A DNA stretch of 64,000 bases from Cryptosporangium phraense (lineage in GTDB: Bacteria > Actinomycetota > Actinomycetes > Mycobacteriales > Cryptosporangiaceae), in assembly GCF_006912135.1 (NCBI RefSeq), contig NZ_VIRS01000025.1:1-64000 (forward strand), given 5' to 3'. The position numbers and the translations under genes were made by a program. The notes under the pieces were generated by a model. That model saw only the letters and a program-made list of their open reading frames with translations. It was not told the origin of the DNA and did not search any database. Positions 1-64,000 of this stretch are shown in pieces. Position 1 is the stretch's first letter, and each line of letters begins with the position of its first letter.

Positions 1-597
1 GCAATGGCGCTGGGCAGGTCCGAGGCTGGGCCGGCACGCGGCAGGGCCGGAGCGGTCTGGGGGCGGGCTGGCCTTGAGCGGGTGGGGTGCTTCTGTTAAG
101 CGCCGCAGCGCCGCAGCGCCGCAGCGCCGCAGCGCCGCAGCGCCGCAGCGCCGCAGCGCCGCAGCCCCGCAGCGCCGCAGCGCCGCAGCGCCGCAGCGCC
201 GCAGCCCCGCAGCGCCGCAGCGCCGCGAGCGCTTCGGAGGGCGGTGGACCACTGAGGTGATTCGCTGCCGCAGGTCGGACTGTCGTCGGGCGCGTCGGCC
301 GGTCTTGCAATAGGACCGGGATCGCGCCACTGAGCACACGGACTCCCACCCACGGCCCAGCCATCGCGAGGCGAACGTCAACTCGCGTGGCCGCCGCCGA
401 GGGCTCAGCCGCCGACGGCGAGCGGTCGTCACCGACTTCGCGCCGCTGCACACAACGGCCGGCGCTCTATCGAGCCTCCACCGCCGTCACCAGGGGCAGG
501 GCGCGTCTCGGCCGAGTGGGGGCATTCTGGCAGGTCACGGCCCGCCTCGACGCGCCCACTCGGCCTCGATGCACCCAGCCGACACAGGAAATCAGAC
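1..597. other. gene-free stretch with a tandem repeat
   Basis: I see no convincing gene here. Reading frames across 74-353 are produced by the 8-bp array and encode only low-complexity Arg/Ser/Ala/Pro/Gln repeats. Frames at 387-716 lack a ribosome binding site and any recognisable domain. The minus-strand stress-protein gene ends at 598, so the right part of the stretch is its downstream flank. The left edge of the window may cut an upstream gene that I cannot see. Confidence 0.6.
101..226. repeat. 8-bp tandem repeat array, unit CGCCGCAG, about 15.7 copies
   Basis: Consecutive copies of CGCCGCAG run without interruption. Two copies, at 165-172 and 205-212, are the variant CCCCGCAG. They lie exactly five units (40 bp) apart, which suggests that a 40-bp block was itself duplicated. 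Because 8 is not a multiple of 3, every frame through the array reads an eight-residue peptide period, so the open frames here are a by-product of the repeat. Function unknown; slipped-strand expansion is the likely origin. Confidence 0.93.
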
Positions 598-1083
598 TCA
601 GCGCAAGCCCTCGAGAACCCGCTGCGCCTCATTCAGGTACGCGGTGCTCACGAGCACGTCATAACGCCCCGCCGCCAACGAACTGCGCGACGCGAAATCG
701 CGCTGACCACCGGTGAGCGAGTGGGCAACCAGCCCGAACACCGCACCCCAGATCGCCCCGATGACGATCGCGGTCAGGATCAGCGCCACCCAACCACCGA
801 AGCTGTTGTCGGTGAACAGCCCGAGCAGCAGACCGAAGAACAGGCCGAACCAGGCGCCCGAGCCCGCACCGGCGATCGCCGCCTTGCCGAACGTCATCCG
901 GCCGATCACCTGCTCGACCAGCCGCAGGTCCGTGCCGATGATCGTCGTGTGCTCGACCGGGAACTTCTCGTCAGAGAGGTAGTCGACGGCCTTCTGCGCC
1001 GACAGGTAGTCGCCGTAGCTCGCGAGCAACGTCCGGTCGACGGCGTTGGTCGAGTCGGTCGGTGGGCCGACAGGAATGGTCAT
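598..1083 (-). CDS. YflT-like general stress membrane protein
   Basis: The 161-residue protein begins MTIPVGPPTD. Residues 22-50 (ASYGDYLSAQKAVDYLSDEK and what follows) resemble the N-terminal domain of the general stress protein 17M/YflT family, in which a segment alternating between neighbouring residues precedes a glycine-rich membrane part. Two hydrophobic segments lie at about 70-90 and 97-121. The ATG at 1083 is preferred over an upstream in-frame start at 1122 because GGAG lies just upstream of it. It is divergent from the lipoprotein gene at 1214. The family is typically stress-induced in actinomycetes; a biochemical role is not established, and I infer none. Confidence 0.75.
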   Translation of the reverse strand: MTIPVGPPTDSTNAVDRTLLASYGDYLSAQKAVDYLSDEKFPVEHTTIIGTDLRLVEQVIGRMTFGKAAIAGAGSGAWFGLFFGLLLGLFTDNSFGGWVALILTAIVIGAIWGAVFGLVAHSLTGGQRDFASRSSLAAGRYDVLVSTAYLNEAQRVLEGLR

Positions 1084-1213
1084 CACGGTCTCCAGGGCAG
1101 TGCTGACCAGCGCGGCGAGCACCGCGCTGCGTGACCACTTGTACCCTCACTCCACCGGCCGAATCGAATGTTTACTCCTCTGTGACCAGTGGGGCCGTGC
1201 CAGACTCACCGCC

Positions 1214-2614
1214 ATGTTCTTACCCGCGGGTAAGTTGCTGACCGTCGCGGCGGTGCTCCTCCTGGCTCTTCCGGCCTGCGGTACCGACGACGAGGACCCG
1301 TCCGCGCCGACGTCGTTCCGGACCTGCGAGCGGGTCGCCTGCAGCGGAACGATCGACGGCGTCGAGTACCAGTTCCGGCTGCCCCGCGTCTGGAACGGCA
1401 CCCTGCTGCTCTACTCGCACGAATATCGCCCGGCCGACCCGTTCCCGCCTGATTTCGCCCCCGGGCGCACCGACGCCCCGGTCGCCGGCGACGACCGCGC
1501 CGCCGATCGGCTGCTCGACGCGGGGTACGCGCTCGCCGGGTCGGCCTGGGAGAGCAACGGCTACGCGATCCGCGACGGAGTCCGGGCCGCCCAGCAGCTG
1601 TACGAGAAGTTCCGGAAGAACGTCGCCACGCCGGAGCGCGTCTACGTCTGGGGCGAGTCGCTCGGCGGCGTCGTCTCCGAGCTGCTGGCCGAGCGCGAAC
1701 CCTGGGTCGACGGCGCGCTCCCGATGTGTTCCACGCTGGCCGGCACCAACCCGAATTTCGACCTGGCGCTCGACGTCGCCTTCGCGTTCAAGACCTTGCT
1801 GTACCCGCGGATGCGCTTGACCGGCTACCGCAGCTACGCGGAGGCCAGGGAGACCTGGCTCGAGGTGCGGCGGCGGGCTACCGCCGCCGTGTCCGGCGGT
1901 CCGGACCAGGTCGGACGGTTGATGTTGGTCAGCGCGCTGGGCAATCAGGTCTGGAAGTCCCGGACCCACGACGACGCGACGACCGCGTCCCGGACGTCGG
2001 CCGGTCTCGACATCCTGTTCGAGGTCATGGGGTTCGCGACGGTCGGCCGGTTCGACCTGGAGAGGCGGGTCGGCGGCAACCCGTCGACGAACGTCGGCGC
2101 GCGGTACGGGCAGCGGATCTCGGCCCAGGAGAGGCGGGAGATGGCATTCGTCGACCCGGGCGGGCTCGACGAGCACCTGGCCGAGCTGACGGCGGCGCCG
2201 CGGGTGGCCGCGGATCCGATCGCGCGGGCCCAGGCGCAGCGGCTCGGCGATCCGACCGGCGCGCTCCGGGTCCCGACGATCACGCTGCACACCGGTTACG
2301 ACGCGACCGCGATCGTGCAGAACGAGACCGTGTTCGGGAACCGGGCGCTGCGGAGCGCCGGCCGGACCGGCGACCTGCTGCAGGTCTATACGACGCCGCC
2401 GGCCCGCTACTCGACCGCGCCGTACGGTGCCGGTCACTGCAACTTCACGACGGACGAGCGCGTGGGTGTCGTGTCGAACCTGGATCGCTGGGTCCGCACC
2501 GGCGACCGGCCGACCCTCACCGACCTGGCCGTAGCCATGAGGGGCACGTCCCCGTCCACCGGCTTCGACCCCCTCTTCACGCCGGGCCCGTGGCCGGCCG
2601 AACGAGAGCTCTGA
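1214..2614 (+). CDS. lipoprotein alpha/beta hydrolase
   Basis: This 466-residue protein has an N-terminal lipoprotein-type signal (hydrophobic residues 8-21, then Cys22 in LALPAC), so it is probably anchored on the outer face of the membrane. The start at 1214 places the lysine and hydrophobic core correctly; longer in-frame starts upstream would bury the signal. The nucleophile elbow GESLGG gives Ser149 as the probable catalytic serine, and GAGHCNF near the C terminus offers His408. This fits a serine hydrolase (esterase or peptidase-like) of the alpha/beta fold. Substrate unknown. The gene stands alone, divergent from the stress-protein gene, and is followed by a C-rich gap. Confidence 0.75.
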   Translation: MFLPAGKLLTVAAVLLLALPACGTDDEDPSAPTSFRTCERVACSGTIDGVEYQFRLPRVWNGTLLLYSHEYRPADPFPPDFAPGRTDAPVAGDDRAADRLLDAGYALAGSAWESNGYAIRDGVRAAQQLYEKFRKNVATPERVYVWGESLGGVVSELLAEREPWVDGALPMCSTLAGTNPNFDLALDVAFAFKTLLYPRMRLTGYRSYAEARETWLEVRRRATAAVSGGPDQVGRLMLVSALGNQVWKSRTHDDATTASRTSAGLDILFEVMGFATVGRFDLERRVGGNPSTNVGARYGQRISAQERREMAFVDPGGLDEHLAELTAAPRVAADPIARAQAQRLGDPTGALRVPTITLHTGYDATAIVQNETVFGNRALRSAGRTGDLLQVYTTPPARYSTAPYGAGHCNFTTDERVGVVSNLDRWVRTGDRPTLTDLAVAMRGTSPSTGFDPLFTPGPWPAEREL

Positions 2615-2698
2615 CCCCGACCCGGCCCTCCCGAAGATGGTGTGGCGCGGTGGGTTTGAGTCCGCGGTGGCCTACCCCCCCACCCCCAACAAACCCGC

Positions 2699-3916
2699 CT
2701 AAGAAACCGACGCCGGTACCGGCGCATCCGCTCGACTCCCGGACCTCGCCAACACCCCCGCCACCAGCACACTCCCGACCGCAATCCCCACCGCCACCAC
2801 CGCCGTATGCGTCAACGAATACGGACGCCACGCCAACACCGCACCAACCTCCACCACCCCCGCCGCCCACAACGGCGACGCCACCCACCTCGACCCACCG
2901 GCGATCCGGGCCGTCAACAACAAATTCACCAACGCCCACCCGGCCCCGGCAGCCGCGAACAACCACGCCTCATCCGCCAGCCCGGAATACGACCCCTTAC
3001 CCGCCACCGAGACCGCGAACCCGCCGAAGACCACGCACGCCCCCACCGCCACCAGCCCGACGAACCCCACGACGAGCATGCTCAGCGGCAACGCCCGGCG
3101 ATGTCCCTGAGCCAGCCGGGGCAGCGCCACGACGCCGACGACCTGGGGCGCCCAGTACGCGGCATTGGTCAGGATGGCCCCAACCGCGTACTCCCCACTG
3201 ACATCGGCCGGCAGCACCGCCCGGGCCAGCAGCAGATCGGCGTTCACCAGCGCCAGCATGGCCAGCATCGCGCTGCACGCCCCGAGCATCTCGCCGACCC
3301 GGGGCTCCCCGGCCGGCCCACCCCGGCGCACCGGCGCCGACAACCGGTACGCCACCGCGAGAGCCAGCACGCCCCCGATCGCGACGCCCAGCATCGTCGT
3401 GAACGCGCTCCGGCCGATCAACAGCCCGGCGAGCCCGCCCCCCGACCGTCCGAAGGCGACCACGCCGGTGAGCACGGCGAGACGTCCGAATCGTTCGGAT
3501 CCCTGCAGTAACCCCAGGTGGATCCCGGCCGCGTTCAGCGGCCCGACCGCGGCCGCGAGCGCGAGCGCGGGCCAGAGGCCCGGCAGGTGCAGCACCGCGG
3601 TGATCACCGGCGACGCGAGGACCAGCACCGCGGACGTCGCAACCGACAGTCGCACCCCCAGCGCCACCAGACGCGACGGGTCGGTGTCGCCCTTCGCGGT
3701 GCGGACCGCGGCCGCGGTCTGCGTGCCGACCTGCAGCACGGTCGCGACCGTGAGCAGCGCGATCAGGGCCCCGAGAGCACCGTTCTCGCCCGCGTCGAGC
3801 AGCCAGTTGCCGGAGAGCCGCAGTCCGTACGCGAGCACGTTCGCGGCCATCGCGGCGGCCGCGACGAGCGCGGCCCCGGCGGCGAAACGAACGGTGCTCG
3901 GTTGCGGCGAGGTCAT
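2699..3916 (-). CDS. polytopic membrane protein, flippase-like (polysaccharide export type)
   Basis: A 405-residue, very hydrophobic protein with about 12 predicted membrane helices. Its N-terminal region (long small-residue helices, a GxLGAL stretch and a charged cytoplasmic loop) resembles Wzx/MATE-like lipid-linked glycan flippases. Start at 3916 (MTSPQPSTVR) is chosen because AGGGAG lies seven bases upstream; a GTG five codons earlier overlaps that site. It is divergent from the GT-C-like gene at 4014 with 97 bp between starts, so they may share regulation. In that setting a role in moving a polyprenyl-linked sugar or glycan across the membrane is plausible but inferred. Family assignment rests on topology more than motifs. 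The 3' end lies in very C-rich DNA. Confidence 0.6.
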   Translation of the reverse strand: MTSPQPSTVRFAAGAALVAAAAMAANVLAYGLRLSGNWLLDAGENGALGALIALLTVATVLQVGTQTAAAVRTAKGDTDPSRLVALGVRLSVATSAVLVLASPVITAVLHLPGLWPALALAAAVGPLNAAGIHLGLLQGSERFGRLAVLTGVVAFGRSGGGLAGLLIGRSAFTTMLGVAIGGVLALAVAYRLSAPVRRGGPAGEPRVGEMLGACSAMLAMLALVNADLLLARAVLPADVSGEYAVGAILTNAAYWAPQVVGVVALPRLAQGHRRALPLSMLVVGFVGLVAVGACVVFGGFAVSVAGKGSYSGLADEAWLFAAAGAGWALVNLLLTARIAGGSRWVASPLWAAGVVEVGAVLAWRPYSLTHTAVVAVGIAVGSVLVAGVLARSGSRADAPVPASVS

Positions 3917-4013
3917 GTGGCTCCCTTGCACGGGGCGTCCGGATACGGTGAGGGTGCCCAGCCTAGCTACTGGCGGGTAAGTAGTGGGGTGACTGCGACA
4001 GGTCGGAGGGCGC

Positions 4014-5735
4014 GTGGCTCGCGGTCGTGCCGAGCACGTGCTCGCCGCGGTGCTGGCTCTGCTGATGCTGGCCCCGGTGTTGAGGCCCGGGTACGTGCTG
4101 GCCTACGACCAGGTCGCGACCCCCCGGGTGCCGTTCACCGCGGCCACGCTCGGGTGGGGGGACGGGCTCCCTCGCGCGGTTCCGCAGGACGCGGTCGTGG
4201 CGGCGCTGAGTCTCGCCGTGCCCGGGTGGGTGGTGCAGGTCGTCGCGGTGGTGGCGATCGTGTGGCTGGCCGTCGTGGGTGCGGCTCGGCTGGTGCCGAG
4301 CGATCGGGTGCTCGTGCGGCTGGTGGCGGGGGCCGCGTACGGATGGAACGCGTACGTCGCCGAGCGGCTCCTGATCGGACACTGGGGGTTGCTCCTCGGC
4401 TACGCGGCGCTGCCGTGGATCGTCCGGTCGGCCCTCGCGGCCCGCTCCGGGGCGCACCCGGCGCCGGTCGTCGCCTGGTCCGCGCTGGCCGCGCTCACCC
4501 CGACCGGCGGCCTGCTGGCCGCCATCACCGCCACCGCCGTCCTCTGCCGCCCCGTCGCCCATTCGGACGTCACCCGAGCCCCCGACGAGCCCCGGGCGGA
4601 CGAGTACCGGGCGCGGCCCGGCTGGGCGTTGGCGGTGGTGGCCCTGAACGCGCCCTGGGTGATCGCGGGCGCGGTGGCGAAGGTCAGCGCGGTCTCCGAC
4701 CCCGACGGGGTCCCGGCGTTCGCGGCCCGCGCCGAGAACTGGTCCGGGACGCTCGGCGCACTGCTCGGGCTGGGCGGGATCTGGAACGCCGAGACCGTTC
4801 CGGCCAGCCGCACGTCCGCGGCCGCCCCGCTGTTCACGCTGATCGTCCTCGCGGTCGCCGTCGTCGGGCTGCGCCCGCTCGCCGCCCGATGGGGCCGGGC
4901 CTCGTTCCTCACGGTCGCGGCCGTTGCCGCGGGTGGCTTCCTCATCGCTGCCGCGGGCGCGCTACCCGGCGGCCCGAGTTTCCTCGGCGCGGTCGTGGCG
5001 CACGTCCCGGGCTCCGGCCTGCTCCGCGACGGCCAGAAGTTCCTCGCCCCGTACGCGCTCCTGCTGGCGATCTGCTTCGCCCTCGGAACCGAGCGCCTCG
5101 TCCCGCATCGGGGCCGACTGCCGGCGGCCGTGCTCGCGCTCGCGCTCCTGTACCCCGTGCTCGTGCTTCCCGACCTGGCCTGGGGCGGGGCCGGACGCCT
5201 CTCCTCCGTTCACTACCCGGCCGACTGGGACCGCGCCGCCCGCGAGCTGCGACGCGATCCGCACGGGTCGCTCGTCGTGCTCCCGTTCTCGTCGTTCCGC
5301 GCGTTTCCCTGGAACGGCGACCGCACGGTGCTCGACCCCGCCCCGCGCTACTTCCCGGTCGACGTCGTCGTCGAGGACTCACTCACGGTCGGGCCGGACA
5401 CGGTCTCCGGCGAGAGCCCCCGCGCCCGGGAGGTGGGCGACGCGCTCGCCGCGGGAAGATCCCTGGCCACCGCCCGGATCACCTGGGTCCTGGTCGAGCG
5501 CACCACGCCCGGTTCGGTCCCGCCGTCCGCCCTCGACGGTTTCCACCCGGTCGTGAACGGCCCCGAGCTGACGCTCTACCGCGCCGACTCAGCTCCCCGC
5601 GCCGACCAGCGCCCTGAAACGGTACGGAAGGTTTCGATCCTCACCGGTTACGGCATCGCGGTTGTCGTTCTGCTGGCGGCCTTGGCATCATGGGCGCTTG
5701 CTCGCCGCTCCCTGGTCAGCCCTCGCCCCGACTAG
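4014..5735 (+). CDS. GT-C-like integral membrane glycosyltransferase (Rv0226c-type)
   Basis: This 573-residue protein has a hydrophobic N-terminal helix followed by RPGYVLAYDQVATP (residues 24-37), which places an Asp in the first extracytoplasmic loop as in GT-C enzymes, then GWGDGLPRAVPQDAVV, and many further membrane helices. The C-terminal part (about 400-530) is a soluble extracytoplasmic domain before a last helix at about 545-565. Length and position match the mycobacterial Rv0226c type. It starts with GTG preceded by GGAGG. By family it would use a polyprenyl-phosphate sugar donor outside the membrane; the sugar is unknown. It precedes the DUF2613 peptide and the glycosyltransferase/aftD genes. 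Confidence 0.65.
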   Translation: MARGRAEHVLAAVLALLMLAPVLRPGYVLAYDQVATPRVPFTAATLGWGDGLPRAVPQDAVVAALSLAVPGWVVQVVAVVAIVWLAVVGAARLVPSDRVLVRLVAGAAYGWNAYVAERLLIGHWGLLLGYAALPWIVRSALAARSGAHPAPVVAWSALAALTPTGGLLAAITATAVLCRPVAHSDVTRAPDEPRADEYRARPGWALAVVALNAPWVIAGAVAKVSAVSDPDGVPAFAARAENWSGTLGALLGLGGIWNAETVPASRTSAAAPLFTLIVLAVAVVGLRPLAARWGRASFLTVAAVAAGGFLIAAAGALPGGPSFLGAVVAHVPGSGLLRDGQKFLAPYALLLAICFALGTERLVPHRGRLPAAVLALALLYPVLVLPDLAWGGAGRLSSVHYPADWDRAARELRRDPHGSLVVLPFSSFRAFPWNGDRTVLDPAPRYFPVDVVVEDSLTVGPDTVSGESPRAREVGDALAAGRSLATARITWVLVERTTPGSVPPSALDGFHPVVNGPELTLYRADSAPRADQRPETVRKVSILTGYGIAVVVLLAALASWALARRSLVSPRPD

Positions 5736-5841
5736 ACGGGTCACCAAAACCGGTTTCCCGTCACGGCATTGGGTACAAGACTTCCCGAGCGCAGCTACTG
5801 CTTGGTAACGTCACCCCCGCGTCATATTGGAGGGAGCCGTA

Positions 5842-5991
5842 ATGAGCTCGTTTCTCTCGATCATCGTCGCTGCCGTGATCGGCGTCGTACTTGCGGTGGC
5901 GACCACCATCGGGATCGTGAGCGTCACCAAGCAGTCGCCCGACAACACGCCGGCGGTGAGCAAGCCACTGGTGCAGTACGGGCACCGCTAA
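5842..5991 (+). CDS. DUF2613 small membrane peptide (Rv0236A-like)
   Basis: A 49-residue protein, MSSFLSIIVAAVIGVVLAVA onward, with one N-terminal hydrophobic helix (residues 4-28) and a short hydrophilic tail ending VQYGHR. The ATG at 5842 follows a strong GGAGGGA site. It matches the DUF2613 family of tiny actinobacterial secreted or membrane proteins; in mycobacteria Rv0236A sits beside aftD, as a similar gene does here. It is followed by a strong terminator at 6020. Function unknown; the conserved neighbourhood suggests a link to the arabinofuranosyltransferase machinery. Confidence 0.8.
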   Translation: MSSFLSIIVAAVIGVVLAVATTIGIVSVTKQSPDNTPAVSKPLVQYGHR

Positions 5992-6019
5992 AGGGCGGCT
6001 GACCAGGAGCTTCACGAGT

Positions 6020-6067
6020 AAGGGTCGGCCCGGCTGTCGTCTCGCGACGATAGCCGGGCCGACCCTT
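6020..6067 (+). terminator. strong stem-loop terminator after the DUF2613 gene
   Basis: Two 21-base arms (6020-6040 and 6047-6067) pair throughout with a single G-U wobble around the loop CTCGCG, and the right arm ends in TTT. The left arm begins with AA, so it could also act on transcripts from the right, although the minus-strand gene ending at 6266 is nearly 200 bp away. Confidence 0.85.
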
Positions 6068-6265
6068 TCCCATGCCCACGGTATGAATGAGTCACCGCGT
6101 TTTTGGTATGCCGATGACAATTCAGCGAAAGCTCATTCGTATTAGCTCCAACTCAAAGCAGAGAAATACCCGGTCCATTGCCCCCGGTGCACAATTGATG
6201 ACGTAAAGTAATCGACAAAACGGGCACCTGGTACCGCGCGGTCCCAGTTCGCCCCAACCCGGCGA

Positions 6266-7369
6266 TCAGCCGGTGATCTCGTCCACCAACGCCGCAAATC
6301 GCTTGCCGGTCTCGTCCCAGGTGAAACGTCCGGCGTGGGCACGGGCGGTCTCGCCCATCGCCGTCCGTAACGCGGGATCGGCGACGAGCCGAGCGCAGAG
6401 CGCGAGGAACTCCTCCTCGCTGTCGGCGAGGAAGCCGGTCTCGCCGTCGACGACCGACTCCGCAACGCCACCGGCGTTCCGGAAGGCGACGGCCGGGGTG
6501 CCGTGGGCCGCGGCCTCGATCACCGAGAGCCCCCACCCCTCCTTCAGCGAGGGGACCAGCATGGCCCACGACTCGGCGAGCAGACGCTGCTTCTCGCCCT
6601 CGTCGACGAACCCGGCGAACCGCACCCGGTCGCTGACCCCCAGCCGGGCCGCCTCCTCGCGTAACGGCTCCAGCCACCAGCCCTGACCGGCCACGACCAG
6701 GCGCACCCCGGGCAGCGCGGCGACGACCCGCAACGCCACCTCGACGCGCTTGTGCGGCACCAGCCGCCCCAGCACCAGCAGCGTCGGCTCGGCCGAGCGG
6801 GGCGCGAGCGCGCCCACCGCGGGTGGCGTCCCGTTGTGGATGATCGTGATCCGCTCGGGGTCGACCCCCAGGGAAGACAGCTCGTTCCGCGTCGACTCGG
6901 ACACCGCCACGTACCGGCAGCCGCGGTGCACCCGCGGCGAGAGCCAGGACTCCACCCACCACCCGAACCGGGCCGCCAGCGGCCCGAGCACGACCCGCCA
7001 CTGCTCCCGGTGCACGTGGTGCACGAGCAGGACGACCGGCCTCCGGGCGTACAGCCGGGACAGGAACGGCAGCCCGTTCTGGACGTCGATCACCATCGCC
7101 GGCCGCCCGAGCCGCCCGCGTAAGTACTCCCAGGCCGCCCGCGCGTACACGGTGTGCCGCCCGCCCCGGCGCACGATCCGGACGCCGTCCGGGGTCCGCT
7201 CTTCGGGCGCGCCGTGCGAGTGCGCAGCGCACATGATCGTCACCGCGTGGCCACGCCGAGCGAGCGAGGCCGCCACCTGTTCCGCGTACAGCTCGGAGCC
7301 GCCGCCCTCGGGATTGCGTAAATCCCGCCAGTTCAAAATGAGTACGGCGGGTAGAGCAGCGGTTTCCAC
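6266..7369 (-). CDS. GT4-type glycosyltransferase (Rv0225-like)
   Basis: About 367 residues. The N-terminal GT-B domain contains NWRDLRNPEGGGSELYAEQV, a glycine-rich loop typical of retaining glycosyltransferases of family 4. The C-terminal domain has VLGRLVPHKRVEVAL and the EX7E motif EGWGLSVIE, which binds the nucleotide-sugar donor. A cytosolic or membrane-associated enzyme. I place the start at the GTG 7369 because GGGAG lies seven bases upstream; a TTG at 7387 would put that site inside the gene. It diverges from the methyltransferase at 7446, an arrangement seen around Rv0224c/Rv0225 in Mycobacterium. Acceptor and sugar are unknown; a role in envelope glycan assembly is inferred from neighbours. 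Confidence 0.85.
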   Translation of the reverse strand: METAALPAVLILNWRDLRNPEGGGSELYAEQVAASLARRGHAVTIMCAAHSHGAPEERTPDGVRIVRRGGRHTVYARAAWEYLRGRLGRPAMVIDVQNGLPFLSRLYARRPVVLLVHHVHREQWRVVLGPLAARFGWWVESWLSPRVHRGCRYVAVSESTRNELSSLGVDPERITIIHNGTPPAVGALAPRSAEPTLLVLGRLVPHKRVEVALRVVAALPGVRLVVAGQGWWLEPLREEAARLGVSDRVRFAGFVDEGEKQRLLAESWAMLVPSLKEGWGLSVIEAAAHGTPAVAFRNAGGVAESVVDGETGFLADSEEEFLALCARLVADPALRTAMGETARAHAGRFTWDETGKRFAALVDEITG

Positions 7370-7445
7370 CACGCGTCTCCCTACCAATCAGTAACCTTGC
7401 CGCGACACCGTACGACACTTGGCCCGTCCGGAGGGACGAATCGCG

Positions 7446-8237
7446 TTGATCGACGTTTCAGGGAGCTCGACCGGCATCGCGGCCGACGGGCGCCGACTGG
7501 TCGTGCCGCCGCCCGGTACGTTCCGTCGCTCGGTGGAGCTGTTCAAGGCGTTCCGGGTCGAACAGACCGACCCCGACTACTTCTACGGCATGCTCGCGGC
7601 CGACTCGGCGCGCCAGGTGAGCCAGTACACCGACCTCGACGGCAAGACGCTGCTCGACGTCGGCGGCGGCCCCGGCTACTTCGCCGACGCGTTCCGCCGG
7701 GCCGGCGCGAGCTACCTGGGAATCGACGCTGACCTGGGCGAACTCGCCGCACGCAGCGAACCGGGGCCGGGCACGGTGCTGGGTAGTGGCATGGCGCTGC
7801 CGATCCGCACCGGGTCGATCGACGTCTGCTACTCGTCGAACGTCCTGGAGCACGTCGACAAACCGGAACTCATGGCCGACGAGATGGTCCGAGTGACCAA
7901 ACCGGACGGACTCGTCTATCTGTCGTACATGCTCTGGTGGGGCCCCTTCGGCGGACACGAGACCGCACCCTGGCATTACTTGGGCGGGCACTACGCGGCT
8001 CGCCGATACGCCCGCAAAGAGGGCCATCCACCGAAGAACGTGTTCGGTGAGAGCCTGTTCCGGATCACCGCGACGAGGATGATCCGCTGGGCAAAACAGC
8101 GTCGCTCCACCGGTAAGGTCGAGGTCCTCGATATCGTCCCGCGCTACCACCCCAACGGCGCCAAGTGGGTGGTCCACGTGCCTGGTGTACGGGAGATCGT
8201 GACCTGGAACCTCGTGCTCGTGTTGAGGGCTCGGTGA
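7446..8237 (+). CDS. class I SAM-dependent methyltransferase (Rv0224c-like)
   Basis: The protein of about 263 residues contains the SAM-binding motif LLDVGGGPGYF, an acidic residue after strand 2 (YLGIDAD), and SSNVLEHVDKPELMADEMVR at the position of motif II/III. These are typical of class I methyltransferases. A TTG start at 7446 is preferred because GGAGGG lies ten bases upstream; a TTG at 7419 would put that site inside the gene. The stop overlaps the GTG start of the aftD homologue by four bases (GTGA), so the two are probably translationally coupled. The Rv0224c family is linked by position to the arabinan pathway; the methyl acceptor is not known. Confidence 0.85.
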   Translation: MIDVSGSSTGIAADGRRLVVPPPGTFRRSVELFKAFRVEQTDPDYFYGMLAADSARQVSQYTDLDGKTLLDVGGGPGYFADAFRRAGASYLGIDADLGELAARSEPGPGTVLGSGMALPIRTGSIDVCYSSNVLEHVDKPELMADEMVRVTKPDGLVYLSYMLWWGPFGGHETAPWHYLGGHYAARRYARKEGHPPKNVFGESLFRITATRMIRWAKQRRSTGKVEVLDIVPRYHPNGAKWVVHVPGVREIVTWNLVLVLRAR

Positions 8238-11200
8238 CCGCCACCGCGCTCACCGACACGTCCGAAGAGCGCGTCCCGGACGCGCCGAAACCCCCTGCGC
8301 CGCCGACGGTCCGCCGGCTGCGGCTGATCGGTGTCGCGCTGGCCCTGGTCGTCCTCGCGTTCCTGCAGAAGCCCGGCGACATCGCCGCCGACACGAAGCT
8401 CGACCTCGTCGTCGACCCGATCGCGTTCCTCGGGCGCGCGCTGGGCCTGTGGGACCCGACCGGCTACGCCGGCCAGCTGCAGAACCAGGCCTACGGCTAC
8501 CTGTTCCCGATGGGTCCGTTCTTCTCGCTCGGCAACCTGCTGCACGTCGACGCCTGGATGGTCCAGCGGCTCTGGTTCGCCGCGCTGCTGGTCGGCGCCT
8601 GGGGCGGTACCTACCGGCTGCTCAACGCGCTGCGGATCGGCACCCCGACGGTCCGGGTCATCGCCGCTCTGACCTACGCGCTCGCACCCCGGATGCTCAC
8701 CGAGCTCGGCGGCGTCTCGGCCGAGGTGATCCCGTTCGCGGTCGCGCCCTGGGTATTGGCGCCGCTGGTGCTCGGCTCCCGCCGCGGCTCGCCGCGGCGC
8801 GCGGCCGCGGCGTCCGGCGTCGCGTTCCTGTTCGCCGGCGGCATCAACGCGGCCGCCGCGATCGCGATCCTCCCGCTGCCGGCCTGGTGGCTGCTGACCC
8901 GGGAGAAGGGCAAGCGCAAGAACGCGCTGATCCGGTGGTGGGTCCTGGCGATCGGCCTGGCCTCCCTCTGGTGGGTCGTCCCGCTCCTCGTCCTCGGCAA
9001 GTACAGCCCGCCGTTCCTGGACTGGATCGAGTCCAGCGCCTACACCACCTCCGCCACCGACTTCTTGGACGCGTTCCGCGGCACCACGCAGTGGGTCGCC
9101 CGGATCGCCGGACCGGACGGCCCCGAGTGGACGGCCGGGTGGGTGCTCCTCACCGCGCCGGCCGCGATCATCGCCACCGTGCTGGTGGCCGCCGTCGGCC
9201 TGATCGGCGCCGTCCAGCGCAGCAACCCGCACCGCCTGTTCCTCGGCGGCGGCCTGGTCATCGGGCTGGCGCTGATCACGTTCGGCCACACCGGGCCGGT
9301 CACCCCGCCGTGGGCGCCGTGGGCCCAGGACCTGCTCGACGGGCCGCTCAGCCCGTTCCGCAACATCCACAAGTTCGACCCGATCATCCGGCTGGTCCTC
9401 GCGGTGGGCCTGGCCCACCTGCTGGCCGCGATCCGTCCGCTGCGGGGCATCCAGCTGCGCGACCTCCCGGTCGCCGCGCTGCTCCGCATCGCGGTCGCGG
9501 CAACGCTGCTGGTCAGCGCCGTCCCGGCGTTCAGCGGCGACCTGGTCAACCGGTCCCGTCCGACCGAGTACCCGAACTACTGGGCCGAGGCCGCGGACTG
9601 GCTCGGCGACAACGCCGGCGAGAGCCGAGGTCTCGTCGTCCCCGGCGCGCCGTTCGGTCTCTACTACTGGGGACGCACCAACGACGACGTCCTCCAGCCG
9701 CTGGCGAAGAGCGGCTGGCTGGTCCGGGACGGCGTACCGCTCAGCTCGGCCGGCAACATCCGCCTGCTCGACGCGTTCGACCAGCTGCTCGCGGACGGGC
9801 AACCGTCGGCCGGGCTGGCCACCGCGCTGGCCGGCGCGGGCATCGGGTACGTCGTCGTCCGGAACGACCTGGACTGGCGGCGGGGCCGCGCCACGCGTCC
9901 GGAGTTGGTGCACGAGGCGCTCGACGGGTCACCCGGCCTGCGGAAGGTGAAGCAGTTCGGGCCGGAGCTGACCTCGGCCGGTGACCTGGTCGACCGGAAG
10001 CTCTACGACCCGAAGATCGCCGCGTACCCCGCGGTCGAGATCTACCAGGTCACCGACGTACCGGCGACGGTCCGGAGCGTGCCGCTGGACAACGTCCTGC
10101 GGATGGCCGGCGGGCCCGAGGCGACGCTGTCGCTGGCCGAGCAGGGCCTGGCCGTCGGCCGTCCGACCGTGCTCGAAGGCGACGACCAGGTGCTCGGCGA
10201 CTCGGTCGGCACGCCGGTCGTCACCGACACGCTCCGACGGCGCGAGGTCAACTTCGGCGAGGTCAGACACAACGTCTCGGCCACGATGACGAAGGACGAG
10301 CCGTACGTCGCCAAGCGCTCCGCGTACGACTACCTCAACAGCGACGACCCGTCGCTGCTGACCGTCGCGCGGTACACCGGGGTCTCCGGCTTCAAGGCGT
10401 CGTCGTCCGGGTCCGACGTCGACGCAGCCGTGTCGCATGACGCCGCCCACGCGCCCTGGTTCGCGGTCGACGGCGACGAGGACAGCGCCTGGACGACCGG
10501 TACGCCGGGCGCGGTCGGGCAGTGGCTGGAGCTCGACTTCGACCACGACGTCGACCTGAGCCGGTTCACCCTGCAGTTCGACAGCGCGATCCAGCTCGGG
10601 CCGATGCCGACGCAGATCGACGTCACCACCGACCGCGGCACCCAGCGGGTCGCGGTGACGCCGGACGGGAAGCCGCAGAACGTCGCGGCCCCGCACGGCA
10701 CCACCCGGAAGCTGCGGCTGACCGTGCGCGCGGTGAACGGCGACCCGGCGAAGGCCGGTGGCGTCGCGATCGCCGAGGTCACGGTGCCGGGCCTGGTGGC
10801 GAGCCGGACGCTGGTCACGCCGCCGGTCACCGGCACCGACCCGGCGATCGTCGTGTTCCGGGCCGCGACCAGCGGGCACGGAGACTGCCTGACCTACGAC
10901 GACCGGCCGATCTGCCTGCCCGGCCTGTCGACGCCGGCCGAGGAGCCGACCGGGATCGACCGCACGTTCACGCTGCCCGCAGCGGCGTCGTACGCGGTCA
11001 CGGTCACCGGCCTGCCGATCTCCGGCAACACGCTGGACTCGCTGCTCTCGCCGGGTTCCGGCGCGGCGATCGCGACCAGCGCCGACACCGGGTACAACGA
11101 CCCCCGCACCCGGCCCCAGGCGGTGTTCGACGGCGATCCGAGCACGGTCTGGATCGCCAAGCCGGGAGTCCGGGCGCCGGGGTTGACCGTCTCCCTCCCG

Positions 11201-12559
11201 CAGCGCCGGACGATCACCGGCCTCGAGATGGACATCGAGCCGTCGTCGACCGTGGCGCCGCCGAGCTACGTGCAGATCGCGTCCAACGAGGGCGAGATCC
11301 AGGTCCGCCCGGTGGTGCCGAGCGGCAAGACCAACGCGGTGAAGCTGACCCGGCCGATGAGCGGGACGTCGTTCAGCGTCCGGATCCTCGAGACCGCGCC
11401 GGCGGCGACGACGAACGCGGCCAACGGGCTGCAGGAGCTGCTGCCGGGAGGCATCGGCGAGCTCCGGCTGACCGGAGCCGACGACCTCATCAAGCCGGTG
11501 CCGGCGAACAAGGTCGTCACGCTCGGCTGCGGCCAGGGACCGACGCTCGTGATCGACGGCCGTACTGTGCTGACCCGGGTGGTCGGCCCGGCGACGTCGG
11601 CCACCGCCGACGCCCAGGGGAACGGGGCCGAACAGCGCCCGCTGACCGTGGGTGACCTGCTGGAGGAGCGTCCGGTCAAGGTCGAGCCGTGCGCGTCGAC
11701 CGACGTGGCCGGGGCCCAGGCCGCGAAGGAGACGGCGGCCGACCTCCAGCTCTCGGCCGGGGAACACCGGCTGCAGCTGCTCGGCAACGACGCGGTGCGG
11801 CCGGTCTCGGTGATGCTCGCGCCGCTCGGCGCGACCGGGATCCGGTCGACACAGCGCACCGCGGACGTCCGGAACTGGGGTTCGACGTCACGCAGCGTCG
11901 ATCTCGGGCCGTCGGATCAGCCGAGCGTCCTGGTGGTGCCGGAGAACTTCAACAACGGCTGGGTCGCGCACCTGGGCGGCGAGAAGCTGGTGCCGATCCG
12001 GATCGACGGATGGCAGCAGGCCTGGATCGTCCCGGCCGGTGACGGCGGGACGGTCGAGCTCAGCTACCGGCCGAAGTGGATCTACTGGGGTGGTCTGGTC
12101 GCCGGCCTGCTGGCCGTGGTGCTGTTGCTGGCCCTGTGGCGGTCCGGACGTCCGACCGGGCGGACGACGCCGGCGACCGCGAAGGCCGGGTCGGCGGAGG
12201 CGCTGGCCCCGGTCGAGGCCGGCCGGTTGCCGCTGGCCCGGCGATTGCCGCTGCTGCTGCCCGCGGTCATCGGGGGTCTGCCCGGGCTGATCGGGACGAT
12301 CGTGCTCTGGGTGGTCGTGCGGCGGCTGCGGTGGGGGAGCGTGCTGGTGCGGTGGCTTCCGCTCGGGGCGGCCGGTGCGCTGGTCGCAGCCGGGGTCATG
12401 GGCGCGGTGCGGCCGTACGCCGGTGATCACGAGCCGTGGGCCGACACCTGGTGGGTGCAGGGGCTGTGTCTGGTGGCGATCGTGATCGTCGCGGTGGTGG
12501 CGGTGCACCCGCCGTCGGCCGAGGACGCTCCGGAGCTCACCGAGGAAGACCGGAGCTGA
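8234..12559 (+). CDS. aftD: AftD-type arabinofuranosyltransferase (DUF3367 family)
   Basis: A 1441-residue membrane glycosyltransferase. The N terminus has the GT-C signature PGDIAADTKLDLVVDP (residues 47-62) with acidic residues in the first extracytoplasmic loop, then QNQAYGYLFPMGPFFSLG (83-100), both characteristic of mycobacterial AftD. Helices fill about 30-450. The large extracytoplasmic part carries at least two discoidin-like, carbohydrate-binding-type segments (about 712-852, with WFAVDGDEDSAWTTG, and about 952-1052, with AVFDGDPSTVWIA). C-terminal helices lie at about 1279-1312 and 1335-1425. Length is close to the roughly 1400 residues of M. tuberculosis AftD. That family transfers arabinofuranose from decaprenylphosphoryl-arabinose to cell-wall arabinan. 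The GTG start is set by the GTGA overlap with the methyltransferase. Confidence 0.88.
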   Translation: MTATALTDTSEERVPDAPKPPAPPTVRRLRLIGVALALVVLAFLQKPGDIAADTKLDLVVDPIAFLGRALGLWDPTGYAGQLQNQAYGYLFPMGPFFSLGNLLHVDAWMVQRLWFAALLVGAWGGTYRLLNALRIGTPTVRVIAALTYALAPRMLTELGGVSAEVIPFAVAPWVLAPLVLGSRRGSPRRAAAASGVAFLFAGGINAAAAIAILPLPAWWLLTREKGKRKNALIRWWVLAIGLASLWWVVPLLVLGKYSPPFLDWIESSAYTTSATDFLDAFRGTTQWVARIAGPDGPEWTAGWVLLTAPAAIIATVLVAAVGLIGAVQRSNPHRLFLGGGLVIGLALITFGHTGPVTPPWAPWAQDLLDGPLSPFRNIHKFDPIIRLVLAVGLAHLLAAIRPLRGIQLRDLPVAALLRIAVAATLLVSAVPAFSGDLVNRSRPTEYPNYWAEAADWLGDNAGESRGLVVPGAPFGLYYWGRTNDDVLQPLAKSGWLVRDGVPLSSAGNIRLLDAFDQLLADGQPSAGLATALAGAGIGYVVVRNDLDWRRGRATRPELVHEALDGSPGLRKVKQFGPELTSAGDLVDRKLYDPKIAAYPAVEIYQVTDVPATVRSVPLDNVLRMAGGPEATLSLAEQGLAVGRPTVLEGDDQVLGDSVGTPVVTDTLRRREVNFGEVRHNVSATMTKDEPYVAKRSAYDYLNSDDPSLLTVARYTGVSGFKASSSGSDVDAAVSHDAAHAPWFAVDGDEDSAWTTGTPGAVGQWLELDFDHDVDLSRFTLQFDSAIQLGPMPTQIDVTTDRGTQRVAVTPDGKPQNVAAPHGTTRKLRLTVRAVNGDPAKAGGVAIAEVTVPGLVASRTLVTPPVTGTDPAIVVFRAATSGHGDCLTYDDRPICLPGLSTPAEEPTGIDRTFTLPAAASYAVTVTGLPISGNTLDSLLSPGSGAAIATSADTGYNDPRTRPQAVFDGDPSTVWIAKPGVRAPGLTVSLPQRRTITGLEMDIEPSSTVAPPSYVQIASNEGEIQVRPVVPSGKTNAVKLTRPMSGTSFSVRILETAPAATTNAANGLQELLPGGIGELRLTGADDLIKPVPANKVVTLGCGQGPTLVIDGRTVLTRVVGPATSATADAQGNGAEQRPLTVGDLLEERPVKVEPCASTDVAGAQAAKETAADLQLSAGEHRLQLLGNDAVRPVSVMLAPLGATGIRSTQRTADVRNWGSTSRSVDLGPSDQPSVLVVPENFNNGWVAHLGGEKLVPIRIDGWQQAWIVPAGDGGTVELSYRPKWIYWGGLVAGLLAVVLLLALWRSGRPTGRTTPATAKAGSAEALAPVEAGRLPLARRLPLLLPAVIGGLPGLIGTIVLWVVVRRLRWGSVLVRWLPLGAAGALVAAGVMGAVRPYAGDHEPWADTWWVQGLCLVAIVIVAVVAVHPPSAEDAPELTEEDRS

Positions 12560-12563
12560 GGCC

Positions 12564-12586
12564 CCCCGGGGCGGTCAGCCCCGGGG
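12564..12586. terminator. bidirectional hairpin between convergent aftD and acyltransferase
   Basis: A perfect nine-base-pair stem (CCCCGGGGC with GCCCCGGGG) closes the loop GGTCA, and that loop carries the stop codon of the minus-strand acyltransferase. No T-run follows on either side, so termination strength is uncertain. Confidence 0.55.
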
Positions 12587-14074
12587 TGGCGGGATGCGGG
12601 GGATCCGTTCGGTGGTGCGCTCGGACTCCGGAACTCCGTCGGTGGGGATCGCGGTCTTCTGGGGGACCCAGGGGCCGAGCGTGACCGGCTGGTCGTAGTC
12701 CCAGGTGACCGGGTCCGGGGCCGGCGCCGGCGGGAGTGGCAGCTTCTTCGCGTCCGGCGGCGGCTCGGGGAACTCGGTGGCCGCCACCTCGGCCGGGGCC
12801 GCCGGCGTGGTCGTGGGGAGCGGCTCCGCGGGCGGCAGGGGGGCGCCGGCCGCGTCCGGGGCCTGGATGTCGGCCGCGCCCCGGCGGGTCCGCCGCCGGA
12901 CGTAGTTCTGCGCCGGACGCTCGATCACCCGGTAACTGACCCACGCCGCTGCCACCGACGCGAGCACCGTCAACGGGAACAACGTGCTGAACCCGCCCCG
13001 GAACAGCTGCAGGTTCAGCGCGTCGATCAGCGAGAACATGATCACCAGGTGGAACAGGAAGACGCCGTAGCTGATCCGGCCCAGGAACAGCACCCGCTTG
13101 TCGGCGAGCACTGCCCGCAGCGGATGCGTGCGTGAGCCCGCCGGAGCCGGCGACACCAGCGGCAACAGCATGAAGAACGCGGTCGCCCCGTAGAGCAGGT
13201 GCTTGGCGATCCACTGCGACGTCGTCGCCGGGTCGAGCGTGTACGGCCCGGCCACCGGCGTCATCGACAGCGCGAACAGGATCCCGGCGATGATCCAGCA
13301 GCTCCCGGGAGCCGCGGTGAGGTCCTCGACCAGCTTGCGCAGCCGCGGCCAGGCTCCGGCCGACGCCGCCGACGGCAGACAGGCCAGGATCATCCCGAGC
13401 GCGAACCAGTCCAGGTACGCGGGCAGCCACTGCAGTGCCAGCTGCCTTTGCAGGGTGTCGCTCTGATGGATGATCAGGCCCCACAGCGGCCCGGCCGCGA
13501 GCAGGAGGCCGAGCGCGACAGTCTGCCGCTTCATGATCCGCTTCGGCCGCCTGCCCTTCAGCGACACCGCGGCGATCAGCGGCAGCACCAGGTAGAACGA
13601 CATCTCGACGGACAGGCTCCAGATGTGCGTGAGCGCCTGGTGCGGGTTGTCGCCGAAGAAGATGTGGGTGAGCGTCGCGTACTCGATCCAGTCGGTCCAC
13701 GTCGTCTTCTGGACGCCGAAGCCGACCTCGTGCTCCCACGGCCGGGTCAGCATCGTCACCGCGAGCAGGGCCCAGTAGGCCGGGAAGATCCGGGCGAATC
13801 GCCGCATCAGGAACGGCCTGGTCGCCGGCTTCGGACGTAGGTCGACCGCCGACTCGACGAACGGCCGGTAGAGCAGGAACCCCGACAGCAGGAAGAACAG
13901 CGTCACGCCGAAGTCGAGACGGGCCAGGAACGGCGCCCAGAAGCCGTCCACCGCCCGGCCGGTGTTGAACCCGGCGTGGGTGGCGACGACCGCGAACGCG
14001 GCCAGCGCCCGGACCCCGTCGAGCACGTCGAGGTGACCGCCCGCTTTCGCCTTCACCGGCGTCGCGGCCGTCAC
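12575..14074 (-). CDS. acyltransferase family 3 membrane protein (Rv0228-like)
   Basis: A 499-residue protein of the Acyl_transf_3 family: it opens with LDVLDGVRALAAFAVVATHA, carrying the conserved Arg and catalytic-type His, then GVTLFFLLSGFLLYRPF and RFARIFPAYW, followed by about ten membrane helices. Members move acyl groups onto extracytoplasmic sugars or lipids. After the last helix and IERPAQNYVRRR comes a Pro/Ala-rich cytoplasmic tail of about 110 residues. The GTG start at 14074 overlaps the upstream gene stop by four bases (GTGA), giving translational coupling. It may acylate the glycan made by its neighbours; that is inferred from position. Confidence 0.85.
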   Translation of the reverse strand: MTAATPVKAKAGGHLDVLDGVRALAAFAVVATHAGFNTGRAVDGFWAPFLARLDFGVTLFFLLSGFLLYRPFVESAVDLRPKPATRPFLMRRFARIFPAYWALLAVTMLTRPWEHEVGFGVQKTTWTDWIEYATLTHIFFGDNPHQALTHIWSLSVEMSFYLVLPLIAAVSLKGRRPKRIMKRQTVALGLLLAAGPLWGLIIHQSDTLQRQLALQWLPAYLDWFALGMILACLPSAASAGAWPRLRKLVEDLTAAPGSCWIIAGILFALSMTPVAGPYTLDPATTSQWIAKHLLYGATAFFMLLPLVSPAPAGSRTHPLRAVLADKRVLFLGRISYGVFLFHLVIMFSLIDALNLQLFRGGFSTLFPLTVLASVAAAWVSYRVIERPAQNYVRRRTRRGAADIQAPDAAGAPLPPAEPLPTTTPAAPAEVAATEFPEPPPDAKKLPLPPAPAPDPVTWDYDQPVTLGPWVPQKTAIPTDGVPESERTTERIPRIPPPRG

Positions 14075-16035
14075 AGCGTCGGCTCCGGACGTCCGGCCTT
14101 CGCCACCAGGCAGAGCAGCGACGCCGGGTCGGTGCTGGTGACCACCACCCGGTCGAAGCCCTTGTTCGGCGTGCCGAGCAGCACCGACGTGTACGCGCCG
14201 GTCTTCAGCGTCACCTGGGAGAAGCGGCGGGGCGCGAACGTCTTCGGACCGTCGCCGAGCTTGAACGAGACGGTCGTCGGCGTCTGGGCCAGGTAGGTCA
14301 GCCGGAGGAACCCGTCCGGGTGGGGGATCTTCTTGTCCAGCATCACGGTCACCGTTTGGACTCCCCGCAGCGGGTGTGGGCAGAACACGCCGGGCTGGTC
14401 GACACTGGTGGCTTCCTCCACGAAGCGAGCCGGTAGCAGGTGGCCGCCCTGGTCGAACATCAGCATCGGCCCGGACACGTCGTCCCACCGTACGGCGGCG
14501 GGCAGATGCCGTTCGGTCGGGCGGAAGACGTCCGAGACGCGGCGGTTGCCGCTGATGAAGTTCGCGACGGCGGGAGAGACGTAGGTGTCGTAGACCGAGA
14601 TCGGACCCTTGGCGGTGTTCCGGTCGAGGTCGCGGAGTGCGGTCGTCATGTAGTCCCGGATCGGGTTCTCGACCCAGCGCTTCTCGAACTCGCTGACCGT
14701 GACGCCGTAGCTGATCGCGTACGCGAGCACGGCCACGACCAGCCCGATCCCGATCGGCCCGGCGACCGGCACCGGCCCGGTTCTCGCCGCGGGTTCGACG
14801 TCGGCATTCGGCTCGGTCGGCTCACTCGGCGGGAGGGACGAGGGCCAGAGGCCGGAGCGGCCGCGGGCCGCGACCGCGGCCGGGTCGGGCACGACGACGA
14901 GCAGGAGCTCGGCGAGCACGAGCGCGATCGTGATCTCGGAGAGGTAGTGGAAGTTCCGGGCCAGGATCACGCCGACGAACTCGTAGCGGCCGGCCGCCAG
15001 CAGCACCGCGGTGCCGGCCAGCACGCTCGCCGGCAGCAGCCAGGCCCGCAGCGCCCACCAGCCGTTGCGCCGGACCGCGATCACGCACAGCGCCAGGGCC
15101 GTGACCTGCCCGGCGATGACCGCGATCGCACCCGGGGACGACGCGCTGTAGTACACGTTGTCGAGCGAGAACCACTGCCACGGCCCGCCGATCGCCGCCG
15201 GGGCCATCGAGCCGGTCCAGGCGTCCGAGAACAGGTCCCAGATCGCGCCGATCGACGGGGTCTCCCGGGACGACGCGTAGTCGCCGGTCACGAACACCGC
15301 GGCGAACGCGGCCATCGGCAGGAAGTAGACGACCCAGGCCGGCCAGGAGCGGAGCAGCGCGCGTAACCGGGCCCGCGGACCGCCGCTACTCAGGTAGAGG
15401 AACGTCAGCAACGGCGCCAGCCCCACGCTGAGCGCCGCCTTCTCCCAGAACACGACCGCGAGGAAGATGCCCAGCGCGCCGAACGCCGCGTACTTCAGCT
15501 GCCGGGTGGCCTCGTACCGGACGTGCATGACCAGCAGCAACAGGATGCCGATGTGCGTCGGCAGCAGGTTGACGCCGCTGGAGAGCGAGAGCAGCGAGGG
15601 CACCAGCAGCGGGCAGAACGCGTACAGGCCGACGCCGATCGCCGCCGTCCGGCCCGGACCGAACAGCTGGGCCAGCAGGTACGCCATGAGCAGGGTGGCG
15701 ACGGTCTGCAGGACGATCCGAGCCAGCATCGTCGAGTCGTTGCCGTACGGGTCGAGGGACGCGCTGATCCAGTAGAACAGGCGCAGGCCCGGGGTCAGGT
15801 GGTCGTTGACCCGGAGCGTGAGGTAGTCCCACCCGAACGGATGCTTCGCCGCTTCCGCGGTCATGTCGATGTCGTCGAGGTAGAAGTATCCGGCGATGCC
15901 CAACGCACCGATGACGACGCCGTGGACGGCGGCGATCGCCCCGGCCACGAGCGCGTAGGGGTGGAGTGCTCGCATTCCACCGCTGTGCCGGCTCGGCTCG
16001 CCACGCGTGGGTGCCGCCGGCACATACGTCGTCAT
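14071..16035 (-). CDS. GT-C-like membrane glycosyltransferase, 654 residues
   Basis: The first helix (about 27-50) is followed by GYFYLDDIDMTAEAA, a pair of Asp residues in the first extracytoplasmic loop as in GT-C enzymes that use polyprenyl-phosphate donors. About ten further helices extend to residue 420. A periplasm-facing C-terminal domain of about 210 residues follows. First gene of a two-gene minus-strand operon with the acyltransferase, overlapping it by GTGA. The ATG at 16035 is used; an in-frame ATG 20 codons later is possible. It diverges from the DUF3068 gene across a 169-bp region containing a palindrome. Specific sugar unknown. Confidence 0.65.
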   Translation of the reverse strand: MTTYVPAAPTRGEPSRHSGGMRALHPYALVAGAIAAVHGVVIGALGIAGYFYLDDIDMTAEAAKHPFGWDYLTLRVNDHLTPGLRLFYWISASLDPYGNDSTMLARIVLQTVATLLMAYLLAQLFGPGRTAAIGVGLYAFCPLLVPSLLSLSSGVNLLPTHIGILLLLVMHVRYEATRQLKYAAFGALGIFLAVVFWEKAALSVGLAPLLTFLYLSSGGPRARLRALLRSWPAWVVYFLPMAAFAAVFVTGDYASSRETPSIGAIWDLFSDAWTGSMAPAAIGGPWQWFSLDNVYYSASSPGAIAVIAGQVTALALCVIAVRRNGWWALRAWLLPASVLAGTAVLLAAGRYEFVGVILARNFHYLSEITIALVLAELLLVVVPDPAAVAARGRSGLWPSSLPPSEPTEPNADVEPAARTGPVPVAGPIGIGLVVAVLAYAISYGVTVSEFEKRWVENPIRDYMTTALRDLDRNTAKGPISVYDTYVSPAVANFISGNRRVSDVFRPTERHLPAAVRWDDVSGPMLMFDQGGHLLPARFVEEATSVDQPGVFCPHPLRGVQTVTVMLDKKIPHPDGFLRLTYLAQTPTTVSFKLGDGPKTFAPRRFSQVTLKTGAYTSVLLGTPNKGFDRVVVTSTDPASLLCLVAKAGRPEPTL

Positions 16036-16121
16036 TTACTGCACACCGTCCTCGTCGACGTTCCCGACCTGGGGAGTTAATCGCGAAAAACTGCTCCGAG
16101 GTAACCATGGCGAATGCCTAC

Positions 16122-16141
16122 CCGGTGAGTTTACTCACTGG
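16122..16141. promoter_or_regulatory. operator-like palindrome in divergent promoter region
   Basis: GTGAGTTTACTCAC (16125-16138) is a perfect inverted repeat, and it extends to 20 bp with a single mismatched pair. It sits between the divergent GT-C gene (start 16035) and DUF3068 gene (start 16205), and is flanked by two copies of GGTAACC (16100 region and 16140). A regulator binding site is likely but unidentified. Confidence 0.4.
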
Positions 16142-16204
16142 TAACCTCTCCGGGATCGCTCGGGGAAAACAGCGTTGAAGTGCAGGTCTCCTGGGAGGAA
16201 CCTC

Positions 16205-17167
16205 ATGCGTCGTGTCGTGGGTGCCGTGGTTTTGGCACTCGGAACTTTTCTCGTGGTTGCGGCGATCCTGTTGCCCACCTACGTGGCGTCGAACTTGGTC
16301 AAGACACCGCTCGACCAGTACACGGTCAGCGTGGCCACCGCGGACAACGCGACGGTCTTCGACGTCCCCAGCCTGTCGGTGCAGGAGAACGTTCCGGTCG
16401 AGGCCACCCGCACGGTCCGCGCTGATCCCGAGAAGAGCACGGACGACGTCGTCGTCTTCGACGAGTTCCTGGTGCTCGAAGACAGCCGGAACAACAGCCA
16501 GATCACGTTCTCCAGCGACCGGGTCGGCCTCGACCGCCGCACCGCGGAGTCGCAGGACGGCTTCGACGCGGCAGTGGACGACGAGCCCACCCGGCACCAG
16601 GGCCTGGTCTACAAGTGGCCGTTCAACTCGGAGAAGAAGTCGTACCAGTACTTCGACACCACGACCCGCAAGCCGTACGAGGCGAAGTTCGTGGGCACCG
16701 AAGACATCAACGGGCTCGAGACGTACAAGTACCAGATGGAGATCCCGGCCACCCAGATCGGCGAGCTCGACGTGCCCGGTGAGCTGGTCGGAAGCACCGA
16801 GCCCGACGTGAACGCGCCGCGGTTCTACTCCAACACCCGGACGGTGTGGGTCGAGCCGAAGACCGGCATCATCATCAAGGGCCAGGAGAAGCAGAACCAG
16901 ACGCTTCGGGACGCATCGGGCGCCGACAAGCTGACGCTGTTCTCCGGCACGCTCACGTTCGACGAGCAGACCGTCGACGAGGCGGTCAGCCTGGCCAAGG
17001 ACACGATCTCGCAGATCAACCTCGTGTCCCGGGTGGCGCCGATCGTGCTCGGCATCCTCGGCGTGATCCTGATCGTCGTCGGGCTGTTCCTGGCCCTGCG
17101 CGGAGGCGGTAAATCGTCGTACCGCCCGGTGCAGCCGGCCGACAACCGAACCCCGGTCAGCTCTTAG
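16205..17167 (+). CDS. DUF3068 / PorA-family membrane-anchored protein (Rv0227c-like)
   Basis: A 320-residue protein with an N-terminal membrane helix (about 3-27), a soluble extracytoplasmic domain of about 245 residues, and a second helix near 275-300 followed by a short basic tail. Sequence such as ASNLVKTPLDQYTVSVA and the overall architecture match DUF3068, to which mycobacterial Rv0227c belongs. The ATG at 16205 has GGGAGG six bases upstream. Homologues lie in the same arabinan-linked locus in mycobacteria. Function unknown; a structural or accessory part in envelope biogenesis is inferred. It ends before a very strong terminator. Confidence 0.8.
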   Translation: MRRVVGAVVLALGTFLVVAAILLPTYVASNLVKTPLDQYTVSVATADNATVFDVPSLSVQENVPVEATRTVRADPEKSTDDVVVFDEFLVLEDSRNNSQITFSSDRVGLDRRTAESQDGFDAAVDDEPTRHQGLVYKWPFNSEKKSYQYFDTTTRKPYEAKFVGTEDINGLETYKYQMEIPATQIGELDVPGELVGSTEPDVNAPRFYSNTRTVWVEPKTGIIIKGQEKQNQTLRDASGADKLTLFSGTLTFDEQTVDEAVSLAKDTISQINLVSRVAPIVLGILGVILIVVGLFLALRGGGKSSYRPVQPADNRTPVSS

Positions 17168-17192
17168 GTACGGAGACGTACCGGCAGGGCTG

Positions 17193-17238
17193 ACAAAACA
17201 GTGGCGGCCCCTCGCGCGAGGGGCCGCCACTGTTTTGT
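17193..17238. terminator. perfect 22-bp-arm bidirectional terminator
   Basis: Two 22-base arms (17193-17214 and 17217-17238) are exact reverse complements around the dinucleotide CG. A-rich bases at the left base and TGTTTTGT at the right base supply a U-run in both directions. It lies between the convergent DUF3068 and methyltransferase genes, so it can serve both. Confidence 0.95.
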
Positions 17239-17244
17239 AGGGAA

Positions 17245-18114
17245 TTAGTCTCTGCGGCAGACGTAAATCGCGGTGCCGGGTACGAGCGCGCCCCGGAGCG
17301 GGCTCCACTGCCCCCACACCTCCTGGTGACCTTCCGGCCACTCCGGCTCGATCAGGTCCACGAGCTCGAAGCCGGCGCCCACCAGCTCCCGGACCCGGTC
17401 GCCGAGCGTCCGGTGGTGCTCCACGTACGTCGCCCGCCCGTCGTCGTCGAACTCGGCGTAGGGCGTCCGATCGAAGTAGGAGTGGTAGACGGTCAGGCCC
17501 TCCGGGCCCGGGTCGTCGGGGAAGGCCCAGCGCAGCGGGTGCGTGGTGGCGAACACCCAGCGCCCACCGGGCCGCAGGACGCGGTGGACCTCACGCATCA
17601 CCGCGGCCGAGTCGTCGACGAACGGGACCGCGCCGAACGCCGAGCAGGCGAGATCGAAGCGGGCGTCGGGGAACGGGAGCTCGGTCGCGTCCGCGAGGAC
17701 CAGCGGGACGTCGACGCCGGACCGGGCGTTCGCGGCCCGGGCCTGGCGCAGCATCCCGGCCGAGAGGTCGAGCCCGACCGGCCGGGCGCCCTGGGTGGCC
17801 AGCCACCGCGAGCAGGACGCGGCCCCGCAGCCGACCTCGAGCACGTCCCGGCCGTCGACCGGACCGAGCAGCCCGGCCTCGGACTCGACCAGGCCCTCCG
17901 GGCACCAGCGGAACCGGACGTCGCCGAGGAACTCGCCGTGGGTGGCCTGGTAGTCGTCGGCGTCGGCGTCCCACCAGAGCCGGCTGGCCGACCGGCTCTC
18001 GGCCGGCCCGACCGGGCGGTGGACGATCCCGGTGGTGCCCAGCGCCTGGACGGCGCTCACGTGCCCGTCGCTGAACCCGTCGCCGCCGGGGTCCGTATCC
18101 GAAGTGTTCTGCAC
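17245..18114 (-). CDS. class I SAM-dependent methyltransferase
   Basis: A 289-residue protein with a Rossmann-type SAM site DVLEVGCGAASCSRWLA (about 91-106), then PVGLDLSAGMLRQA, LADATELPFPDARFDLACSA and VLRPGGRWVFATTHP, the usual motif order of class I methyltransferases (Methyltransf_11). Residues 1-40 look poorly conserved, and the GTG start at 18114 is not supported by a strong site, so a later start is possible. It is divergent from rpsA, a position this type of gene often holds in actinomycetes. Substrate unknown. It ends beside the shared terminator. Confidence 0.85.
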   Translation of the reverse strand: MQNTSDTDPGGDGFSDGHVSAVQALGTTGIVHRPVGPAESRSASRLWWDADADDYQATHGEFLGDVRFRWCPEGLVESEAGLLGPVDGRDVLEVGCGAASCSRWLATQGARPVGLDLSAGMLRQARAANARSGVDVPLVLADATELPFPDARFDLACSAFGAVPFVDDSAAVMREVHRVLRPGGRWVFATTHPLRWAFPDDPGPEGLTVYHSYFDRTPYAEFDDDGRATYVEHHRTLGDRVRELVGAGFELVDLIEPEWPEGHQEVWGQWSPLRGALVPGTAIYVCRRD

Positions 18115-18473
18115 GGTGTCAGTCTGCTGATTCGACGCGCCGCGTCGAATCGGGGGCGCCCACCATGACCGGAATTCCGGTTACGGGTGGCGGAAATTCC
18201 CCTCCTGTCCCAGCTCGGGCGAGAGTGTCCCGGGGCAGGTAGAGGCGCGTTGGACCTTAAGGCCGCCTGCACGGTAGTCTTGAGAACGCGTTATGGGCTG
18301 ACCGTGCCTCAGTAGGGAGCAGGCTCGCAGCCGTATGCGTGATCGGGTCTGAGTGCGCCCGAGTCGCGCCCGAGTTGGCAACCGGGGTGTGACTGGAGTG
18401 TTTCAGCCCGCGTCCGCGGCGGGCCCTTGACGCACGGCACCACTCAATGTCCCAATCCGGAGCAACCGCCCAC
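18115..18473. promoter_or_regulatory. divergent promoter region and long rpsA leader
   Basis: This 359-bp gap separates the methyltransferase from rpsA. A weak promoter-like pair is TTGGAC (18249-18254) with TAGTCT (about 18274-18279), 19 bases apart, which would give an rpsA leader of nearly 190 nt. No clear Shine-Dalgarno precedes the rpsA ATG. S1 mRNAs are often autoregulated through their leaders; whether this one is cannot be read from the sequence. Confidence 0.35.
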
Positions 18474-19973
18474 ATGACGAGCAGCACCGAGGCCCAGCCG
18501 ACCACCCCGCAGGTAGCGGTCAACGACATCGGTTCGGAAGAGGCCTTCCTCGCCGCTATCGACGAGACCATCAAGTACTTCAACGACGGCGACATCGTCG
18601 AGGGCACGATCGTCAAGGTCGACCGCGACGAGGTTCTGCTCGACATCGGCTACAAGACCGAGGGCGTCATCCCCTCGCGCGAGTTGTCGATCAAGCACGA
18701 CGTCGATCCGGCCGAGGTCGTCTCCGTGGGTGACCACGTCGAGGCCCTCGTCCTCCAGAAGGAGGACAAGGAAGGCCGCCTGATCCTCTCCAAGAAGCGC
18801 GCTCAGTACGAGCGGGCCTGGGGCACGATCGAGAAGATCAAGGACGAGGACGGCGTCGTCACCGGAACCGTCATCGAGGTCGTCAAGGGTGGTCTCATCC
18901 TCGACATCGGCCTCCGTGGCTTCCTCCCCGCCTCGCTGGTGGAGATGCGCCGCGTCCGTGACCTGCAGCCGTACGTGGGCCGCGAGCTCGAGGCGAAGAT
19001 CATCGAGCTCGACAAGAACCGCAACAACGTGGTCCTCTCCCGCCGCCAGTGGCTGGAGCAGACCCAGTCCGAGGTCCGCAGCGAGTTCCTCAACAAGCTG
19101 CAGAAGGGCCAGGTCCGCAAGGGCGTCGTCTCGTCGATCGTCAACTTCGGTGCGTTCGTCGACCTGGGCGGCGTCGACGGTCTGGTGCACGTCTCCGAGC
19201 TCTCCTGGAAGCACATCGACCACCCGTCCGAGGTCGTCGAGGTGGGCCAGGAGGTCGAGGTCGAGGTGCTCGACGTCGACCTGGACCGCGAGCGCGTCTC
19301 GCTGTCGCTGAAGGCGACGCAGGAAGACCCGTGGCGTCAGTTCGCCCGCACGCACCAGATCGGCCAGGTCGTCCCCGGCCGGGTCACCAAGCTGGTGCCG
19401 TTCGGTGCGTTCGTCCGCGTCGACGAGGGCATCGAGGGTCTGGTCCACATCTCCGAGCTGGCCGAGCGTCACGTGGAGATCCCGGAGCAGGTCGTCAACG
19501 TCGGCGACGAGATCATGGTCAAGGTCATCGACATCGACCTCGAGCGTCGCCGCATCTCGCTGTCGCTGAAGCAGGCCAACGAGGGCGTCATCGACGCCGA
19601 CTCGTTCGACCCGACCCAGTACGGCATGGCCGCGACCTACGACGAGGCCGGGAACTACGTGTACCCGGAGGGCTTCGACCCCGAGACGAACGACTGGCTC
19701 GAGGGCTACGAGAAGCAGCGTGAGGAGTGGGAGCGCCAGTACAGCGAGGCGCAGACCCGCTTCGAGGCCCACCAGAAGCAGATCGCGGAGGCCCGCGCGG
19801 CCGAGGCGAACGCGGCTGAGGAGACCTCGTACTCGTCCGACTCCGGCGCTCCGGCGAGCAGCACCAGCTCGTCGAGCACCAGCAGCCGTGACGACTCCGC
19901 GGCGACCGGCACGCTGGCGACCGACGAGGCGCTCGCCGCGCTTCGCGAGAAGCTGGCCGGCGGCCGCAGCTGA
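18474..19973 (+). CDS. rpsA: 30S ribosomal protein S1
   Basis: A 499-residue ribosomal protein S1, which binds mRNA on the 30S subunit during initiation. It starts MTSSTEAQPTTPQVAVNDIG, close to other actinomycete S1 proteins, so the ATG at 18474 is chosen over an in-frame start nine codons upstream. Four S1 (OB-fold) domains are visible, with repeats such as GTIVKVDRDEVLLDIGYKTE, GTVIEVVKGGLILDIGLRG, GVVSSIVNFGAFVDLGGVDG and GRVTKLVPFGAFVRVDEG. The C-terminal tail from about residue 390 is acidic and coiled-coil-like, then Ser-rich. Actinobacterial S1 commonly has four domains, fewer than the six of E. coli. Two hairpins follow the stop. Confidence 0.98.
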   Translation: MTSSTEAQPTTPQVAVNDIGSEEAFLAAIDETIKYFNDGDIVEGTIVKVDRDEVLLDIGYKTEGVIPSRELSIKHDVDPAEVVSVGDHVEALVLQKEDKEGRLILSKKRAQYERAWGTIEKIKDEDGVVTGTVIEVVKGGLILDIGLRGFLPASLVEMRRVRDLQPYVGRELEAKIIELDKNRNNVVLSRRQWLEQTQSEVRSEFLNKLQKGQVRKGVVSSIVNFGAFVDLGGVDGLVHVSELSWKHIDHPSEVVEVGQEVEVEVLDVDLDRERVSLSLKATQEDPWRQFARTHQIGQVVPGRVTKLVPFGAFVRVDEGIEGLVHISELAERHVEIPEQVVNVGDEIMVKVIDIDLERRRISLSLKQANEGVIDADSFDPTQYGMAATYDEAGNYVYPEGFDPETNDWLEGYEKQREEWERQYSEAQTRFEAHQKQIAEARAAEANAAEETSYSSDSGAPASSTSSSSTSSRDDSAATGTLATDEALAALREKLAGGRS

Positions 19974-19979
19974 ACAGCG

Positions 19980-20001
19980 GGCGGGCGTCCAGACGCCCGC
20001 C
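19980..20001 (+). terminator. first hairpin downstream of rpsA
   Basis: GGCGGGCGTC and GACGCCCGCC form a perfect ten-pair inverted repeat around CA, six bases after the rpsA stop. No U-run follows. It is the first of two tandem hairpins. Confidence 0.6.
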
Positions 20002-20013
20002 GGTAGCACCCGA

Positions 20014-20042
20014 GGGGGTGTCCCGTTCGTCGGGGCACCCCC
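20014..20042 (+). terminator. second hairpin downstream of rpsA
   Basis: GGGGGTGTCCC pairs with GGGGCACCCCC (11 pairs, one G-U) around a seven-base loop. A weak CTTC follows. The predicted GTG start of the next gene falls within the left arm, so the hairpin could also limit translation of that gene. Confidence 0.6.
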
Positions 20043-20971
20043 TTCGGGTTCTCCGGCGGGTGCTCGTGCTGGCCGTGATCTGGGTCCTGCTCGGCACGGC
20101 CGGGCTCTACGTGATGCTCCGCTCGGGCGTCCCGCCCCGGCCGCCGGGTGAGGCCGTGCTCGACGGCACGGTCTCGTCCGACCTGCACGGCTGGACCGTC
20201 CGCTCGGCCGCGGACCCGGTGACGATGGAGCGGCGCACCGGCCTGTCCGGGCCGCGTCGCATCGACACCGCGGTCGAGCTGAAGCGTTCCGGCGACAGCG
20301 GGCCGTGGGCGTTCGCGCTGGTAGGCCTGGCCGATCCGGTCCGGTTCTTCCGGATCGACGGGGTGTACCGGATGCAGCTCTACGTCCGCGACCTCGACGC
20401 GTCCGGACGTCCGGTGACGCTGCAGGTCGCGAACGGTGCCGGTCAGCACCGGCCGACGACGGCGACCGTGGGTGGCGGGTTCACCGATCGGTCCTGGCAC
20501 CGGCTGAGCCGGACGTTCGTCGCTACCGCGACGGCGTCCGAGGACACTGCGCTCTACCTGTCGCTGCCGCCGTCGGGTCCGTTGCACTGGCAGCTGACGC
20601 TGGCCAGCGTGACGCCTCTTTCGTTGTCTCCTCCTCCGGAGATCTCGTCGGCTCCTCGGACGCTTCCGGCTGGTGCGACGCTGCCACCCGGGTCCTACGT
20701 CGAGGTGGTGGTGCCCGCGGGTGGGACGCCGGCGTTGCGGTTGGGCTCGTTCGACGTCTTCGGGCCGGACGGGATTCGGCCGGTGGCGGACGGTCGTGCG
20801 CATCGGTACGGGGTCTATCTGGACGCCGAGAGCGCGTGGTTGTACGTCGACCGGAGTGTGCGGGGGGTGCTGTTCGCCCGGGACGTGGAGCGGGCCGGCG
20901 GGGAGTGGTCGTTCGGGGGAGTGGCCGGGTCGGGGCCGGTCTCGATGTGGGTGGGTGGGGTGCCGTCCTGA
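20018..20971 (+). CDS. membrane-anchored protein of unknown function
   Basis: I do not recognise a family. The product of about 317 residues has a basic N terminus (HPLRVLRR) and one hydrophobic segment (about 15-34), then an extracytoplasmic region rich in beta-strand-like sequence. Two stretches look like carbohydrate-binding or jelly-roll folds (for example FFRIDGVYRMQLYVRDLD and YGVYLDAESAWLYVDRSVRG). The start is uncertain: the GTG at 20018 lies inside a hairpin and has no good site, while GTG codons at 20060 and 20066 would remove the basic residues ahead of the helix. It sits between rpsA and coaE on the same strand. Confidence 0.55.
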   Translation: MSRSSGHPLRVLRRVLVLAVIWVLLGTAGLYVMLRSGVPPRPPGEAVLDGTVSSDLHGWTVRSAADPVTMERRTGLSGPRRIDTAVELKRSGDSGPWAFALVGLADPVRFFRIDGVYRMQLYVRDLDASGRPVTLQVANGAGQHRPTTATVGGGFTDRSWHRLSRTFVATATASEDTALYLSLPPSGPLHWQLTLASVTPLSLSPPPEISSAPRTLPAGATLPPGSYVEVVVPAGGTPALRLGSFDVFGPDGIRPVADGRAHRYGVYLDAESAWLYVDRSVRGVLFARDVERAGGEWSFGGVAGSGPVSMWVGGVPS

Positions 20972-21041
20972 TCGGGCTCTTCCGATCAGGGGGCCTGGTG
21001 GATCCGGGGTGCGCGGGCACCGGGGGTGCCAGGATGGGCGC

Positions 21042-22007
21042 ATGCTGCGGATCGGGTTGACCGGTGGGATCGGGGCGGGGAAGAGTGCGGCAGCCGCCGC
21101 GCTCGCCGGGTTCGGCGCGGTGGTGATCGACGCCGATCGGCTGGCCCGGGAGGTCGTCGAGCCCGGCACGCCGGGGCTGGCCGCGATCGTCGAGGCGTTC
21201 GGGCCCGAGGTGCTGGCCGCGGACGGTTCGCTCGACCGGCCGAAGCTCGGGAAGATCGTGTTCGGGTCCGACTCGGCGCGCGCCCGCCTCAACGCCATCA
21301 CGCACCCGCTGATCGGTGCGCTCACCGCGTCCCGGGCCGCGGACGCCCCGCCGGACGGCGTCGTCGTGCACGACATCCCGCTGATCGTCGAGGGCAACTC
21401 CGGGGCCGGGTTCCACCTGGTCGTCGTCGTGATGGCGCCGGAGGACGTCCGGATCAGGCGGCTGACCGAGCTGCGCGGGATGCCGGTCGAGGACGCCAAG
21501 GCCCGGATCGGGGTGCAGGCGACCGACGAGCAGAGGGTCGCAGCAGCCGACGTCCTGCTCGACAACGCGGGCACGCCGGACGAGTTGCGGGAGGCGGTCG
21601 GGGAGCTCTGGACGGAGCGGCTGCTGCCGTACGCGAACAACCTGGCCGGCGGAACGCCGGCCGAGCTGCCGCCGAACCCGGTGGCCTCCGATCCGCTGGT
21701 CTCCGGACGTCTGGCGTTCGCGCCGCTGCAGGCCGGCGCGGGGACGCCGGACCCGTCGGCGGCCGGGGCGTTCGGGCGCGCGGCGGCGCGCCTGCGCTTT
21801 CTTCTCCGAACGCCCGATCTGCCGGTCGACTCGACGCCCGGGCTTCCGGGGGTGCTCGATCTCCGGGTCACGGTGCCCGACGCCGAGGCGGCGACGGCGG
21901 CGTTGGACGGGTCGGGCTGGATCGTGGGGGCCTTCCCGGACGGAGCCGTGGCGTACTCGGCCGACCCCGGGGCACCTGGGCGTCTGTTCTTCGAGGTCGG
22001 TGCTTGA
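21042..22007 (+). CDS. coaE: dephospho-CoA kinase with a degenerate GrpB-like C-terminal extension
   Basis: Residues 1-200 are dephospho-CoA kinase, the last step of coenzyme A synthesis: P-loop GLTGGIGAGKS (5-15), VVIDADRLAREVVEPGTPG, HPLIGAL and QATDEQRVAAADVLLDNAGT. At 321 residues it is longer than the usual roughly 200. The extension (about 205-321) includes LPVDSTPGLPGVLDLRVTVPD, reminiscent of the UPF0157/GrpB domain fused to CoaE in mycobacteria (407 residues in M. tuberculosis), but it is shorter and lacks the usual HVGSTAVPG form. It is followed after 39 bp by uvrB, whose promoter lies in that gap. Confidence 0.95.
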   Translation: MLRIGLTGGIGAGKSAAAAALAGFGAVVIDADRLAREVVEPGTPGLAAIVEAFGPEVLAADGSLDRPKLGKIVFGSDSARARLNAITHPLIGALTASRAADAPPDGVVVHDIPLIVEGNSGAGFHLVVVVMAPEDVRIRRLTELRGMPVEDAKARIGVQATDEQRVAAADVLLDNAGTPDELREAVGELWTERLLPYANNLAGGTPAELPPNPVASDPLVSGRLAFAPLQAGAGTPDPSAAGAFGRAAARLRFLLRTPDLPVDSTPGLPGVLDLRVTVPDAEAATAALDGSGWIVGAFPDGAVAYSADPGAPGRLFFEVGA

Positions 22008-22017
22008 GTGGGAAGAA

Positions 22018-22040
22018 CTGTCGGACCCGCGACGTACCGT
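22018..22040 (+). promoter_or_regulatory. PafBC-type (RecA-NDp) DNA-damage promoter of uvrB
   Basis: CTGTCGGAC (22018-22026), eight bases, then TACCGT (22035-22040). This matches the actinobacterial damage-inducible motif TTGTCRGTG-N8-TAnnnT in core and spacing. Only six bases separate the -10 from the uvrB ATG, so the transcript would begin at or next to the start codon (leaderless). The same element precedes uvrA. Confidence 0.7.
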
Positions 22041-22046
22041 TGAATC

Positions 22047-24221
22047 ATGAGCCCGTCTCCCGGTCCCCACGCCCCTTCGGGGCTTCGTGACGATGCCGTG
22101 GCCCACGGCGAGACCACGTCCATCGTCCGGCGTCCCGGCCGGTTCGAGGTGGTCAGCGAGTACGAGCCGGCCGGTGACCAGCCGGCCGCGATCGACGATC
22201 TCGAGCGCCGGGTCAGGGCCGGCCAGAACGACGTCGTGCTGCTCGGTGCCACGGGCACCGGTAAGTCCGCGACGACGGCCTGGCTGATCGAGCGGCTCCA
22301 GCGGCCGGCGCTGGTGATCGCGCCCAACAAGACGCTGGCCGCTCAGCTGGCCAACGAGTTCCGCGAGCTGCTGCCGAACAACGCGGTCGAGTACTTCGTC
22401 TCGTACTACGACTACTACCAGCCCGAGGCCTACGTCCCGCAGACCGATACGTACATCGAGAAAGACTCCTCGATCAACGAGGAGGTCGAGCGGCTGCGTC
22501 ACTCGGCGACGATGTCGCTGCTGACCCGGCGAGACACGATCGTGGTCGCCACCGTGTCGTGCATCTACGGCCTCGGTACGCCCCAGGAGTACATCGACCG
22601 GTCGATCCCGCTCAAGGTCGGGCAGGAGATCGAGCGCGAGAAGCTGCTCCGCTGGCTGGTCGACGTCCAGTACACCCGCAACGATCTGAACTTCACCCGC
22701 GGCACGTTCCGGGTCCGCGGCGACACGGTCGAGGTCATCCCGGCCTACGACGAGCTCGCCGTCCGCATCGAGATGTTCGGCGACGAGATCGAGAGGCTGT
22801 ACCACCTCAACCCGCTCACCGGCGAGGTCGTCAACGAAGAGACCGAGCTGCACGTCTTCCCGGCCACCCATTACGTCGCGGGCCCGGAGCGGATGGAGCG
22901 GGCGATCCGCGGCATCGAGGCCGAGCTCGAGGAGCGGCTGGCCGAGCTGGAGAACCAGAACAAGCTGCTCGAGGCCCAGCGGCTGCGGATGCGCACCGCC
23001 TACGACATCGAGATGATGCGCCAGGTCGGCTTCTGCTCCGGCATCGAGAACTACTCCCGGCACATGGACGGCCGCGAGCCCGGCTCGCCCGGCTTCTGCC
23101 TGATCGACTACTTCCCCGAGGATTTCCTGCTCGTCATCGACGAGTCGCACAACACGGTTCCGCAGATCGGCGGCATGTACGAGGGCGACATGTCCCGCAA
23201 GCGCACGCTCGTCGAGTTCGGCTTCCGCCTGCCCAGCGCGATGGACAACCGCCCGCTGCGCTGGGAGGAGTTCCAGGACCGCGTCGGCCAGACCGTCTAC
23301 CTGTCCGCGACGCCCGGCAACTACGAGATGGGCCGGGCCAAGGGCGAGTTCGTCGAGCAGATCATCCGCCCGACCGGCCTCATCGATCCGGAGGTCCTGG
23401 TCAAGCCCACCAAGGGCCAGATCGACGACCTGGTGCACGAGATCCGGGTGCGAGCCGAGCGCGACGAGCGTGTGCTGGTCACGACGCTCACCAAGAAGAT
23501 GGCCGAAGACCTCACCGACTATCTGCTGGAGCTGGGCATCCGGGTGCGCTACCTGCACTCGGAGGTCGACACGCTGCGCCGCGTGGAGCTCCTCCGCGAG
23601 CTCCGCAAGGGCGACTTCGACGTCCTCGTCGGCATCAACCTCCTGCGCGAGGGCCTGGACCTGCCCGAGGTCTCCCTGGTGTCCATTCTCGACGCCGACA
23701 AGGAGGGCTTCCTCCGCAGCGAGACGTCGCTGGTCCAGACGATCGGCCGAGCCGCCCGTAACGTCTCCGGCCAGGTGCACATGTACGCCGACCAGATCAC
23801 CCCGTCGATGCGCCGAGCCATCGACGAGACCAACCGCCGCCGCGAGAAGCAGATCGCCTACAACACCGAACGAGGCGTAGACCCCCAGCCGCTCCGCAAG
23901 AAGATCGTCGACATCCTCGACGACATCTACCGGGAGGCCGCCGAGAACGAGAGCGGCGACCTGATCGGTGGCTCCGGCCGCCAACAGTCGCGAGGCAAGT
24001 CGCCGGTACCGGGCCTGAAGTCGAAGGCCGCGACCGTGGGGGTGGGGGCACACCGGGAGGGGATGGCCCGGGCTGAGCTGGCGGACCTGATTCAGCAGCT
24101 GAACGACCAGATGCTGGCCGCGGCCAGGGAGCTGCAGTTCGAGCTGGCGGCGCGGTTGAGGGATGAGATCGGGGAGCTGAAGAGGGAGCTGCGGGGGATG
24201 GATGCGGCTGGGGTGAAGTAG
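22047..24221 (+). CDS. uvrB: excinuclease ABC subunit B
   Basis: A 724-residue UvrB, the damage-verifying helicase-like subunit of nucleotide excision repair. Walker [13 protein letters not shown] lies at about 73-84. The beta-hairpin that clamps DNA is in the stretch starting [19 protein letters not shown]. Helicase motifs include [19 protein letters not shown] and [20 protein letters not shown], with TIGRAARN near the end. The C-terminal UVR motif (about 685-715) would contact UvrC. The N terminus has about 30 residues more than the shortest family members; the ATG at 22047 fits a leaderless transcript from the promoter just upstream. Confidence 0.98.
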
Positions 24222-26017
24222 CGCGCGGTTGAGCTTGCCGCGGCCCGGTCCGCGGCCGGGCGGCCCGGCGGCCCGGGCGGGCGGTCCGGCGGGTCCGGGC
24301 GGCCCGGGCGGGCCGGGCGGGCCGGGTCCGGGCGAGCGGTCCGGCGGGGCGGTCCGGTGGCGGGGCGGTCCGGTGGGGGCCGTAGGTCGGGCGAGGGCTG
24401 TGGTCGGCAGCGCGCGTCGCGCCCACCCGGGCTTAGGCTCGCCCCGCGGAATTTGGCCGCGCCCCTGCACCTCCGTGCTCGGCCGCGGTCGTGCCTAGCG
24501 CCTTGCCCGGCGTTCTACCTGTGTTCCGCGTTCTGCCCGAGCTCCGCGCTCTACGCACGCCTTGTGCCTGCACTCCGCGCCCTGCCTGTACCCCGCGTCC
24601 CACGCCTTGCCTTGTACCCAGGTTCCGCCCCGCGTTTTGCTCGCGCCTCGCGTTCTGCCCGCGCCCTGCGCTGTGTCCGCGCCCAGCGCTCTGCGCTGTG
24701 TCCGCCCTCTGCGCTCTGCCCGTACTCCCCGTCGCGCCCCCTTCTCCGCCTGTACCCGACGTAACCCCCGCACCCCCCGATCTGCCCTCGCACTGCGCCC
24801 AGCCCCATGCTCTGCCGGCGCCCCGTGCCGAGTCCACGCCCCCGCCTGTACCCCGCGTTGCGCCCGCGCCCCGCAGCCTGCTTCTCCACGGCGCTCCGCA
24901 CCCACGGCCAACCGGGTGGCCTCCGTAAGCAGCCGGCCGCGTCTACGTCCGGCGCCTACGGCCACGCGGCGCCCGCTCTTCCGCCGGCGCGCAGGGCGAA
25001 TTCAATACGCGTTGGCCGTCCATCGGACGCGCCCATCGCGTCCGCGCGCCTTCCACCTCGGCTGCACCACAGATGCTTCCCGCCACCACCTGCGGTCGCC
25101 ATCACCCGCCTGTCGCCACCGCCACCGCCCGCCGGGCATCCGCAAGTCGCGCTTCTGTCGTCCGACCATGTCCCGGACACCCGCTGCGCGTTGCCGCCCG
25201 CCGCGTGCCCGCCTACTTCTGCTGGTCGCGTCCACCGTGCCCTCTGCCGCTGACCGAGCGGCGTCCGCCCACCTGGCGTCCGTCGTCGCCTACCGGGCGC
25301 AATGCCATCGCCAGTCGTGTCACCCTTCCGTCCACCGGTCTCGGTCACCCGCCGCCAGCGCCAGCCGCGCCACCTGCGTTCCAGCGCCGTCCCACCCATC
25401 GTGCGGCGGCCGTGTCACCCACCACGGCTGCGCCAACGTCGTCCGGCCGCTGCGGGCGCCGCGCAACCCTCCCGGGCGCAGCGGAGGTTCCGGCGCAATC
25501 AAGGCGGGTGCGTCGACGTCCGGCCACGCCACCTGCCGGTGCCGCCCGCCGCCCGCCGTCCGCCATCCGCTAGTTGTGTCCCCTCGTCGGGCTGCGCTGA
25601 CCGTCGACCGGCAGCCGCGGGCGCAACCCTCCCGGGTGGGGCAGTCGAGGCCCGCGGCGCATCTGAGGCGGCTTCCCATCAGCATCGCCACCCGCAGTCC
25701 GGTGGGCGGGCCACCTACCGTCAACCAGCCGCACCACCCGCCGAGGGACCCCGCGCACCGACCGCGGCGCGGCCGAACTATCCACCTCAGCCATCCGCAC
25801 CACCCCCCGGAGCAGCGGCAGAGCCCCCCGAGCGCGGCCGGGCCACCGCCATGAGCCGGCCGCCCGACGCGGGCCGCCAAGCCACCCCCGGTTGCAGCAC
25901 AGGTACCAACAAAACTGCGCTACCGTCCGGCTCCCCGGCCGCACTCAGGCGTCCACCGGAGTGTCCCGATATGCCTCCCGTCAGGAACACGGATTGTTCT
26001 CACGGGAGGTACAGACG
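24222..26017. repeat. 1.8-kb low-complexity, C-skewed gene-free tract
   Basis: No gene is supported. 24229-24370 is a run of GGCCCGGGCGGG-type units. About 24430-24900 is strongly pyrimidine-biased on the plus strand, made of degenerate copies of a 10-14-bp motif such as CCGCGTTCTGCCCG, CTGCGCTCTGCCCG and GCGCTGTGTCCGC. 24950-25990 is Pro/Arg/Ala-coding-like in several frames at once and holds diverged internal repeats; for example GCGCAACCCTCCCGGG occurs at 25461 and again 160 bp later at 25621. Long frames are open on both strands but have no domain, start site or consistent codon bias. The promoter of the hydrolase at 26018 must lie in its right end. Confidence 0.7.
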
Positions 26018-27223
26018 ATGGATCGTCGTAAATTGCTCGGGGCCGCCGCGGTCGCCGTCCCCGCCATCGCCGGCGCCGCCCTGCTCAGCGACCTGGACTT
26101 CGGCACCGACCCTCGCGCGGAGACGTCCGAGGGCTTCGCGGGCCAGGCCGAGGAGGTGTCCGGCGACGCGGCCGTGGCACAGAACGCCGCTCCGCCGGTC
26201 ATCGGGGTTCAGTTCCACGGCACCTGGGACATGTACTGGAACGGCACCGCGCCCAACACGATGTTCTACAAGCACCTCGACACGCTGGCCGCGAAGGGCG
26301 TCCAGGTCCTGCGCCTCGACGTCGGGTGGTCCTCCGCCCAGCCCACCAACGCCGCGCCGGCCGCGTCCCAGTGGTACCACCAGCGGATCAACACCGTCCT
26401 CGACGAGGCCCGCGCCCGAGGGATGCAGGTCTTCGTGACGGTCCACCAGTCGCCGGCTTGGGCCCGTCCCAACACCGGCAGCGAGGTGAAGCAGTACCCG
26501 ACCGACCCGAACTCGATCAAGCCGTGGCTGACGTTCTTCGCGTCCACCTACGGGGCCAAGATCCTGGCGATCGAGGTCTGGAACGAGCCGAACCTGCCCG
26601 ACTTCACCCAGATCGGCGACTCGGCCCAGCGCACCACGCGCTACGTCGCGTTCCTCAAGGCCGCCTACGCGGCGATCAAGGCCGGCCGCTCGTCGCTGCC
26701 GGTGATCTTCGCCGGACCGTGCCAGACCGACGACGTGTTCATCCGGGACTGCTACGCGGCCGGCGCCAAGGGCAACTTCGACATCATGGGCGTCCACCCG
26801 TACCAGGGCAACCAGACCAAGCCCCCGGAGTCGACCGACATCACCGGCAAGGCGCGCATGACCAACATGCCGGCGATCATCAACGTGATGGCGCAGTACG
26901 GAGACTCGGCCAAGCCGATCTGGTGGACCGAGTTCGGCTTCAGCGTGCACTCCAACGACGCGGTCCCGGCCGGTCAGGTGTGGCTGTACGGGGTACCGGA
27001 CGACCAGACCTCGGCGTCCTACATCTCCCGGGCCTACTACCTGGCCTGGCAGCAGTGGCCCCAGGTGAAGCTGGCCGTCACGTACTGCGGGTACAAGACG
27101 CCGTCGGACAGCCTCGGCCACCAGTACGGCTTCCGGATCATGGAGGCCGACGGCACGGCGAAGCCGCAGCTCGTCGCTCTCTCCAACATCCGTCAGGCGT
27201 TCGGATCGTTGCAGAAGCTGTAG
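26018..27223 (+). CDS. secreted clan-A glycoside hydrolase (GH39/GH5-like), Tat-type signal
   Basis: A 401-residue protein. MDRRKLLGAAAVAVPAIAGA is a twin-arginine-like signal, so export in folded form is likely. The mature part is a (beta/alpha)8 hydrolase: VLRLDVGWSSAQP, FVTVHQSPAWARP, AIEVWNEPNLPDF, where the Asn-Glu pair gives the acid/base, and PIWWTEFGFSVHS, where the Glu gives the nucleophile. This matches clan GH-A, closest in style to GH39/GH5 glycosidases. Substrate unknown. The ATG at 26018 follows GGGAGG. It is a lone gene after the low-complexity tract and ends before a perfect hairpin. Confidence 0.85.
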   Translation: MDRRKLLGAAAVAVPAIAGAALLSDLDFGTDPRAETSEGFAGQAEEVSGDAAVAQNAAPPVIGVQFHGTWDMYWNGTAPNTMFYKHLDTLAAKGVQVLRLDVGWSSAQPTNAAPAASQWYHQRINTVLDEARARGMQVFVTVHQSPAWARPNTGSEVKQYPTDPNSIKPWLTFFASTYGAKILAIEVWNEPNLPDFTQIGDSAQRTTRYVAFLKAAYAAIKAGRSSLPVIFAGPCQTDDVFIRDCYAAGAKGNFDIMGVHPYQGNQTKPPESTDITGKARMTNMPAIINVMAQYGDSAKPIWWTEFGFSVHSNDAVPAGQVWLYGVPDDQTSASYISRAYYLAWQQWPQVKLAVTYCGYKTPSDSLGHQYGFRIMEADGTAKPQLVALSNIRQAFGSLQKL

Positions 27224-27230
27224 GACCGTA

Positions 27231-27259
27231 GGCCGGCCACTGACCCCCAGTGGCCGGCC
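27231..27259. terminator. bidirectional terminator hairpin
   Basis: GGCCGGCCACTG and CAGTGGCCGGCC are a perfect 12-pair stem around ACCCC. It lies between the convergent hydrolase and ABM-domain genes. Confidence 0.85.
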
Positions 27260-27260
27260 T

Positions 27261-27557
27261 TCAGTCCGTTTCGACGTCCGTGAAGTGTTCGACGTGCGGG
27301 GGCGCGGCGAAGTACGGGCCGATCGCCGCCCGCCAGCGCCCGAACCGCTCGGTGGCCCGGAAATTCTGTTCGTGGGCCTCGACCGAGTCCCACTCGACCA
27401 GCAGCACGAACCGGCTCGGGGTCTCGACGCCCTGGGTCATCCGGACCGTCCGGCAGCCTTCGACGCCGATCAGCTCCTTCACCGCCGAGCGGTACGCATC
27501 CGCGAAGTCGGATTCCTGACCCGGCGCTACATCGATGAGCGCAACTTCCAGCACCAT
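27261..27557 (-). CDS. antibiotic biosynthesis monooxygenase (ABM) domain protein
   Basis: A 98-residue single-domain protein of the dimeric alpha-beta barrel ABM superfamily: EVALIDVAPGQESDFADAYR, then GCRTVRMTQGVETPSRFVLL, EWDSVEAHEQNFR and FGRWRAAIGPYF. Members include cofactor-free oxygenases and heme-degrading proteins, but many have no known reaction. The ATG at 27557 is chosen because upstream codons encode Arg-rich non-conserved sequence. It is convergent with the glycoside hydrolase gene. Confidence 0.8.
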   Translation of the reverse strand: MVLEVALIDVAPGQESDFADAYRSAVKELIGVEGCRTVRMTQGVETPSRFVLLVEWDSVEAHEQNFRATERFGRWRAAIGPYFAAPPHVEHFTDVETD

Positions 27558-27766
27558 GCGCCTGAGCCTGCCAGATCGCGCGCGCCCGGCGCGAACAGAC
27601 CGTTGCGACCTGCATCCCTCGTTCTGCAACATCCGCGCGGAAATCCGTCTACGATGGGCCCCAGGACAATTGGACGTTGATCACACTCCGCCCATTCCGG
27701 CGTGACGGGAAGCCGTGAAGACGGGTGAATGCCCGTTTCACCTGGTGACTTATCCCCACCCGGCGG

Positions 27767-27794
27767 TTGCGCACGCGCCTGTGCCCTTTACTAT
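27767..27794 (+). promoter_or_regulatory. promoter upstream of the Mn2+ riboswitch
   Basis: TTGCGC (27767-27772), 16 bases, then TACTAT (27789-27794). The predicted transcript would start about 27801, just before the riboswitch begins. Confidence 0.55.
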
Positions 27795-27801
27795 GGGAAT
27801 C

Positions 27802-27918
27802 CGACGAGGGGAGTAGCCCCACGGTCCACCCGGTCAATACGGCGAGCGCGGAACGATCTTCCGTGTGAACCCCGGGCACCGGCCCGCTCCGGCGGGTAGC
27901 GAGACCTCGGACACGTAA
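27802..27918 (+). promoter_or_regulatory. yybP-ykoY manganese riboswitch
   Basis: The two conserved loop sequences that bind Mn2+ in this class are both present in order: GGGGAGTAGCCCC (from about 27808) and GGTAGCGAGACC (about 27895-27906), separated by a GC-rich variable stem region. It lies 25-140 bases upstream of a TerC-family gene, the classic location for this RNA. In the class, Mn2+ binding increases expression of exporters. It fills most of the 385-bp gene-free stretch 27558-27942; the rest is promoter. Confidence 0.85.
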
Positions 27919-27942
27919 CGCTGCGCGTGATCCGGGAGAGTC

Positions 27943-28902
27943 ATGACCGTTTCGTTGTGGGTGTGGGCCGCGACCATCGCCGGCCTGTTGGTACTCGTCG
28001 CCATCGACATCTGGCACGCGAGGCGTCCCCACCACGTCGGGTTCCGCGAAGCGACGACCTGGTCGGTCATCTACATCGTCGCGTCGATCATCTTCGGCGT
28101 GCTCATCCTGGTGTTCTCCGGGATGGACCACGGCACCGAGTTCTTCGCCGGCTGGCTGATCGAGAAGAGCCTGTCGGTCGACAACCTGTTCGTGTTCGCG
28201 GTGATCCTGTCGACGTTCGGGGTCCCCGACAAGCACCAGCAGAAAGTGCTGCTGATCGGCATCCTCGGGGCGCTGGTCATGCGGGCGATCTTCATCGCGG
28301 TCGGCGCCGCCGCCATCCACCGGTTCGCGTTCACGTTCGTCATCTTCGGCGCGTTCCTGATCTACACCGCGGTCAAGCTGGTGCGCTCGCACGGCGAGCA
28401 GCCCGACGTGGGCAACAGCCGGGCGGTGAAGATGCTGCGCCGGTTCATCCCGGTCACCGACGACTTCCCGGAGAACAGCGCGCTGACCGTCAAGCGCGAC
28501 GGCAAGCGGCTGGCCACCCCGCTGCTGGTCGTCGTCGTCACGATCCTGTCGGTCGACCTGGTGTTCGCGCTCGACTCGATCCCCGCGGTGTTCGGCGTGA
28601 CCGAGAGCCCGTACATCGTCTTCACCGCCAACGCGTTCGCGCTGCTGGGGCTGCGGGCGCTGTACTTCCTGCTGATCGGGCTGCTCGACCGGCTGGTGCA
28701 CCTGCACTACGGCCTCGCGGTCGTGCTCGCCTTCATCGGCGTCAAATTGATCCTGCATTACGCGCACACGGTGTGGTCCTGGGTGCCGGAGATACCGACC
28801 GCGGTCTCGTTGGCGGTCGTGGTCCTGGTGCTCGCCGTGACCACCGTGACCAGCCTCCGGGCCACGAGGAAAGCTCAGGTTGTGAGGTCCGAACATGGTT
28901 GA
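27943..28902 (+). CDS. TerC/Alx-family membrane protein, likely Mn2+ exporter (copy 1)
   Basis: A 319-residue protein with about nine membrane helices. It carries the TerC hallmarks SLSVDNLFVFAVI and VDLVFALDSIPAVFG, whose acidic residues line the metal path in the Alx/MeeF-type Mn2+ exporters. The ATG at 27943 is preceded by GGGAGAG. Expression is predicted to depend on Mn2+ through the riboswitch upstream. A second paralogue follows 91 bp later on the same strand. Confidence 0.92.
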   Translation: MTVSLWVWAATIAGLLVLVAIDIWHARRPHHVGFREATTWSVIYIVASIIFGVLILVFSGMDHGTEFFAGWLIEKSLSVDNLFVFAVILSTFGVPDKHQQKVLLIGILGALVMRAIFIAVGAAAIHRFAFTFVIFGAFLIYTAVKLVRSHGEQPDVGNSRAVKMLRRFIPVTDDFPENSALTVKRDGKRLATPLLVVVVTILSVDLVFALDSIPAVFGVTESPYIVFTANAFALLGLRALYFLLIGLLDRLVHLHYGLAVVLAFIGVKLILHYAHTVWSWVPEIPTAVSLAVVVLVLAVTTVTSLRATRKAQVVRSEHG

Positions 28903-28993
28903 GACGCGACACACGGCGATGTTTCTGTCGCACCATGTAAGACCGATGGCTTCTTCCGGGTATGTATGCGCCAGTCGACGAGAGGCCTGACCG

Positions 28994-29992
28994 GTGGATG
29001 TTCCTGCCTGGGTGGAATGGGGCGTGCTGGGCACGCTCTTCGTTCTGCTGGCCTTCGACGTCTGGGTGATCGGTCGTCGGCCGCACGAGCCGTCGATCCG
29101 GGAGAGCACGCTCGGCGTCATCGGCTACGTCGCGATCGCGCTGATCTTCGGCGTCGGCATCTGGTGGCTGGCCGGCGGCCGGTACGCGGGTGAGTACTAC
29201 GCGGGCTGGCTGACCGAGTACAGCCTCTCGGTCGACAACCTGTTCGTGTTCCTGATCATCATGAGCCGCTTCAAGGTGCCCCGGATCTACCAGCAGAAGG
29301 TGCTGCTGATCGGCATCATCCTGGCGCTGGTGCTGCGCGGCCTGTTCATCGCCGCCGGTGCGGCCGCGATCGAGCGGTTCATCTGGGTGTTCTTCCTGTT
29401 CGGCGGCTTCCTCCTCTACACGGCCTGGAACCTGGCGTTCCACCACGAGGACGAGGAGGAGTTCAAGGAGAACGTGCTGATCCGCTGGTCGCGGCGGGTG
29501 CTGCCGATCTCGAAGGACTTCGGCGACGGCAAGCTGCGCACCCGCGAGAAGGGCAAGCGGCTGTGGACGCCGATGGTCGTCGTCCTGATCGCGATCGGCA
29601 CCACCGATCTCCTGTTCGCGTTCGACTCGATCCCGGCGATCTTCGGACTCACCCGGGAGCCGTTCCTGATCTTCACCGCGAACGTGTTCGCGCTGATGGG
29701 GCTCCGCCAGCTGTACTTCCTGCTCGGCGGGCTGCTCGACCGGCTGATCTACCTCTCGGTCGGGCTCGCGTTCATCCTCGCGTTCATCGGCGTGAAGCTG
29801 ATCCTGGAAGCCCTGCACGAGAACACGCTGCCGTTCATCAACGGCGGCCACCCGGTCGAGTGGGTTCCCGAGGTGCCGATCTGGGCCTCGTTGGTGGTGA
29901 TCGTGGGGACGTTGGGCGTGACGACGTTGGCGAGCCTGTGGCGGTCCCGGCGGCCGGCGTCCGACCGGGAACTAACGTCGGTGGAGCACTGA
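28994..29992 (+). CDS. TerC/Alx-family membrane protein (copy 2)
   Basis: A 332-residue paralogue of the preceding gene: SLSVDNLFVFLIIMSRF and TTDLLFAFDSIPAIFGL are conserved. It differs by an acidic cytoplasmic loop (HHEDEEEFKENV, about 155-165) and a longer loop before the last helix. GTG start with GAGAGG upstream. No second riboswitch is visible in the 91-bp gap, so it is probably co-transcribed with copy 1 and shares its Mn2+ control. Its last 21 bp overlap the convergent pucR gene. Confidence 0.9.
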   Translation: MDVPAWVEWGVLGTLFVLLAFDVWVIGRRPHEPSIRESTLGVIGYVAIALIFGVGIWWLAGGRYAGEYYAGWLTEYSLSVDNLFVFLIIMSRFKVPRIYQQKVLLIGIILALVLRGLFIAAGAAAIERFIWVFFLFGGFLLYTAWNLAFHHEDEEEFKENVLIRWSRRVLPISKDFGDGKLRTREKGKRLWTPMVVVLIAIGTTDLLFAFDSIPAIFGLTREPFLIFTANVFALMGLRQLYFLLGGLLDRLIYLSVGLAFILAFIGVKLILEALHENTLPFINGGHPVEWVPEVPIWASLVVIVGTLGVTTLASLWRSRRPASDRELTSVEH

Positions 29993-31567
29993 GACGCAGA
30001 CGCACGCGGCCAGCAGGGCCGGGTAGAGGTCCGGCGCGGCCGGCGAGTGGCCCAGGAGCGTCTCGATGCGTTCCAGCCGCTGGTAGAGCGACTGGCGACG
30101 GAGGTGCAGCGCGGCCGCGGTCTTGGTCGCGCTGGCGCCGTGCCGGAGGTAGAGCTCCAGCGTCCGCACCAGGCCGGTGCGGTGGCGGGCGTCCCAGACG
30201 ATCAGCGGGCCGATCGTCCGTTCGACGAACGCGTCCAGCTGGCCCGGGGCGGCTCGCCGGCTGAGCTCGAGTTCGAGCGCGAGCGTGCGGGCCGCGACGA
30301 TGACCGGCCGGCTCCCCGGCCGGGCCGCCCCCCGGGAAGTCCCCGCCAAGGCCAACGCCAGCGCAGCCCGCGCCAGCTCCAACGACGCCGCCCACGCAGC
30401 GGTCCCGCCTGCAGCGGTCCCGCCGGCGGCGGTCCCGCCGGCGGCGGCTGCGCCCGGCACCGCGTAGCCCAGAGCCACCGTCACCTGGGGCGCTCCGGAT
30501 CGCCGACCGGCGTCCGCAAAGGCAGTTTCGAGCGCACCGACCGGATCCCCGGCCTCGGGCGCCACCACCAACGCCAGGACCGACTCGCGCACCCGCGCGC
30601 GCAGCGCGGACGTGCCGAGCAGGCGGGCCGCCTGGTCGACCAGCGTGACCGCGGGCCGGGTCTCCGGCGCGTCGATCGCGACGCCGATCAGCAGCCGCCC
30701 CGGTGGCGGCCGGAAGCCCGCCAGACCGGTCCGGACGACGGTCTCGGCCGGCGCCGGAGCCGCGCCGCCGACCAGGTCGGACAGGAAAGCGGCGGCGTGC
30801 CGCTCGCGCTCGGTCGGCGGGTCGCCGGTGCGCAGGATCTCGACCGCGAGCGCGGTCGCGGTCCGCTCCACGGTCGCGGCCAGATCCTCGGGCGCGAGCG
30901 ACGAGCCACCCGCCGCCACCACCCGGCCCCACGACCGCCCGTGCACGATCACCTCGGACGACGCCTGCGCGGAGTCCACCGCCCGCCAGGCCGCGTGGTC
31001 GTCGGGAACGCCGTGGGACGCGACGAGCGCCCCGCTCGCGGTGGTCAGCACGGTCGCGGTGCCGGCCACCTCGGCCGCGGTGCGGAGCAACCCGGCCACG
31101 CCCGCCCCGGAGATCAACGCCTCGTTGAGGGCCCGGGTCACCCGATCGCCGAGTCGCAGGCGACGGGCCGCCTCGTCGACGATCGCGGTGTTCGCGGCCT
31201 CGCACATCCGGATGAACGGCACGACCGCCCGCAGCGCGATCAGCGGTAAGCCCCGCCGCGACGCCTCGTCCGCGAGCTCCGCGGGCAGCTCCGGGAACGT
31301 CCGGCCGATCTCCACCGCGAGCCCGCTCACCCCGGCGTCGACCAGCTCGCGGACGTAGTGACGGCGGGCGCCCGCGTCGCTCCCGGCCAGCCCGAGACCG
31401 GTCGTGAGCAGCAGTTCTCCGCCCGACAGCAGCGGCCCGATCTCGTAGATCTCGCTCGAGTGCACCCAGCGCACCGCACGGCCGAGCGCGTCCTGCCCGG
31501 TGAGCACGAGTGGTCGCGCCTCCCGGACCGCCTCGAACTCGAGCACCTCGGCCAACGTCAGCGCCAC
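29972..31567 (-). CDS. PucR-family transcriptional regulator
   Basis: A 531-residue regulator. N-terminal PucR ligand domain: MALTLAEVLEFEAVREARPL and VRWVHSSEIYEIGPLLSGGELLLTTG. A GGDEF-like middle region spans about 280-430. The C-terminal PucR-type helix-turn-helix reads TLELYLRHGASATKTAAALHLRRQSLYQRLERIETLLG. The family controls purine, nucleobase and amine catabolism, often on a divergent operon. Here the divergent operon is deaminase/oxygenase/NCS1 permease, its probable target. GTG start with GGGGTGA upstream. A 15-bp tandem repeat inserts GGTAA copies in the middle domain. Confidence 0.92.
   Translation of the reverse strand: MALTLAEVLEFEAVREARPLVLTGQDALGRAVRWVHSSEIYEIGPLLSGGELLLTTGLGLAGSDAGARRHYVRELVDAGVSGLAVEIGRTFPELPAELADEASRRGLPLIALRAVVPFIRMCEAANTAIVDEAARRLRLGDRVTRALNEALISGAGVAGLLRTAAEVAGTATVLTTASGALVASHGVPDDHAAWRAVDSAQASSEVIVHGRSWGRVVAAGGSSLAPEDLAATVERTATALAVEILRTGDPPTERERHAAAFLSDLVGGAAPAPAETVVRTGLAGFRPPPGRLLIGVAIDAPETRPAVTLVDQAARLLGTSALRARVRESVLALVVAPEAGDPVGALETAFADAGRRSGAPQVTVALGYAVPGAAAAGGTAAGGTAAGGTAAWAASLELARAALALALAGTSRGAARPGSRPVIVAARTLALELELSRRAAPGQLDAFVERTIGPLIVWDARHRTGLVRTLELYLRHGASATKTAAALHLRRQSLYQRLERIETLLGHSPAAPDLYPALLAACVCVSVLHRR
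30396..30440 (-). repeat. 15-bp in-frame tandem repeat inside pucR
   Basis: Three copies of a 15-bp unit (plus-strand GCAGCGGTCCCGCCT and variants) encode repeated Gly-Gly-Thr-Ala-Ala. The unit length preserves frame, so copy number can vary without breaking the gene. The peptide probably forms a flexible linker in the GGDEF-like region. Confidence 0.85.
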
Positions 31568-31652
31568 TTGTCACCCCGTCGGCTCGGCACCCCCACAGTA
31601 TGGACGCCGCGTCAGTTGTCCGGTTGTGGTAGTCGGGCGCACAGTAAACGCC

Positions 31653-32117
31653 ATGATGATCCAGGATCCGGCCGCGTTGCTGGCGGTGGCGGTCGAGGAG
31701 GCCAGGGCCGGCCTCGCCGAGGGCGGTGTCCCGATCGGGGCCGCGCTCTTCGGTACCGACGGCAGGCTGCTCGGGCGGGGTCGCAACCGGCGGGTGCAGG
31801 ACGGCGACCCGTCGCTGCACGCGGAGACGAGCGCGTTCCGCAACGCCGGCCGCCGCCCGACCTACTTCGACACGATCATGGTCACCACGCTCTCGCCGTG
31901 CTGGTACTGCTCCGGGCTGGTCCGCCAGTTCGGCATCGGGCAGGTGATCATCGGCGAGGCCACGACGTTCTCCGGCGGCCACGATTGGCTGGCCGAGCAC
32001 GGAGTGCGGATCACGCTGCTCGACGACCCGGAGTGCGTCGGGCTGATGAGCGACTTCATCCGGGACCGCCCGGAACTCTGGGCCGAGGACATCGGCGTCG
32101 AGATCGAGGCCACATGA
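31653..32117 (+). CDS. zinc-dependent nucleobase/nucleoside deaminase (cytosine deaminase-like)
   Basis: A 154-residue protein with the CDA-fold zinc motifs HAETS (His56, Glu58 as proton shuttle) and PCWYC (Cys83, Cys86). Size and the form SPCWYC resemble yeast-type cytosine deaminases and guanine deaminases. ATG at 31653 or 31656; no clear ribosome site, so the mRNA may be leaderless. The stop overlaps the ATG of the oxygenase gene (ATGA). It heads the operon that diverges from pucR. Substrate prediction (cytosine or a related base) is inferred from the permease partner. Confidence 0.88.
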   Translation: MMIQDPAALLAVAVEEARAGLAEGGVPIGAALFGTDGRLLGRGRNRRVQDGDPSLHAETSAFRNAGRRPTYFDTIMVTTLSPCWYCSGLVRQFGIGQVIIGEATTFSGGHDWLAEHGVRITLLDDPECVGLMSDFIRDRPELWAEDIGVEIEAT

Positions 32118-33040
32118 TCACCTCCATCGACCTGCGCGACGACCCGGCCACCGTCGCGGAGCAGATCGACGCGACCCTGCAGCAGTCCGGGTTCATGCTG
32201 GTCACCGGCCACGGCGTCCCGGCCGAGTTACGGGCCGAGGTACGGAAGGCCTCCCGCGGGTTCTTCGCACTCGACCCCGCGGTGAAGAACCGGTACGCCG
32301 CCACCGTCGGCGGCCGCGGGTGGCTGCCGACCGGCGTCGAGGCCAACGGATATGCCGAGGGCACCGAGACGCCGCCCGACCTCAAGGAGACGTTCGCGAT
32401 CGGCGCCGACACGCCGGTCGGCGATCCGGTCGTCGACGACGCCTGGTTCCTCCCGAACGTCTGGCCGTCCGAGGTGCCCGCCCTGCGGCGCACCCTCCTC
32501 CAGTACGAAACCGCGATGCGGACGCTCGCCGATCGGCTGCTCCGGGCCTGCGCCGACGCCCTGGGTCTCGAAACGGACTTCTTCGTACCCACCCACCCCA
32601 CCTGGACGCTCAACCTCAACTGGTACCCGTCCCTGGGCGTGGTCGGCGAGCCGGAAGAGGGCCAGTACCGGATCGGCCCGCACACCGACTTCGGCACGCT
32701 GACGCTGCTCGACCGCGAGTACGGCAGCGGCGGCCTGCAGGTCTTCACCGCCGACGGCGTCTGGGTGGACGCGCCCTACGACCCGGACGCGTTCACGATC
32801 AACGTCGGCGACCTGCTGGCCCGCTGGACCGGCGACCGGTGGCTCTCGGCCCGGCACCGGGTGCTGCCGCCCCAGGCCGACGCCCCGGACGAGGACCTGG
32901 TGTCGCTCGTCTACTTCTACGAGGCGAACCACGACACGGTCGTGCACACGCTCGAACCCCCGATCGGCCGCACCGCGCATCCGCCGGTGGTCAGCGGCGA
33001 CTTCATCCGTGAACGGCTCGACGCCATCACCATCAACTAG
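32114..33040 (+). CDS. 2-oxoglutarate/Fe(II)-dependent oxygenase (isopenicillin N synthase-like)
   Basis: A 308-residue protein of the DIOX/IPNS family. The iron triad is His190-x-Asp192 (GPHTDFG) and His248 (SARHRVLPP), with the conserved Arg two residues after the distal His for 2-oxoglutarate. The N-terminal DIOX_N region has FMLVTGHGVP. By family it would hydroxylate a small molecule with release of succinate and CO2. Coupled to the deaminase (four-base overlap) and followed after nine bases by an NCS1 permease, so its substrate is plausibly a nucleobase or its catabolite. A thymine-7-hydroxylase-like role is one possibility, not shown. Confidence 0.9.
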   Translation: MITSIDLRDDPATVAEQIDATLQQSGFMLVTGHGVPAELRAEVRKASRGFFALDPAVKNRYAATVGGRGWLPTGVEANGYAEGTETPPDLKETFAIGADTPVGDPVVDDAWFLPNVWPSEVPALRRTLLQYETAMRTLADRLLRACADALGLETDFFVPTHPTWTLNLNWYPSLGVVGEPEEGQYRIGPHTDFGTLTLLDREYGSGGLQVFTADGVWVDAPYDPDAFTINVGDLLARWTGDRWLSARHRVLPPQADAPDEDLVSLVYFYEANHDTVVHTLEPPIGRTAHPPVVSGDFIRERLDAITIN

Positions 33041-33049
33041 GAGGCAGCC

Positions 33050-34453
33050 GTGACGGTCACCGAAGAGCCGATTCGCGAGGGCGAATACGGCACCCGGGTC
33101 GTCGCCGTCGAACCCGGCGGCATCGAGAAGATCCCGCTCGCCGACCGGCACGGACGCCCGCTCAACCTGTTCTGGACCTGGGCGTCCCCGAACCTGGAAT
33201 TCGCGACGATCTACCTGGGCGTCCTGGCCACGCTGGTCTTCGGGCTGACGTTCTGGCAGGCCGTGCTGGCGATCGTCCTGGGCAACGCGCTGTCCTCGGT
33301 CGCGCACGGCATCCTGTCGGCGCGTGGGCCGGTCCACGGCGTCCCCGAGATGGTGTTGTCGCGCGGGGCGTTCGGGTTCTGGGGCAACCTGCTCCCGGCC
33401 GGGTTCCTGGCCGTGACCGCGGGCATCGGGTGGTTCGCGGTCAACAGCGTCAGCGCCACGTTCGCGCTGAATTCGCTGACCGGTCTGCCCAAGTGGCTGT
33501 GCCTGGTGGTCGTGGTGCTCGCGCAGGTCGCGATCGCGTTCTTCGGGCACAACCTCGTCCACTCGTTCGAGCGGTGGGCGTTCCCGGTGCTGGCGGTGAT
33601 CTTCGTGATCGGCTCGGTCGTCGTGCTGAGCAAGTCGCACCCCGGGGCACCGGCCGGCGCCGGGATACCCGGCGTGGGGACGGCCGGGGGATTCCTGCTC
33701 ACGCTGGCGGCGGTGTTCGGTTACGGCTCCGGCTGGAACCCCTACGCCTCCGACTACACCCGGTACCTCCCGCCCGACACGAACCGGCGAGCAGTCGGCT
33801 TCTTCGCCGGTGCCGGGATCTTCGTCACCTGCACGCTGCTGCAGATCGTCGGGGCCGCCTCGGTGACCGTCGGGCCGCCGGCCTCGGACAACCCGACGAC
33901 CGCGTTCGTCGACACGATGCCGTCGGTGCTCGCGAACCTCACGCTGCTGGCGATCGCGATCGGCGGCGTGTCGGCCAACGTGCTGAACATCTACTCGGGC
34001 TCGATGTCGTTCCTGACGATGGGCGTGCGGCTGCCCGCCCACCTGCGCCGGGCGCTGGTCGCGGTCACGTTCGGCGTCATCGGGTTCCTGGTCGCGCTCT
34101 CCGGCCTGGAGGACGCCGGACACAAGTACGAGAACTTCCTGCTGGTCATCGGGTACTGGATCGCGCCCTGGCTCGGCGTGGTGCTGGTCGACATCTGGCT
34201 CCGCCGGAACGACACCGACGGCAGCCGGATCGCCCCCGTGCTCTACGACCGGCGCTACACGAACTGGGCCGGGCCGATCGCGATGGTGCTCGGGCTCGTC
34301 GTGTCGATCGGCCTGTTCTCGAACCAGACCCAGTTCAGTGGATACGTCGTGCGAGAAGCTCCCAGCATCGGCGACATCACCCCGATCGTCGGATTCCTGC
34401 TCGCGGCCGTCGTCTACTTCGCGATTCGCCTGCCCATCACTAGGCGTACATAA
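33050..34453 (+). CDS. NCS1-family purine/cytosine permease
   Basis: A 467-residue transporter with about 12 helices. NLFWTWASPNLEFATIYLG at the start of helix 1 and FGYGSGWNPYASDYTRYLP in helix 5/6 are typical of the NCS1 (cytosine-purine permease) family, which imports nucleobases or allantoin with H+ or Na+. The GTG at 33050 follows an AGGAGG site. Last gene of the three-gene operon divergent from pucR, and the main clue that the operon uses a nucleobase. Confidence 0.93.
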   Translation: MTVTEEPIREGEYGTRVVAVEPGGIEKIPLADRHGRPLNLFWTWASPNLEFATIYLGVLATLVFGLTFWQAVLAIVLGNALSSVAHGILSARGPVHGVPEMVLSRGAFGFWGNLLPAGFLAVTAGIGWFAVNSVSATFALNSLTGLPKWLCLVVVVLAQVAIAFFGHNLVHSFERWAFPVLAVIFVIGSVVVLSKSHPGAPAGAGIPGVGTAGGFLLTLAAVFGYGSGWNPYASDYTRYLPPDTNRRAVGFFAGAGIFVTCTLLQIVGAASVTVGPPASDNPTTAFVDTMPSVLANLTLLAIAIGGVSANVLNIYSGSMSFLTMGVRLPAHLRRALVAVTFGVIGFLVALSGLEDAGHKYENFLLVIGYWIAPWLGVVLVDIWLRRNDTDGSRIAPVLYDRRYTNWAGPIAMVLGLVVSIGLFSNQTQFSGYVVREAPSIGDITPIVGFLLAAVVYFAIRLPITRRT

Positions 34454-34506
34454 GTAACTTTTGGTACATATGGTGTCACCAAGTGCGAGCTTTGCGGGAG
34501 GCTGGC

Positions 34507-35676
34507 GTGGGTGACCCGACGTACGAAGAAGGCACCGAGTACCGGGAGATGGTGGACGCCATCTCCGACTTCGGGCTGGTCCGGCTGGACGGTTCCGGGC
34601 TGATCCGGGGCTGGCACGGTGCGATGACCGACATCACCGGCTACCCGGCCGACGAGGTGCTCGGCCGGTCGGAGGCCCTGCTCATCCCGGACGACGACGC
34701 CGACGAGATGCTGCGCCGCGAGCTGGAGAAGGCCACGTCCGAGGGGCGCTGCGTCGCCGAGGGCTGGCGGAACCGCCGGGACGGGGGCCGCTTCTGGGCC
34801 ACGATCACGATCACGCCGCTGCCGCACACCGGCGGCTACGTGATGCTCTTCCGCGACCTCACCGAGCGGCGCGACCAGGAGATCGCGCTGCGCAGCATCG
34901 AGGACATGCTCGACAGCATCACCGACTACGAGGTGATCCGGCTCGACGCCGACGGCAACGTCCAGTCCTGGAACCCGGGCGCCGAACGGCTCCGCCAGTA
35001 CACGGCGGAGGAGGTGATGGGCCGGCCGGTCTCGATGTTCTACGCCGAGGACGAGGTCCGGAGGGGCGTCCCGGAGCGGGAGATGGCCGCGGCGGTGCGC
35101 GAGGGCCGGTTCGAGGCCGAGGGCTGGCGGTTGCGCCGCGACGGCAGCCGCTTCTGGGCCAACGACGTCCTGAGCCCGATCAAGAGCCCCGACGGCGAGG
35201 TGATCGGCTACGTCAAGGTCGCCCGCGACCAGAGCGACCGACGCGAGGCCGAGCAGATCGTGGCCCGCCAGCGCGACGAGATCCTCGAGCTCTCGACGCC
35301 GGTCATCCAGGTCTGGGACGACGTCCTCGTGCTGCCGGTCATCGGGACGCTGGACAGCGCCCGCGCCGCCCGGCTCACCGAGAACCTGCTCGAGCGGATC
35401 GCCCGCGACCAGGCCGAGGTCGTGATCCTCGACGTCAGCGGCGTGCCCGCGGTCGACACCGAGGTCGCGCAGCACCTGCTCAAGACCGTGGAGGCGGCCC
35501 GGCTGATGGGCAGCGTCAGCGTGCTCTCCGGCGTCCGGCCGGAGACCGCGCAGGCCATCGTCCACCTCGGGATCGAACTCGGCACGCTGCGCTGCCGCAG
35601 CAACCTCAAGGACGCCCTGCAACTGGCTCTTCGTCTCGTGGGGGCGCCGCTGGGAACCGAGACCGTCGATGCCTGA
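34507..35676 (+). CDS. PAS-PAS-STAS sensor, RsbR-like stressosome protein
   Basis: A protein of about 389 residues with two PAS domains (about 15-125 and 140-260; both contain the GWR..RDG.RFWA pattern) and a C-terminal STAS domain (about 270-380, VVILDVSGVPAVDTEVAQHL). In RsbR proteins the sensory N-terminal module varies and the STAS Thr residues are phosphorylated by RsbT; a Thr follows the conserved Asp here. The GTG at 34507 is selected because GGGAGG lies five bases upstream; the upstream GTG at 34483 is ignored. First gene of a tightly packed five-gene operon. PAS folds may bind a flavin or heme, but no signature Cys for a LOV domain is seen. Confidence 0.85.
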   Translation: MGDPTYEEGTEYREMVDAISDFGLVRLDGSGLIRGWHGAMTDITGYPADEVLGRSEALLIPDDDADEMLRRELEKATSEGRCVAEGWRNRRDGGRFWATITITPLPHTGGYVMLFRDLTERRDQEIALRSIEDMLDSITDYEVIRLDADGNVQSWNPGAERLRQYTAEEVMGRPVSMFYAEDEVRRGVPEREMAAAVREGRFEAEGWRLRRDGSRFWANDVLSPIKSPDGEVIGYVKVARDQSDRREAEQIVARQRDEILELSTPVIQVWDDVLVLPVIGTLDSARAARLTENLLERIARDQAEVVILDVSGVPAVDTEVAQHLLKTVEAARLMGSVSVLSGVRPETAQAIVHLGIELGTLRCRSNLKDALQLALRLVGAPLGTETVDA

Positions 35677-36043
35677 CGACGTCCCGATGATGCGGATCGG
35701 CTCGAATCTGCTGGTCACGCTGCAGGGCGACCTCGAGGACGCCACCGTCGAGCAGATCGAGCGCGTGGTGACCCGGGAAGTGGCCCGGATCCAGGCCCGG
35801 GGGATGCTGATCGACATCAGCGGGCTCTCGCTGGTCGACTCGTTCGTCGCCCGGGTCATCGCCCGGCTCGTCGGGATGGCCCGGTTGCTCGGGGCCCGGG
35901 CGACGCTCGTCGGTATGCAGCCCGCCGTCGCGCTCACGCTGGTCGAGCTGGGTGTCTCGATGAAACACGTGCACACCGCGCTCAACGCCGAGCAGGGCTT
36001 GGCCCGCCTCCAGGGACTACGGGATGACCGTCTCGACGGATAA
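35669..36043 (+). CDS. rsbS: RsbS-type STAS antagonist
   Basis: A 124-residue single STAS domain: ARGMLIDISGLSLVDSFVAR places Ser58 where RsbS is phosphorylated by RsbT. With RsbR it forms the stressosome core, and it holds RsbT until stress triggers phosphorylation. Overlaps the RsbR-like gene by eight bases and the rsbT gene by 20 bases. Confidence 0.88.
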   Translation: MPDDVPMMRIGSNLLVTLQGDLEDATVEQIERVVTREVARIQARGMLIDISGLSLVDSFVARVIARLVGMARLLGARATLVGMQPAVALTLVELGVSMKHVHTALNAEQGLARLQGLRDDRLDG

Positions 36044-36443
36044 CGCGCACCTCGTGACGATCGGGGCCGAGTCGGACCTGCTCCGGGTCCGGACGACGCT
36101 GCGCGCCGAGTCCCAGGTGGCCGGCCTCGGCCTCACCAGCGCCACGAAGTTCATCACGGCCGGCAGCGAGCTCGCCCGCAACATCGTCCGGTACGCGCTG
36201 CACGGGCAGGGCGAGGTGCTCATCGAGGCGCTCGAGGAGGGCAGCCGGAAGGGCGTCCGGGCCACGTTCACCGACGCCGGCCCGGGCATCGCCGACCTCG
36301 ACGCGGCGATGACCGACAACTTCACGACGGGCGGCGGCCTGGGCCTCGGGCTCCCCGGCAGCCGGCGGCTCGTCGACGAGTTCTCGATCGACACCGGGCC
36401 CGGCCGCGGGACCACGGTGGTGATCACCCAGTGGGGTCGGTAG
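36024..36443 (+). CDS. rsbT: RsbT-type serine/threonine kinase (anti-sigma factor kinase family)
   Basis: A 139-residue GHKL-fold kinase: GSELARNIVRYALHG (N box with Glu and Asn), FTDAGPGIADLDAAM (G1) and GGGLGLGLPGSRRLVDEF (G2). In the stressosome it phosphorylates RsbS and RsbR, then leaves to activate a phosphatase. Start ATG at 36024 overlaps rsbS by 20 bases. Confidence 0.9.
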   Translation: MTVSTDNAHLVTIGAESDLLRVRTTLRAESQVAGLGLTSATKFITAGSELARNIVRYALHGQGEVLIEALEEGSRKGVRATFTDAGPGIADLDAAMTDNFTTGGGLGLGLPGSRRLVDEFSIDTGPGRGTTVVITQWGR

Positions 36444-37459
36444 ACGCGGGCGTCCGGAACTCGACCCACACCCAGGTCGTGGTCTCCGACGACACCGCGG
36501 TGGGCGAGGCCCGTCGCATCGCCCACCAGCTGGCCGCCGGGCTCGGCGCCGACGACGTCGGCATCACCCGGGCCGAGCTGGTCGCGACCGAGCTGGGGAT
36601 GAACCTGCTGCGTCACGCCGAGCCGGGCGGGTGGCTCCTGCTCCGCGCGGTCCCGCCCGGCGGCGTCGAGATCCTCGCGGTCGACCGCGGCCCGGGGATC
36701 CGCGACCCCGAGGCCGCGTTGGACGGCCGCGCACCGGCCCCGAAGGGCCTCGGCTGCGGTCTGGCGTCGGTCCGGCGCGCGTCCACGCTGGTCGACCTCT
36801 ACACCCGCGTCGGTTCCGGCACGGTCGTCCTCGCCCTCGTCGATGTTCTCGATGCGGACGCGGCCCCGCGCGCGCCGCGGGCCTGGGCCGGCGTCTCGGT
36901 CGGCCTGTTCGAGGCGAACGGCGACGGCTGGTCGGTCGTCGAGTCCGACGACGGACGGCTGGCCGTCGCCGTGGTGGACGGCGTGGGGCACGGCGTCGCG
37001 GCCTCGGTCGCCGCCGACGTCGTCCTGGACGTGTTCGGCAGCGCGCCGACCGAGCTGACGGCGTTCGCCGGCCGGGCCAACGAGGCGGCCCGGGGAACGC
37101 GGGGCGCGGTGGCCACGCTGTGCGTCCTCGACCCGGCCGCCGAGCGGATCTCGTCGCTGGCGCTGGGCAACGTCAACGGGCGGGTGTTCACCGGCGGGGC
37201 CGAGAAAGGCATCGTCACGTACAGCGGCAGCCTCGGGCTGGGCAGCCAGGTCCCGTCGGCCCGCATCCAGCACCACGACTGGCGGCCCGGCGCGACGCTC
37301 GTGCTCTGGACCGACGGCCTGCGCAGCCGGATCGACGTCAGCGGCTACCCCGGGTTGTTCGAGCACGACGCCGCTGTCGTGGCCGCGGTACTGCACCGTG
37401 ACCACGCCCGCGGCACCGACGACGTCACCGTGGTCGTCGTCCACCGGGGTGCGTCGTGA
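36431..37459 (+). CDS. HATPase-PP2C fusion, RsbX/RsbU-like stressosome phosphatase
   Basis: A 342-residue protein in two parts. Residues 15-135 are an RsbW/RsbT-like ATPase fold (ELVATELGMNLLRHA, DRGPGIRDPEAAL, GLGCGLASVRRAS). Residues 150-340 are a SpoIIE/PP2C phosphatase (VAVVDGVGHGVAASVAADVV, WTDGLRSRIDV, GTDDVTVVVV). Such fusions reset RsbR/RsbS phosphorylation or transmit the signal. GTG start; overlaps rsbT by 13 bases and the kinase gene by four (GTGA). No sigma factor or RsbV/RsbW gene is in the window, so the output is elsewhere or not sigma-B-like. Confidence 0.88.
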   Translation: MGSVDAGVRNSTHTQVVVSDDTAVGEARRIAHQLAAGLGADDVGITRAELVATELGMNLLRHAEPGGWLLLRAVPPGGVEILAVDRGPGIRDPEAALDGRAPAPKGLGCGLASVRRASTLVDLYTRVGSGTVVLALVDVLDADAAPRAPRAWAGVSVGLFEANGDGWSVVESDDGRLAVAVVDGVGHGVAASVAADVVLDVFGSAPTELTAFAGRANEAARGTRGAVATLCVLDPAAERISSLALGNVNGRVFTGGAEKGIVTYSGSLGLGSQVPSARIQHHDWRPGATLVLWTDGLRSRIDVSGYPGLFEHDAAVVAAVLHRDHARGTDDVTVVVVHRGAS

Positions 37460-38661
37460 CCGGGGGATCGTCCGACGTCGGCGCGCTCGTCGCGGAGATC
37501 AAGGCCCTGCGGGCCGAGCTGGACGACACGAGCCGCGGCCTGATGGCGCTGTACGCGGAGCTGTCGGCGCAGACCGACGCCCTGGAGCGGGCCCGGGTCG
37601 CGGCCGAGGACGCGACCCGGGCCAAGGCGGCGTTCCTGGCCGACATGGGCCACGAGATCCGCAACCCGCTCAACTCGGTGATCGGCTTCGCCGAGCTGCT
37701 GGGCGAGACCGAGCTGAGCGGAGAGCAGGCCGACTACCTCCGCCCGATCCAGGCGGCCGGCGAGCACCTCCGCAGCCTGATGGACGACCTGCTCGACTTC
37801 TCCAAGCTCGAGGCCGGTCACTTCACGTTCGAGTCGATCACGTTCGACCTGGTCAGCTGCATCGAGGACGCGCTGGCGATCGCCGCGCCGCAGGCCGCGG
37901 CGAAGGAGATCGGGCTGGCCGCGGTGTTCGAGCCGGACTCCCCGCGCACGGCCCGCGGTGACCCCACCCGGATCCGCCAGATCCTGGTGAACCTGCTGGT
38001 CAACGCGGTCAAGTTCACCGCCGAGGGCAACGTCTGGGTCGAGTTGACCTGCCGGAACCGGGACAGCGGCCGCGCCTGTCTCTCGCTTTCGGTGCACGAC
38101 ACCGGCATCGGGATCGCGGCCGACGCGCTGGAGCGCATCTTCGTCCCGTTCGCGCAGGCCGACGTGTCGACGACCCGGCGGTTCGGCGGCACCGGTCTGG
38201 GCCTGTCGATCGCCCGGGAGCTGAGCCAGCGGATGGACGGGGAGCTCACGGTCTCGTCCGAGCTCGGCGTCGGGTCGACGTTCACCAGCACCGTGCACCT
38301 GGAGATCGACCGCGCGACGATCACCGAGCCGGACGACCAGCCGCTGACCGGGCGGACCGTGCAGCTGACCCACGAGGACGCGGTTACCGAGCGTGCGCTC
38401 GGGGTACATCTGGCCAGCTGGGGAGCGCAGGTCCGGCCCGATCCCGAGGGCGCGGTGCTCGCCGTGGTCGGCGCGGAGCGGTTGCCGGAGACCGCACCGG
38501 GCGTGCCGGTCCTGGTCGTGGCGCCGCTGTCCACCCGGCGGTCGGAACTCGACGTCGCTCCCGGCGTGACCGCCGTTCTGCACAGCCCGCTCCGGCGGGC
38601 GCACCTGCGGGCGGCGGTGGACGAGGCGCTGGCCGCGGCGACCGACCCGCACCTGGCCTGA
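37456..38661 (+). CDS. hybrid-type histidine kinase with a decayed receiver domain
   Basis: A 401-residue soluble kinase. A coiled-coil-like N terminus (12-55) leads into HisKA with DMGHEIRNPLN (His66) and a complete HATPase: NLLVNAVKFTAEG, DTGIGI and FGGTGLGLSIAREL. Residues from about 285 look like a receiver fold (TVQLTHEDAVTERALGVHL, then VLHSPLRRAHLRAAVDEAL) but lack the acidic pocket, the phospho-acceptor Asp and the usual KP. So the kinase part appears active and the receiver is probably non-phosphorylatable. GTG start, coupled to the phosphatase by a GTGA overlap. Last gene of the stressosome operon. Confidence 0.88.
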   Translation: MTGGSSDVGALVAEIKALRAELDDTSRGLMALYAELSAQTDALERARVAAEDATRAKAAFLADMGHEIRNPLNSVIGFAELLGETELSGEQADYLRPIQAAGEHLRSLMDDLLDFSKLEAGHFTFESITFDLVSCIEDALAIAAPQAAAKEIGLAAVFEPDSPRTARGDPTRIRQILVNLLVNAVKFTAEGNVWVELTCRNRDSGRACLSLSVHDTGIGIAADALERIFVPFAQADVSTTRRFGGTGLGLSIARELSQRMDGELTVSSELGVGSTFTSTVHLEIDRATITEPDDQPLTGRTVQLTHEDAVTERALGVHLASWGAQVRPDPEGAVLAVVGAERLPETAPGVPVLVVAPLSTRRSELDVAPGVTAVLHSPLRRAHLRAAVDEALAAATDPHLA

Positions 38662-38735
38662 CCTCGTTCACCGCCCGTTCACGCGGCTAGGCGACGGTTG
38701 CGCAGGAACGTGAACCAGGCGGGGAAGGGGCGGCA

Positions 38736-39662
38736 ATGACCGACCAGACGACCAGCGAGCGGGACGGCGCCGAGCTCTACGACGAGACCGGCCGCTTCGT
38801 GCTGGCGCGCGCACAGGGTTACAAGGTCGAGGACAACCCCGAGGACGACCCGGTGCTGCTGCACGCCGACGGCACCCCGGTCGACACCTGGCGCGAGGGC
38901 TACCCGTACGACGAGCGGATGAGCCGGGACGAGTACAACCGGGTCAAGCGTCTGCTCCAGATCGAGCTGCTCAAGCTGCAGAACCACATCAAAGAGACCG
39001 GCCAGCGCCTGGTCATCCTGTTCGAGGGCCGGGACGCGGCCGGCAAGGGCGGCACGATCAAGCGGTTCATGGAGCACCTGAACCCTCGGGGTGCGGTCGT
39101 GGTCGCGTTGGAGAAGCCGACCGAGCGCGAGCAGACCCAGTGGTACTTCCAGCGGTACGTCGCGCACCTGCCGGCCGCGGGCGAGATCGTGATGTTCGAC
39201 CGGTCCTGGTACAACCGGGCCGGCGTCGAGCGCGTGATGGGCTTCTGTACGCAGGATCAGTACGACCAGTTCTTCGAGGACGTGCCGAAGTTCGAGCAGA
39301 TGCTCGTCGAGAACGGGACGCACCTGGTCAAGCTCTGGTTCTCGGTGACGCAGTCGGAGCAGCGCACCCGGTTCGCGATCCGGGAGATCGACCCGGTCCG
39401 GCAGTGGAAGCTGTCGCCGACGGACATCGCCTCGCTCGACAAGTGGGACGCCTACACGAAGGCGAAAGAGGCGATGTTTCTGCGCACGGATCTGTCGATC
39501 GCGCCGTGGACGGTGGTGCGGAGCAACGACAAGAAGCGCGCCCGGGTCGAGGCGATGAAGTACGTGCTCTCGCGGTTCGACTACGCCGACAAGGACGAGG
39601 AGATCGCGGGCACCCCCGATCACCACATAGTCGGCAGCGCCGCCCACGTCCTGCCGGACTAG
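38736..39662 (+). CDS. ppk2: polyphosphate kinase 2
   Basis: A 308-residue PPK2 protein, which makes nucleoside triphosphate from polyphosphate and NDP. Walker A is EGRDAAGKGGTIKRF (97-111), and Walker B lies in VMFDRSWYNRAGVERVMGF with Asp155. PPK2 lid sequences are present (WYFQRYV and TRFAIREIDPVRQWKLS). Length suits a single-domain class I enzyme. It lies 75 bp after the stressosome operon, so a link to stress is possible. Convergent with the small gene at 39659, with a four-base overlap. Confidence 0.95.
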   Translation: MTDQTTSERDGAELYDETGRFVLARAQGYKVEDNPEDDPVLLHADGTPVDTWREGYPYDERMSRDEYNRVKRLLQIELLKLQNHIKETGQRLVILFEGRDAAGKGGTIKRFMEHLNPRGAVVVALEKPTEREQTQWYFQRYVAHLPAAGEIVMFDRSWYNRAGVERVMGFCTQDQYDQFFEDVPKFEQMLVENGTHLVKLWFSVTQSEQRTRFAIREIDPVRQWKLSPTDIASLDKWDAYTKAKEAMFLRTDLSIAPWTVVRSNDKKRARVEAMKYVLSRFDYADKDEEIAGTPDHHIVGSAAHVLPD

Positions 39663-39898
39663 TTCGCGAAGAACCTCGACGGGCTGAAGGCCAGCCAGCT
39701 GAGGTAGGCGGTGAGTAACAGGCCGAGGAGCGCTGCGGCGAGGCGCGGCGCTCCGTGCGGCAGCGCGTCGACGAGGACGCACGAAACGAGGAGCACGACG
39801 CCCGGCGCTGCCGGGTGTACCCGCTTGGTCACACATCGATGGTCGGGGGCCACGCACACCACGGCTGGTCCGAATAGTGAACGCCCGGCGAACCTCAC
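39659..39898 (-). CDS. small membrane protein of unknown function
   Basis: A 79-residue protein with two hydrophobic segments near the C terminus (about 30-45 and 50-68). No family is recognised with confidence. The GTG at 39898 forms a GTGA overlap with the stop of the upstream glycosyltransferase, which supports co-transcription. A later GTG at 39832 would give a 57-residue protein that begins close to the first helix. If translated, it is the last gene of the Nit1C operon, but it is not a known member of that set. Confidence 0.5.
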   Translation of the reverse strand: MRFAGRSLFGPAVVCVAPDHRCVTKRVHPAAPGVVLLVSCVLVDALPHGAPRLAAALLGLLLTAYLSWLAFSPSRFFAN

Positions 39899-40962
39899 TC
39901 GACGAGGCCGGACACGGACGCGACCTTCGCCCGGTAGAAGTCGAGGTGCGCGCGGGCGGCGGTGGTCCAGGTGTAGCTCTGGGCCAGGGCTCGGCCGGGG
40001 GCCGGGTCGTGTGGGTGGTCCAGGGCCTCGGCCAGCGCGCCCGCCAGCGCGTCGACGGAACCCGCGAACCGAACCGCGGAGCCGAAGACCTCTCGCAACA
40101 CTGGAAGATCGCTGGTCACGACCGAGACGCCGGCGGCCAGGGCCTCCATCGCGGCCAGCCCGAAGCCCTCCTTGGTCGACGGGAACGCGAACGCGGCCGC
40201 GCCGGCCACCAGGGACGGCAGCTCCTCATGGGGCACCGGTCCGAGCACGAGCGGTTCGACGCCCAGCGCCGCCGCCCGGGCCTCCCACCTCGCCCGGTAC
40301 TCCCGGTAGTCGAAGAGCGTCTCGCCGCCGGCGATCACCAGCTCGACGTCCGGACGCCGCAACTCCGCGAACGCCTCCAGGAGCTCGATCGAACCCTTGC
40401 GCGGCTCGATCCCGCCGACCGCGAGCACGTACCGGCCCAGGTGGGTCGCCGGGCGGGCCGCGGCGAACCGGGCCGCGTCCACACCGTTCGGGATCACGGT
40501 CGGCGACAAGCCCCAGCCCGCGCGGACCTCGGCCGCCACCGCCGCCGACACGCAGACGTGCGCGAACGGTTCCATGATCGCGCGCTCGTGGCAGGCGGCC
40601 AGCTCCGGCGTCGTGAACTGGTCGAGGTGGTGCACGGTCCGGACGTACGGCACCCCGCGGACCGCGTTCGCGCTGATGCAGTCCTGGGCGTGCACGACGT
40701 CGTAGTCCGACGGGTCGAACGCCTCCCGCAGCACCGCGATCGACCGCAGGATCCGCTCACCGACCGATTCCCCGTCGAGGGGAACGAACGGCACGACTCG
40801 CACCGGCACACCGACCGGACGGAAGAACCCGCCGTCACCGTCCCGCCCGAGCGTCCACACGGTCACCGACACTCCCAGCGCAGCCAGCGCCTCGGCCAGC
40901 GCCAGCGTGTGCACCACCCCGCCGCGCGGCTTCGTCGAGTACGTCAGCAGCGCGACCCTCAC
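39895..40962 (-). CDS. MSMEG_0565-family glycosyltransferase
   Basis: A 355-residue GT4-type enzyme: MRVALLTYSTKPRGGVVHTLALAEAL at the start, VIPNGVDAARF, YVLAVGGIEPRKGSIELLEA, and the EX7E motif EGFGLAAME. It matches the glycosyltransferase of the MSMEG_0565-0572 (Nit1C) gene set, which is found with nitrilase genes in actinobacteria and others. A role in glycosylating a product or lipid is not known. GTG start overlaps the upstream nitrilase-like gene by four bases. Confidence 0.85.
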   Translation of the reverse strand: MRVALLTYSTKPRGGVVHTLALAEALAALGVSVTVWTLGRDGDGGFFRPVGVPVRVVPFVPLDGESVGERILRSIAVLREAFDPSDYDVVHAQDCISANAVRGVPYVRTVHHLDQFTTPELAACHERAIMEPFAHVCVSAAVAAEVRAGWGLSPTVIPNGVDAARFAAARPATHLGRYVLAVGGIEPRKGSIELLEAFAELRRPDVELVIAGGETLFDYREYRARWEARAAALGVEPLVLGPVPHEELPSLVAGAAAFAFPSTKEGFGLAAMEALAAGVSVVTSDLPVLREVFGSAVRFAGSVDALAGALAEALDHPHDPAPGRALAQSYTWTTAARAHLDFYRAKVASVSGLVE

Positions 40963-41780
40963 GCGTACGCTCCGGGGCGCCGCTCGGACAGGTGCGCGAG
41001 CACGCGCCGGGCCCGCGCGATCTCGGCCGCGACGTCGAGTTCAGCGACCGCCATCCCGGCCTTCGACCAGGTCCGGGCCAGCACGTCACCGCCCGGACCG
41101 ACCACTTTGGCCTGGCCCAGGAACCGCATGCCGCCCATCGTCCCGGTCTGGTTCGACGACGCCAGCACGACCTGGTTCTCGGCCGCCCGGGCGCAGTCGT
41201 AGAGGTCGAACAGCCGGGACTGGCGGTCGTCGGCCATCCGCGGGGCCCGGTTCGTCACGCTCGTCGGCCAGGCCGAGAGGCAGGCCAGTATCTCGGCGCC
41301 GTCCAGGGCGAGCGTGCGCGCGGACTCCGGGAACGTCTTGTCGTAGTCGACCAGCATGCCGAGGCGTCCGATCGGGGTGTCGAAGGCCGCGAATCGTTCG
41401 CCCGCGGTGTACGCGAGCGACTCGCCGGCCGGCTGGTGCACCTTGCGGTGCGTCCCGAGGATCCCGTCGCCGGAGAGGCAGACCGCGGTGTTGTACCGCT
41501 GGGTTCCCGAGGCCTCGCGAATGCCCAGGCAGACGACGATCTCGCCGGCCAGCGCGGCGACCCGGCCGAGCTCCGGTCCGTCGAGCTCGATCGATGGCGG
41601 GAGCGTCTCCGGGTCCGGGCGGGCCAGGTCCACGTACCCGCCGAGGGCGGCGTCCGGCAGCACGAGCAGCCCGACCGCCTCCGCGCGGGCCTGCGCGATC
41701 AGCCCGGCGACGCGCTCGATGCCGGCCTCGAGGTTGCGGCCGAAGTGCGCGGAGACCGCGCCGATCCGGATCACGGCCAT
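40959..41780 (-). CDS. nitrilase-superfamily paralogue lacking catalytic Glu and Cys
   Basis: A 273-residue carbon-nitrogen hydrolase fold protein. It aligns without gaps to the active nitrilase in the next gene through residue 145: LPDAALGGYV (Asp43 in place of catalytic Glu), HRKVHQP (Lys113 kept), RLGMLVDYDKTFPES (Asp145, codon GAC, in place of the catalytic Cys). Both nucleophile and base are therefore Asp, so normal nitrilase chemistry looks impossible. The reading frame is intact and the fold core is kept, so it may be a pseudoenzyme subunit that forms mixed oligomers, or a new activity. Start ATG at 41780; it overlaps the glycosyltransferase by GTGA. Confidence 0.85.
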   Translation of the reverse strand: MAVIRIGAVSAHFGRNLEAGIERVAGLIAQARAEAVGLLVLPDAALGGYVDLARPDPETLPPSIELDGPELGRVAALAGEIVVCLGIREASGTQRYNTAVCLSGDGILGTHRKVHQPAGESLAYTAGERFAAFDTPIGRLGMLVDYDKTFPESARTLALDGAEILACLSAWPTSVTNRAPRMADDRQSRLFDLYDCARAAENQVVLASSNQTGTMGGMRFLGQAKVVGPGGDVLARTWSKAGMAVAELDVAAEIARARRVLAHLSERRPGAYA

Positions 41781-41859
41781 GGCCGCCAGGCTAGGACACC
41801 CGCGCCCGCCCGCGCCCCCGCGCCCGCCTGCGCGGCCGGGGCGGCCGGGGACCTCGCGA

Positions 41860-42708
41860 TCAGGCGAGGGAATACGCACCGCCCAGCGCCGGGTACGCGT
41901 CCGGCCGCCGGTCGCGGAGGTGACCCATCGACCGCCGAGCCGTCTCGAGCGCGGCCGTCACGTCCAGCGACGCGACCGCCAGCCCACCGTCAACGCCGGT
42001 GTCCGCGAGCACCTCACCACCCGGATCGACGACCTTCGCACTACCGACGAACCGCAGCGACCCGTACGTCCCGGTCTGGTTCGCCGACAGCCAGACGACC
42101 TGGTTCTCCAGCGCCCGGGCCTGGTCGAACAGGTCGAACCGGCGCTTCCAGCGGTCGCGCGCCAGGTCGGCCGACGCGTTCGTGCGGCTCCCCGGCCAGG
42201 CCGAGACGCACACGATGATCTCGGCGCCGTCCAGCGCCAGCGCCCGCGCCGACTCCGGGAACGCCTTGTCGTAGCAGATCATCGTGCCGATCCGCCCGAT
42301 CGGCGTGTCGAACGCGGCGAACTGGTCGCCCGCGCCGTAGGACGCGTCCTCGGCCAGCGGCTGGTGCACCTTCCGGTGGTTGCCCAGCACCCCGTCCCCG
42401 GTCACGCACACCGCGCTGTTGTACTTCGTCCCGTCGTCGACCGCCTCGCAGTAGCCGGCCACGACCACCATCTCGCCGGCGATCGCGGCCAGCCGGGCGA
42501 CTTCCGGACCGTCGAGGGCGAGCGCCGGCGGGCCTTCGGCCTCGCCGTCGAGGTCGGCCAGGTAGCCGCCGAGCGTCGCTTCCGGCAGGGCCAGCAGGTG
42601 GACGCCACGGGCGCGGGCGTCGGCGACCAGCGACTCGATCCGCGCGAAGTCCGCGTCGAGATCGCGGTCGAACGGCGCCGCGGCGGCCGCCAGGGTCAGC
42701 GCACTCAT
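41860..42708 (-). CDS. Nit1C-type nitrilase
   Basis: A 282-residue nitrilase of the Nit6803/Nit1C type, with the full triad Glu43 (LPEATLGGYL), Lys113 (GNHRKVHQP) and Cys145 (IGTMICYDKAFPESARAL). The enzyme hydrolyses a nitrile. In Pseudomonas the corresponding cluster enables growth on cyanide, but the natural substrate in actinomycetes is not known. The ATG at 42708 abuts the stop of the GNAT/AIR synthase gene (TGATG overlap). The C-terminal tail continues to DAYPALGGAYSLA. A 79-bp GC-rich spacer, CGCGCCCGC-like, separates it from the paralogue downstream. Confidence 0.92.
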   Translation of the reverse strand: MSALTLAAAAAPFDRDLDADFARIESLVADARARGVHLLALPEATLGGYLADLDGEAEGPPALALDGPEVARLAAIAGEMVVVAGYCEAVDDGTKYNSAVCVTGDGVLGNHRKVHQPLAEDASYGAGDQFAAFDTPIGRIGTMICYDKAFPESARALALDGAEIIVCVSAWPGSRTNASADLARDRWKRRFDLFDQARALENQVVWLSANQTGTYGSLRFVGSAKVVDPGGEVLADTGVDGGLAVASLDVTAALETARRSMGHLRDRRPDAYPALGGAYSLA

Positions 42709-44183
42709 CAGATGTCTCCTCGTGAAGGACCGAGGCCGGTCACTCCGGCCGTGATCACGTCGGTGAGCTCGCCGTCCGGCCAGCGGAGGGCGACGCCGGA
42801 ACCGGCTTCGAGCGCGCCACAGATCGCGCTGGTGGCCGGGCCGGCCGCGGGAGCCCGGCCGGCGGGGGAGTTGGTGGTCAGCATTCCGAAGCCGGGGAAA
42901 CACGTGAGCCAGTCGCCCATCGTCGCCCCGGCCGGCCGGGGTACGGCGTTCACGTCGAGGACGGCCCGGCAGCCGCTCGCCTCGGCCAGCATCCCGAGCG
43001 TGCCGGCGATCCCGGCCATCGAGACGTCCTTGGCCGCGGCCGGGCGGGTCTCCCGGACGAACGCGCCCAAGGCCCGGAGTTCCTCGCCGCTCCGTCCCGA
43101 GGTCGAGTCCCACTGGCGGCCGGTGTAGCCGGGGCGCCAGCCGCCGCCGAGGTCGACGGTGAGCCGCACCTCCTGGCCGCGCTGCCCGCTTCCGGGTACC
43201 GGTGCCGTCGCGTGCCCGAGCGCGGTGATCGCCAGCGCTCCGGGTACTCCGAGCTGGGTGTGGCCGCCCAGGATCGGCACGCCGTAGGCGCTCGCCGCGG
43301 CGCGGACCCCGCTGAGGACCCGCGCGGCCTGGGCCCGGTCGCGCGCGCCGAGCGCGTCCAGCACGCCGACCGGGGTGGCGCCCATCGCCGACAGGTCGTT
43401 CACGTTGACCAGCACCCCGCACCAGCCCGCCCACTCCGGGTCACGCTCCACCATCGACGGCAGGATCGCGTCGCAGGCGGCGATCAGGTCCGATCCGGGG
43501 ACCGGTGCCCCGTCGTCGCCGATCCACCCCGCGCCTCCCGGCGCGAGGCCGTCCAGGAGCGCGCCCAGGTCGCGTTTGGTGGCCGCCACGAGCGCGGCGA
43601 TCCGTCCGATCGGCCACCGCACGAGCTCATGCGGACGCCCGGCCACGCGCACGTCGCGGACGCGTTCCCAGCCCAACCGCCGGAACATTCCGACGGCATG
43701 AGCCTGCACGGTCGCCTCGAACCGCAACACCCCGGCGTTCTCGGCGTACGCGCACGCCGCCCGCACCAACGCCGGTCCGACCCCGATGCCCCCGCGCGGC
43801 GCCCCGCTCCCGCGCCGGCCCGGCAGGTGCCCGGTGGCGCGCCAGCCCGGGGCGACGGCCAGGCGGCTGCCGGTCCACCAGCCGATGTCCGGGCCGTCGG
43901 TCGCCGGGCCCACCCGCACTCCGCCGATCACCGCGCCCGAGCGGTCGCGGGCGACGAGCACCACGGTCCGGGGGTCGTCGTCGCGGTCGTCGAGGTCGGA
44001 GCCCGCGAACAGGCCCTGCTCCTCGACGAACGCCTGTCGCCGGAGCGCGTGGTACGCGCCGAGGTCGGACGCCCGCTCGATGGTGAAGGCCGGCCGACGA
44101 CCGCCGGTCAGGGAGGGAACGTCGAGCGGTGGACGGACCTCCCCGCCCACGGTGGTTCGCCGCACATCGTCGATCAACGACAT
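42708..44183 (-). CDS. GNAT acetyltransferase fused to AIR-synthase-like domain (MSMEG_0567 type)
   Basis: A 491-residue fusion. Residues about 1-165 are a GNAT-type domain (FTIERASDLGAYHALRRQAF, VVLVARDRSGAVIGGVRVGP, and GGIGVGPALVRAACAYA, the acetyl-CoA loop). Residues about 190-480 are an AIR synthase-related (PurM-like ATPase) domain: LVNVNDLSAMGATPVGVLDA, ILGGHTQLGVPGALAITALG and AKDVSMAGIAGTLGML. In other bacteria these are two genes (nitE, nitF); in M. smegmatis and here they are one protein. The ATG at 44183 lies one base after the radical SAM stop. Confidence 0.9.
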   Translation of the reverse strand: MSLIDDVRRTTVGGEVRPPLDVPSLTGGRRPAFTIERASDLGAYHALRRQAFVEEQGLFAGSDLDDRDDDPRTVVLVARDRSGAVIGGVRVGPATDGPDIGWWTGSRLAVAPGWRATGHLPGRRGSGAPRGGIGVGPALVRAACAYAENAGVLRFEATVQAHAVGMFRRLGWERVRDVRVAGRPHELVRWPIGRIAALVAATKRDLGALLDGLAPGGAGWIGDDGAPVPGSDLIAACDAILPSMVERDPEWAGWCGVLVNVNDLSAMGATPVGVLDALGARDRAQAARVLSGVRAAASAYGVPILGGHTQLGVPGALAITALGHATAPVPGSGQRGQEVRLTVDLGGGWRPGYTGRQWDSTSGRSGEELRALGAFVRETRPAAAKDVSMAGIAGTLGMLAEASGCRAVLDVNAVPRPAGATMGDWLTCFPGFGMLTTNSPAGRAPAAGPATSAICGALEAGSGVALRWPDGELTDVITAGVTGLGPSRGDI

Positions 44184-44184
44184 C

Positions 44185-45237
44185 TCAGCCACCCGCGGAG
44201 GGAAGGGCGCTGCAGGCGCCGCAGGCCGCACAGCCGGCGCGTTGGTCCGAACCGGACATCCCGGCCGCGTGCAGCAGCGCACCGACGCGCGCGGTGACGT
44301 CGCGGACCAGCGACGGCGGGGGAGCGGTCACGCCGTCGCGGCGGGCCAGGGTCCCGGGCATCGGACGGAACGGGACCACGAACGGGTACACCCCGCGGTC
44401 GATCAGGCGGGCCGCGCCCGCGACCAGCTCGTCGGGGTCCTCGCCCAGGCCGACCAGCAGGTACGTCGAGACCCGGTTGGGTCCGAAGACGCGGACGGCC
44501 TCGTCCCAGGCGGCCTCGTACTCGGTCAGCGGAACGCTGCCCTTGCCGGGCATCCAGGCCAGGCGGACGTCGTCGTCGAGCGATTCCGCGTGGATGCCGA
44601 TCGCGGTCGCGCCGGCGTTCTTCAGGTCGGTGAGCACGGCGAGGTCGCCGGGCGGTTCGATCTGGACCTGGATCGGCAGGCCGGGCACCTTCTCCAGCAC
44701 CGCCCGGACGCAGCGGACCAGGTTCTTCGCGCCCCGGTCGGGGCCGGTCGTCGTGCCGGTGGTCATCACCATCTGGGTGACGCCGTCGAGGCGGACCGCG
44801 GCCTCCGCGACCTCGGCGAGCTGCGCCGGGGTCTTGGCCGCGATCGTCGCGCCGGAGCGGAGCGACTCCTCGATCGTGCAGAACCGGCAGCGCTGGTCCT
44901 CGACGTAGCGGATGCAGGTCTGGACGACGGTCGTGGCCAGCACGTCCCGGCCGTGCAGGCGGGCGATCTGCTCGTAGGAGACGCCGTCGGCGGTGTGCAG
45001 GTCGTAGAACCTGGGCCGGCGGACCGGCTCCAGCGAGAGGCCGGTGTCTTCGCCGAGGTAGAGCAGCCGGCCGTTGCTCGCCGTGTACGGGCTGGTTTCG
45101 ACGAGGGGGATGGCCGCGTTGGCGCCGTTCAACGTGACGTGACCGTCGTTGCTGGGGCCGGCGCCGTCGGGCCGGCGAACCGGGGCGTCCAGACGGACCC
45201 CCCGGATCGCCACATCCACCCGGGTGCTGAGAGACAT
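44185..45237 (-). CDS. radical SAM protein, MSMEG_0568 family (NitD)
   Basis: A 350-residue radical SAM enzyme. The iron-sulfur cluster Cys residues are in VQTCIRYVEDQRCRFCTIEE, an unusual C-x8-C-x2-C spacing instead of CxxxCxxC. QIEPPGDLAVLTDLKNAGATAIGIHAESLDD shows the TIM-barrel core. A Cys-rich tail (CAACGACSALPS) may bind a second cluster. Member of the Nit1C set. Its chemistry is unknown; it may make the substrate or product that the nitrilase acts on. Confidence 0.9.
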   Translation of the reverse strand: MSLSTRVDVAIRGVRLDAPVRRPDGAGPSNDGHVTLNGANAAIPLVETSPYTASNGRLLYLGEDTGLSLEPVRRPRFYDLHTADGVSYEQIARLHGRDVLATTVVQTCIRYVEDQRCRFCTIEESLRSGATIAAKTPAQLAEVAEAAVRLDGVTQMVMTTGTTTGPDRGAKNLVRCVRAVLEKVPGLPIQVQIEPPGDLAVLTDLKNAGATAIGIHAESLDDDVRLAWMPGKGSVPLTEYEAAWDEAVRVFGPNRVSTYLLVGLGEDPDELVAGAARLIDRGVYPFVVPFRPMPGTLARRDGVTAPPPSLVRDVTARVGALLHAAGMSGSDQRAGCAACGACSALPSAGG

Positions 45238-45238
45238 G

Positions 45239-45769
45239 TCAGAACATGTAGGTGGAGTTGATGATCGCGCCCTTGCGTGCGTAGTGGATGAGCGCGTCCT
45301 GGACGTCGAGCGGGTGCGTCGGGATGACGCCCTCGATCAGGTCCTCCTCGCGGGCACCGTGCAGCGAGAGCCCGAACCGGCAGCAGTAGACCTTGCCGCC
45401 CTCGGCGATGAACGTCTTGAGCGAGTCGTTGATGTTGTGCTCGCCCGGGAACGCCGAGTTGCCGGTGGTCGGGAAGCCGCGGGTGGCCAGGCAGTTCAGC
45501 GAGCCCGGGCCGTAGAAGTAGATCGCGGACTCGAAGCCCTTCCGCTGCGCCCTGGTCGCCTGCAGGATCGCGACGAAGCTCACCGACGACTCGTGGGCGA
45601 TGCCGTGCACCAGCGTGAAGTAGGACTGGCCGGGCTCGGCCTGGTAGTCCGGGAAGACCTTCGTGCCGCCGTAGATGCTCGTGCCCTCGGGCAGCGACGG
45701 GTGCGGGATCTCGGTGAGGCTCTTCTGCTCGGCCTCGGTGAGCGTCGGGGTGGTGGTCTCGGCGGTCAT
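45239..45769 (-). CDS. MSMEG_0572-family protein (NitB)
   Basis: A 176-residue protein of the MSMEG_0572/Sll0783 family, found only in Nit1C-type clusters: GTSIYGGTKVFPDYQAEPGQ, SYFTLVHGIAHESSVSFVAI, FPGEHNINDSLKTFIAEGG and HYARKGAIINSTYMF. Sequence resembles DsrE-like folds in its KVYCCRFGLSLHGA segment. No activity known. It lies between the amidohydrolase and radical SAM genes, separated by 1-4 bases, so clearly one operon. Confidence 0.9.
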   Translation of the reverse strand: MTAETTTPTLTEAEQKSLTEIPHPSLPEGTSIYGGTKVFPDYQAEPGQSYFTLVHGIAHESSVSFVAILQATRAQRKGFESAIYFYGPGSLNCLATRGFPTTGNSAFPGEHNINDSLKTFIAEGGKVYCCRFGLSLHGAREEDLIEGVIPTHPLDVQDALIHYARKGAIINSTYMF

Positions 45770-45773
45770 GGTC

Positions 45774-46598
45774 CTACCTTCCGTAGAGGGTTTCGAAGGT
45801 GTCGGTGAAGACGTGCCGGGCGAGTTCGCCGTCGCCGGTGACGGCTCGCAGGCGGGCGTGCTCGCCGGCGAAGTCGCCCCAGGGCTCGTCGCTGGCGAAG
45901 AGGATCCTGTCGTGTCCGACGCCCCGGCGCTCGATCTCGGCCGCGAGCCAGCGCGGGGCGAAGCCGATCGCCCACGACAGGTCGGTGTAGACCTGCTTGC
46001 CGGACGTGATCCAGTCGAAGAAGCGGCCCGACAGCAGCTTGATGTGGCCGCTCATGCCGCCGCCGAAGTGGACGAGGTGGATCCGGGCCTCGTCGGCGTA
46101 CCAGTCGACGAGGTTCGTGATCTCGTCGACGTCGGACGCGGCGCCGGGTGAGGTGTGGATGTGGACGGTGAGGTCGTGCTCGCGGGCGGCGGCGAAGATC
46201 CGGTCGAGGCCGGGACGGCACTCGTCGTCGGTGACCCGGCCGCCGAGGAGGAAGCTGAGCTTGAGCGCCCGGACGCCGTTCTCGCCGGCCAGTTTCAGGG
46301 CCGCGGCCGTCCGCTCGGCGTCCGACGGTTTCGCCGAGACCCAGAGGCCGGCCCGGATCCGGTCGTCCTGCTGCGCGGCCTCGACGACGAGCTCGTTGAA
46401 GCCGAACGCGACGGTCGGGTCGGGGACGCCGTAGTTCGGGAGGACGAGCGCCCGCTCGGTGCCTTCTCGGTCGAGGTCCTCGATGAGCTCTTCGATCGTG
46501 GCCCGGGCGGTGACGTCCGGGTTGACCGGCGGGCCGCCGTAGAACGGGTACGCCGGCAGGACGCCCAGGTGGCGGTGGGCATCGGAACGTGAGCTCAT
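45774..46598 (-). CDS. amidohydrolase-family metal-dependent hydrolase
   Basis: A 274-residue protein of the amidohydrolase_2 type: DAHRHLGVLPAYPFYGG at the N terminus gives the HxH metal ligands, HIHTSPGAASD and HLVHFGG give further His, and ILFASDEPWGDF gives the Asp near the end. It would hydrolyse a C-N or C-C bond of an unknown intermediate. It overlaps the flavoprotein gene by four bases (ATGA). I am less sure that it belongs to the canonical Nit1C set than the other genes, but spacing puts it in the operon. Confidence 0.85.
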   Translation of the reverse strand: MSSRSDAHRHLGVLPAYPFYGGPPVNPDVTARATIEELIEDLDREGTERALVLPNYGVPDPTVAFGFNELVVEAAQQDDRIRAGLWVSAKPSDAERTAAALKLAGENGVRALKLSFLLGGRVTDDECRPGLDRIFAAAREHDLTVHIHTSPGAASDVDEITNLVDWYADEARIHLVHFGGGMSGHIKLLSGRFFDWITSGKQVYTDLSWAIGFAPRWLAAEIERRGVGHDRILFASDEPWGDFAGEHARLRAVTGDGELARHVFTDTFETLYGR

Positions 46599-47914
46599 GC
46601 GCTTCTCGCCGGTACCCAGTCGGTGGAGTAGGTCTCGGTGGGGGTGCCGGCCAGCCAGTGGATGCCGGACTCCGGCGCCCGGGCCTTGGCGATCTGCTCG
46701 GCCAGGTGCTCGGCGTCGGCGCCGACGCCGCCGAAGCGGCCGGATCCCCAGGTCCACTGCCAGGGCAGGCCGAGGAAGTACAGGCCCCGGGACGGGGTGA
46801 CTCCGCGGGCGTGCACCGGGTAGCCCTTGCCGTTGAAGACCGGGGCCTCGATCCAGCGGTGGTCCGGGCCGAAGCCGGTGCTCCAGATGACGGCTTTGAG
46901 GTCTGTGACCGGCAGCTCTCGCAGGTCGTAGCTCGCGTCGGCCGGGGTCCAGACCGGGGTGTAGCGGGGTTCCTCCGGGGCCTCGATGCCGTTGGCGGAC
47001 AGGTACTCGTCGATCGAGTCCTTGATCGACTCCGACACCCGGTCGGCGCCGTCGAGGTTCGTGGCCAGGTCGTCGTCGAAGTGGAGCGACTCGTCGATCG
47101 CGCGGAGGCGTCCGTGGAGGCGCATGCCGTCGCGGGCGAAGGCCCGCAGGTCGATGTCGCGCCCGCCGTCCCGGCCGGTCACGTAGTGGTTGACCCGGAA
47201 CCGGACCGCGTCGGCGTCGGCGAAGTCGTCGATCGTGCGCCGGTAGTAGCCCATGTCCTCGAGCCAGGCGACGACGTCGCGGCCGCGGTAGAACCGGGCG
47301 ACCCGGGGCGCGCTGCCGACCGCGAGGTGGACGGTCCGGCCGGCCAGGTGCAGGTCCTCGGCGATCTGGGCGCCCGACTGCCCGCTGCCGACGACGAGCA
47401 CGTCGCCGTCGGGAAGCTGGTCGGCGTTCCGGTAGCCGGACGAGTGGAGCTGGGTGACGCCCTCCGGCAGTCGCTCGGCGATCCGCGGGGTCACCGGCAC
47501 CTGGTACGGGCCGGTGGCGACGACGACCTGGTCGGCGATGAGCGTGCCCTCGGTCGTGCGGAGCTCGTAGCGTCCGTCCGGGCGGCCCCGCAGCCGGGTC
47601 GCCGAGACGCCCTCGAACAGCGGGACGTCGAAGGACTTCGTGTACGCGTCGAGGTAGTCGAGAATCTGGTCTTTCACCATGAAGCCGTCCGGGTCGTTCC
47701 CCGCGTACGGGTGGCCAGGGAGGTCGCACTGCCAGTTCGGGGTGACCAGGCAGAACGAGTCCCAGCGGCGGGTCCGCCACTCGTGGCCGACGCGGTTCCG
47801 CTCCAGGACGACGTGATCGATGTTTCGCTGAGTGAGATGCCAGCTGATCGACAGTCCGGCCTGGCCGCCGCCGACCACGACGACCGGATATTCGGCGTCC
47901 GGTACTAATCGCAT
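46595..47914 (-). CDS. flavin-dependent oxidoreductase, MSMEG_0569 family (NitH)
   Basis: A 439-residue flavoprotein with two dinucleotide-binding motifs: VVVVGGGQAGLSISWHLTQR for FAD and DVLVVGSGQSGAQIAEDLHL for NAD(P)H, and VIWSTGFGPDHRW near the end. This is the architecture of flavin monooxygenases and of MSMEG_0569 in the Nit1C set. It could oxidise the precursor of the nitrile; the substrate is not known. ATG at 47914 lies ten bases inside the preceding small gene. Confidence 0.92.
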   Translation of the reverse strand: MRLVPDAEYPVVVVGGGQAGLSISWHLTQRNIDHVVLERNRVGHEWRTRRWDSFCLVTPNWQCDLPGHPYAGNDPDGFMVKDQILDYLDAYTKSFDVPLFEGVSATRLRGRPDGRYELRTTEGTLIADQVVVATGPYQVPVTPRIAERLPEGVTQLHSSGYRNADQLPDGDVLVVGSGQSGAQIAEDLHLAGRTVHLAVGSAPRVARFYRGRDVVAWLEDMGYYRRTIDDFADADAVRFRVNHYVTGRDGGRDIDLRAFARDGMRLHGRLRAIDESLHFDDDLATNLDGADRVSESIKDSIDEYLSANGIEAPEEPRYTPVWTPADASYDLRELPVTDLKAVIWSTGFGPDHRWIEAPVFNGKGYPVHARGVTPSRGLYFLGLPWQWTWGSGRFGGVGADAEHLAEQIAKARAPESGIHWLAGTPTETYSTDWVPARSA

Positions 47915-48189
47915 GGCTCGAATCCTTCGATGAGTACGGATCCATCAGTCAGACCGGCGGCGCGCCGCTCGATCGTGGCCAGCTCGGCTCGGGCGTGAGC
48001 GCACCCCATTCCGTACTTGGCGCGGACGCGCTCGGAGGCGATCGTCAGGGCGTCCCGACTTCGCTCCAAAAAGTCCGGTGGCGGGTACGATGCGCCTGAC
48101 GTGAAGTAGTCCTTGACCACCAGCGACGGCGAGTAGTAGCGCACGCGTTCGCCGTTGGGCCAGCGCACGACGAAGTAGATCTCCGGCAC
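47905..48189 (-). CDS. MSMEG_0570-family nitrogen-starvation response protein (NitG)
   Basis: A 94-residue protein beginning with GTG in PEIYFVVRWPNGERVRYYSP; the family starts MPE, which supports this GTG over an ATG at 48234. The rest (DYFTSGASYPPPDFLERSRDAL) matches the MSMEG_0570 family, whose members are described as nitrogen-starvation responsive and always travel with Nit1C genes. First gene of the minus-strand operon; a GlnR-like site lies about 100 bases upstream. Confidence 0.85.
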   Translation of the reverse strand: MPEIYFVVRWPNGERVRYYSPSLVVKDYFTSGASYPPPDFLERSRDALTIASERVRAKYGMGCAHARAELATIERRAAGLTDGSVLIEGFEPCD

Positions 48190-48286
48190 CGTGGGCAACC
48201 GTCCTTCCGGTCGACGTCCCTGGTGTTGAGTCAAGACTCGATCGATTTCTCCGATGTCTCATCCGGAACAACTGCCCGTTTCGCGA

Positions 48287-48317
48287 GTAACAGGGCTGTT
48301 ATCCATATACGCATAAC
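48287..48317. promoter_or_regulatory. candidate GlnR-type site and promoter of the Nit1C operon
   Basis: GTAAC-AGGGCT-GTTAT (48287-48302) resembles the actinobacterial GlnR box GTnAC-n6-GaAAC, and GTTAT-n10-ATAAC (48298-48317) is an inverted repeat over the AT-rich CATATACGCAT, which may hold the -10. A GTTTC half-site precedes them at 48278. The region sits between the divergent Nit1C operon and the small membrane protein gene. Confidence 0.4.
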
Positions 48318-48384
48318 GGGGTGCCACGGGCGTCGGGGCACTGCGGGGCCGCACAGAGCGAGGGGCTACCGGGAGGACCGAGCC

Positions 48385-48624
48385 ATGAGCTTCGGAGTGG
48401 GCGATCACCGGAGGATCGCGCGGCCGGCACATCTGCGCGAGGAACCGATCGCGCCCGTACGGGGCGGGCGGGAGGCGCTGGTGCTGGCGCTCGTGCTCGT
48501 CGCCGTGCTGGTGGCGGTGGGCGCGGCGGCGTTGCTGACCGTGGTGGTGCTGGCCGTCGGCAAGGGCGGCGTGAGCGATGCGGTCGGGCAGGCTCTGCTG
48601 ATGGGGCTGCGGATCAATCAGTGA
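48385..48624 (+). CDS. small single-span membrane protein
   Basis: A 79-residue protein with one long hydrophobic helix (about 30-60, ALVLALVLVAVLVAVGAAAL) after a hydrophilic N terminus. The ATG at 48385 has GGGAGG upstream. No family recognised. It is divergent from the Nit1C operon across the GlnR-like region and ends before a perfect palindrome that also terminates the TPR gene. Confidence 0.6.
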   Translation: MSFGVGDHRRIARPAHLREEPIAPVRGGREALVLALVLVAVLVAVGAAALLTVVVLAVGKGGVSDAVGQALLMGLRINQ

Positions 48625-48625
48625 G

Positions 48626-48653
48626 CGCTGGGGCGGCCCGGGCCGCCCCAGCG
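48626..48653. terminator. 28-bp perfect palindrome, bidirectional terminator
   Basis: A perfect palindrome with 14-base arms centred on CCCGGG lies between the convergent small membrane protein gene and TPR gene, three bases from the TPR stop. It can form the same hairpin in either transcript; no U-run follows. Confidence 0.7.
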
Positions 48654-48655
48654 GG

Positions 48656-50389
48656 TCAGCTGTTGTCGGCGCGAGTGCGTTCGAGCGTGGTCAGCGTGTT
48701 GCCGGCCAGGCCGTGCAGCGGGTGTTCGTCCGGGGTGGCCTCGCGCAGCGTCCGGTAGGCGGCGATGGCCGCGTCCAGGTCGGTGAGCGCACCGCGCCGT
48801 TCGAACCGCTCGCTCAGCGCGAGCCCGAGACGGAACGTGACCGCGTTCCGTCCGTCCTGCTCGTCCGGCCCGTTCGCCGCCCCCGGCTCGTCCGGAGCGG
48901 CGTCCGCGTCGGCCGGGTCGTGCGCGTCGGCTGAGTCGGCTGAGGCGTCCGCGTCGGCCGTGGCGGGCGTTGCCGTCGCGTCCGCATCGGGCGCGGAACC
49001 GGCGATCGGCGGTTTGCGGAGCGGGGCGCGCAGCGCCTCCCGGAGGAGGCCGACAGCCTCGTCGAGGTCGGCGTCCCGACCGGGCCGGTGGCTGCTGGTC
49101 TGCAGCAGGTACCCCAGCGACGCGACCCGGCCCGGCAGATCGGGGTGATCGTCGCCGGTCGCGGCCACCGCGGCCTGCCCGAGCTCGAGCGCCTCGCCGA
49201 TGTCGGCCTCGGCCCCGTACCGCTCGTACCGCTCGGCCAGCACGGTCGCCAGCCGGATGTTCACCGCGGCCGGCTCCGGTGTCCCGGTGCGCTGGGCCGA
49301 CACCGACGCCTGACGCAGCGTCGCGACGGCCTCGTCCAGGTCCTCGCGCCGCTCGTGCAGCTCGAACCGCTCGAACAGCGCATCCCCGAGCTGCCAGCGG
49401 CGCACCGCCAGCCCGGGATGCCCGCTCGGCCCGCTGGCGATCGACGCCCGGGCGCAGGCGATCGCGTCGTCCAGGTCGGCCGGGCTGCCGTCCCGGTCCC
49501 AGCGCTCCTTGAGCACGGCGGCCAGGCACCACGACGCCTCGTGCTGCTCCTGGCTCTCCGGCGGCAACCCCTCGACCGCGATGCGCAGTGCGTCGATGGC
49601 CTGGTCGAGGTCCGAGTCGTCACCGGCCACCGCGTGCCGGTCGGCCAGCGCCAGGCCCAGGTTCGCGAAGAACCCCGGCCGGTTCGGGTCGGCCTCGGAC
49701 GCGAGCTCGGCCGCCTGGCGCAGCGTCGTCACCGCCGCGTCGACGTCGGCCTGACGGCCCCGGACGCGGAACCGCAACCGGAGCGCCAGACCGAGCGTGC
49801 AGAGCGCGCTCGGCGTGCGGGGGTCGCCGGTGGGCATCGCGTCGACCGCGGACCCGGCCGTCTGGATCGCCTGGTCGAGCACCTGGATGTCCTGCGCGGA
49901 CTCGGCCCGGGCCAGCAGCGCGTCCGAGTAACCGGCCAGGAAGCCCGGCCGGGCCGGGTGGCTGGCCGGAACGTGCGGCAGACCGCTCTCGTAGAGCGAG
50001 AGCGCCTCGGCCAGGTCGGTCTCCTGACCGACCTCGCGGTAGCGGCCGAGCAGCGTGTCGGCGAGGTCGGCGCGGGCGTCGACGACCGCCGGGTGCTGGC
50101 CCGGGGTGCCGGCCAGCAGCTCGCGGAGCAGCGCCACCGCGTCGTCGAGGTCGGCCGGGTGCGCGTAGACGCCGTACCGCACCTGGAGCGCCGACTTCAG
50201 GCTCCACAGCGGAGCCAGCCGGGTCGGGTCGTCGCTGGGGAGCTCGGCGGCCACCCCGCGGAGCAGCACGACGGCCTCGTCGAGCAGGTGCGGGTCGTGC
50301 TCCTCCATCGCCCGCTCGATCAACCGGTCGGCGTGCCGGACGCGGACCGTCGAATCGGGCTCGGTGTTTTGTGCGGGGGCTGCCACCAT
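48656..50389 (-). CDS. tetratricopeptide-repeat protein
   Basis: About 577 residues made mostly of diverged 45-55-residue repeats with patterns such as LDDAVALLRELLAGTPG, DVDAAVTTLRQAAELA, DLDQAIDALRIAVEGLP and DLDEAVGLLREALRAP, each followed by ALxxRFxxxG. These are TPR-like helices of the type found ahead of CHAT proteases, but no CHAT domain follows. An Asp/Ala-rich insert (about 465-505) interrupts the last repeats. ATG at 50389 is chosen over a TTG 20 codons upstream; GGAGG lies close to it. A protein-interaction scaffold is likely. Its role is unknown; it is the gene after the two-component genes on the same strand. Confidence 0.8.
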   Translation of the reverse strand: MVAAPAQNTEPDSTVRVRHADRLIERAMEEHDPHLLDEAVVLLRGVAAELPSDDPTRLAPLWSLKSALQVRYGVYAHPADLDDAVALLRELLAGTPGQHPAVVDARADLADTLLGRYREVGQETDLAEALSLYESGLPHVPASHPARPGFLAGYSDALLARAESAQDIQVLDQAIQTAGSAVDAMPTGDPRTPSALCTLGLALRLRFRVRGRQADVDAAVTTLRQAAELASEADPNRPGFFANLGLALADRHAVAGDDSDLDQAIDALRIAVEGLPPESQEQHEASWCLAAVLKERWDRDGSPADLDDAIACARASIASGPSGHPGLAVRRWQLGDALFERFELHERREDLDEAVATLRQASVSAQRTGTPEPAAVNIRLATVLAERYERYGAEADIGEALELGQAAVAATGDDHPDLPGRVASLGYLLQTSSHRPGRDADLDEAVGLLREALRAPLRKPPIAGSAPDADATATPATADADASADSADAHDPADADAAPDEPGAANGPDEQDGRNAVTFRLGLALSERFERRGALTDLDAAIAAYRTLREATPDEHPLHGLAGNTLTTLERTRADNS

Positions 50390-50491
50390 TCCTCCACCAT
50401 CGTTAACAGGTGACCTAAATGTCTTCTGGTGGCCCTCAGTATCGAGCAAGTCACAGGAATGCGGGGGACGCCCACCTCCCCGAAACGGGCG

Positions 50492-52216
50492 TTAGTCGAG
50501 CGGCAGGCGCACGCGGATCGTCGTGCCCTTCTCGGCACTGACGATCTCCACGTCGCCGCCGAGGGCCCTGGCCTGGTCGCGCATGCCCGCGAGACCGCCG
50601 TTCGGCTTCGCTTTCGCCCCGCCCCGCCCGGCGTCGCACACCTCGCCGACCAGCATCTGGTCCTCGACGTGGACCAGCACCGCGACCTCGTCCACCCCGG
50701 CGTGCCGGGCCGCGTTGGTCAGCGCCTCGGCCAGCGCGAGGTACAGCGCGCGCTCGAGCCCGGGCGACGGCCGGACGTCGGTGACCTGCAGGTCGACCGC
50801 CAGGTCGAGCCGCTCGGCCAGGCTCTCGAGCGCGGCCGGTAAGCCTTCCTCGGTGAGCTGGCCGGGGTGGATGCCCCGGGCGAACGCCCGCAGCTCGGCC
50901 AACGCCTGGGTCGCGGCCTCGCGGGCCTCGCGCAGCTGCTCGCGGGTCTCCGGATCCTCGATCGACGCCTCGACCGCGGCCAGCCGCATCGCCAGCGCGA
51001 CCAGCCGCTGCTGGGCGCCGTCGTGCAGGTCGCGCTCCATCCGCTGGCGTTCGGTCGCCTCGGCCTGCAGCAGCCGCATCTGGGCCGCGCGGACCTGCTC
51101 GATCCGGGCCTGGACCTCGGTCTGCAGCTGCGCGTTCTCCAGGGCCCGGCGACCGGCCAGGAGCGCGGAGGTGACCAGCCCCTCGTGGGTCTTGAGCGCG
51201 GCGTCGACGTCGACGATGGCGAGGCGGTGGCCGCGCTCGGTCTCGACCGGCAGCCGCCACCGCGCCGGGTCGTCGTCCGGCGGATCCACGACCCGGCCGG
51301 CGTGGTCGACGTACTGGCCCTGCCGAGGCACCCAGAACGAGACGTCGAGCGTCGGGTCGCGCAGCACGACCCGGAACGCGTCCCGGACCCGGTCGGCCGA
51401 CGGCGGACGGGTCAGCTGCAGGAGCTGATCGGCGACCGCGACCTCGGCCCAGCGCCGCCGCAACCCCACCGCGAGCAGCGACAGCGGCACCGACAGGGCC
51501 AGCGTGCCCTGCACCAGGTAGGTGTCGAGCTGACGGTCGAGCCCGGTGATCGCTCCGGTCTGGACGAACGCCGACAGCAGCCCGACGACCGCGACCGCGG
51601 CCAGCACCGGCAGCGTCATCGCCCGCTCGACGCCCTTGAGCAGCCGCTGGCGCCACCAGATCACGCCGGCGAACGCGGCCGCCAGCACGATCGTGCACGT
51701 CGTCACGACGATCAGCGTGGACGCCTGGGCGCCGTGGCTGCGGAACACCCACGGCCAGACCACGTCGTCGTCGAACCCGTAGATCGTGGGCGGCGTCGCC
51801 AGGCAGAGCGCGACCTGGCTGCCGATCAGGACCACCACCGCCGCGATCGCCCACCACCGCTCCGGCCGGCCGTGCAGCCGTCCGTCGGGGTAGTACAGGA
51901 TGCCGACGCTGCCCGCGACGAAGAAGAACGACTGGGCGAACACGCCGAACAGCGGCCCGACGCCGGTGTTCCAGGCCGAGAGCCAGGTCAGCGCCCAGCA
52001 CAGGGCCGCGACCAGCAGCAGGACGCCGCTCGGACGCGTGCGCCGGGCGGTCGCGAGCAGCACGCCGGCCGCCGCGGTCGTCCCGCACTCGAGCACCGTG
52101 ATCACCGCGGCGAGCGAGTGGACCTGCCAGTGCGGCCAGCCACTCACGACCGCGGCGAGAGCGGCGCCGACCCCGGCACCGAGCGCCCACGGCCGCGGGT
52201 CGACCACTTTCACCAC
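50492..52216 (-). CDS. NarL-type sensor histidine kinase, apparently intact
   Basis: A 574-residue membrane kinase. About eight N-terminal helices (residues 8-260) are followed by a GAF-like or linker region, then HisKA_3 with RMERDLHDGAQQRLVALAMRL and an ATPase domain with ALAEALTNAARHAGVDEV (N box), EVCDAGRGG (G1) and GGLAGMRDQARALGG (G2). All catalytic motifs are present. GTG start with weak AGGGTGA upstream. It lies 93 bp after the response regulator on the same strand and is the more likely phosphodonor of it. Confidence 0.9.
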   Translation of the reverse strand: MVKVVDPRPWALGAGVGAALAAVVSGWPHWQVHSLAAVITVLECGTTAAAGVLLATARRTRPSGVLLLVAALCWALTWLSAWNTGVGPLFGVFAQSFFFVAGSVGILYYPDGRLHGRPERWWAIAAVVVLIGSQVALCLATPPTIYGFDDDVVWPWVFRSHGAQASTLIVVTTCTIVLAAAFAGVIWWRQRLLKGVERAMTLPVLAAVAVVGLLSAFVQTGAITGLDRQLDTYLVQGTLALSVPLSLLAVGLRRRWAEVAVADQLLQLTRPPSADRVRDAFRVVLRDPTLDVSFWVPRQGQYVDHAGRVVDPPDDDPARWRLPVETERGHRLAIVDVDAALKTHEGLVTSALLAGRRALENAQLQTEVQARIEQVRAAQMRLLQAEATERQRMERDLHDGAQQRLVALAMRLAAVEASIEDPETREQLREAREAATQALAELRAFARGIHPGQLTEEGLPAALESLAERLDLAVDLQVTDVRPSPGLERALYLALAEALTNAARHAGVDEVAVLVHVEDQMLVGEVCDAGRGGAKAKPNGGLAGMRDQARALGGDVEIVSAEKGTTIRVRLPLD

Positions 52217-52309
52217 GACGTCACCCTAGGGGTACGACGGGGATGTCGTGATTGCTTGTGGTCGCTCCGTGTTGGTGATAGGCGTTCGCCCAAGGCAGAT
52301 TGGGCCGAT

Positions 52310-52987
52310 TTACAAATCGGGTCCGCCGTGCTGCCTCGCTCGTAAGTAGGCGAGCACGGCCGAGACCCGGCGGTGGTGACCGGTCTCGGTCGCCGGTAAC
52401 CCGAGCTTGGAGAAGATGCTCGCGATGTGCTTCTCGACCGTCTTCTGGTTGAGGACGAGCACCTCGGCGATGCCGCTGTTGGAGCGGCCCTCGGCCATGT
52501 GGCGCAGCACGTCCTTCTCACGCTCGGTGAGCTGGGCGACGCCCGGGCTGGTCGACCGCTTCCGGCGCTGCTCGAGCAGCCGCTCGACCACCTCGGGCTC
52601 GATCACGGTGTCTCCCGCGGCGATGCGCTGCAGCGTGTCCTGCAGCGTCGCGACGTCGGCGACCTGCTCTTTCAGCCGGTACCCGACCCCGCGGGACCCG
52701 ATCTCGAGCAGCCGCATCAGGTACGGCGTCTCGGTGTAGTGCGACAGCATGAGGATGCCGAGGTCGGGCAGTTTCGCGCGCAACTGCTCGGCGGTCGCGA
52801 GCCCGCCGTCCGGTTTGGGGGGCATCCGGATGTCGAGGATCACGACGTCCGGTGGATCGGCCTCGACCCGGCGGACGATCTCGTCGCCGTTGTCGGCCAC
52901 CGCGGCCACCTCGACGCCGGCCGCCGAGAGCAGCAGGCAGAGCCCGTCGCGGAACAGCGCCGCGTCGTCCGCGACCGCTACGCGCAC
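52310..52987 (-). CDS. NarL/FixJ-family response regulator
   Basis: A 225-residue regulator. The receiver has Asp7-Asp8, phospho-acceptor Asp52 ([10 protein letters not shown]) and a Lys in [10 protein letters not shown]. The LuxR-type helix-turn-helix reads [45 protein letters not shown]. The GTG start overlaps the upstream kinase gene by ten bases. It lies between two kinase genes. The stop codon lies within a small inverted repeat (CCGATTT and AAATCGG). Confidence 0.95.
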
Positions 52988-54858
52988 GGGATCCTCGCCG
53001 CCACCGTGTAGTTCCCGTCGTCGTCGGCGTCTTCGGCCGGTGCGAACAGTTCGCCGCCGATCGCCCGGATACCGCTGCCCAGCGGAGTGAAATATTTCGC
53101 GCTCCGGGCCGGGTCCGTGCTCATCGCCCCCACCCCGGTCGTCCGTACCCAGAGGTCGGCCCCCAGCGCGGAGACCTCCACCCGGATCTCGGCGGCGTTC
53201 AACTGTCTTGTCACGATCGTCAGCACCTCGGTCGTCGAGTAGTACGCCACCGCTTCTACCACCGGTGGGAAGCGGCGCGCCGGTGCGGTGATCGTGACCG
53301 GTACCGGAAAGCGGTCCGCCACCGCCTCCAGCGCCGGGCCCAGCCCCGCCTCGGTCAGTGTGGACGGATGGATCCCGTCGGCCAACTCGCGGAGCTCGCG
53401 CAGGACCTCCCGGATCTCGTCCTGGATCTCGCCGACCAGGTCCTGGGCCCGGGACTCGAGCGGAACCGTGGCACTGGCGGCCCCGAGCCGCATGGTCAGG
53501 GCCGCCAGCCGGTGCTGCGCGCCGTCGTGCAGGTTCTGCTCCAAGCGTCTTCGCTCGGCCCACCGGGACTCCTCCACCTCGCGGTGGGCCGCGGTCAGGT
53601 CGCGCCGTTCGGCGCTCAGCCCGGCCTGGAGGCCGGCCACGGCCAGCGCCGGCCCGGCCGCGCGCACGGCCGTCGCGACCAGGTCGACGCGATGGCGGTG
53701 GTGTGCCCCGCCGACCAGGATCGCCACCGGTTCGGCGGTCATCCGGACGTCGGTCATGCGGACGTCGGTCATGCGGACGTTGGTGGGGCCGGCGTTCATG
53801 GGGCCGGTGTTGGCAGGGCCGGTATCGGCGGGGCCGGCTGGGGCCGGGCCGGTGCTGTTGGCGGAGGCGAGCACGAACGCGCGGGGGTCGTCGGCGGGCC
53901 GGTCGTCCTGGCAGATCATCGCGAACCGGTCGTCGCCGGGGACGTCGACCTCTCGGCCGTCCGCGTCGACGTACCGGCGCAGCCCCGGGACCCAGTACCC
54001 GACCTCGATCGACGGGTCGCGCAGCGCCCGGCGCAGCGCCGACTGCAGCCGGTTCGGGCTGGCCGGCCAGGACAGGCCGGTGATCGCGTCCGCGACCTCG
54101 GCCCGCTGGGCCGCCAGCCGGGCCGTCGCGGCCACGACCGAGAGGGGGAGCGCGAGCAGCGCGAGGCCGATCAGCGTCGGTACCCAGAGCTGACGATGGG
54201 ACGAGTCGGCCAGCGGCCAGGCGATCAGCACCACGGCCGCGATCACCACGGTCGGTATCTGGGCGGTGCGCAGCGCCCGGCGCTCCAGTCCGCGGGCCTG
54301 GCCCAGCCGCCGGGCGACCAGCGTGAGGAACGCCACCGCCAGCGACAGGCCGACGATGCTGGTCATCGACCGCGCCAACGCGGAGTTGGAGGTGACCGCC
54401 CGCACCACGTCGCTGGTGACCAGCGCGACCGTGGCGCCGATCAGGTACCACCGCTCCCAGCGGTTCGCGCGATGCGTCCAGTGCAGCAGCGCGACGCTCA
54501 TCAGCAGCCAGAACGCGGAGTTGAACAGGTAACCCAGGAGCACCGGGACGTGGTGGCTCCACAGGCCGACCATGGCGCCCGAGCGGCAGAGCCCGGCGAG
54601 GCCGAACGCCCACGGCACGGCGTTCCGGGGCCGCCCGTCGCCGGCCTGGCGGAGCAGCGGGGCGACCGCCGCGAGGGAGATCGCCAGCAGCAGGTTGACC
54701 GTGAACAGCGGCGGGCTGATGCGCCAGACCGGCCATTGCAGAGCGGTCGACGCCGCGGCGGCGGCCACCACGACCGCGATCACCGTGGTCGCCAACCGGG
54801 CCCGCTCGGGTAAAGACGGCCGAGCCGGCCGGGTCAGAGTGACCCTCTCCGCATACAT
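52978..54858 (-). CDS. NarL-type sensor kinase with a degenerate ATPase domain
   Basis: A 626-residue protein with about ten N-terminal helices, then HisKA_3 with [20 protein letters not shown] (His444). The ATPase part is unusual: the N box reads [20 protein letters not shown] without the Asn pair, G1 is [10 protein letters not shown] without the Asp, and G2 is [13 protein letters not shown] binding is therefore doubtful. A 3-6-residue repeat insert lies in the middle (about 350-375). It overlaps the response regulator gene by ten bases. ATG at 54858. It may be a sensor-only partner of the kinase at 50492. Confidence 0.85.
53740..53850 (-). repeat. in-frame short tandem repeats inside the kinase gene
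   Basis: Plus-strand GGTCATGCGGACGTC units (15 bp) recur at 53745-53790, encoding repeated Asp-Val-Arg-Met-Thr. Next to them, GGGGCCGGTGTT-like units encode Gly-Pro-Ala-x-Thr copies. Both keep frame. They fall in a linker between the membrane and kinase parts and look recently expanded. Confidence 0.75.
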
Positions 54859-55032
54859 GCCCTGTGCTTATCCGCTCGTGGTCGCGGAAGCCAGGGGGCC
54901 TGCCCCCAACTCGGGTGCGGGGGACAGCCCGACCGTATTCGGGGGAGCGCACGGGAGCCACATAGGACTGTGGCTCGGCACCCTGTGGGACGCGGTCGGC
55001 ATCTGGGAGGGGTGATGCCGACCGCCCGCCGG

Positions 55033-55698
55033 CTACCAGCCGCGCTCGCGCCACTCCGGGAGGTGCGGGCGCTCGGTGCCGAGCGTGGTGTCATCGCCGT
55101 GACCTGGGTAGACCCAGGTCTCGTCGGGGAGCCGGGCGAAGATCTTGCGCTCGAGGTGGCCCATCAGCGACCGGAAGTCCTCGGGGTTCGTGGTCTTGCC
55201 GGGCCCGCCGGGGAAGAGCGAGTCGCCGGTGAACAGGTGCGGGCGGCCGCCCGGCTCCCGGTACACGAGCGCGATCGCGCCGGGCGTGTGCCCGACCAGG
55301 TGGACGACGTCGAGCGTGACGTCACCGACCGTGATCGTGTCGCCGTCGTTCACCAGGTCGGTCGCGGCCACCGGGAGCGCGTCGGCGTCGGCCGGGTGGG
55401 CGATCAGCCGGGCGTTCGTCTCCTTGGCCACCTCGGCCAGCGCCTGCCAGTGGTCGGCGTGCCGGTGCGTCGTCACGATCGTCGTCAGGTCGGCGTCGCC
55501 GAGCAGGCGGAGCAGCGTGCCGGCGTCGTTCGCCGCGTCGATCAGCAAGGTTTCGCCGGTGGAATTACTGCGTAGGAAATAGGCGTTGTTGTCCATCGGG
55601 CCGACGGACACCTTCGTGATCGTGAGCGGGCCCGCCTCGCGGGTAGCCGCTGCTCCCTGGGGATCGACGTGCCCGGTGTAGCCGCTCTGGGAAGTCAT
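55033..55698 (-). CDS. MBL-fold metallo-hydrolase (glyoxalase II-like)
   Basis: A 221-residue metallo-beta-lactamase-fold protein: [12 protein letters not shown] (HxHxDH metal ligands), [27 protein letters not shown] and YPGHGDDT. This is the hydroxyacylglutathione-hydrolase-like branch that usually has a binuclear metal site. It is divergent from uvrA, a conserved neighbour pair in actinomycetes. ATG at 55698; the 110-bp gap holds the uvrA promoter and SOS-like box. Substrate unknown. Confidence 0.9.
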
Positions 55699-55713
55699 GG
55701 TGGCATCGTACGT

Positions 55714-55729
55714 TCGAACACCCGGTCGA
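55714..55729. promoter_or_regulatory. LexA/SOS-box-like palindrome
   Basis: TCGAAC-ACCC-GGTCGA matches the actinobacterial SOS box TCGAAC-N4-GTTCGA at all but one base. It is 14 bp ahead of the PafBC-type element of uvrA and close to the start of the MBL gene on the other strand, so LexA could control either. Confidence 0.5.
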
Positions 55730-55742
55730 GTCCGGGCAGAAA

Positions 55743-55765
55743 CTGTCGGACCCCGCAGCTAGATT
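55743..55765 (+). promoter_or_regulatory. PafBC-type (RecA-NDp) DNA-damage promoter of uvrA
   Basis: CTGTCGGAC (55743-55751), eight bases, then TAGATT (55760-55765). The upstream half and spacer length are identical to the uvrB element at 22018. Transcription would start near 55772, about 37 bases before the GTG start of uvrA. Confidence 0.75.
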
Positions 55766-55808
55766 TGGATTGCCTGGCATCTCCGTCGACGACTGGAAGA
55801 GAAACACC

Positions 55809-58754
55809 GTGGCCGACCGGCTCCTCGTGCGTGGAGCACGCGAGCACAACCTGCGGAATATCGACCTCGACCTTCCCCGGGACGCATTGATCGTCTTCAC
55901 CGGCCTGTCCGGTTCGGGCAAGTCGAGCCTCGCGTTCGACACGATCTTCGCCGAGGGCCAGCGTCGCTACGTAGAGTCACTGTCGGCTTACGCCCGGCAG
56001 TTCCTCGGGCAGATGGACAAGCCCGACGTTGACTTCATCGAGGGGCTCTCCCCGGCGGTGTCGATCGACCAGAAGTCCACCAACCGGAACCCGCGGTCCA
56101 CCGTCGGGACGATCACCGAGGTCTACGACTACCTGCGCCTGCTGTTCGCGCGCGCGGGCGTGCCGCACTGCCCGGTCTGCGACGAGCAGATCAGCAGGCA
56201 GACGCCGCAGCAGATCGTCGACCGGGTGCTGGCGATGCCCGACGGGGCCCGGTTCCAGGTCCTGGCCCCGGTCATCCGTGGCCGCAAGGGCGAGTACCTC
56301 GACCTGTTCGCCGAGCTCCAGGCGAAGGGTTACGCCCGGGTGCGGGTCGACGGCGTGGTGCAGCCGCTGACCGAGTTCACCGAGGGCAACACCAAGCTGA
56401 AGAAGCAGGAGAAGCACACGATCGAGGTCGTGGTCGACCGGCTCGCGGTGAAAGAGAGCGCGCAGCGGCGGCTGACCGACTCGGTGGAGACCGCGCTCGG
56501 CCTGGCCGGCGGCATCGTCGTGCTCGACTTCGTCGACCTGCCGGAAGACGACCCGGGCCGGGAGCGGAAGTTCTCGGAGAACTTCGCCTGCCCGAACGAC
56601 CACCCGCTGGCGATCGAAGACCTCGAGCCGCGGACGTTCTCGTTCAACGCCCCCTACGGCGCCTGCCCCGAGTGCAGCGGCATCGGCACCCGCAAAGAGG
56701 TCGACCCGGAGCTGATCATCCCCGACCCGGAGCGGACGCTCGGCGAGGGCGCGATCCAGCCGTGGTCGACGGGGCACAACCTGGAGTACTTCCTCCGGCT
56801 GCTGTCCGGGCTGGGCGACGCGCTCGGCTTCGACCTGGACACGCCGTGGGAGAAGCTCACCACCAAGCAGAAGAAAGCGATCCTGCACGGGCACGACACC
56901 CAGGTGCACGTCCAGTACACGAACCGGTACGGGCGCAAGCGGTCGTACTACGCGAGCTTCGAGGGCGTCATGCCGTTCCTCGAGCGGCGCCACCAGGAGA
57001 CCGAGTCCGAGTGGAGCAAGGAGAAGTACGAGGGCTACATGCGGGACGTGCCGTGCCCGGTCTGCCGCGGCACCCGTCTCAAGCCCGAGGTGCTGGCCGT
57101 CCGGCTCTCCGGCAAGAACATCGCCCAGGTCTCGTCACTGGCGATCGACGAGTGCGCGGCGTTCCTGGCCGACCTGAAGCTCGACGACCGGCAGCGGATG
57201 ATCGCCGGTCAGGTCCTCAAGGAGATCAACGAGCGGCTGCGCTTCCTGCTCGACGTGGGGCTCGACTACCTCTCGCTCGATCGGCCGGCCGGCACGCTGT
57301 CCGGCGGTGAGGCGCAGCGCATCCGGCTGGCCACCCAGATCGGGTCCGGGCTGGTGGGCGTCCTGTACGTGCTCGACGAGCCGTCGATCGGCCTGCACCA
57401 GCGCGACAACCGCCGGCTGATCGAGACGCTGGTCCGGCTGCGCGAGCTCGGCAACACGCTGATCGTCGTCGAGCACGACGAAGACACGATCGCGGCCGCC
57501 GACTGGGTGGTCGACATCGGCCCCGGGGCCGGCGAGCACGGCGGCAAGGTCGTCGTGTCCGGAACGGTCTCCGATCTCCTGACCAGCAAGGAGTCGCTGA
57601 CCGGGGCCTACCTGTCGGGGCGGCAGAGCATCCCGGTGCCGGCCATCCGCCGCCCGGTCGACGCCAAGCGGAAGCTGGTCGTGAAGGGCGCGCGCGAGCA
57701 CAACCTGCGCGGGCTCGACGTGGCGTTCCCGCTGGGCACGCTGACCGCGGTCACCGGCGTCTCCGGCTCCGGCAAGTCCTCGCTGGTCAACGACATCCTC
57801 TACACGGTGCTGGCGAACACCCTCAACGGCGCCCGGATGGTGCCGGGGCGGCACCAGCGCGTCACCGGGCTCGACCAGGTAGACAAGGTCGTCGGCGTCG
57901 ACCAGTCGCCGATCGGCCGCACCCCGCGCTCGAACCCGGCGACGTACACCGGCGTGTTCGACCGGATCCGCAAGTTGTTCGCCGAGACCACCGAGGCCAA
58001 GGTGCGCGGCTACGGCCCGGGCCGGTTCTCGTTCAACGTCAAGGGCGGGCGCTGCGAGGCGTGCACCGGTGACGGCACGATCAAGATCGAGATGAACTTC
58101 CTGCCCGACGTCTACGTCCCGTGCGAGGTCTGCAAGGGCGCCCGCTACAACCGCGAGACGCTCGACGTCCACTACAAGGGCAAGTCGATCGCCGAGGTCC
58201 TGGAGATGCCGATCGAGGAGGCGGCCGAGTTCTTCGCGCCGATCACCGCGATCCGCCGCTACCTCTCGACGCTGGTCGACGTCGGACTCGGCTACGTCCG
58301 CCTGGGCCAGCCGGCGCCGACCCTCTCCGGCGGCGAGGCGCAGCGGGTCAAGCTGGCGACCGAGCTGCAGAAGCGCTCGACCGGCCGCACGGTCTACGTC
58401 CTCGACGAGCCCACCACGGGCCTGCACTTCGAAGACATCCGGAAGCTGCTGGGCGTGCTCGAGAAGCTGGTCGACCAGGGCAACACGGTGATCGTCATCG
58501 AGCACAACCTCGACGTGATCAAGACCGCCGACTGGATCATCGACATGGGTCCGGAGGGCGGCAACAAGGGCGGTCAGGTGGTGGCCGAGGGCACGCCGGA
58601 GGAGGTCGTGACCGTGGAGGCGAGCCACACGGGGCGCTTCTTGGAGCCGTTGTTGCGGGGCGAGGGGGCTGGGCAGGCTGCGCTGAGGGCCGCGGGTGCG
58701 CGGCGGCCGGCGCAGCGGGCCCCGAAGGCCCGGAAGCCGGCGCCGGTCGGCTGA
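55809..58754 (+). CDS. uvrA: excinuclease ABC subunit A
   Basis: A 981-residue UvrA, the damage-recognition ATPase of nucleotide excision repair. Two ABC ATPase modules have Walker [19 protein letters not shown] and [18 protein letters not shown], with ABC signatures [15 protein letters not shown] and [15 protein letters not shown]. Zinc-binding Cys pairs are CPVCDEQ, CPECSG, CPVCRG and CEACTGDG...CEVCKG. The GTG at 55809 gives the usual N terminus [19 protein letters not shown]; a TTG at 55770 is possible. The last 30 residues are an Ala/Arg/Pro-rich tail. Confidence 0.97.
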
Positions 58755-59660
58755 GGCTAGGCGGTCCGGGCGGCCGGCGGGGTCCCCCGGGCGGGCCGGG
58801 GGCGGAGCCGGGCCAGCGGCGCGGCCGGGCCGGCGGCTCTGGCAGAGGCCCGGTCTGGTCCGGCCCGGTCCCGTCCGGCCTTTCGCCTGGGGCGGCCGCC
58901 TGCCGGGGCGGCCGCCGGCCCGGCCCCGCCGCCGGCCCGGCTCCACCCCCGGCCCGGCTCCACAGCCGGCCCGGCCCCACCGCTGGCCCGGTCGGCCCGG
59001 CTCCGGCCCTGGCCTCGTCGGCTCATCACCGGCCTCGGCTCGGCTTCCAGCCTCCGGCTTCGGTTCTGCCTCTGGCTCCGCCTCTGCCTCCGGCCCAGCC
59101 TCGGCGCCGCTACGGCTCCGGCCCGGCTCCGGCTGCGGCCTCCGGCGCCGGCCCAACCCTCTCGGTGGGCTCGCACCTTGGGCCCGACCCAGCCGCTGAG
59201 CCACTGGCTACGCTGCGACCTGTCCGCCCGTAGGCACCGACTTGCGAGTCGACCTCGATCGGGTAGCTGACTGTGCCGGTCGGGTCGCATACATCTGACC
59301 AGCAGGATTCGGTCAGGTCGCGCAAGTCGTCCGAGTACCGCAGAGGGCAGGCGCAAGACCGCGCCGGGCACGCGCCAGAAGTTGCTACCGGGGCGGTCCG
59401 ATTTCCGCGCGTCTGCACGTCCCTGCGCGCAGTTTGGCGGCTTTCTGGCCTTCACAGGCCCTGGATGACCCCGACTTCTCGGCAAACCGCGGGAAGACCT
59501 GGGGCATGCAGCGGGAATCCGACGATGATCCGCGCTCTCGACTCCGTGCCAACTGCGCCCGACCCCACCGCACTCCGCCTCTCGCGCTGGGCTTCCTTGG
59601 GCCGCCGTCGCGGCGTGGAGGCTCGTCGTCGATCTGTGGCGGCTGTGGGCGCTCCTTCAC
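58755..59660. repeat. 0.9-kb low-complexity gene-free tract downstream of uvrA
   Basis: 58755-59130 is built of degenerate GC-rich units such as GGCCCGGCTCCACC and CGGCTCCGGCC, recurring about every 15-18 bp, with a gradual shift to CCTCCGGCTTCGG-like units near 59050. 59130-59660 is ordinary GC-rich DNA with no supported gene. Open frames on both strands read Pro/Gly/Ala/Arg without domains. The composition resembles the tract after uvrB. Confidence 0.65.
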
Positions 59661-59665
59661 GCAAC

Positions 59666-59692
59666 TGGCCGCCCCGCTCGGCGGGGCGGCCA
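59666..59692 (-). terminator. hairpin downstream of gpgS
   Basis: Arms of 12 bases (TGGCCGCCCCGC and its complement) enclose a TCG loop, 16 bp past the stop of the minus-strand gpgS gene. The U-run is weak. Confidence 0.65.
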
Positions 59693-59707
59693 ATTGTGTC
59701 GGGCAGG

Positions 59708-60658
59708 TCAGGCCGGCGCGGACGACGTGCGTCGGGCCTGGTACGACGGGAGAGTGATCATCGGCGGTCGCTCCTCCCACGGAATGTCCCAGGTCACCGG
59801 CACAACTTCACCCTCGACCCGGCTGAACTGGACCAGATCGTGCCCCTCCGGCCGGCTCGGGCCGATCCGGGCGGTCAACGTCTGGATGATCGTGGCCGCC
59901 ATCCGCCCCAATGCGGCGGTGTCCTGGTGGCCGTGCCCGCGTTCACCCAGGTCGACCTGGGCCACGGCGTCGATGCCGTGCGCGAGCACCGTGTCGATGA
60001 GCAAGCCGGTCTCGACCCCGTACCCCGGGGCGAACGGCAGGCGTTCGAGCAGGGAGCGCCTCGCGGCGTACTCCCCGGCCAACGGCTGGACGACACCGGC
60101 CAACTCGGGCAGGAACGCGTTGAGCAGCGGCCGGGCGGTGAGTTCGGTCACCCGACCACCGCCGACCGGGGAGACTCCGGCCAGCGGCCGGTCGTAGAAG
60201 GCTTTCACGAGTTGCACGGTCGGATCGCTGAGGATCGGCCCGAGCAGCCCGGTGACGTAGTGCGGACGGAAGTCGGTCAGGTCCGCGTCGACGTAGACGA
60301 CGATGTCCGCGGTCGTCGCGTGGAGCGAGCGCCAGAGCACTTCGCCCTTGCCGGGGCGGCTGGGCAGGTCGGGCACGATCTCGTCCCGATGCGCCACGCG
60401 GGCTCCTGCGGCGGCCGCTCGTTCAGCGGTTCGATCGGTCGAGCCCGAGTCGACGACAACGATGTCGTCGATCAGGCCTGAGGTACTAGCCAGACTCACG
60501 ATGCGTTCGACGATCGTGCCGACTGTCTCCTCTTCGTTGAGCGCCGGCAGCACCACGGCGACGCTCGTCGAGCCCTTGCGGTCGGCAAGGGCCTCGACGG
60601 GCCAATCACCAGCGGTGGAGGTCCGGCGGGAGAACCAAGCACGGGTGTCGGCTCTCAT
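59708..60658 (-). CDS. gpgS: glucosyl-3-phosphoglycerate synthase
   Basis: A 316-residue GT81/GT-A enzyme that transfers glucose from a nucleotide donor to 3-phosphoglycerate, the first step to glucosylglycerate and, in mycobacteria, methylglucose lipopolysaccharide. VVLPALNEEETVGTIVERIV opens the fold, VVDSGSTDRTAERA follows, the metal site is VYVDADLTDF (about 120), and GYGVETGLLID lies in the acceptor region. Close in length to mycobacterial Rv1208 (324). The ATG at 60658 has GGAAGGGG upstream; an earlier in-frame start at 60778 would add 40 unconserved residues. Confidence 0.92.
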   Translation of the reverse strand: MRADTRAWFSRRTSTAGDWPVEALADRKGSTSVAVVLPALNEEETVGTIVERIVSLASTSGLIDDIVVVDSGSTDRTAERAAAAGARVAHRDEIVPDLPSRPGKGEVLWRSLHATTADIVVYVDADLTDFRPHYVTGLLGPILSDPTVQLVKAFYDRPLAGVSPVGGGRVTELTARPLLNAFLPELAGVVQPLAGEYAARRSLLERLPFAPGYGVETGLLIDTVLAHGIDAVAQVDLGERGHGHQDTAALGRMAATIIQTLTARIGPSRPEGHDLVQFSRVEGEVVPVTWDIPWEERPPMITLPSYQARRTSSAPA

Positions 60659-60993
60659 CGGCGACCCCTTCCGGTCAGGACCGAGCCAGGTCGTGGATGG
60701 CCAGCTCAGTGTGACGGGTGAGAACAACCACGCTGTCGGACAATGGTTTCTTGTGCGTTTCGTCCTTTGGTCACTCAAGTGACCTGCGGTGACCGGTTTG
60801 GATGGGGCAGAGCGTCCAGCCCCCGGATCGGCAGACTGGCTCTACCCATTCCAGTGTGCGTCAACCTGTGTCGATCAAGCATCGTTTAACCGAGCGAGCC
60901 ATTGCATATCGGATTTTCTCGACACAGCGTGTCCTCAGCCGAGACGCTCGGTGCCGATGTGCCACGTCTGCGCGCACACGGCAGAATGGAGTG
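60659..60993. promoter_or_regulatory. divergent intergenic region between gpgS and the exoribonuclease gene
   Basis: This 335-bp gap holds no supported gene. It is less GC-rich around 60870-60925 (TTGCATATCGGATTTTCTCG), where a plus-strand promoter for the exoribonuclease gene is likely; no consensus pair stands out. Confidence 0.35.
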
Positions 60994-61530
60994 ATGGCTC
61001 CGCTCCGCCGAATCTTCTACGACACCGAGTTCATCGAGGATGGGCACACCATCGACCTGGTCTCGATCGGAGCGGTCGACGAAGACGGGAACGAGTTTTA
61101 CGCCGTTTCCACCGAATTCGACGACACCAAAGCGATCCCCTGGGTGCGTAAGAACGTCCTCGACAAGTTGCCCGGCCCGGCCGATCGGGCCTGGATGTCG
61201 AGAGAGCGAATTCGCAAGGAACTCCTGGAGTTCCTCACGGCCGGGGTCACCAGCCGCGGGTCGATCGAACTCTGGGCCTGGTACGCCGCTTACGACCACG
61301 TGGCGATCTGCCAGCTGTGGGGGCCGATGCCGGCGCTGCCCCGACCGATTCCGCGGTTCAGCAAGGACCTGCGCCAGCGTTGGGACGATCTGGGCAAGCC
61401 GGACCTGCCCCCGGCCGGCGCCGATCAGCACGACGCGCTGGCCGACGCGCGCCACAACCTGGCCCGCTGGCAGGCGATGGAGAAGAGCCGACGTGCCAGC
61501 ACAGAAGGTGTCAGCGCCGGGACGAGATGA
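60994..61530 (+). CDS. actinobacterial 3'-5' exoribonuclease AS (Rv2179c-like)
   Basis: A 178-residue RNase H-fold exonuclease. RRIFYDTEFIEDG gives Asp10 and Glu12 of the DEDD site; YAAYDHVAICQLWG and DQHDALADARHNL supply later acidic and His residues. In M. tuberculosis Rv2179c is a 3'-5' exoribonuclease adjacent to aroG, as in this window after two intervening genes. ATG at 60994 with GGAG just before; a GTG three bases earlier is possible. Confidence 0.9.
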   Translation: MAPLRRIFYDTEFIEDGHTIDLVSIGAVDEDGNEFYAVSTEFDDTKAIPWVRKNVLDKLPGPADRAWMSRERIRKELLEFLTAGVTSRGSIELWAWYAAYDHVAICQLWGPMPALPRPIPRFSKDLRQRWDDLGKPDLPPAGADQHDALADARHNLARWQAMEKSRRASTEGVSAGTR

Positions 61531-61593
61531 GCATTACCGTGTGCGCTGAGGCGGCTACTGCGTCCGCTCTTGCGCCCACGAAAGGACCGCACC

Positions 61594-62619
61594 ATGCACA
61601 TCGGCGTGCTTACCGGCGGTGGTGACTGCCCGGGTCTCAACGCCGTCATCCGCGCGATCGTCCGCAAGGGCGTGAGCGTCTACGGACACGAGTTCTCCGG
61701 TTTCCGGGACGGCTGGCGGGGACCGGTCGAGGGCGACGCGCGCCCTCTCGGCATAGCTCAGGTCCGCGGCATCCTGCCCCGTGGCGGGACGATCCTCGGC
61801 TCCTCGCGGACCAACCCTTACAAGGTGGAAAACGGGGTCGACCGGATCCGGGAGAACCTCGAGAAGCTCGGCGTCGAGGCGCTGATCGCGATCGGCGGCG
61901 AAGACACGCTGGGCGTCGCCAAGAAGCTCACCGACGAGGGGATCCCGGTCATCGGGGTGCCGAAGACGATCGACAACGACCTCGGGGCGACCGACTACAC
62001 GTTCGGCTTCGACACCGCGGTGACCGTGGCCGTCGAGGCGATCGACCGGCTGCACACGACCGCCGAGTCGCACCACCGGGCGCTGGTCGTCGAGGTGATG
62101 GGGCGGCACGCGGGCTGGATCGCGCTGCACTCCGGGCTGGCCGGCGGGGCCAACGTCATCCTGGTGCCCGAGATGCCGTTCGACCTGGACGACGTCATCA
62201 AGCACGTCGAGAGCCGGTTCGCCACGCAGTACGCGCCGATCCTGGTGGTGGCCGAGGGCGCCACTCCGAAGGAGGGCGCCGAGGTGCTCAAGAGCGGCGA
62301 CCTCGACGCGTTCGGGCACGTCCGGCTCGGGGGTATCGGGCAGTGGCTGGCCGAGCGGATCGAGGAGCGCACCGGCAAGGAGTCGCGGGCGGTCGTGCTC
62401 GGGCACGTGCAGCGCGGTGGCTCGCCGACGCCGTTCGACCGCGTGCTGGCCACCCGGTTCGGCCTGCACGCGATCGACGCCGCGCACGAGCGGGACTGGG
62501 GGCGGATGGTGGCCCTCCAGGGCACGGACATCGTCCGCGTCCCGATCGAGGAAGCCACCCGCGAACTCAAGACCGTCCCGCTCTCCCGCTACGCGGAAGC
62601 CGAGGTGTTCTTCGGCTGA
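61594..62619 (+). CDS. 6-phosphofructokinase, predicted pyrophosphate-dependent
   Basis: A 341-residue phosphofructokinase: MHIGVLTGGGDCPGLNAVIR, PKTIDNDLGATDYTFGFDTA and MGRHAGWIALHSGLAGGA. At the phosphate-donor site it has Asp104 in GGEDTLGVA and Lys124 in VPKTIDND. ATP-dependent enzymes have Gly104, and Asp104 together with Lys124 marks the PPi-dependent type (as in Amycolatopsis methanolica). So reversible, PPi-using phosphorylation of fructose 6-phosphate is predicted. GAAAGGA precedes the ATG. Confidence 0.9.
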   Translation: MHIGVLTGGGDCPGLNAVIRAIVRKGVSVYGHEFSGFRDGWRGPVEGDARPLGIAQVRGILPRGGTILGSSRTNPYKVENGVDRIRENLEKLGVEALIAIGGEDTLGVAKKLTDEGIPVIGVPKTIDNDLGATDYTFGFDTAVTVAVEAIDRLHTTAESHHRALVVEVMGRHAGWIALHSGLAGGANVILVPEMPFDLDDVIKHVESRFATQYAPILVVAEGATPKEGAEVLKSGDLDAFGHVRLGGIGQWLAERIEERTGKESRAVVLGHVQRGGSPTPFDRVLATRFGLHAIDAAHERDWGRMVALQGTDIVRVPIEEATRELKTVPLSRYAEAEVFFG

Positions 62620-62621
62620 GG

Positions 62622-64000
<1,379 letters not shown>

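Follow-up and report, generated by a model that had tools for sequence, protein, structure and literature searches.

The Nit1C clusters described from cyanobacteria and proteobacteria encode a subfamily-1 nitrilase (NitC) together with a radical SAM protein, a GNAT protein, an AIR-synthase-like protein, a flavoprotein and two small conserved families (Podar 2005, PMC1199592; PMC11049912), and Pseudomonas NitC has been linked to cyanide assimilation (PMC11049912). The M. smegmatis cluster is reported to be strongly induced by nitrogen starvation, with an increase of over 500-fold for MSMEG_0572 (PMC6039565). The literature consulted names no product for this cluster. In the window (the whole 64,000-nucleotide stretch of Cryptosporangium phraense DNA that was analyzed), the following genes were found:

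39895..40962, minus strand: MSMEG_0565-family glycosyltransferase (TIGR04047, 436.9 bits, cut-off 259.85); its first 4 bases are also the last 4 of P1
40959..41780, minus strand: P1, carbon-nitrogen (CN) hydrolase-fold paralogue with Asp43/Lys113/Glu120/Asp145, putative pseudo-hydrolase (PF00795, 116.5 bits)
41860..42708, minus strand: P2, CN hydrolase with Glu43/Lys113/Glu120/Cys145 intact (PF00795, 150.6 bits)
42708..44282, minus strand: MSMEG_0567-type fused GNAT and AIR-synthase-like protein (TIGR04045 and TIGR04050 above cut-off); start codon uncertain
44185..45237, minus strand: MSMEG_0568-family radical SAM protein (TIGR04043, 483.6 bits, cut-off 303.7)
45239..45769, minus strand: MSMEG_0572/Sll0783 nitrogen-starvation response protein (TIGR04044, 250.8 bits, cut-off 109.85)
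45774..46562, minus strand: Amidohydro_2-family amidohydrolase (PF04909, 61.9 bits), present in 74 of the 80 loci kept from a pattern scan (best 80 of 419)
46595..47914, minus strand: MSMEG_0569-family flavin-dependent oxidoreductase (TIGR04046, 637.6 bits, cut-off 498.35)
47905..48234, minus strand: MSMEG_0570-family protein (TIGR04042, 109 bits, cut-off 79.85)

The MSMEG_0567, MSMEG_0568, MSMEG_0569, MSMEG_0570 and MSMEG_0572 families lie side by side, all above their NCBIfam cut-offs, which places the gene set in the Nit1C class. The families that accompany NitC in the described clusters are shared with this one, but P2 and P1 stand here in place of the subfamily-1 nitrilase (PMC1199592, PMC11049912). 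The Nit6803/NitC-type profile (TIGR04048) was above its cut-off in none of 20 genomes, this one included, and in 1 of 14 control genomes. No NCBIfam family, and no equivalog, passed its cut-off with P2, and its best matches included a nitrilase as well as amidases. Because TIGR04048 is below cut-off and no NCBIfam family passes, the name nitrilase is an assumption for P2; with its triad intact, P2 is a putative nitrilase that could be an amidase.

The P1 and P2 frames are both open. P2 is 282 aa long, and P1 is 273 aa long when read from the ATG at 41780. This start is a judgement call: it was preferred to the listed GTG at 41879, because the latter would overlap P2, and a Met at the same site also opens the matched stretch in several relatives. 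The catalytic positions share identical numbers in the two proteins (43, 113, 120 and 145). As the first-pass annotation had stated, P1 carries Asp at both 43 and 145, where P2 has Glu and Cys respectively, and the two share Lys113. Glu120 is likewise common to both. P1 retains Lys alone of the Glu-Lys-Cys triad, and since Cys145 is exchanged for Asp, no thioester or thioimidate would form. No NCBIfam family was above its cut-off with P1, and PF00795 exceeded its cut-off of 23.2 bits by far. P1 is a member of the CN hydrolase superfamily by fold, not by catalytic residues.

The AlphaFold2 model of P1 (mean pLDDT 90.7) predicts an intact fold, in keeping with the preserved fold core claimed earlier, and in this model Asp145 opens the helix that follows its strand. 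The model returned 199 PDB matches at E ≤ 0.001, and all 50 among the matches listed are CN-hydrolase-fold enzymes. The top Foldseek and HMMER matches of P1 included the N-carbamoylputrescine amidohydrolase MtCPA (5h8i-l), P. horikoshii PH0642 (1j31, 6ypa), the P. abyssi nitrilase (3ivz) and mouse Nit2 (2w1v). Like these CN hydrolases, P1 proteins keep the Lys, the second Glu (128 of 131 sequences) and a pocket Tyr; unlike them, they have Asp for the Cys nucleophile and Asp, Gly or His for the general base Glu. P1 also differs from MtCPA at Arg178, which is invariant in the 131 P1 sequences and aligns with MtCPA Glu187, a residue at the pocket entrance described as determining the charge and length of the substrate (PMC4812014).

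To follow these residues, 131 distinct P1 sequences were collected, 58 from whole-genome protein and profile searches and 73 from a scan with the patterns '[IV]DYDKTFP' and 'HRKVHQP', into which Asp145 and Lys113 are partly built. Asp145 (codons GAC 126, GAT 5) and Lys113 were present in 131/131 sequences, and in 58/58 of those not found by pattern. A sequencing error at the codon, or an oddity of one genome, is ruled out by this count, and P1 is without the nucleophile that canonical nitrilases and amidases use, as had been proposed. The Asp43/Asp145 form held at position 145 but not throughout at position 43, with Asp in 123, Gly in 7 (one clade within one family, plus one case elsewhere) and His in 1. 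Because position 43 varies, what stays fixed in P1 is a Lys113/Asp145 core and not the Asp/Asp pair. Position 120 was Glu in 128 sequences, Val in 2 and Asp in 1; Gln187, Thr237 and Lys240 were each found in 131/131, and Cys84 in 130/131. The eleven pocket positions of P1 were more conserved than random sets (fraction as low, 0.003), and the seven non-catalytic ones gave 0.03. The P2 pocket also beat random sets (0.007; non-catalytic positions, 0.13), so that on this test by itself P1 does not stand out.

In a quick tree of 92 of 261 sequences (midpoint root, SH-aLRT as sole support), a single branch (SH-aLRT 94) separated the 38 P1 rows from all others, and the P2 group (SH-aLRT 98) lay beside them. 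Median dN/dS values (Nei-Gojobori, non-independent pairs, dS 0.1 to 1.0) were 0.20 for P1, 0.24 for P2, 0.25 for the glycosyltransferase and 0.34 for the flavoprotein, and among the eight cluster genes measured only MSMEG_0572 was lower than P1 (0.15). P1 is one conserved group under purifying selection, not a decaying copy. In the best 80 of the 419 loci found by the contig scan all titles were actinobacterial, as far as titles tell, and a search of 72,556 plasmid records gave 4 matches at 1e-40, all Rhodococcus. Many soil actinobacteria hold a P1-type second copy next to a normal CN hydrolase; that this copy is so strictly conserved suggests a real function other than hydrolysis.

P1 is almost always the gene immediately upstream of the MSMEG_0565 glycosyltransferase. 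The two genes adjoin each other in 80/80 kept loci of the pattern scan (best 80 of 419) and in 31/31 genomes of a class-wide panel that have the two on a single contig, and this holds even where the gene on the other side of P1 differs; the ORF calls around three loci (L192, L155 and L183) were set aside as noisy in G+C-rich DNA. Gene adjacency to the transferase is generally a mark of glycosyltransferase helpers, and P1 shows such an arrangement, that of a degenerate enzyme homologue encoded beside a transferase. In the M. smegmatis gpr operon, MSMEG_0566 is flanked by the AIR-synthase-like gene and the glycosyltransferase gene, a position that P1 takes in two loci (L198 and L156), and MSMEG_0566 is likened to P1 here by gene order alone. 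It has been called an 'aliphatic amidase' (PMC4617892, PMC6039565, PMC4222082). If MSMEG_0566 is the P1 orthologue, that annotation is doubtful; an amidase label on a conserved protein without the nucleophile would lead attempts to reconstruct the pathway, or to mine it for enzymes, astray.

The best explanation, which we put forward tentatively and rate as a possibility short of probable, is that P1 belongs to the actinobacterial Nit1C/gpr cluster as a dedicated pseudo-hydrolase, one that binds a ligand, does not hydrolyse it and probably assists at the glycosyltransferase step. P1 would have arisen when a P2-related CN hydrolase was duplicated long ago, with fold and ligand pocket kept. Asp145 would replace the nucleophile, and its carboxylate might form a pair with Lys113, which never varies. 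The pocket may then bind an anionic metabolite of the pathway and leave it uncut, and P1 might thereby present the metabolite to, stabilize or switch on the co-encoded glycosyltransferase. Our working analogy is with the P450-like EryCII and DesVIII, described as enzyme homologues that have lost catalytic ability and serve a glycosyltransferase, DesVIII being without the haem-ligand cysteine (PMC3391682). P1 has the CN-hydrolase fold, not that of a P450, and so falls outside the EryCII family; its effect on the transferase is our proposal, and no CN-hydrolase-fold activator of a glycosyltransferase was found as a precedent in the literature searched. We infer this role from the residue exchange, from the conservation of the group and the purifying selection on it, from a fold predicted to be intact and a constrained pocket with Arg178, and from the near-constant adjacency to the transferase gene.

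Several results speak against this explanation. The transferase occurs without P1 in 21/53 class-panel genomes (16 of those 21 with a P2-type match), so it can do without P1, which argues against a general need. In five lineages that lack P1, conserved sites of the transferase hardly change (0-4/117 each), less than those of P2 (0-11/109); the same raw counts, from loci that may include duplicates, were 0-11/158 for the AIR-like protein, 1-6/151 for the radical SAM protein and 2-10/110 for MSMEG_0572, in which the one site changed in three or more of these lineages lies. Convergent change in these lineages thus gave no usable signal. The residual rate correlation of P1 was highest with the amidohydrolase (0.35) and lower with the transferase (0.18). 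One genome (G701) has P1 without a transferase, a P2 match or recognised cluster neighbours, and in another (G187) a search near P1 found no transferase. Finally, the loop bearing Arg178 is modelled less surely (AlphaFold2 block means 69 and 80), and the P2 pocket is also constrained.

It is somewhat unlikely, on our assessment, that P1 is instead an enzyme with new chemistry, in which Asp145 (as nucleophile or acid/base) and Lys113 would act on a pathway substrate, for example as a lyase, decarboxylase or transferase. The invariance of Asp145, Lys113, Arg178, Gln187, Thr237 and Lys240, and of Cys84 in all but one sequence, a mean pocket entropy lower in P1 (0.21) than in P2 (0.34) and a dN/dS among the lowest in the cluster are consistent with catalysis, and Gly or His at position 43 would be tolerable if only Lys and Asp were needed. 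Such changes at the general-base position (8/131), and those at position 120 (3/131), are nevertheless unusual for catalytic residues, and no pseudo-nitrilase of this kind, nor a precedent for new chemistry within the fold, was found in the literature on nitrilase-superfamily pseudoenzymes, subscription papers lying mostly outside its scope. It comes close to an even call that this widespread CN-hydrolase-fold group, with an invariant Asp-Lys pair and a pocket Arg in place of Cys, either runs a new reaction on an anionic Nit1C metabolite or activates the glycosyltransferase. Should P1 act on the transferase, or work through Asp-based chemistry, a superfamily commonly characterized by its Glu-Lys-Cys triad would have gained a new use; the glycosyltransferase neighbour, the arginine pocket and the two invariant residues are concrete handles on the cluster.

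The first-pass annotation had raised mixed oligomers with the active partner, in which P1 would be a non-catalytic subunit that tunes P2, and this we regard as unlikely. A P2-type match accompanies P1 in 32/33 class-panel genomes, being absent in one, and in all 80 kept loci (best 80 of 419; split between frames in L062); P2 conserved sites are altered in four of the five lineages without P1 (2 to 11 of 109; none in G078); and neighbouring MtCPA subunits are described as helping to wall the active-site entrance (PMC4812014). Against this, P1 adjoins P2 in 10/32 class-panel genomes and lies apart from it in 22/32, some clusters have P2 but no P1 (f104 genomes, G866, G393 and G414), and P1 and P2 distances gave a partial r of -0.21 (95% interval -0.44 to 0.00) after removal of the shared trend. 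The low adjacency and this correlation weaken P2 as the constant partner of P1, and mixed oligomers are no longer the first choice.

It is very unlikely that P1 senses or stores a ligand in the nitrogen-starvation response with no particular partner enzyme. GlnR is reported to control the M. smegmatis operon MSMEG_0565-0572, which alters the NADPH/NADP ratio and peroxide resistance, effects that its authors were unable to assign to single genes (PMC6039565), and P1 stands free of recognised cluster neighbours in G701; a near-constant linkage to the transferase gene, however, is not expected of a free sensor. That P1 is a decaying duplicate heading for loss is scarcely credible: it is missing from some lineages that carry the cluster and has Gly43 in places, but its dN/dS, open frame, single old group, 60 invariant positions (against 44 in P2, whose set is more diverse) and fixed Lys113 and Asp145 rule this out. 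True decay looks different in the same genome, where the C2 paralogue, on another contig, is an example of it: across four genomes from this genus its triad positions read EQ-C, DT-G, EQ-C and GN-S.

The Nit1C-type cluster comprises nine minus-strand genes between 48234 and 39895. Six scored above the NCBIfam cut-off (MSMEG_0570, MSMEG_0569 flavoprotein, MSMEG_0572, MSMEG_0568 radical SAM protein, MSMEG_0567 fused GNAT/AIR-synthase-like [AIR-like] protein and MSMEG_0565 glycosyltransferase [transferase]); the other three encode an Amidohydro_2 protein (PF04909) and two CN-hydrolase-fold paralogues (both PF00795), P2 and P1. The last three genes are:

41860-42708, minus strand: P2
40959-41780, minus strand: P1
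39895-40962, minus strand: transferase, adjoining P1

P1 shows 58% identity to the protein in P2's place. At the catalytic positions (43/113/120/145), P2 carries E-K-E-C and P1 carries D-K-E-D, which confirms the residues read in the first-pass annotation and makes a stronger case than its author could know. As judged from sequence, P1 lacks the Cys nucleophile of the superfamily. Of 20 genomes tested with the Nit6803 nitrilase model (TIGR04048), our own among them, none scored above cut-off; one of 14 control genomes did. Since the clusters first described carried one subfamily-1 nitrilase, according to the accessible text of PMC1199592, P1 and P2 together occupy the slot of that single enzyme.

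In the order panel, a match at 1e-60 was found in 50 of 298 genomes; by our own count from the match table, 48 genomes had a P1-type match (at least 61% identity), all with at least one further match, and residues were read at 30 loci (L006-L035), first by motif, with gaps, then by alignment, and at some further loci. The P1 profile matched at 1e-85 in 49 of 394 genomes of the class panel (33 at 1e-130 or better, P1 type), and nine of 396 phylum-panel genomes matched, five with the P1 type and four with the E-K-E-C type only. Among the best 80 of 419 loci kept from a pattern scan of genome contigs, P1 was D-K-E-D in 79 and H-K-E-D in one, and a P2-type match lay upstream in all 80; the stretch separating the two contained no further recognised cluster gene (1.4 kb gap at L058). 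In Streptomyces sp. P3 (L062:9155-10001), P2 is broken into different-frame pieces beside an intact P1, possibly through an error in sequencing or assembly.

Asp145 and Lys113 were present in 131 of 131 distinct P1 sequences pooled from everything fetched, 73 of which came from the pattern scan, which favours these residues, and 58 from genome searches (DKED 48, GKED 7, DKVD 2, DKDD 1). Position 43 was Asp in 123, Gly in 7 and His in 1, so that, of the Asp43/Asp145 form whose conservation the first-pass annotation asked to check, Asp145 held throughout and Asp43 in part. Position 120 was Glu in 128, Val in 2 and Asp in 1. Cys84 (41529-41531, minus strand) occurred in 130 of 131 P1; the P2 residue at this place is Val, Thr, Cys or Ala.

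The AlphaFold2 model of P1 (42 window and locus sequences; pLDDT 90.7, pTM 0.91) placed Asp145 at the start of the helix after strand 138-144, and its top solved-structure matches were the N-carbamoylputrescine amidohydrolase MtCPA, a P. horikoshii amidase, an H. pylori CN hydrolase and mouse Nit2. For eleven pocket positions defined by MtCPA, which we transferred via HMMER alignment, conservation in P1 exceeded that of random sets (fraction 0.003; seven non-catalytic ones, 0.03); the P2 fractions were 0.007 and 0.13. In the same alignment Arg178 of P1, present in all 131 sequences, aligns with MtCPA Glu187, a pocket-entrance residue that fixes substrate charge and length (PMC4812014, in the part available). 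P2 has mostly Pro (54) or Ala (46) at 178 and Arg at 175 in 106 of 116. Both pockets thus seem to have an arginine in the same loop, though shifted in register, and both proteins may therefore bind anionic ligands; in P1 this loop was modelled with lower confidence (block means 69 and 80). Because Lys113 and Asp145 are invariant in the set, the base position varies and the pocket is constrained, we favour P1 as a putative ligand-binding pseudo-hydrolase. Less probably, P1 is an enzyme with new Asp-based chemistry; new chemistry had also been envisaged earlier.

On gene order, the pseudo-hydrolase would serve at the glycosyltransferase step, modelled on EryCII/DesVIII (PMC3391682, excerpts). 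The transferase directly follows P1 at all of the best 80 of 419 loci (gap 0 to 249 bases). In the class panel, P1 was found in 33 genomes, the transferase above cut-off in 53 and both in 32, on one contig in 31 of 32 and within 171 bases in all 31. At shuffled loci (e.g. L148, L153, L156, L198) P2 is separated from P1 by the flavoprotein or AIR-like gene, and the transferase is still beside P1. Counter to a strict link, 21 class-panel transferase genomes had no P1 (8 of 21 neighbourhoods read), 16 with a P2-type match at 1e-85 and 5 with none; no transferase was found near P1 in genome G187; and genome G701 has P1 with neither a transferase match at 1e-70 nor a P2-type match at 1e-85 in the whole genome. 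In G701 no other recognised cluster gene lies within about 8 kb of P1 (L192:8366-9181). Also counter to a strict link, the transferase altered little at its conserved sites in P1-less lineages (0 to 4 of 117), as against 0 to 11 of 109 in P2.

The alternative that P1 is a subunit tuning P2, for which mixed oligomers had been suggested, is a weakened candidate: P2 lies on the P1 contig in 32 class-panel genomes, within 300 bases in 10, and the partial correlation of protein distances (54 loci, bootstrap medians) between P1 and P2 was -0.21, vs. 0.35 for the amidohydrolase, 0.24 for MSMEG_0572, 0.20 for the flavoprotein, 0.19 for the transferase and 0.10 for the radical SAM protein.

In a quick tree of 92 sequences, a single branch (SH-aLRT 94) separated the 38 P1 rows from all others, with a P2 group (98) beside them. 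Gly43 rows fell in two separate places within the P1 group, with codons one step away from GAC or GAT; they are a group in one bacterial family, f104 (L171, L172, L175-L177, L179), and one case elsewhere (L174). In seven f104 genomes (L183-L185, L187, L188, L191, L201), the neighbourhoods read kept transferase and P2, and no P1 was seen. Nei-Gojobori dN/dS for eight cluster genes (up to 81 loci) was 0.202 for P1, below P2 (0.238), and 0.250 for the transferase, 0.249 AIR-like, 0.247 amidohydrolase, 0.225 radical SAM, 0.335 flavoprotein and 0.150 MSMEG_0572. In a degenerate second cluster fragment on another contig of our genome (C2, about 76530-80261; L003, L152), the radical-SAM-like frame is shortened and the P2-like frame lacks the Lys113/Glu120 stretch; the triad positions of such frames read EQ-C here, and DT-G, GN-S and EQ-C in congeners G012, G026 and G036. 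This fragment shows what decay in CN-hydrolase paralogues looks like, and P1 is unlike it; together with the dN/dS, the single P1 group and the invariant Asp145 and Lys113, this refutes a decaying duplicate.

In the available text of PMC6039565, the M. smegmatis operon MSMEG_0565-0572 is induced by GlnR and influences redox state and peroxide resistance. MSMEG_0566, named an aliphatic amidase (PMC4617892, PMC6039565, PMC4222082; parts available), occupies the same operon slot as P1, and from gene order we infer that it is the P1 orthologue. The same excerpts of PMC6039565 propose that selenocysteine is inserted at the UGA of MSMEG_0571, fusing this gene with MSMEG_0569. This appears doubtful, because the P2-type and flavoprotein genes of relatives (L148, L153, L197-L199) match separately, over their lengths.
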